Shown here: one piece after another, positions 1 through 20,009 of the stretch
Layout: each line of letters starts with the position of its first letter
Numbering within the stretch: the stretch's first letter is position 1
Virus record (IMG/VR): IMGVR_UViG_3300009370_000913
Location: 1 to 20,009 of that record
Reading direction: 5' to 3' (one strand)
Length of the DNA stretch: 20,009 bases
Source of the DNA: a virus
Position numbers and translations under genes: made by a program
The notes under the pieces: generated by a model
What the model was told of the DNA's origin: nothing
Seen by the model: only the letters and a program-made list of their open reading frames with translations
Database searches by the model: none

Positions 1-56
1 TCCTCGCTCAGCGCCTTCTGGGCTGCGGCATTACGTTGTTCTGAGATCCTAGCCAT
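1..56 (-). CDS. Partial gene, N-terminus only; paralogous to the start of its upstream neighbour
   Basis: Only the first 18 codons are visible, reading MARISEQRNAAAQKALSE, before the gene leaves the window. The ATG shares one base with the TGA of the upstream gene (TGATG), so translation is probably coupled. The visible residues match the start of that upstream protein (MAKIPEQRDAAIKKALND) at most positions, which makes the two genes paralogous at least at their N-termini. Function unknown. The neighbours suggest a virion-associated region, but that is inference. Confidence 0.7.
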   Translation of the reverse strand, partial: MARISEQRNAAAQKALSE

Positions 57-682
57 CAGCGGTTTTCCTCGAATCCATCCCACGGTTTCCATGGTTCCCC
101 GGCGAGTGCCTTCTGGACAGCTATACGAGCGAGATAGTTCTCTTCGATGGCACGGTAATGCTGACCAGGAGCGGCGATGCCGTGTTCCCTAAGAACGAGG
201 CCCATAAACTCTGTATCGTTGAGTAGCGCCTCTTGTTGGCTCGGAGATGCCTGGCGCCAAAGAGCCCCAAAGTTGTCTGGGACATCGGCTTCTTGGATAT
301 CTCCCACATCCATTCGCCTCATCATAATGCTTCGGATTTTTTGCTTCGGTTCGAGGCGAGGTACAGATTGGCGCAACGACTCCATCTTCTTGAATGGGCG
401 GTGTGCCTCCTCCTCTCTCTCCAGACGCCAACGACGACGAGCCTCGTAGTCGTCCTCAGAGATCCGAGTATCTGGTACGTTAGCGGCCCGGGTATCCGGA
501 ACCTTGGAAGTACTGTAATCTGGAGCCTCGAAATCTGATGTCCGAGTATCTGCGGACAGGGAGGTTCTGTAGCCTAGAACCTTGGAAGTACTAGCCTCAG
601 GCACCGCAGAGGTCCTAGTGTCTGGACCATCATTCAGGGCTTTCTTGATCGCGGCATCGCGCTGTTCTGGGATCTTAGCCAT
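56..682 (-). CDS. Unknown protein with DTRTS-like internal repeats
   Basis: A 208-residue protein of unknown function. The open frame extends to 736, but I start it at the internal ATG at 682 (MAKIPEQRD). That start overlaps the previous gene's stop by only 8 nt, and the next gene down begins with a nearly identical sequence. Residues about 20-75 hold imperfect short repeats of the type DTRTS, STSKV, YRTS, DTRTS, STSKV, DTRAA and DTRIS, so this part is probably a flexible or repeat-built linker. The section after it is strongly charged (EARRRWRLEREEE), and the C-terminal half looks globular and helical. No signal peptide or membrane segment is seen. It lies below an FmdB-type zinc-ribbon gene in a tightly packed operon. 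A virion or assembly role is possible but unsupported by any motif. Confidence 0.75.
   Translation of the reverse strand: MAKIPEQRDAAIKKALNDGPDTRTSAVPEASTSKVLGYRTSLSADTRTSDFEAPDYSTSKVPDTRAANVPDTRISEDDYEARRRWRLEREEEAHRPFKKMESLRQSVPRLEPKQKIRSIMMRRMDVGDIQEADVPDNFGALWRQASPSQQEALLNDTEFMGLVLREHGIAAPGQHYRAIEENYLARIAVQKALAGEPWKPWDGFEENR
499..592 (-). repeat. Imperfect repeats coding DTRTS/STSKV motifs
   Basis: The 14-base string ACCTTGGAAGTACT occurs exactly at 501-514 and again at 579-592 (plus-strand reading), 78 bp or 26 codons apart. It encodes the two STSKV copies. Between and around them are diverged DTRTS-type units. The spacing is a whole number of codons, as expected from in-frame duplication inside the gene. 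Confidence 0.6.
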
Positions 683-881
683 CAGTTGCCTCGGAGTTAG
701 GGCGGAGCCCGTAGAGGTCACGGTACCACCCGTCACCCTTGAGGGAGAAGGAACTTCCGCTTACGAGCTTGGTAACCTGATCCCCGGAGCAATTCGGGCA
801 AGCCGGGATAGGTGCATCCATCTTAACCATCTTCTCGAAGGCAGCCACGCAGCGGTCACACCGATACTCGTAGATGGGCAT
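675..881 (-). CDS. FmdB-type small zinc-ribbon protein
   Basis: This 68-residue protein matches the FmdB/CxxC putative regulatory family. It opens with MPIYEYRCDRC, has a second pair CPNC at residues 28-31, and keeps the family's late GDGWYRDLYG segment. The four cysteines (8, 11, 28, 31) should bind one zinc. FmdB-like ribbons are often annotated as transcription regulators from limited data, and they also occur in phage genomes with unproven roles. The ATG shares a base with the upstream TGA (TGATG at 879-883), and its own stop overlaps the next start by 8 nt, so it sits in a coupled operon with two unknown proteins. Family assignment is good; function is open. Confidence 0.85.
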   Translation of the reverse strand: MPIYEYRCDRCVAAFEKMVKMDAPIPACPNCSGDQVTKLVSGSSFSLKGDGWYRDLYGLRPNSEATDG

Positions 882-1465
882 CAGCGGCTCTTGTAGGTAG
901 CCAGTCCTTCGCGGATAGCTACTTGGTTGCCAGGGGAGGACTCGAATGCTCGGGTCTTCTCTCGTAGGTCTGCGGCAGCCTGGGCTTGCTGGGCCTCAAA
1001 GGCCTGAGTCGCCGGGCTTGCTGGGACGGGAGTCGGTGCCGGCAGTGCCGAGGTCTCTGGGACTCCTACAGCCGTGGGCGTGTAGCTATCCCTACCTCCT
1101 ACCGCTTCGAGCGCGTCAACAGTCTCCCCGCCACCCGGTAACCCTCCTCCCGCTTCCTCTTCCTCCGCCTCTGGAGCTTCGACTGCTTCAGGTGCGGGTT
1201 CGGGAGCCTCAGTAGGGGGTGGAGTAGGTTGAGCCTGGGCCCCGCCAGTTTGCTGGGGTACTCGGTCAGATTCCCAGGGCTCATCCTTCGACCAGTCGGG
1301 ATCGCCCCCGTAGCCAGCCGATACCCCTGCCTGCGTAGTAGTCTCGTGGAGAGGTCCTGTTGACCTCGGAGCAAAGCGATCAGCCTCCGCCTCGGGTAGG
1401 TCTGCTACGGATTCCTCTGCCACCTGATTCCGAAACTGCGAGACGGTCTGCTTGCTTTTGGCCAC
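881..1465 (-). CDS. Pro/Glu/Ala-rich low-complexity protein
   Basis: A 194-residue protein of unknown function. The only usable start is a GTG at 1465, preceded by TAGGGGG (the TAG is the stop of the upstream gene); there is no other Met in the frame. Residues about 70-115 are low complexity: runs of P, E, A and G such as PTPPPTEAPEPAPEAVEA and EEEEAGGGLPGGG. Shorter charged helical stretches lie at both ends, the last one ending IREGLATYKSR. This looks like a largely disordered linker or scaffold-type protein. No membrane segment or catalytic motif is seen. It lies between two beta-rich putative structural proteins and the FmdB-type gene; a virion-assembly role is inference only. Confidence 0.7.
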   Translation of the reverse strand: MAKSKQTVSQFRNQVAEESVADLPEAEADRFAPRSTGPLHETTTQAGVSAGYGGDPDWSKDEPWESDRVPQQTGGAQAQPTPPPTEAPEPAPEAVEAPEAEEEEAGGGLPGGGETVDALEAVGGRDSYTPTAVGVPETSALPAPTPVPASPATQAFEAQQAQAAADLREKTRAFESSPGNQVAIREGLATYKSR

Positions 1466-1477
1466 CGCACAAACCCC

Positions 1478-1837
1478 CTACGTGACGATCATGCGCACGA
1501 TTACGGCACTGGTGGGGCTACCGGTACCAGCAGTACCTCCCGCAGTTGTGCAGGCGTAAGAGAGTGCGGCCCCGAACACGATCCCTTGCGGGACAATGAA
1601 GTGTTCCTTCGTCGCAGCCTTTGCCCGCACTACAACATCCGGAACAGTGGTCCCCACCGTTGGAGCCGCATGGTTCCACAGCTTAACGTAGCTCGCCGCC
1701 GAGTTGGCAGTGTTGTCCACTTCAATGTAGTGGATGTTACTCGCCGCTCCAGTCGCGTTTGCCACGGCTGTAGCAGTGACAGAAGAATCAGTGATGACCT
1801 TGCCACCAAGGGGATTGTATTGATTCATTAAGGCCAT
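1478..1837 (-). CDS. Putative structural protein, paralogue B
   Basis: A 119-residue, Ala/Thr/Val-rich, beta-strand-type protein with no charged clusters and no membrane segment. It is a clear paralogue of its upstream neighbour: both share a YVKLW or VYLKFY strand, then PTVGTTVPD, then IVPQG or ILPGG, then a GTAGT block near the C-terminus. Small phage proteins of this composition are common in virion gene clusters, but I cannot name the component. The ATG at 1837 has AGGAG upstream with a 7-nt spacer, 13 nt after the previous stop; a second in-frame Met three codons in (1828) is less well placed. Good confidence as a gene, moderate as a virion protein. Confidence 0.75.
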   Translation of the reverse strand: MALMNQYNPLGGKVITDSSVTATAVANATGAASNIHYIEVDNTANSAASYVKLWNHAAPTVGTTVPDVVVRAKAATKEHFIVPQGIVFGAALSYACTTAGGTAGTGSPTSAVIVRMIVT

Positions 1838-1850
1838 TGTCGTTCTCCTA

Positions 1851-2216
1851 TCACGAGGTCACTAGCCACACGGCAACTGAAGAAGCAGGGGCTGTAGTGC
1901 CCGCTGTTCCGCCTTCACGAACACAGCAGTAACTAATTCCCGTACCAAACGTAGTGCCCCCAGGCAGGATGTACTGTCGATTCGTACTGGCCTCGATCTG
2001 AAAAACATAGTCGGGGACAGTCGTGCCTACGGTAACTGCGGCTGCCGTGTCGTAGAACTTCAAGTACACCGTGTTCCCGGAAGCGTTGTTCGCGTAAAAG
2101 AAGTACAGAGTTCCGGGGGCCCCAGTGACATTCACGGCTGCGGTATTGGTCGCGGCAGTGTCGTAGAGGACGCGGTTAGTTAGGCCCGCAGTCTGGTTGG
2201 TAATGGTGATTGCCAC
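1851..2216 (-). CDS. Putative structural protein, paralogue A
   Basis: About 121 residues, beta-rich, paralogous to the next gene down. Shared blocks are VYLKFYDTAAAVTVGTTVPD in the middle, YILPGGTTFGTGISY, and EGGTAGTTAP near the end. The open frame reaches 2234, where the first codon is TTG. I prefer the GTG at 2216, because AGGAG lies 5 nt before it and the resulting N-terminus (MAITITNQ) is a plausible strand start. A possible promoter lies just upstream (2260-2288). Probably a capsid or tail accessory component by composition and company; nothing in the sequence identifies which. Confidence 0.75.
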   Translation of the reverse strand: MAITITNQTAGLTNRVLYDTAATNTAAVNVTGAPGTLYFFYANNASGNTVYLKFYDTAAAVTVGTTVPDYVFQIEASTNRQYILPGGTTFGTGISYCCVREGGTAGTTAPASSVAVWLVTS

Positions 2217-2259
2217 GCTCTCTCCTACACTCAAAAGGAACTGGGCTTTCTACGTTCCC

Positions 2260-2288
2260 AGAATAGCGGATTTGCCCTGAAGGATCAA
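2260..2288 (-). promoter_or_regulatory. Possible sigma70-type promoter
   Basis: On the minus strand TTGATC (2283-2288) and TATTCT (2260-2265) are separated by 17 bp, each matching four of six consensus bases. It would drive the tandem structural genes from 2216 downward. It sits in one of the few gene-free gaps (2217-2291). A weak CTGGG/CCCAG hairpin (2241-2261) followed by TTCCTTTT overlaps the same gap, so a terminator function is an alternative reading. Confidence 0.35.
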
Positions 2289-2291
2289 CGC

Positions 2292-2660
2292 TTAGGATCC
2301 ACCAGTTGCGGCAGCTAGAGCAGCGGGCCACACTGTGGACCCAAACTGCTGTAGCGCAAAGTACACAAGTCCCAGCATGAGCAGTTGCCCCGGCTGGCTG
2401 GAAAAGACTCGTTGAAGCCACTGTTGTCGGCGCTCGATGGCTTCGTCTTCCTGCTCCCGCCGAGCTTTCTCGGCCTCCAAGACTGCCGTCAGCGCCTCTG
2501 CTGTAGCTTTCCCAGCCTCATGATTGGCCCGAGTCTCGGTAGTCAGCCCGTCAACAGCCTTGGTTAGGGCGACCAACTCACTGTGAATCTGCACTACACC
2601 CTTGGACATCTCCCGCATCCATAGAGTGTAGGCAGTTTCTTCGAGGGGAGACTCTTCCAT
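2292..2660 (-). CDS. Coiled-coil protein with C-terminal membrane segment
   Basis: A 122-residue protein. Residues about 20-85 are strongly helical with heptad-like spacing (VALTKAVDGLTTE, then EKARREQEDEAIERRQ), indicating a coiled coil. Residues about 93-112 (LLMLGLVYFALQQFG followed by STVWPAALAAA) form a hydrophobic span near the C-terminus. This topology resembles small phage membrane proteins such as XhlA-type haemolysins or holin accessory proteins, but there is no diagnostic motif. The ATG at 2660 lacks a good Shine-Dalgarno (AGGGG lies about 14 nt away), so an internal Met at residue 15 or 18 is possible. It follows the Rad50-like gene by 18 nt. Function unknown. Confidence 0.7.
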   Translation of the reverse strand: MEESPLEETAYTLWMREMSKGVVQIHSELVALTKAVDGLTTETRANHEAGKATAEALTAVLEAEKARREQEDEAIERRQQWLQRVFSSQPGQLLMLGLVYFALQQFGSTVWPAALAAATGGS

Positions 2661-2678
2661 CTGAAGAGTTTATCACCC

Positions 2679-3911
2679 CTACTCAAACAAATCGACGTTA
2701 ATTGCTCGCCAAGAAGATAACATACGTCCTCGCTTCGGGATGACCGAGGGGATGTAGGCGAAGCTGCCGTACTTTGCGAGCATCTTCATCATTCCACCAA
2801 GAGTCTTCTGGGAAATTGCCCGGTCAGGCGCAAGGATGAGCGGGACACCTTCGCCTCGCCCAGGGCTAGAGATGGCAGCCGCCAAAGCGAGCTTCAACAC
2901 TACCCACTGACCTCCAGAAGCGTTGACTATCGGTCCCTCGGACGAAGATAGCCCGAGCTTGACGTTGTTCCCGTCCACGTCGATGCTGAACGACATGCCC
3001 AGGTCAGCAGCCTTCATCCAAACGTTGACACGCTGGTTGATGCGCCGCCCGATCAAGCCCACAGACGTGGCGAGCATAGCCAAGACCTGATCTCGGGAGA
3101 TCTTGAGGGCTTGATGGTTTGCTTTGGCCCGGGTGATGGCTTCAGCGAGTCGCGTCACCATAATCACAGGCACTCCAGCACCGAGCTTCTCCTCCAGGCG
3201 GGTGATTTGTCGGTAGCGAGCCTCCACCCCTTCCAAGGTAGCGCCATCTGTCGAACAGATCGGACACTTCACGACCTCCTTGCCTCCCTGAACCATCATG
3301 TCCTTCACCCACCCGATAGTGGACGCCAAAGAGGTGACGGTAGCCGCCTCGGGGGAAGGGTCGAAGAGTTGGCCGAGAGTTGCCAGGGCTTTCTCTGCCT
3401 GACTGGCCTCACCCTGGGCTTCACGGACTTCTTTCTGCAGGCGATCAAGCTCAATCAACGTGGACTCCACGCTGTCTGACCCTGGGATGTCTTCGTCGGC
3501 AAGAAAGTGCTGGGCAAGGAACTTGATTCGAGACTCGTTACCACCTCGGATCGCTGCCTCGACCTCGTCCATCACGAACCAGAACTTCAGGTCGTCCCCC
3601 TGAACTCGGGGCTTCCCCTTTCGTTCCAGGCGGACAGACCGGGTCAGGGGATTCCCTGATCCGTTTGTCATCTCTACAGTCACGTCGGCAGAGTCCTCCA
3701 GGTAATGGATGACTTCGCCCCACGAACTCTTGTAGCTCTTCGCGGGATCCTTACCCCCCACGTCTTGGCGCTCTCCATCGGAGGCAATGCGTAAGGCGTT
3801 GAGCATCGAAGTCTTGCCTGTCCCATTGTCCCCCTGGAGCACTGCTCGTTGAGGTAACTCCAGCGTCTGTTGAACACCCGACGCCAGATCAGTTGTGATT
3901 TTTAATTCCAT
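2679..3911 (-). CDS. Short Rad50/SbcC-like P-loop ATPase with a CPIC hook
   Basis: About 410 residues, an SMC/Rad50/RecF-type ATPase that likely acts on DNA ends or repair intermediates. Walker A is GDNGTGKTS at residues 27-35. A short coiled-coil arm (about 148-182) leads to a CPIC pair at 216-219 that resembles a Rad50 zinc hook, then a second helical arm. The ABC signature region is ASGGQWVVLKLALAAA (about 331-346) and the Walker B region is VPLILAPDR (about 356-364). The residue after the Walker B Asp is Arg, not the usual Glu, so catalysis may be unusual. It is far shorter than SbcC (about 1000 residues) and shorter than T4 gp46. The frame runs to 3986, but the ATG at 3911 has GAGGAGG 5 nt upstream and overlaps the methyltransferase gene by 23 nt. 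Confidence 0.85.
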   Translation of the reverse strand: MELKITTDLASGVQQTLELPQRAVLQGDNGTGKTSMLNALRIASDGERQDVGGKDPAKSYKSSWGEVIHYLEDSADVTVEMTNGSGNPLTRSVRLERKGKPRVQGDDLKFWFVMDEVEAAIRGGNESRIKFLAQHFLADEDIPGSDSVESTLIELDRLQKEVREAQGEASQAEKALATLGQLFDPSPEAATVTSLASTIGWVKDMMVQGGKEVVKCPICSTDGATLEGVEARYRQITRLEEKLGAGVPVIMVTRLAEAITRAKANHQALKISRDQVLAMLATSVGLIGRRINQRVNVWMKAADLGMSFSIDVDGNNVKLGLSSSEGPIVNASGGQWVVLKLALAAAISSPGRGEGVPLILAPDRAISQKTLGGMMKMLAKYGSFAYIPSVIPKRGRMLSSWRAINVDLFE

Positions 3912-4488
3912 GGGCTCCTCCTCTGGAGTTTTTCCAATCAAGAATATGAAGTAAGGTCGGCCCAGCGCGACCATCGCGCCAAACAAACCAACCGTATGCG
4001 GTGCTATCAGTAGCTCCCTTGGTGAATGAAGGTCGCTGGGCCAGCACGTACACCTCGCTTGGCGGGTGCTCGGCCCAGAAGGGTAACCGTCTCGAAGACT
4101 CTAAAAAGCCCAGCCGAAGCAGGAAGGCAACGTTCCTGGCGAGGCCAAGCGCGTGCCGGATGTGAGCCTCGGCCTCTCGGTACGGAGGATTCCCGACAAT
4201 CCACTCGGGGATCTCGTGCCGCTCGGGGATGTACTCCAAGAAGTCTGCGACTCGCGAGCACACCCTGGGGTGAGAAAGCCCGGGGGCTTCAGGGTCGATG
4301 TCCATCGCCTGGACCTTCATGGTCTTCGAGCAGAGTGCCCGAACGAACGCCCCGCCACCCGCGTGAGGCTCCAGTACTAAGGCGTCCGCCTGGATGGGTA
4401 ACTCTTTCACTAGCGCAAAGGCCAGCTTGTCAGGGGTGTAGTAAGCGTCACGGTCGATGCGATCACTGTGGGCTCGGGCACGGCTCAT
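3889..4488 (-). CDS. DNA methyltransferase, NPPY type (probably adenine-N6)
   Basis: A 199-residue S-adenosylmethionine-dependent DNA methyltransferase. Residues 14-20 (DAYYTPD) are the family's lead-in. The cofactor loop is LEPHAGGGAFVRAL (39-52), the acidic residue DID lies at 63-65, and the catalytic motif NPPY at 100-103 fits amino-methylation of adenine (N6) or cytosine (N4). There is no separate target-recognition domain and no restriction enzyme beside it, so it is a solitary phage enzyme, probably protecting phage DNA or regulating expression. The ATG at 4488 overlaps the polymerase stop by one base (TGATG), and AAGGAGG lies just upstream, so expression is coupled to the polymerase. 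The TTG at 4491 is not needed. Site specificity cannot be read from sequence. Confidence 0.88.
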   Translation of the reverse strand: MSRARAHSDRIDRDAYYTPDKLAFALVKELPIQADALVLEPHAGGGAFVRALCSKTMKVQAMDIDPEAPGLSHPRVCSRVADFLEYIPERHEIPEWIVGNPPYREAEAHIRHALGLARNVAFLLRLGFLESSRRLPFWAEHPPSEVYVLAQRPSFTKGATDSTAYGWFVWRDGRAGPTLLHILDWKNSRGGAHGIKNHN

Positions 4489-7028
4489 CAATCCTCCTTC
4501 CAGCGGTCGAGGATCTTCGCCTCTGCGGTGAACTCAATGCCCAACGCTTCTTGGTGAAGACACTCCTCGACGATTCGTTTAGTTCGCTCCGCCCGCTTCT
4601 CCGGTACGAGGTACAGGACGGAGTCGTGGGTCTGGTTACACAGCCCGATGCCCTTGGAGAACCGGAACGGGATGCGCTGCTGTAGCGCCAGCAGCCCTCG
4701 GGCTACGATGGCGAAGCCACCTGCCTGCCCAATCCAGTTGGCCACCACAGACAGGTCCTCCCCGTCCGCACAGTCCCGGCGTCGGCCAGAGATGGGCTCG
4801 GCCACGTACCCTAACTGTCGCCAGGATTCGAGTTCGGTTCCCCACCACTCCGAGAACTGGGGGGCAGCCCGCAGCCAGCGACGATGGAGAGCAGCAACCT
4901 TCCGTACCGTGTAGTTGGCGTAGATGAGGTTACCCTGCTCGTCCTCCCGCTTGATGAGGTTGGAGTGAATGGTGTTGACCCCAGCCCCGTAGAGCGCGGC
5001 GTAGCACAGCGTCTTCGCTAGGTCCCGGGCTTCTTTGAACTTCCCTTTGCCCTTCTTGGTGCGGTCTGCTGGGGCTCCGGGGATCTCCCAGTACTCGGGG
5101 CCAAACATCGCTTGGCCAGTCAGCCCGTGGGGCTCGATGGGGATGGTCCCTGCGAACGAGTCGATGTACTGGGTAGCCCCGGCTACTGCCGCACACAGGC
5201 GTAGCTCAAGCTGATCCATGTCAGCGTACACGAACTTGAAACCCTCGGGGGCTACGAACACAGCCCGCAGATCATACGGGACGTTCTGGAAGTTGGGATT
5301 CGAGGAGGAGAACCGGGCCGGAGTACCATGCGCGGAGTAGTCCGCGTGAATCCGCCCATCTTCCAAGGCCATCTCACCCCAGGGCTCCAGGTAGGTGGTG
5401 ATGAGCTTGTCTGCTCTGCGGTAGAAGCGGAGAGCCTTGATGAAGTGCTTGCGCTCTGTCGAAACCACCGGGCTGCACAGTAATCCACGCAGTGACCCGT
5501 CGTTGGAGCTAGGCAAACCTCCGGGAGTAATCTCCTGAAGCGGGAGCTTCCACTTATCGAAGAGAAGGTTGCTGACTTGCTGGGGAGAGCGTGGGTTTAG
5601 CCCTTGGGCGAGGTGCTGGATGGTGTTGTAGTACGATTCCCGCCGGACAGTCTGCTTTTCGAGTAGCTCGACCCGCTTGGCCTCGTCGATGGGGATCCCC
5701 ACACGCTTCATCCCCACGCAGAGACTTTGAAGCTCGTGATCCTGCTGGTGTAGATGGTTCTGGCGTCGTTTGCGTACAGAGTGTACAAGAGGACGGACGG
5801 CCCGTCTGGTAACGGCTACATCCCTACCATTGTAGTGATGTAGCTCAGCATCAGTGGCAGCGTCGGCTCCGGCATGTTCGGATTTCCAGGCGGGCGCGTC
5901 CGTGAACTCTGCACCTACGAAGTTAAGCCGGTGGGCTACTTCGCAGTTGTGTAAGCGATGAAGAAGGATGCCGTCGATGTGAGGCTTCGGCGTAACCTTC
6001 AGGCAATTCTCGGTGATGATGCGGTCGAAGTAACCGCTGTTCCAACCCACCTTCATCAGGCGTGGATGGGTGAGGATCTTCTGCAGTACCCGGCGCATTC
6101 GGTCGAACTCCTCAACGGAGTACCAGTCCTCGCCAGTCTCCATGGAGATCCAGGGGATGACGTAGGCTACGTCCTCGGTGCCAATCCCCAGGCACTTGGG
6201 CTCGCAGAGCAGGATGTCGTCTGCCCGGGTGGTTTCCCAGTCGTAGGCAATCGTGTACTGTCCGGTCCCCGCCTTCTCGATCCAGATCTTGGCAGCGTTC
6301 CAGAGTTCCATGGGGGTCGGCCCCACTACCACATGTGGCTCGAACCAGTCAAGGGTTCCCTCGAAGTGTCGCTTCGCCTTGGCCACATCCCTACGGAAGT
6401 AGGGTCGGCGACGTGCCCCACGGAGAACTGCCGAGGGATCGAACGTCACCAGGGCTCGGGCTGTAGGAGCCCTGTCGTCGCCCCACATGATGGGTCGCCA
6501 CGCAGTGTCCAGGTACAGGGGGAAGCCTCGGTACGAAGAGATCTTCGGGTTCCCCGGCACGATCCCCTTCAAGGCCTCAGCCCCCATCAGTAGGAGGTTG
6601 GCCTTGCGTTCCAGTTGCCACGCCAGTTCCCGCTCCAGGCGGGGGCGACAAGCCTCTTCGGGCGTGAGGTACGGGTCCAGCCCGTCAGCCTCTCGCTTCT
6701 TCGACATGCGCTTGATGCGTGTATCCGCCACCTCCTTCTCGTCCCGAGGGTAGCGACACGCCACGATGTGGGTGTACGAGGCGCTCTTGCGCTTCTTCCA
6801 GCCGACGAGCTTGAGCCCATCGGCCATCTCGGCCCCACCCGGGCCGATGAGGGGGCGACCTCGCAAGGACTCCTGCTTGCCGGGTGCGCCGGTAACTACC
6901 AAAAACTGTCCGCTTTGGTGTAGCTCTGCGGGCACCGGGGCTAACTCGTCCCCGTCCCTGCGGTACAGGGCGGCCAGACCACACTCCGCGCAGCGGGCGT
7001 GCGTAAGACACTCCTCTCCAGGCGTCAT
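4488..7028 (-). CDS. UDG-like domain fused to family A DNA polymerase with 3'-5' exonuclease
   Basis: An 846-residue replicative polymerase in three parts. Residues about 1-215 resemble a family 4 uracil-DNA glycosylase: four Cys that fit its Fe-S cluster (13, 16, 91, 127), GAPGKQE (47-53), RPLIGPGG, GAEALKG and FDPSAVLR. The usual GE[A/G]PG reads TGAPG, and the usual HPS reads DPS, so glycosylase activity is doubtful. The 3'-5' exonuclease follows, with DWE (D263, E265), D335 and YNGRD (D403). The family A palm has motif A YADMDQLELRL (D603), motif B RDLAKTLCYAALYG (K672; Tyr 676 aligns with T7 Tyr526) and motif C THDSVLY (D802). The frame opens with TTG at 7073, but the ATG at 7028 has GGAGG 5 nt upstream. 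N-terminal UDG-like domains are known from some phage polymerases, such as SPO1. Confidence 0.95.
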   Translation of the reverse strand: MTPGEECLTHARCAECGLAALYRRDGDELAPVPAELHQSGQFLVVTGAPGKQESLRGRPLIGPGGAEMADGLKLVGWKKRKSASYTHIVACRYPRDEKEVADTRIKRMSKKREADGLDPYLTPEEACRPRLERELAWQLERKANLLLMGAEALKGIVPGNPKISSYRGFPLYLDTAWRPIMWGDDRAPTARALVTFDPSAVLRGARRRPYFRRDVAKAKRHFEGTLDWFEPHVVVGPTPMELWNAAKIWIEKAGTGQYTIAYDWETTRADDILLCEPKCLGIGTEDVAYVIPWISMETGEDWYSVEEFDRMRRVLQKILTHPRLMKVGWNSGYFDRIITENCLKVTPKPHIDGILLHRLHNCEVAHRLNFVGAEFTDAPAWKSEHAGADAATDAELHHYNGRDVAVTRRAVRPLVHSVRKRRQNHLHQQDHELQSLCVGMKRVGIPIDEAKRVELLEKQTVRRESYYNTIQHLAQGLNPRSPQQVSNLLFDKWKLPLQEITPGGLPSSNDGSLRGLLCSPVVSTERKHFIKALRFYRRADKLITTYLEPWGEMALEDGRIHADYSAHGTPARFSSSNPNFQNVPYDLRAVFVAPEGFKFVYADMDQLELRLCAAVAGATQYIDSFAGTIPIEPHGLTGQAMFGPEYWEIPGAPADRTKKGKGKFKEARDLAKTLCYAALYGAGVNTIHSNLIKREDEQGNLIYANYTVRKVAALHRRWLRAAPQFSEWWGTELESWRQLGYVAEPISGRRRDCADGEDLSVVANWIGQAGGFAIVARGLLALQQRIPFRFSKGIGLCNQTHDSVLYLVPEKRAERTKRIVEECLHQEALGIEFTAEAKILDRWKED

Positions 7029-7140
7029 GGCTCCTCCAAAAGCGTGGCCCCGTTTCGTGCTCCGGTGGGGCAAGGCCGGAATGATTCTGCGTCCAGGCTA
7101 GTAAACGCAGCGCACTATGGAAGAGCTTCAGGCAAGTGAT

Positions 7141-7164
7141 GAAAAATCCCGAAGCCCCTCCGGC
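7141..7164 (-). terminator. Rho-independent terminator after the SSB gene
   Basis: On the minus strand, directly after the SSB stop codon, CCGGAG-GGG-CTTCGG forms a 6-bp stem with a 3-nt loop (7149-7163), followed by GATTTTT. This is the classic intrinsic terminator layout. The 112 nt from here to the polymerase start (7029-7140) hold no gene. I found no convincing promoter there, so the polymerase may depend on partial read-through. Confidence 0.7.
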
Positions 7165-7722
7165 TCACGCAAGCAAAGCATCAAGATCATCGTCATCCGA
7201 ATTGGTGTCGAGATCCATCGACTCTACCTCCTCCTCCTCTTCCTCCAACATCAGATCGTCATCGAGGGTTTCCCCGCCATCAGCCTCGGCCTCGCCTCGG
7301 GTTGACACCAGAGTCTCATACATGTCCCCAGAAATCCACTTGACCTGGGCATAGGAGCCTTCGCCAACCGGAGGGGTGTAGTGTACGAAGCCCTCGTTCC
7401 CGAGAATGCTCTTCTCGGAGATGGTGATCTTTCGCTGGAGCTTCGCCAAGGGCTTGCCCAGGGAGGTGAGCATCGCCAACCAGAACGGCGCGAGCTTCTC
7501 AGCTTCCTGTTGATCCCGAGGGATGTTGATCCCATCGAAGATTGTTGACCCTGCGTAGTTGGAGTCCATGACTTGCAGCGTGAAAAACGCACGGGGCTTC
7601 CCGGCACGGGTTTCCCGCTGCTCTGCCTTGATGACTCGGATCTTGTAAGGCCCCTTGTCTCGGGGTGCGCCCATTCCTGCGGGAGTCTTCCCGGTGAAAT
7701 CGGCCTGGAACTTGAATGACAT
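7165..7722 (-). CDS. Single-stranded DNA-binding protein (phage type, acidic tail)
   Basis: A 185-residue protein that fits a phage SSB. The first 140 residues are beta-rich with Lys/Arg and aromatic residues, consistent with an OB fold (YKIRVIKAEQRE, AFFTLQVMDS, SYAQVKWISGD). The tail from about residue 143 is extremely acidic (a run of six Glu, then DDDDLDALLA), as in SSBs that recruit partners through an acidic C-terminus, although the bacterial DDDIPF end is absent. It probably coats single strands during replication and recombination and contacts the polymerase, ATPase and helicase encoded beside it. AGGAG lies 6 nt before the ATG. It is flanked by a good promoter and a terminator, so it can be made as a separate transcript. 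The call rests on architecture and context; DUF669-type phage SSBs are the nearest match I can name. Confidence 0.75.
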   Translation of the reverse strand: MSFKFQADFTGKTPAGMGAPRDKGPYKIRVIKAEQRETRAGKPRAFFTLQVMDSNYAGSTIFDGINIPRDQQEAEKLAPFWLAMLTSLGKPLAKLQRKITISEKSILGNEGFVHYTPPVGEGSYAQVKWISGDMYETLVSTRGEAEADGGETLDDDLMLEEEEEEVESMDLDTNSDDDDLDALLA

Positions 7723-7749
7723 AGCGTCTCCTTGGGTAAGTAGGATCGA

Positions 7750-7778
7750 AGTAGAACACGTCAGTAGTTGCGTGTCAA
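7750..7778 (-). promoter_or_regulatory. Sigma70-type promoter for SSB
   Basis: On the minus strand a perfect -35 TTGACA (7773-7778), a 17-bp spacer and TCTACT (7750-7755, four of six) precede the SSB start by about 20 nt of leader. It lies in the 76-nt gap between the P-loop ATPase stop and SSB. Confidence 0.6.
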
Positions 7779-7798
7779 CTTCTTTGGTTGGATTGCAA

Positions 7799-8716
7799 CT
7801 AAATACTGCCGTCCGAGTTCTCTTCCCCGAGTAGGTCGAGGAAGGTGTCGAGCAGTGTAGCTTCTTGGAGGCGGAGCCACGCTCGGTCTACGCCATCGAG
7901 CACAGCCCACCGAACATGGCGAGGGTTCCGGTCACGTACCGTATCCACCACAGTCTTGGCCACAGCCTTGATGTCCACATCTTCCAGACCCTCAGCAGCA
8001 CGCGCCGCTTTCTCGACTCGCTCCGCAGTCGCGTCAGCAACCTTCTCCATCCACGCCAGGGCTTTCGGACGAGGTAGCTCGTAGCCTCGGGCCAGCAGCG
8101 GCTCCCTCAAGTTCATCGGAAACTTCCGAGGGAAGATGGACAGCCGGTCCTTGGTGATGAACATGTCGGAGGGTGTAGTTGACAGGACGTAAGGCCACAG
8201 GGCTGCGCCCAGGTGGTCGGTACTGTACTCGACGTGAGCAATCACATCGAGCATCCCTGGGATCTTCTCTGCCGCTTGGTACCCAGCCAGCGAGAAGGTT
8301 CCAGGGCGCACAACCTCACCGTTATCCAGCTTCGGCGGGCTCTCGTGGAACTCCCACCAGACGTGACAGTTCGCCTCTCGGGCAGCGTCTCGGGCTTCGA
8401 GGAAGAACTCTCCATACTTGTCCCAGACAGTCCACCCGCTGTACTCACCACGCAAGCGACGAGCTTCGGCGTCCCCCTCAATGGAGAGGTCACAGAAGAT
8501 GATGGCGGGGAACTTGTCCGCGTACTTCTTTACTACCTCGGGGATGATTCGGATCCCTTTGGCTCGAAGCTCCTTGGGCTTCCAGTCCAACCAGGACGCG
8601 CATGTCAGGCCACCCTTGGGGGACACGAACAGCGCATCGGGAAACGCTCGGATGAGCGCCAGCGTCTTACCCCGACCCGGGGGAGCGTAGATGGCTCCGA
8701 ATGTTGGATCAGCCAA
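7799..8716 (-). CDS. P-loop ATPase, AAA_24/Sak4-like recombinase candidate
   Basis: About 305 residues. The N-terminus carries Walker A in the context FGAIYAPPGRGKT; a second strand ALFVSPKGGL follows, and AIIFCDLS is a plausible Walker B. This arrangement matches phage RecA-core NTPases of the AAA_24/Sak4 type, which help strand annealing together with SSB. The SSB gene is the next one down, which supports that reading. The C-terminal 80 residues are helical and charged. Start choice: the TTG at 8716 has AAGGAGG exactly 6 nt upstream and overlaps the previous gene by only 8 nt. An ATG at 8737 would add seven residues (MTRRRIE) but has only AAAGGG 2 nt before it. ATPase assignment is firm; the recombinase role is inferred. 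Confidence 0.8.
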   Translation of the reverse strand: MADPTFGAIYAPPGRGKTLALIRAFPDALFVSPKGGLTCASWLDWKPKELRAKGIRIIPEVVKKYADKFPAIIFCDLSIEGDAEARRLRGEYSGWTVWDKYGEFFLEARDAAREANCHVWWEFHESPPKLDNGEVVRPGTFSLAGYQAAEKIPGMLDVIAHVEYSTDHLGAALWPYVLSTTPSDMFITKDRLSIFPRKFPMNLREPLLARGYELPRPKALAWMEKVADATAERVEKAARAAEGLEDVDIKAVAKTVVDTVRDRNPRHVRWAVLDGVDRAWLRLQEATLLDTFLDLLGEENSDGSI

Positions 8717-8999
8717 TTCGATCCTCCTTCGGGTCATAGCCCTTTGTCATCCTGGGATCAGGTGTAGTGCGTCGAGGGTACTGTGCGGGCTTGTCTGCCG
8801 CTGCTGCTACCTCTAGCTTCACCAACTCTTCGGTGGTCGGCAGGAACTGCATCAAGGCTCGCATCTGAGCGATCACCCCTGGAGGGATGGGGCCCGGATC
8901 GCGGGCCACCGCAGTCAAGTAAGGTTCCAGTGAGCCTCGCAGAGCGTGAGCCGTGCGCATGGTGTCCAACGCCACTCCAAACCAGTCAGGTCTATCCAT
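8709..8999 (-). CDS. Small unknown protein between nuclease and ATPase
   Basis: A 96-residue protein that I do not recognise. The N-terminal two thirds are helical (GVALDTMRTAHALRG, then VIAQMRALMQFLPTTEELVK), and the C-terminal 30 residues are charged and Pro-rich, probably disordered. No cysteine pairs, membrane span or catalytic motif. The ATG at 8999 has AGGAGG 4 nt upstream. It lies 8 nt after the Cas4-like nuclease and overlaps the ATPase start, so it is made together with both and may be an accessory factor of the recombination set. That role is inference from position. Confidence 0.7.
   Translation of the reverse strand: MDRPDWFGVALDTMRTAHALRGSLEPYLTAVARDPGPIPPGVIAQMRALMQFLPTTEELVKLEVAAAADKPAQYPRRTTPDPRMTKGYDPKEDRIG
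8723..8729 (-). promoter_or_regulatory. Shine-Dalgarno AAGGAGG selecting a TTG start
   Basis: AAGGAGG on the minus strand with a 6-nt spacer to TTG at 8716. If the upstream ATG at 8737 were the true start, this sequence would be internal coding for Arg-Arg-Arg. It is the main reason for preferring the TTG. Confidence 0.5.
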
Positions 9000-9007
9000 C
9001 TCTCCTC

Positions 9008-9856
9008 CTAAAACAACCTGCCTTGACAGGTCTTAGCCATTGCGCACTCCCCGTAGGCGGACCAACAGGTGTGCTGTGAAAACTCTCGGGGCCACTGCTC
9101 CAAAGGCAGCCCCTCATGTTGGTCGATCAATCTCCTCCGATGCAGTATCAGCCGTTTAAGGTTGCCTGTCAACCCTGGGGCATACGGGACAACATCACGC
9201 CGGAACTCCCACGGAGTTTTCCCCTGGGGTTTCTTCAGGAAATTGATGATGGCTCCGCCGAACCGGTCACCGTACCGCATCCGACCGAACACCCAGTACC
9301 CGATGAACTGACCATCGGTCTGTAGTCGCTTGGTCACCCTGGGGTGAAGTGCGTAGGTGCTCTTGTGATCCACCGTGTAGATCTTATCCGTGACCCGGTC
9401 ACGTACCCGGAGGTCTTCACCCTGGGTGTACGTGTAGACCTTGTCTGTCTTCGGGTCTCGCACCTTGAGCCGCAGTTCCTTCTCCACCTGAAGGATCTCC
9501 CAGCGGGAGTCCTTGCCGAACCTCTGCTTGTACAACTCGTACATCTGCATCGTGTCCGTGAACTTGGAGTCGAACGTCACCCGGTCCTCTCCGACCAACC
9601 TGTCACTCCACACCTCCAGGGCTTGGTCCGGTGCGTAGTACACGTCAGGGTCAGACCCCTTAGTTTCCAGTTGCAATCGCTTGTAGTGGTGAGCCAACAC
9701 GAGATGGATCATCGACCCGAAGACCAGATGCCTGGATGGGATCTGGGATTGCGGAACGTCGTAGACATGCCGCGCAGCGTAGAAGTGTAGGCAGCGGGAG
9801 TCATCTAGGCGATGCCACCCCCACTCCGAGGGTCCAGTATCAATCAGCTTCGGCAT
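9008..9856 (-). CDS. Cas4/RecB-type PD-(D/E)XK nuclease with Fe-S cluster cysteines
   Basis: A 282-residue nuclease of the PDDEXK/Cas4-RecB group. The helix with GSMIHLVL supplies the conserved His. The core reads VEKELRLKV, then DLRVRDRV, then IYTVDHKST, giving the Asp and the D-x-K pair of the active site. One Cys near the N-terminus (C22) and three at the C-terminus (C264, C271, C277) reproduce the Fe-S cluster layout of Cas4 and AddB-type nucleases. It probably resects or trims DNA ends for recombination or replication; no cas1/cas2 or repeat array is present, so a CRISPR role is not supported. GGAGG lies upstream of two adjacent ATGs (9859 and 9856); the second has the better 6-nt spacing. 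It overlaps the end of the helicase gene by 17 nt. Confidence 0.88.
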   Translation of the reverse strand: MPKLIDTGPSEWGWHRLDDSRCLHFYAARHVYDVPQSQIPSRHLVFGSMIHLVLAHHYKRLQLETKGSDPDVYYAPDQALEVWSDRLVGEDRVTFDSKFTDTMQMYELYKQRFGKDSRWEILQVEKELRLKVRDPKTDKVYTYTQGEDLRVRDRVTDKIYTVDHKSTYALHPRVTKRLQTDGQFIGYWVFGRMRYGDRFGGAIINFLKKPQGKTPWEFRRDVVPYAPGLTGNLKRLILHRRRLIDQHEGLPLEQWPREFSQHTCWSAYGECAMAKTCQGRLF

Positions 9857-11432
9857 CATACTCCTCCATGAACTCCGCCAGAATAGCAGAGACGATTGCT
9901 TCCTCATCGTCTTCCCCGGACAGGGCCGAGGCTACGTTCGCAGTCTCGGGATCTTCCAGGGTCAACGTCACGTCTTGCAGCTTGCCCTGAAGCAAGTCAG
10001 ATACTCGTTCATCTGCAGTTCCGGCGGCCACCACGTACATGATGAGCACCGGACGGGTCTGCCCCTTACGAGAGAACCGTGCCTCAGACTGAATGATCTG
10101 CCCCGGAGTCCAGGGAAGCATCGAGAACAGCGCGAGATCGGTATGCTGGAGCCCGTCAACAGCCTCACCCCAGGCATCATGGGTGCCAATCAGGCAACAT
10201 GGGCCGGGATGATCCTTGTACCAGACTCGAACTTCCTCTCGTTCAGCGGTGCTGTGATCGCCATGAGCTACCCGGATGTCATCGAGCTTCGTCTTCTTGG
10301 TGACCTCCTTCCCCAGCCGGTCACAGTCAGCCTTACGCCCGGAGAAGATGACCACCTTCTGGTTTGATTCGAGTGCAGCACACACCGTAGCCACCACCCA
10401 CTCTCGCTTCCGGCTCGACGCCTCCTCCAACTTCACCTCGAAGATAGCAGAGGGACCGTTCTTCGCCGCACGCTTGAGCGCACCCTTGAAGCCCCGGGCT
10501 GGGACGCACTGGTCCTCTGCCTCCAGGTAGGCGATCTGCCTGCGCTTCGGGGGTAGCGACCGCTCAAGCTCTTCACGCTTGACGGTGTGAATCACCATCT
10601 GCAAGCGGGCTTTCAACTCGGGTACGTTGGACCGACCTGACGTGTCGATCCCCCCGTAGTCTCCAGGCCTCGCCCCGCAGTAGCGGTGGACAAAGTCCCA
10701 GTTACTTCCCCAGCAGTCGGGCTCAAGGATGTCTAGCTGGGACCACAGGTCCGAGAGCCTGTCCCGGATGGGCGTAGCCGAGAGCCCCAGCCTCCGCCTG
10801 CAAGCCCTGGCGAGTGCTGCTGCTGATGAGGAGACATTGCCCAGAGGCTGGTACCTTGTCTCCAGTTCCCCGTCTGCTCGTTCGATGAGGATCTTCTCGG
10901 TACGCTTCCAGTTCTTGGCCCGGTGAATCTCATCCCAGACCACGGACTCGGGAGCCCACGCGCAGAGCACGTCCCGCCAGTGCGGCAGGATCTCCCAGTT
11001 GAGCACCACAACATCCCAGCCCACCAGGGCTAAAGAGTCAGCGGTCTGGCCAGACAGCGTAGTGACCTTCAGTGTCGTCAGGCGTTGAAGCTCTGACTTC
11101 CACTGCCATTTCGTTGGGGCTCGGGTCACCACGACGGTGCGCCCCTGCAACCACAGCGCAGCCCCCGCAGTCTTCCCGGCCCCACCGGGCCAGAAGAACA
11201 GGGTGCCTGGACGCTGGGCAGCGAACACCAAGCCGCGCTTCTGGTAGTCAGTCAGCCACTCCGTCAGGAGCTTGCCGTCCACCTTGCCGTGAACGTGACC
11301 CGGTAGGATCAACGCTCCGGTCTTCGGCAGTTGTAGCCCTCGAAGGCGCTGACAATTAAGCGGGGCCTCCTTCCACGGCACGTTACCAGGGATGCTCCGA
11401 TCTAGAGAAAGCCCCCTTCTAAGTGGATACAC
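9840..11432 (-). CDS. SF2/SNF2-type DNA helicase
   Basis: A helicase or translocase of about 530 residues. Motif I is PGGAGKT (82-88), motif II DEIH (167-170) and motif III LSATP (about 217-221). The second RecA domain begins near VVIFSGRKADCDRLG, and motif VI reads QSEARFSRKGQTRP. The lead-in LTDYQKRGLVFA and the R-x-GQ form of motif VI point to the SNF2/SMARCAL1-like branch rather than DEAD-box RNA helicases; the acidic C-terminus (EFMEEYDAEAD) is unusual. It likely remodels forks or recombination intermediates with the adjacent Cas4-like nuclease. The frame begins at 11516 with TTG. I start it at the GTG at 11432, because GGAGGAGGAGG lies 6 nt before it and the upstream gene stops 1 nt earlier. 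Confidence 0.9.
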   Translation of the reverse strand: MYPLRRGLSLDRSIPGNVPWKEAPLNCQRLRGLQLPKTGALILPGHVHGKVDGKLLTEWLTDYQKRGLVFAAQRPGTLFFWPGGAGKTAGAALWLQGRTVVVTRAPTKWQWKSELQRLTTLKVTTLSGQTADSLALVGWDVVVLNWEILPHWRDVLCAWAPESVVWDEIHRAKNWKRTEKILIERADGELETRYQPLGNVSSSAAALARACRRRLGLSATPIRDRLSDLWSQLDILEPDCWGSNWDFVHRYCGARPGDYGGIDTSGRSNVPELKARLQMVIHTVKREELERSLPPKRRQIAYLEAEDQCVPARGFKGALKRAAKNGPSAIFEVKLEEASSRKREWVVATVCAALESNQKVVIFSGRKADCDRLGKEVTKKTKLDDIRVAHGDHSTAEREEVRVWYKDHPGPCCLIGTHDAWGEAVDGLQHTDLALFSMLPWTPGQIIQSEARFSRKGQTRPVLIMYVVAAGTADERVSDLLQGKLQDVTLTLEDPETANVASALSGEDDEEAIVSAILAEFMEEYDAEAD

Positions 11433-11433
11433 G

Positions 11434-12000
11434 TCACTCCTCCTCCTCCCAGGTGAGCTTGTCCACGCGGCCTGTCCAATCCGAGACGGCCAGGTGAATG
11501 TACTCCGGGAGCGCAACTTTGTCTCGGATTAGTTCAACGAGGTTTCGGGCCGACAGAATCAACTCCCGAGGATTGTTTCTGTGGGCACGCCTGTGCGCCT
11601 CTTGGGTGAACTGGCGCAGGTACACTGCCGAGTCGGCACGCATCGGAACAACGAAGGCCAGGATCTTGTGGACCCCGTCTTCCAAGTTCTGTACGAACCA
11701 GATGCACCCCGACATTCGCAGCCCTCGCTGCCTCCAGGCACGCGACCGCCACACTGAGTAGCTACCCTCCGGGCCAGCCTCAGAGTGAATGATGTGGGTT
11801 CGGCCACGCTGCAACCGGAGGTGTTCCCACCCCTCGTGCGGCCCACCGAGAATCAGTTGTAGTGTCACGGTACTTGTGAAGTCCTGAATGTCTACGCGTA
11901 GTGTCCAGTCCTGATCGTCCACCCAGTGGATTACCTGCCTTTCTGGCACAATCGGATCACGTAGTAAATCTCCTCCAAGGTCCAGTCCTCTGCATTCCAT
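11434..12000 (-). CDS. Unknown 188-residue protein upstream of the helicase
   Basis: Not recognised. The body is mixed alpha/beta with many aromatic and basic residues (WTLRVDIQDFTSTVTLQLIL, SYSVWRSRAWRQRG, GCIWFVQNLEDGV), then a helical part (YLRQFTQEAHRRAHR) and an acidic tail WEEEE. No membrane segment or metal-binding pattern. The ATG at 12000 has GGAGGG 7 nt upstream but overlaps the previous gene by 70 nt, long for this genome. A GTG at 11922 (protein starting VDDQDWTLR) would avoid the overlap but lacks a strong Shine-Dalgarno. The start is therefore uncertain; the gene itself is well supported by its tight junction with the helicase. Confidence 0.65.
   Translation of the reverse strand: MECRGLDLGGDLLRDPIVPERQVIHWVDDQDWTLRVDIQDFTSTVTLQLILGGPHEGWEHLRLQRGRTHIIHSEAGPEGSYSVWRSRAWRQRGLRMSGCIWFVQNLEDGVHKILAFVVPMRADSAVYLRQFTQEAHRRAHRNNPRELILSARNLVELIRDKVALPEYIHLAVSDWTGRVDKLTWEEEE
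11437..11450 (-). promoter_or_regulatory. Extended Shine-Dalgarno selecting the helicase GTG start
   Basis: A GGGAGGAGGAGGAG run on the minus strand lies directly before the stop of the upstream gene and 6 nt from the GTG at 11432. It also encodes the four C-terminal glutamates of that upstream protein. Confidence 0.55.
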
Positions 12001-12215
12001 CTTTCTACCCTCCTCTTGAGTCTAAGTAAATCAGCACCCTCAAGTGTAGACTTGGCGTGCCACGGAAATAGATCCCAGCCCAGCTTAGCAGCGGGCTGAA
12101 AGTCTTTAGGGATACCGACGCGCTTGCACATAGCAGCGAAGCTCTCCCCGGGCGTTGCCCCGAGGAACCCGGCCAACGCTACTTTCGTAACGCTGAGCAC
12201 ATCTTCATTGATCAT
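11931..12215 (-). CDS. Small unknown helical protein
   Basis: A 94-residue protein I do not recognise. It starts MINEDVLSVTK, contains FLGATPGESFAAMCKRVGIP and ends with a basic helix WTLEEIYYVIRLCQKGR. The general look is of a compact helical, possibly DNA-binding protein; the GIPKDFQ stretch recalls a turn between helices, but no clear helix-turn-helix can be claimed. The open frame reaches an ATG at 12242. The ATG at 12215 is preferred because AAGGAGG lies 6 nt before it and the overlap with the upstream gene drops to 11 nt. Confidence 0.7.
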   Translation of the reverse strand: MINEDVLSVTKVALAGFLGATPGESFAAMCKRVGIPKDFQPAAKLGWDLFPWHAKSTLEGADLLRLKRRVERWNAEDWTLEEIYYVIRLCQKGR

Positions 12216-12498
12216 GAGTAACCTCCTTGGATCCAACCGCATTGGCAGGATCTACCCGGCATACGGCATGATAGAATACGATTCTTTGCTGGGTCTGCGC
12301 ATCAACGAAGACTATAAGATCGGATGCGTGGCGCACGATCTCTCCAACCCCGGCGTAGATTCTGGTTTCTCCGGAGAAGCAACTGATGTATTGTGCTGGC
12401 AGTGCGGGAGGACTATTCGTGGCCGCGCCAGTCGCCATCCACAAGACTGCAATACCTAGAACTGTTGTTAGGGCAGCCGGGGCAGTGTTGTACTTCAA
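12205..12498 (-). CDS. Small exported or membrane-anchored protein (TTG start)
   Basis: About 97 residues. With the TTG at 12498 the protein begins MKYNTAPAALTTVLGIAVLW, a short positive end then a hydrophobic stretch, like a Sec signal or N-terminal anchor. No Cys follows it closely, so a lipoprotein is unlikely. The mature part has two Cys bracketing SCFSGETRIYAG...FVDAQTQQRIVFYHAVC, a compact beta-type pattern I associate with small phage periplasmic proteins without known function. GGAG lies 6 nt before the TTG. A longer version would start at another TTG (12534), sharing bases with the divergent plus-strand ATG, which seems less likely. No obvious promoter of its own. Confidence 0.6.
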   Translation of the reverse strand: MKYNTAPAALTTVLGIAVLWMATGAATNSPPALPAQYISCFSGETRIYAGVGEIVRHASDLIVFVDAQTQQRIVFYHAVCRVDPANAVGSKEVTHDQ

Positions 12499-12516
12499 AG
12501 GTTTCTCCAATATAAT
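12488..12516 (+). promoter_or_regulatory. Promoter candidate with perfect TATAAT, plus strand
   Basis: TATAAT (12511-12516) with TTGTAC (12488-12493) 17 bp upstream. Transcription would start near 12523, about 11 nt before the small membrane ORF. It lies in the 35-nt divergent gap that separates minus- and plus-strand genes, and is the only plus-directed promoter candidate I found. Confidence 0.5.
12505..12508 (-). promoter_or_regulatory. GGAG ribosome site before TTG at 12498
   Basis: GGAG on the minus strand with a 6-nt spacer to TTG. It decides for the start that puts the hydrophobic signal-like segment right at the N-terminus. Confidence 0.4.
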
Positions 12517-12533
12517 TTGGGGAAGAAGCCACA

Positions 12534-12641
12534 ATGTTAGTTCCCTTACTCATGATTGCGTTCCTGGCAGGCATCACCTACGGCATGGTGATGGGCTTGT
12601 TCCTTACCACATACCTCGTGCTCGCATTGCGGCGTCGTTAA
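12534..12641 (+). CDS. 35-residue single-span membrane peptide
   Basis: A very short frame, ATG to TAA. It begins MLVPLLMIAFLAGITYGMVM and continues with more hydrophobic residues, ending ALRRR: almost wholly a membrane span with a positive C-terminal end. GGGGAAG lies about 8 nt upstream. It is the first frame after the TATAAT promoter and is followed after 34 nt by the phosphoesterase gene, so it could be a leader or small membrane effector. The composition and the positive-end topology support it as real; the short length makes this tentative. Confidence 0.5.
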   Translation: MLVPLLMIAFLAGITYGMVMGLFLTTYLVLALRRR

Positions 12642-12675
12642 GAACTGTGGCTCCCCCAATTCCCCGGAGTGTTTG

Positions 12676-13617
12676 ATGGCTAGGTTCTCCCAGCTAGTCC
12701 CTTGGATGGAACCCTTACTCGCCGAACACGAAGACTGGCTCAGAACTGAGCCCCCGTTGCCGGAAGTGAAAGCCAAACTAGGACTCGACACAGTCCACAA
12801 GGCAAAGCAACTGCGGTACTACCTGCGACAGAACGCAGAGAGATCCGTAAAGCAAGACGGGCAGGTAGCACCGCAGCCGCAAGAAACGATTCATCTGGTC
12901 ATCGGGGATGCGCACGTAGCTCCTGGCCAGAACCTTCGAAGATTCACTTGGCTGGGACGTATGGTCGCAGCCTTGCGCCCGACCAATGTAATCTCTATCG
13001 GAGACTGGGCCACCATGGAGTCACTCTCTTCTTACGATAAGGGTCGACGATCCTCGGAAAACAAACGATACAGCAAAGACATCTCCGCCGTCAATGAATC
13101 CCTTCGCCTCTACCATCGGCAACTGCCTCGGGACTGGGCCCCCAAGCACGACATCACCATGGGGAACCACGAGTACAGAATCATCCGGTTCGGTGAGGAC
13201 ACACCACAGATGGACATCTGTGACTACGAAGACATGGAGTTCGCCAAGTGGGGGTGGGAAGTCCACCCGTTTCTCCAGCCCGTCACCATCGACGGCATCA
13301 GTTACAGCCACTACTGGCAGAACCAGAACAGTCGGTTCCCCATCGGCGGCGTGAACGCAGCCCGGAACCTGCTGCTGAAGAAGCACATGTCCTGCGTGGC
13401 AGGGCACTCGCACCTCCTCCAGTGGTACACCATCAGCACCGAGCAGCGGCGACTGCACGGGCTTGTCTGCGGCAGCTACTTCGAACACCGAGAGAGCTAC
13501 GCGCATCAGTCCAACGATGGTTGGTGGTCAGGCATCTGCGTTCTCCGCAACGTAAGGAACGGAGACTACGACCTGGACCTGTGGTCGATGGACCGAGTCA
13601 AGAAGGAGTTTGGGTAA
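12676..13617 (+). CDS. Calcineurin-like metallophosphoesterase
   Basis: A 313-residue phosphoesterase with the two-metal active site: GDAH (D78, H80), SIGDW (D110), GNHE (N164, H165), SHYW (H212) and GHSH (H244, H246). The first 65 residues are a separate helical part (VKAKLGLDTVHKAKQLRYYL) that resembles a DNA-binding or dimerisation region; this is not proven. Substrate unknown: members of the fold cleave phosphoproteins, nucleotides, or DNA (Mre11/SbcD). The ATG at 12676 is preceded by GGAG; a TTG one codon earlier is not needed. It is the only sizeable plus-strand gene, and its last 20 bp overlap the 3' end of the endolysin gene on the other strand. Confidence 0.88.
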   Translation: MARFSQLVPWMEPLLAEHEDWLRTEPPLPEVKAKLGLDTVHKAKQLRYYLRQNAERSVKQDGQVAPQPQETIHLVIGDAHVAPGQNLRRFTWLGRMVAALRPTNVISIGDWATMESLSSYDKGRRSSENKRYSKDISAVNESLRLYHRQLPRDWAPKHDITMGNHEYRIIRFGEDTPQMDICDYEDMEFAKWGWEVHPFLQPVTIDGISYSHYWQNQNSRFPIGGVNAARNLLLKKHMSCVAGHSHLLQWYTISTEQRRLHGLVCGSYFEHRESYAHQSNDGWWSGICVLRNVRNGDYDLDLWSMDRVKKEFG

Positions 13618-14299
13618 TCAGGTGTGGCTCCAGGCCCAGGAACATTCCCCGGGCAATCGCCTCACTGCCCTCGTCAGATGCCATGTACTGTGCATCCTTC
13701 AGGTGCGTGAAGAACCCAGCCTCCACCAAGATGGCAGGCATCCAGGTCTTCCGCAGCATGTAGAAGTTCGCCTCGTACTTCCCGCCCCGCACCCGGAGAC
13801 CGAGGTTCGGCGTGTCTCGGTAGCCCTGCATGACCGAGCGGCACAGGTCATCAGCATCGGTGTGCCCCGGGCTTGTGAACACGGCCACGCCATCGCCTGA
13901 CTGGGACGGACCCCGAAGCACGTTACCCATGGCGTTCCCATGAATGGACACGAGACAGCACCGCTTCCCCTCGCTGCGCAGCGTGCTGTACACAGCATTA
14001 GCGTAGCTTACTCGGGACGTGAGGCTCGGGTCTCGCCACTCGAACGAGGTACCGTCGAGCTTCGGGGGCGCAGTGATCTCTGCCTGATCCACCGTGGAGT
14101 ACACGGTGACCCCGGCGGACAGCAGCAAGTCAATCAACCGGGCTGCGTGTCGTCGGTTATGCACACCCTCGTAGAAAGTCCACTCAGGGTCCACGTCTGT
14201 ATGTGTGTACCGTTTCCCCCGAGGGGTTTGATACACACCCGTGTCGGGATCTATCCCACCGTGCCCCACGTCAATGAAGACGGCATGGACGGGCCTCAC
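13598..14299 (-). CDS. Endolysin: N-acetylmuramoyl-L-alanine amidase (Amidase_3)
   Basis: A 233-residue zinc amidase that cuts the bond between muramic acid and the peptide stem of peptidoglycan, releasing phage at lysis. Zinc ligands and catalytic residues are visible: DVGHGG (H13), YEG (E44), SIHGNA (H120) and VEAGFFTH (catalytic E193). There is no signal peptide and no cell-wall-binding repeat, so it needs a holin for access. The start is GTG at 14299, overlapping the stop of the 48-residue membrane protein by 4 nt (GTGA), which implies translational coupling; there is no separate Shine-Dalgarno. The 3' end overlaps the phosphoesterase gene tail to tail. Confidence 0.92.
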   Translation of the reverse strand: MRPVHAVFIDVGHGGIDPDTGVYQTPRGKRYTHTDVDPEWTFYEGVHNRRHAARLIDLLLSAGVTVYSTVDQAEITAPPKLDGTSFEWRDPSLTSRVSYANAVYSTLRSEGKRCCLVSIHGNAMGNVLRGPSQSGDGVAVFTSPGHTDADDLCRSVMQGYRDTPNLGLRVRGGKYEANFYMLRKTWMPAILVEAGFFTHLKDAQYMASDEGSEAIARGMFLGLEPHLITQTPS

Positions 14300-14442
14300 A
14301 AATTACAACCGCAGATGTCGAAGGTCACGATAGTGGCGACACTCGATCCGATGATGACGCCGACGAAGCCAACGAGCCACCAGATGGGTAACTGTTTAGT
14401 GATACCCCACGCAGTGACGAGCACGGTCTTAATCAATTCCAT
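14296..14442 (-). CDS. 48-residue single-span membrane protein, candidate holin
   Basis: A short frame starting MELIKTVLVTAWGITKQ, followed by a membrane span PIWWLVGFVGVIIGSSVATI and a short tail with CGC. AGGGA lies 7 nt before the ATG. The stop codon overlaps the GTG start of the endolysin (GTGA), and a good promoter lies upstream. A small membrane protein fused in translation to an endolysin gene without a signal sequence is the usual position for a holin, so I propose that role. Most holins have two or three spans, so a one-span holin or an export-helper role are both possible. Confidence 0.65.
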   Translation of the reverse strand: MELIKTVLVTAWGITKQLPIWWLVGFVGVIIGSSVATIVTFDICGCNL

Positions 14443-14467
14443 GAGAAGTTCCCTAGTGAATAGTCCT

Positions 14468-14496
14468 ATTCTTCTCTAACCGTTTCGCCCTGTCAA
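14468..14496 (-). promoter_or_regulatory. Sigma70-type promoter for the lysis genes
   Basis: On the minus strand a perfect TTGACA (14491-14496), a 17-bp spacer and AAGAAT (14468-14473, four of six) lie about 25 nt before the candidate holin ATG. It occupies the 61-nt gap after the 84-residue gene. Confidence 0.6.
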
Positions 14497-14503
14497 TGCC
14501 GAT

Positions 14504-14758
14504 TTAGTTCACATCCAGGTCGGCGAGTTCTTGGCCGAGCATCTCGTCAATCATCTCAAGCATCGGGCTAAGGATCTGTTCGTGGGCAATCACGACAGCA
14601 GCAAGCTCCAGGGCTGCCTCCTTCCACACCACGTTAGCGTCCTCCGAGTTCTCAGCGGACAACTTCAACACTGCTTCCGCCAAGCTGACTTCCACAGCCA
14701 GTCGGCACTGCAACTGCGATACGTGCGCAGGCTCCAAGCAATCAGTATCCATGTCCAT
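14504..14758 (-). CDS. Small acidic helical protein
   Basis: An 84-residue protein not recognised. It is Asp/Glu- and Ala/Leu-rich and probably all helical (VEVSLAEAVLKLSAENSED, EAALELAAVVIAHEQIL, EMIDEMLGQELADL). Net charge is strongly negative, which would fit a DNA mimic or a protein-binding inhibitor, but nothing proves that. AGGAG lies about 6 nt before the ATG at 14758. It follows the Cys-containing gene by 8 nt and ends just before the lysis promoter. Confidence 0.65.
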   Translation of the reverse strand: MDMDTDCLEPAHVSQLQCRLAVEVSLAEAVLKLSAENSEDANVVWKEAALELAAVVIAHEQILSPMLEMIDEMLGQELADLDVN

Positions 14759-14766
14759 AACGTCTC

Positions 14767-15117
14767 CTATTGTTCTTCAGTGAAGGTTTCGTCCAGCTTC
14801 ATTACCCCGAGAGCCAAGCCCTCGATGGCACAGTCTGGGCAGAGGGGAAACCCCTCGGTCATTATCCAACCCGCAGACATAGCCTCCGGGCCGAGTGATA
14901 TAATTTCAAGTGTGCCGATCTCATCGGCCTCAAAGAAATCCTCGCCTAGTGCGATACCAATTTCAAGTGTCGTGAATACTGTGGACGTACACGCTTCACG
15001 CTTGTTCCATTCTTCGGCTGCCCAGTCCTGGGCTCCCTCCGACTGTAATTTGATCTTAGTCCGTCCACACTTCAAGTCTCCTTCGCAATCCATTTTACCA
15101 TCCAGGTGCCTAGGCAC
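14767..15117 (-). CDS. Unknown protein with CxxC-type pairs
   Basis: A 116-residue protein, not recognised. Cysteines occur near the N-terminus (DCEGDLKCG), in the middle (REACTST) and as LCPDC near the C-terminus, so metal binding is possible. The rest is acidic (GEDFFEADEIGTLEII). The start is unclear: GTG at 15117 has GGAGG very close (3 nt), and its codon lies inside a 14-bp perfect palindrome; ATG at 15093 gives MDCEGDLKCG but has only a weak Shine-Dalgarno. Upstream lies the run of inverted repeats that separates it from rIIB. Confidence 0.6.
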   Translation of the reverse strand: MPRHLDGKMDCEGDLKCGRTKIKLQSEGAQDWAAEEWNKREACTSTVFTTLEIGIALGEDFFEADEIGTLEIISLGPEAMSAGWIMTEGFPLCPDCAIEGLALGVMKLDETFTEEQ

Positions 15118-15118
15118 C
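15105..15118. repeat. 14-bp perfect palindrome GGTGCCTAGGCACC
   Basis: Perfect dyad with no loop, lying over or just upstream of the start of the 116-residue gene. Perfect short palindromes at a start region are typical operators, so a repressor site is a reasonable guess. No other copy was noticed in the window. Confidence 0.55.
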
Positions 15119-15121
15119 CCC

Positions 15122-15147
15122 CTCCCGCACTCAGGATATCACGGGAG
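15122..15147. repeat. Inverted repeat CTCCCG/CGGGAG
   Basis: CTCCCG at 15122-15127 and CGGGAG at 15142-15147 with a 14-nt loop that contains GATATC. Alternative pairing of CACTC (15128-15132) with GAGTG (15045 positions further, at 15145-15149) overlaps it. A weak hairpin on its own, noted because it is part of a series. Confidence 0.4.
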
Positions 15148-15167
15148 TGTCTAGGGCACGGATGATT

Positions 15168-15222
15168 TGTCGAGGTGAATGGGGACTGACTCTTTCCAAA
15201 CAGTCACCCACTCACCTCGACA
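15168..15222. repeat. Long hairpin, about 20 base pairs
   Basis: Arms at 15168-15188 and 15201-15222. The outer 11 bp (TGTCGAGGTGA/TCACCTCGACA) pair perfectly; one mismatch, then four pairs, a one-base bulge and five more pairs lead to a 12-nt loop. No T-run follows on either strand, so it is not a standard terminator. In rIIB mRNA it would form a stable 3' structure. Confidence 0.75.
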
Positions 15223-15244
15223 GGACAGCCCCACCTAGCTGCCC
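15223..15244 (-). repeat. Short hairpin right after the rIIB stop
   Basis: On the minus strand GGGCAGC and GCTGTCC (15238-15244 and 15223-15229) form a 7-bp stem including one G-T pair, with an 8-nt loop. It begins 2 nt after the rIIB stop codon and abuts the long hairpin. Confidence 0.5.
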
Positions 15245-15246
15245 TC

Positions 15247-16011
15247 TCAGTTCACGATACCATCCGACGCTTCCCAGACAACGCTCTCGCGCTTGCCTTC
15301 GCAGTCACCGACGACGGTGTACTTGCACACCCTCATCTTTTGGTGGTCACAGTCATAGGGGACACATACCACATCGGCAGGGTCCACCTTGACCAAGACG
15401 GTGTGCGGCCCGAAGCCACTCGCGTACTCGTAAGCCCCGACGTGGAGCCCAAAGTGACAACCCAGGGCAGGGTCGTCCGAGATTTTGTTACGCGGCATCT
15501 CCACGGTAGCACCGATGGCATTGCTGATGGTCTTGGAATACTGATCCATGTAGTCCGAGGTCACTCCCTTGTAGGCAACGAAGTATCCATCCTCAGTGAT
15601 GGAGAAGCCTTCGTTGTGCTGCAAGAAGCGGAACAACTGCTCGGTGGAACGCATACTCGGGTTCAGGCGGAGTCGATCCCAGAACGCCAGGAAGTGTTTC
15701 ACTGGGGCATTCTGGTTGACGTGGCGCATGATGGCATCACCAAGCTCCACGGGCAGGGCATCCTCTCCACGAAAGATCTGTCCGTCCTTGTGGTGGAACT
15801 CTCCGTCTGCCCAGGACACAACCTGGGTGGTCAGGGATGCACACCTCCGGACGATGTCCCAGTCCTCATCGAGGATGGCATCCCGCAACTGGAAGTAGCG
15901 GTCAACCTCTGAGACATGGACCGTATGGGCCACGCCGTCGATGCACACGAAGATGTTCTCCCCCGTAATGGAGAAGGGCACGCCTTCGGTAATTTCAATC
16001 TGCTTGTTCAT
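15247..16011 (-). CDS. rIIB: RIIB-like protein
   Basis: A 254-residue homologue of the T4 rIIB lysis-related protein (T4 RIIB is about 312 residues). Diagnostic blocks are FRFLQHNEGFSITEDGYFVAYKGV, EMPRNKI, a CHFGLHVGAYEYA segment and VKVDPADVVCVP before a conserved C-terminal KMRVCKYTVVG stretch. In T4, rIIA and rIIB act together at the membrane, affect lysis timing and are needed in hosts carrying lambda rex; the biochemical role is unresolved. The ATG at 16011 has AAAGGAG 8 nt upstream, with the Shine-Dalgarno lying in the end of rIIA; the genes overlap by 17 nt. Two hairpins follow the stop. Confidence 0.9.
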   Translation of the reverse strand: MNKQIEITEGVPFSITGENIFVCIDGVAHTVHVSEVDRYFQLRDAILDEDWDIVRRCASLTTQVVSWADGEFHHKDGQIFRGEDALPVELGDAIMRHVNQNAPVKHFLAFWDRLRLNPSMRSTEQLFRFLQHNEGFSITEDGYFVAYKGVTSDYMDQYSKTISNAIGATVEMPRNKISDDPALGCHFGLHVGAYEYASGFGPHTVLVKVDPADVVCVPYDCDHQKMRVCKYTVVGDCEGKRESVVWEASDGIVN

Positions 16012-17965
16012 TGTCTTGCTCCTTTGCTTGTTCCTCATCGAGGAACTTGATGATTGCAGGCCACTGTTTCAGGCTTTGCAGGGACCGGAACCAGTTACTC
16101 CTAGGGTAACCAAGTACCGGGTATCTCTCTGTGAACTCGTCATGAGTGAAGGTTGGTTTGGGTAAGGTTGTTCCTGGCGAAGCCCAGCACATGTACAGCT
16201 TCGCTTCGCCATGACGAGGAATGCCTCGACCAATGAGGACCAGGGGATGGTCTTCCCCAAGGACTTCAGCGAAGGGCTTCATCCTCTCTTTGCTACCCCA
16301 GTTGCCCCACTGGTCATGGTCTACCTGTTGTTGGCAGGCCTCGGGGTTCGCCTTGATCCAGGCATCAGCCTTGGCTCTTGCGGCAAGAGCCAGTTGCTGC
16401 CCAGGGATCTCACCTGTGTATGCGAGCTTCACCCCGTAGACCTCGGTGTCCTTCGCCAGGACATTCCGGGCTGCGAGGGGCTCCTCCGAGATGAAGCGGT
16501 TGATGCGCACCCACACCCCATCGTCTGGAATGGTGTCCACTGCCTCCCAAGCCTTGGACTTGTGCCTCCCGTCGAGGCGGCTCTCATCCACTAGCTTGAA
16601 GAACGTACCCCGTGGGGCAGAGGACCGTGAACGCACACGCTCGGCCTTGGGCTTCAAGGCATACTTGTCCACCATTCGCACCGGGATACCCTTCAGTCCT
16701 GAAGCAGCGAGCCACGCCCGCAGGGCTTGACCGAACTGGGGCATCGTCATGTTGGGGTGCGGAGTGACCAAGAGGTACTCATCCGAGTCTCCGGGCAGTT
16801 CCCTGGAGTTGATCCGGGTCCGCTTCGGGTTCAGCATCAGGCCCTTGAAAGCCATGATGCTACCTCCCCACCCTTTCTTCGACGCCCACCGACCATCGCG
16901 GTTCAACGCAAGGGTAGCCACTCGAATGGCATTCAAGCCCTTGGGCTGACCCACCGAGGGCAGCTTCCGCCGCAGTTCCTCATGGTCTCGCTTGACTCGT
17001 TGTTCCCAGCCACCGAACTGTCGGACGCGCTGCCTCAACTCCCAAGGATTCTTGACGGCCTCAAGATCTTCGGTGAGCTTCTGTCGTAGCTCATCCCAGA
17101 AGGCCTCTTGCTTCGCCTTGATAGCCTCAACAGTCCGGTCAGTAAGCGCCACACCCTCCCGGTTGGGAGTGATGTCGACGTCACCGATGTTCATGAACAG
17201 GTAGATGTCACCCTGCATCTTGGGCTGAATCTTCGACGAGTCAATCTTGTACGGCACGCCGCCCATGAGGACGTGGAGATTCCCCCAGTAATTCTCGGAC
17301 AGAACACCCCCGCTCTCGGTCTTGACGATCCACTCGGGAGCCAAGTCCTCTCGCTTGGGAATGATCTCGGGCACCGGATCAAAGAACCGGTACAGGTTCC
17401 GAGCCTTATCCTGAAAGGTGTAGACGTCCTTAGGTTGCACCGGGATGACCACTTCCAACCCTGTCTCGTCACCGCAGGGTTCAGTGTGTACACACCGGAG
17501 AACACCCGTGTCCCGCTCGTCCAGCGTACAGGTGTAGGTGGACTTGATGCCCTTGTGCCGGGAGATCACTGTGAACGTATCGGTGTACGCATACGGTGAC
17601 TTACACCCATACCCAAAGGTTCCGATAGCAGCATCGGAACCTCGCTTGTCCGAGAACCCGAAGCTGGTGAATCGAGTCGCCATGAACTCGGGGCTCAACC
17701 CCAAGCCATAGTCCCGAATGGACAGGCGGGGCTCGAAGGATGTTGGCAACAGCACCTTGAACGGTACATCAGGAATACCCGCAGCGACATGTGCGTCGTA
17801 AGCGTTGGTCCCGATCTCTCGGATAGGTGCCAGGGGTTTGTCCGAGTACAGGTAGTCTCGGAGGGTGCGCATAATATGCGCAGCCCCTGACTCATCAATC
17901 GAGAACGTTGCCTCCATCGTTGCCGGTGAAGTGGTCAACGTCCTCTCTACAATTTGTGGTTTCAT
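15995..17965 (-). CDS. rIIA: RIIA-like GHKL ATPase-fold protein
   Basis: A 656-residue homologue of T4 rIIA. The N-terminal GHKL (gyrase/Hsp90/MutL) ATP-binding fold is visible: N-box PIREIGTNAYDAH (E50, N54), G1 box IRDYGLGLS (D85, G87, G89) and G2 box GTFGYGCKSP (115-124). The middle contains DVDITPNREGVALTD, another conserved part of this family. The C-terminal part is less conserved and ends with an acidic, Gln-rich tail. It pairs with rIIB immediately downstream. The ATG at 17965 follows AAAGGAG with a 6-7 nt spacer; the GTG at 17968 is not needed. It overlaps the previous gene by 71 nt. Confidence 0.93.
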   Translation of the reverse strand: MKPQIVERTLTTSPATMEATFSIDESGAAHIMRTLRDYLYSDKPLAPIREIGTNAYDAHVAAGIPDVPFKVLLPTSFEPRLSIRDYGLGLSPEFMATRFTSFGFSDKRGSDAAIGTFGYGCKSPYAYTDTFTVISRHKGIKSTYTCTLDERDTGVLRCVHTEPCGDETGLEVVIPVQPKDVYTFQDKARNLYRFFDPVPEIIPKREDLAPEWIVKTESGGVLSENYWGNLHVLMGGVPYKIDSSKIQPKMQGDIYLFMNIGDVDITPNREGVALTDRTVEAIKAKQEAFWDELRQKLTEDLEAVKNPWELRQRVRQFGGWEQRVKRDHEELRRKLPSVGQPKGLNAIRVATLALNRDGRWASKKGWGGSIMAFKGLMLNPKRTRINSRELPGDSDEYLLVTPHPNMTMPQFGQALRAWLAASGLKGIPVRMVDKYALKPKAERVRSRSSAPRGTFFKLVDESRLDGRHKSKAWEAVDTIPDDGVWVRINRFISEEPLAARNVLAKDTEVYGVKLAYTGEIPGQQLALAARAKADAWIKANPEACQQQVDHDQWGNWGSKERMKPFAEVLGEDHPLVLIGRGIPRHGEAKLYMCWASPGTTLPKPTFTHDEFTERYPVLGYPRSNWFRSLQSLKQWPAIIKFLDEEQAKEQDNEQAD

Positions 17966-18236
17966 CACTTGCTCCTTTGATTATATCTGTCTCATCTGTC
18001 TCATCTGTCTCGTCTAGCTCCACATGCTCATCTGGATACGCAGTGAAGTTGTCCGCAATAAAATTGCGTAGCCCTCCAGCCGCTGCTCGCTGACCCCTGG
18101 CATCCAGGTACTCCGCGAGTCTATCCAGTACTGTCACTGCCCGATCCCTCACTGGGATGTCGGGCCTCCAGTTCACCGTCGAGCACTCCACGATAAGCTC
18201 GTGGAAGCAGTCGAAGTCGTTGTCAAAGATCCCCAT
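17895..18236 (-). CDS. Unknown protein overlapping rIIA, with DET repeats
   Basis: A 113-residue protein, not recognised. The first 65 residues look folded and helical (RDRAVTVLDRLAEYLDARG, GGLRNFIADNF). Next is an acidic stretch with the tripeptide DET three times in a row. The last 24 or so residues are encoded within the start of rIIA in another frame, an unusually long overlap (71 nt). GAGGAGG lies 6 nt before the ATG at 18236; the start overlaps the previous gene by 14 nt. Position just upstream of rIIA suggests co-expression only. Confidence 0.65.
   Translation of the reverse strand: MGIFDNDFDCFHELIVECSTVNWRPDIPVRDRAVTVLDRLAEYLDARGQRAAAGGLRNFIADNFTAYPDEHVELDETDETDETDIIKGASDETTNCREDVDHFTGNDGGNVLD
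17985..18011 (-). repeat. Three tandem 9-bp units, ATCTGTCTC
   Basis: Three perfect copies (17985-17993, 17994-18002, 18003-18011), with a partial fourth (GTCT). They encode the DETDETDET run of the gene upstream of rIIA and lie just 20 nt before the rIIA start. Unit-number change would keep that upstream gene in frame. Confidence 0.85.
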
Positions 18237-18464
18237 CACTCACCTCCTCGGTTTCAAATTGAATCTCAAGGTCACTCAAGCGACCGGCAAGTCCGCATAG
18301 ATCATCGTCAACGATGTGCGCCACGAACTCATCAAGGTAGCCCCGTTGCCACGCGACCCTAAGGATAGCAATCCGATGCTCGCTACTCTCGGCGGCTGTC
18401 CACCGGGCAACAAGACGATCCCACTGGCGGCGTTGGATGACCTCTCGTGCTCCACCTCGGTTCA

Positions 18465-18465
<1 letters not shown>
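18223..18465 (-). CDS. Small unknown protein, 80 residues
   Basis: Not recognised. A basic N-terminal helix (REVIQRRQWDRLVARW) is followed by RIAILRVAWQRGYLDEFVAHI and an acidic tail (FETEEVSDGDL). The start is one of two adjacent ATGs; the second (18465) overlaps the stop of the DUF932-like gene by one base (TGATG), with AAGGGGG just upstream. The tail overlaps the next start by 14 nt. Confidence 0.65.
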
Positions 18466-19532
<1,067 letters not shown>

Positions 19533-19557
19533 TTCTACCTCCTCTCTACAATGGGGA

Positions 19558-19935
19558 TCATTCCCCGGGTTCAACTTCAACTTCAATCTCAACTGTCCGG
19601 TCGAAGTACTCGACCTGCCCATGCCACCCGGGCTTCAACGGCCCGGCCTGCTTCATCGCATCCTTGTGTCGCCAGTAATCGCTACCGTCGGGACCCTTGC
19701 CGGGTCCGGCTTCGCCATCCATCCGGCTCGAACCGGCGACGAAGATCTCCACGTCACCGGGCTCAAGCCACCGAGTCACCACGCACACCCGATAGGGTAC
19801 GGTGATCAGCTTAAGCTCGGGCTCGGGCTTGTCTTCTTCGTAGTCGCGCAACTCCTCATCCGAGAGCCCGCATCCAGGACTGCCACAGTCCAGAGCCCCG
19901 CACATCCCATCGCTACAGCTACGTCGCTTCCTCAT
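19558..19935 (-). CDS. Unknown protein with N-terminal Cys cluster
   Basis: A 125-residue protein, not recognised. Four cysteines lie in the first 22 residues (CSDGMCGALDCGSPGC), which could bind a metal. The middle looks beta-rich (LITVPYRVCVVTRWL, GDVEIFVAGSS), and the C-terminus is strongly acidic and repetitive (TVEIEVEVEPGE). GAGGAGG lies 6 nt before the ATG at 19935. It is 25 nt upstream of the DUF932-like gene's start and overlaps the partial gene at the right edge by 17 nt. Confidence 0.7.
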   Translation of the reverse strand: MRKRRSCSDGMCGALDCGSPGCGLSDEELRDYEEDKPEPELKLITVPYRVCVVTRWLEPGDVEIFVAGSSRMDGEAGPGKGPDGSDYWRHKDAMKQAGPLKPGWHGQVEYFDRTVEIEVEVEPGE

Positions 19936-20009
19936 CGCTCACCTCCTCATGCCACGCACTGTCATCAGTCCATGGTTCTTCGATGTCGTCGGGAATCACC
20001 GGGTCGGTG
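19919..20009 (-). CDS. Partial gene, C-terminal end only, acidic
   Basis: The open frame runs from the window edge to TAG at 19919-19921. The visible 29 residues are acidic (DPVIPDDIEEPWTDDSAWHE, then EVSDEEAT). The overlap with the next start contains the GAGGAGG Shine-Dalgarno of that gene, the same arrangement seen at other junctions here. No function can be proposed from this fragment. Confidence 0.6.
   Translation of the reverse strand, partial: TDPVIPDDIEEPWTDDSAWHEEVSDEEAT

Follow-up and report, generated by a model that had tools for sequence, protein, structure and literature searches.

The window analysed here is a 20,009-base virus record whose minus strand carries, in order, rIIA, rIIB, an intergenic gap, p116, p84, p48 and an amidase, with a plus-strand metallophosphoesterase gene convergent with the amidase. 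The gap extends from the rIIB stop (15247) to the candidate p116 starts (GTG 15117 or ATG 15093) and holds a row of predicted hairpins:

rIIA, 15995..17965, minus strand: start at ATG 17965 or GTG 17968; PHROG 612, E 4.2e-93
rIIB, 15247..16011, minus strand: start at ATG 16011, chosen by its SD, AAAGGAG; PHROG 609, E 4.7e-55
Hairpin 1, 15222..15245, minus strand: nine pairs including G-U, starting 1 nt past the rIIB stop codon
Hairpin 2, 15168..15222, minus strand: more than 20 pairs including G-U, one bulge, no T-run behind it
Fold 3, 15097..15166, minus strand: a larger hairpin, imperfect, in which the SD-like GGGAGG of p116 would be paired
SD-like GGGAGG, 15121..15126, minus strand: upstream of p116, mostly paired
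14-bp perfect palindrome GGTGCCTAGGCACC, 15105..15118, no strand: belongs to fold 3 or to the form that competes with it
p116, 14767..15117, minus strand: next gene, starting at GTG 15117 or ATG 15093; no family
p84, 14504-14758, minus strand: downstream gene
p48, 14296-14442, minus strand: 48-residue hydrophobic ORF preceding the amidase
Amidase/endolysin, 13598-14299, minus strand: downstream of p48

Coding and RNA-gene content of the gap

Since the genes flanking the gap all lie on the minus strand, that strand is the natural one on which to read its signals. A coding role was rejected, the inner minus-strand ORFs being just 26–27 codons long, and a PHROG search with the plus-strand ORFs that overlap the gap returned no match. 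No tRNA was found in it, an Rfam search of the gap gave no family at gathering score (the only matches were to miRNA precursors, far below their gathering scores) and a promoter scan of the same stretch gave nothing convincing. A stable, trans-acting small RNA produced by the gap would suit a compact, very stable stretch of 150 nt without coding content, but the searches yielded no Rfam match, promoter signal or homologue for it, and we regard such an RNA as highly improbable.

Elsewhere on the minus strand, a promoter-like TTGACA-17-AAGAAT lies at 14468-14496, about 25 nt upstream of p48; sites of this type are as numerous in the record as chance gives. The DNA polymerase A gene (4488-7073, minus strand) has a match to the uracil-DNA glycosylase superfamily at residues 57–227 (E 8e-7), N-terminal to and ahead of the polymerase domain.

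Unequal folds between rIIB and p116

A sequence-only reading of this DNA had described four dyads at 15105-15244, none followed by a T-run. All four were recovered at about those coordinates and no T-run lies behind any of them; a terminator scan was also blank here, and the hairpins do not have the form of a canonical intrinsic terminator, a G+C-rich hairpin followed by a T run. As a set the four dyads are unequal, with hairpin 2 far beyond chance, hairpin 1 robust and the palindrome and 6-bp arms each at chance level. The 16-nt arms of hairpin 2 (15168-15183/15207-15222) are 94% Watson–Crick and the pairing extends inward to more than 20 pairs. Folded alone, hairpin 2 reached −38.9 kcal/mol (z −8.0, with none of 200 shuffles as good), and its pair probabilities were about 1 in a wide context. 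Hairpin 1 alone gave −15.0 kcal/mol (z −3.2), with pair probabilities of 0.95–1.0 in a 550-nt context for all but the outermost pair. The minus-strand RNA spanning 15093-15250 (158 nt) folded at −88.4 kcal/mol (z −7.0), which none of 200 shuffles equalled, and in a scan of both strands with 140-nt sliding windows the gap had the lowest folding z of the 20-kb record, −8.6, against a background with a mean z of −0.5 (s.d. 1.2). The window has two places with inverted repeats of 15-nt arms and no more than one mismatch; five shuffles produced none. A second long inverted repeat, with arms CTGCGGTACTACCTGC / GCAGGTAGCACCGCAG and a loop of about 34 nt, lies at 12811-12876 within the metallophosphoesterase gene. 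Its minus-strand fold is the stronger (−41.4 vs −31.6 kcal/mol on the plus strand) and, as it sits downstream of the amidase on the minus strand, it could be the end of that message.

The remaining two dyads are weaker. Shuffles give 1.4 ± 1.2 perfect 14-bp palindromes per 20 kb, so that a single one is at chance level, and no second copy of the palindrome was found with up to three mismatches. Folded alone, the palindrome and the 6-bp arms (15122-15127/15142-15147) had a z of just −1.15, and they are probably pieces of one larger fold, fold 3 (15097-15166; −35.6 kcal/mol alone, z −3.5). We term this fold uncertain because a competing form with two small hairpins has a probability of about 0.66 in the 550-nt context. 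A separate operator at the palindrome, as had been suggested, is not borne out by these counts.

Strand asymmetry also bears on whether the dyads act as DNA or RNA. Folding of the gap is 17 kcal/mol more favourable on the minus strand than on the plus (−88.4 vs −71.1 kcal/mol). Where hairpins 1 and 2 are robust, their non-Watson–Crick pairs are minus-strand G-U pairs (15242-15225, 15237-15230 and 15211-15179), and the plus-strand equivalents at the same sites are A-C mismatches. Because folding is strand-biased and G-U pairs are present, the data favour selection on RNA of the rII strand rather than on a DNA operator, on a sample of three pairs only. A DNA-level element, be it an operator or a replication-initiation region built on the dyads, could draw on the several dyads, among them a perfect 14-bp palindrome, that the gene-free stretch contains. 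We consider it highly unlikely, since the palindrome is of a kind expected about once in such a length and occurs singly, the strand bias and G-U pairs indicate RNA, and the gap, at about 56% G+C, has no AT-rich stretch. The earlier proposals of a structured RNA from the rII transcript or an RNase-resistant mRNA end are consistent with the strand-biased fold and with its position at the rIIB stop.

Fold 3 may in addition hide the p116 ribosome site. In the computed ensembles, the mean pairing probability of the SD-like GGGAGG was 0.84 when the 5′ arm of fold 3 was present and 0.41 once it was removed. A mainly translational role, in which fold 3 covers this site and read-through rII messages leave p116 unexpressed, has precedents in T4 genes e, soc, 49 and I-TevI. 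Nevertheless, AUG 15093 stays unpaired (pairing probability 0.08) and the p116 start is ambiguous between it and GTG 15117; fold 3 itself has a comparatively modest z and a competing form, and hairpins 1 and 2 are left unexplained. We consider this role quite unlikely to account for the gap.

Hairpins behind rIIB in distant phages

Searches of phage records with megablast and blastn detected no close relative of the gap, and neither did viral-contig scans with single proteins (rIIB, p116 and DNA polymerase). At best, rIIB identity reached 47% in viral contigs (alignment-based scans) and 43% in genome contigs; in phage records it was about 35% across most of the protein's length. Exact patterns taken from hairpins 1–2 and from fold 3 had no match. 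Four loci that matched a pattern with both hairpin 2 arms were rejected as homologues on account of their unrelated context: three look coding, and the fourth (L092) contains an intergenic hairpin with no other resemblance.

The comparison was then made by position. For 85 rIIB loci, obtained by clustering at 75% protein identity, we picked out the best single hairpin in the 80 nt past the stop. This hairpin beat all 19 dinucleotide shuffles at 40 of the 85 loci, compared with 15 of 120 other long-ORF ends (Fisher p 4e-8), a comparison limited by spurious long ORFs among the controls and by dependence among loci that clustering does not remove. Hairpins of −22 kcal/mol or stronger followed rIIB at 30 of 85 loci vs 30 of 250 controls, and just two in the 85-locus set outdid hairpin 2 (−38.9). 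Among the tails of 35 strong post-rIIB hairpins, 21 had at least four T in 8 and 12 had two T or fewer. Within the near-identical pairs L103 and L102, and L096 and L097, stem differences preserve the pairing. Phages thus tend to keep a hairpin at the rIIB end, often an ordinary terminator and sometimes one without a T-run; these hairpins are analogues of those in the window by position, not homologues by sequence. The conclusion previously drawn from the missing T-run, that ordinary termination does not explain the dyads, was too strong, because many distant rII operons have T-run terminators at this very position.

The survey suggests that the rII operons of very distant phages tend to finish in a strong hairpin, T-rich or T-less, at the same place, and it makes these operons a ready basis for comparison in the dispute over whether T-less hairpins end transcripts. 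Six distant loci with T-less hairpins after rIIB (L019, L021, L022, L029, L102 and L103) have a DUF932-like gene upstream of rIIA–rIIB, as the window does. At another, L048, what looks by eye like a tRNA gene (about 4925-5000) sits directly behind the post-rIIB hairpin. rIIB-like proteins were also found on bacterial contigs and large plasmids (L159–L177; plasmid matches H94–H103), their carriers including Mycobacterium, Mycolicibacterium, Nocardia, Variovorax and Methylobacterium, and several of these genes are followed by strong hairpins.

A candidate boundary of the rII message

We propose that the gap is an RNA boundary element in which hairpins 1 and 2 set the 3′ end of the rIIA–rIIB mRNA, a reading that, on balance, we think somewhat probable because the strongest folding outlier of the record lies on the coding strand and because a hairpin is enriched directly after rIIB across the 85 loci. 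In this model, hairpins 1 and 2 would form in the RNA directly past the rIIB stop codon, and would then either act as a T-less hairpin cluster that slows and releases RNA polymerase, or block 3′ exonucleases. As a further step, fold 3 would repress p116 translation on any message that reads through. Computation shows the strength of the fold, its strand bias, its position at the stop codon and the hairpin habit of distant rII operons; an RNA end at the gap, its way of forming and the repression of p116 are inferred. Termination in particular must contend with the missing T-run and with in vitro work, as cited in PMC5335608, in which mycobacterial polymerase was reported to require a U-tract; a hairpin cluster must accommodate a hairpin 2 stem that is longer than typical. 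If correct, the boundary suggests a possible way in which the rII message of this phage is set apart from the genes leading to lysis.

Sequence alone does not separate RNase III cutting or protection from 3′ exonucleases from termination. Hairpin 2 might be an RNase III site at which a single rIIA-to-amidase message is cut into rII and downstream mRNAs. Its near-perfect stem of more than 20 pairs with a bulge is intergenic and T-less, the genes form a co-directional row on one strand, and the gap lacks a convincing promoter; the stem thus has the length (about 20 pairs or more) and intergenic position of such a site, with a shared rIIB–p116 message presumed from gene order. Against this, the frequency of T-run terminators at the same place in relatives points to ending rather than cutting, and we judge an RNase III site unlikely. 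Still less probable, and very doubtful in our view, is that the three folds make up a timed switch, with the cluster ending most rII messages early and a later change (ribosome load, a phage protein, or a cut, either in hairpin 2 or in fold 3's 5′ arm) freeing the p116 site. Were this so, the genes leading to the amidase would be opened, and rII and lysis genes would be coupled through one RNA element.

In phage T7, the early mRNA is cut by RNase III at intergenic sites into separate mRNAs. Hairpin 2 resembles these sites as a long intergenic stem in one message with no U-tract; it differs in being nearly perfectly paired and in being a candidate drawn from a predicted fold.

In phage T4, the lysozyme gene e is silenced on early read-through messages by structure in its leader (PMC3014915). 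The leaders of T4 genes e, 25 and 38 (PMC3014915) are like fold 3, as predicted, in placing RNA structure over a ribosome site downstream of earlier genes, and gene 25 is further alike in that about 27 nt separate the SD-like sequence from ATG 15093, with a small hairpin between them in one conformer. By contrast, fold 3 is not known to have a promoter in its 5′ arm, and the p116 start is ambiguous. With AUG 15093 unpaired as well, the parallel with gene e is a lead only.

The preferred reading, a boundary set by hairpins 1 and 2, has its nearest counterparts among U-less (I-shaped) terminators and hairpin clusters, which have been described although the class is disputed (PMC5335608, PMC8355165); early-region terminators of actinophage phiC31 without poly-U tails are among the cases cited (Ingham et al. 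1995, cited in PMC5335608). For hairpin clusters credited with ending transcripts in the absence of a U-tract, the published rule is a spacing of <15 nt between hairpins and a distance of no more than 80 nt from the stop (PMC8355165). Hairpins 1 and 2 and fold 3 show this spacing: hairpin 1 begins 1 nt past the stop and directly adjoins hairpin 2, and at most a few nucleotides separate hairpin 2 from fold 3, likewise with no U-tract. One predicted stem in the gap is much longer than is typical of those clusters. The T-run terminators that follow rIIB in other, distant phages (for example, L056, L096 and L142) share the operon and the position directly past rIIB, and differ in their T-run and in hairpin sequences unrelated to those of the window. 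The gap is of a known kind, a T-less cluster of intergenic hairpins closing a phage operon, and is unusual in its strength.
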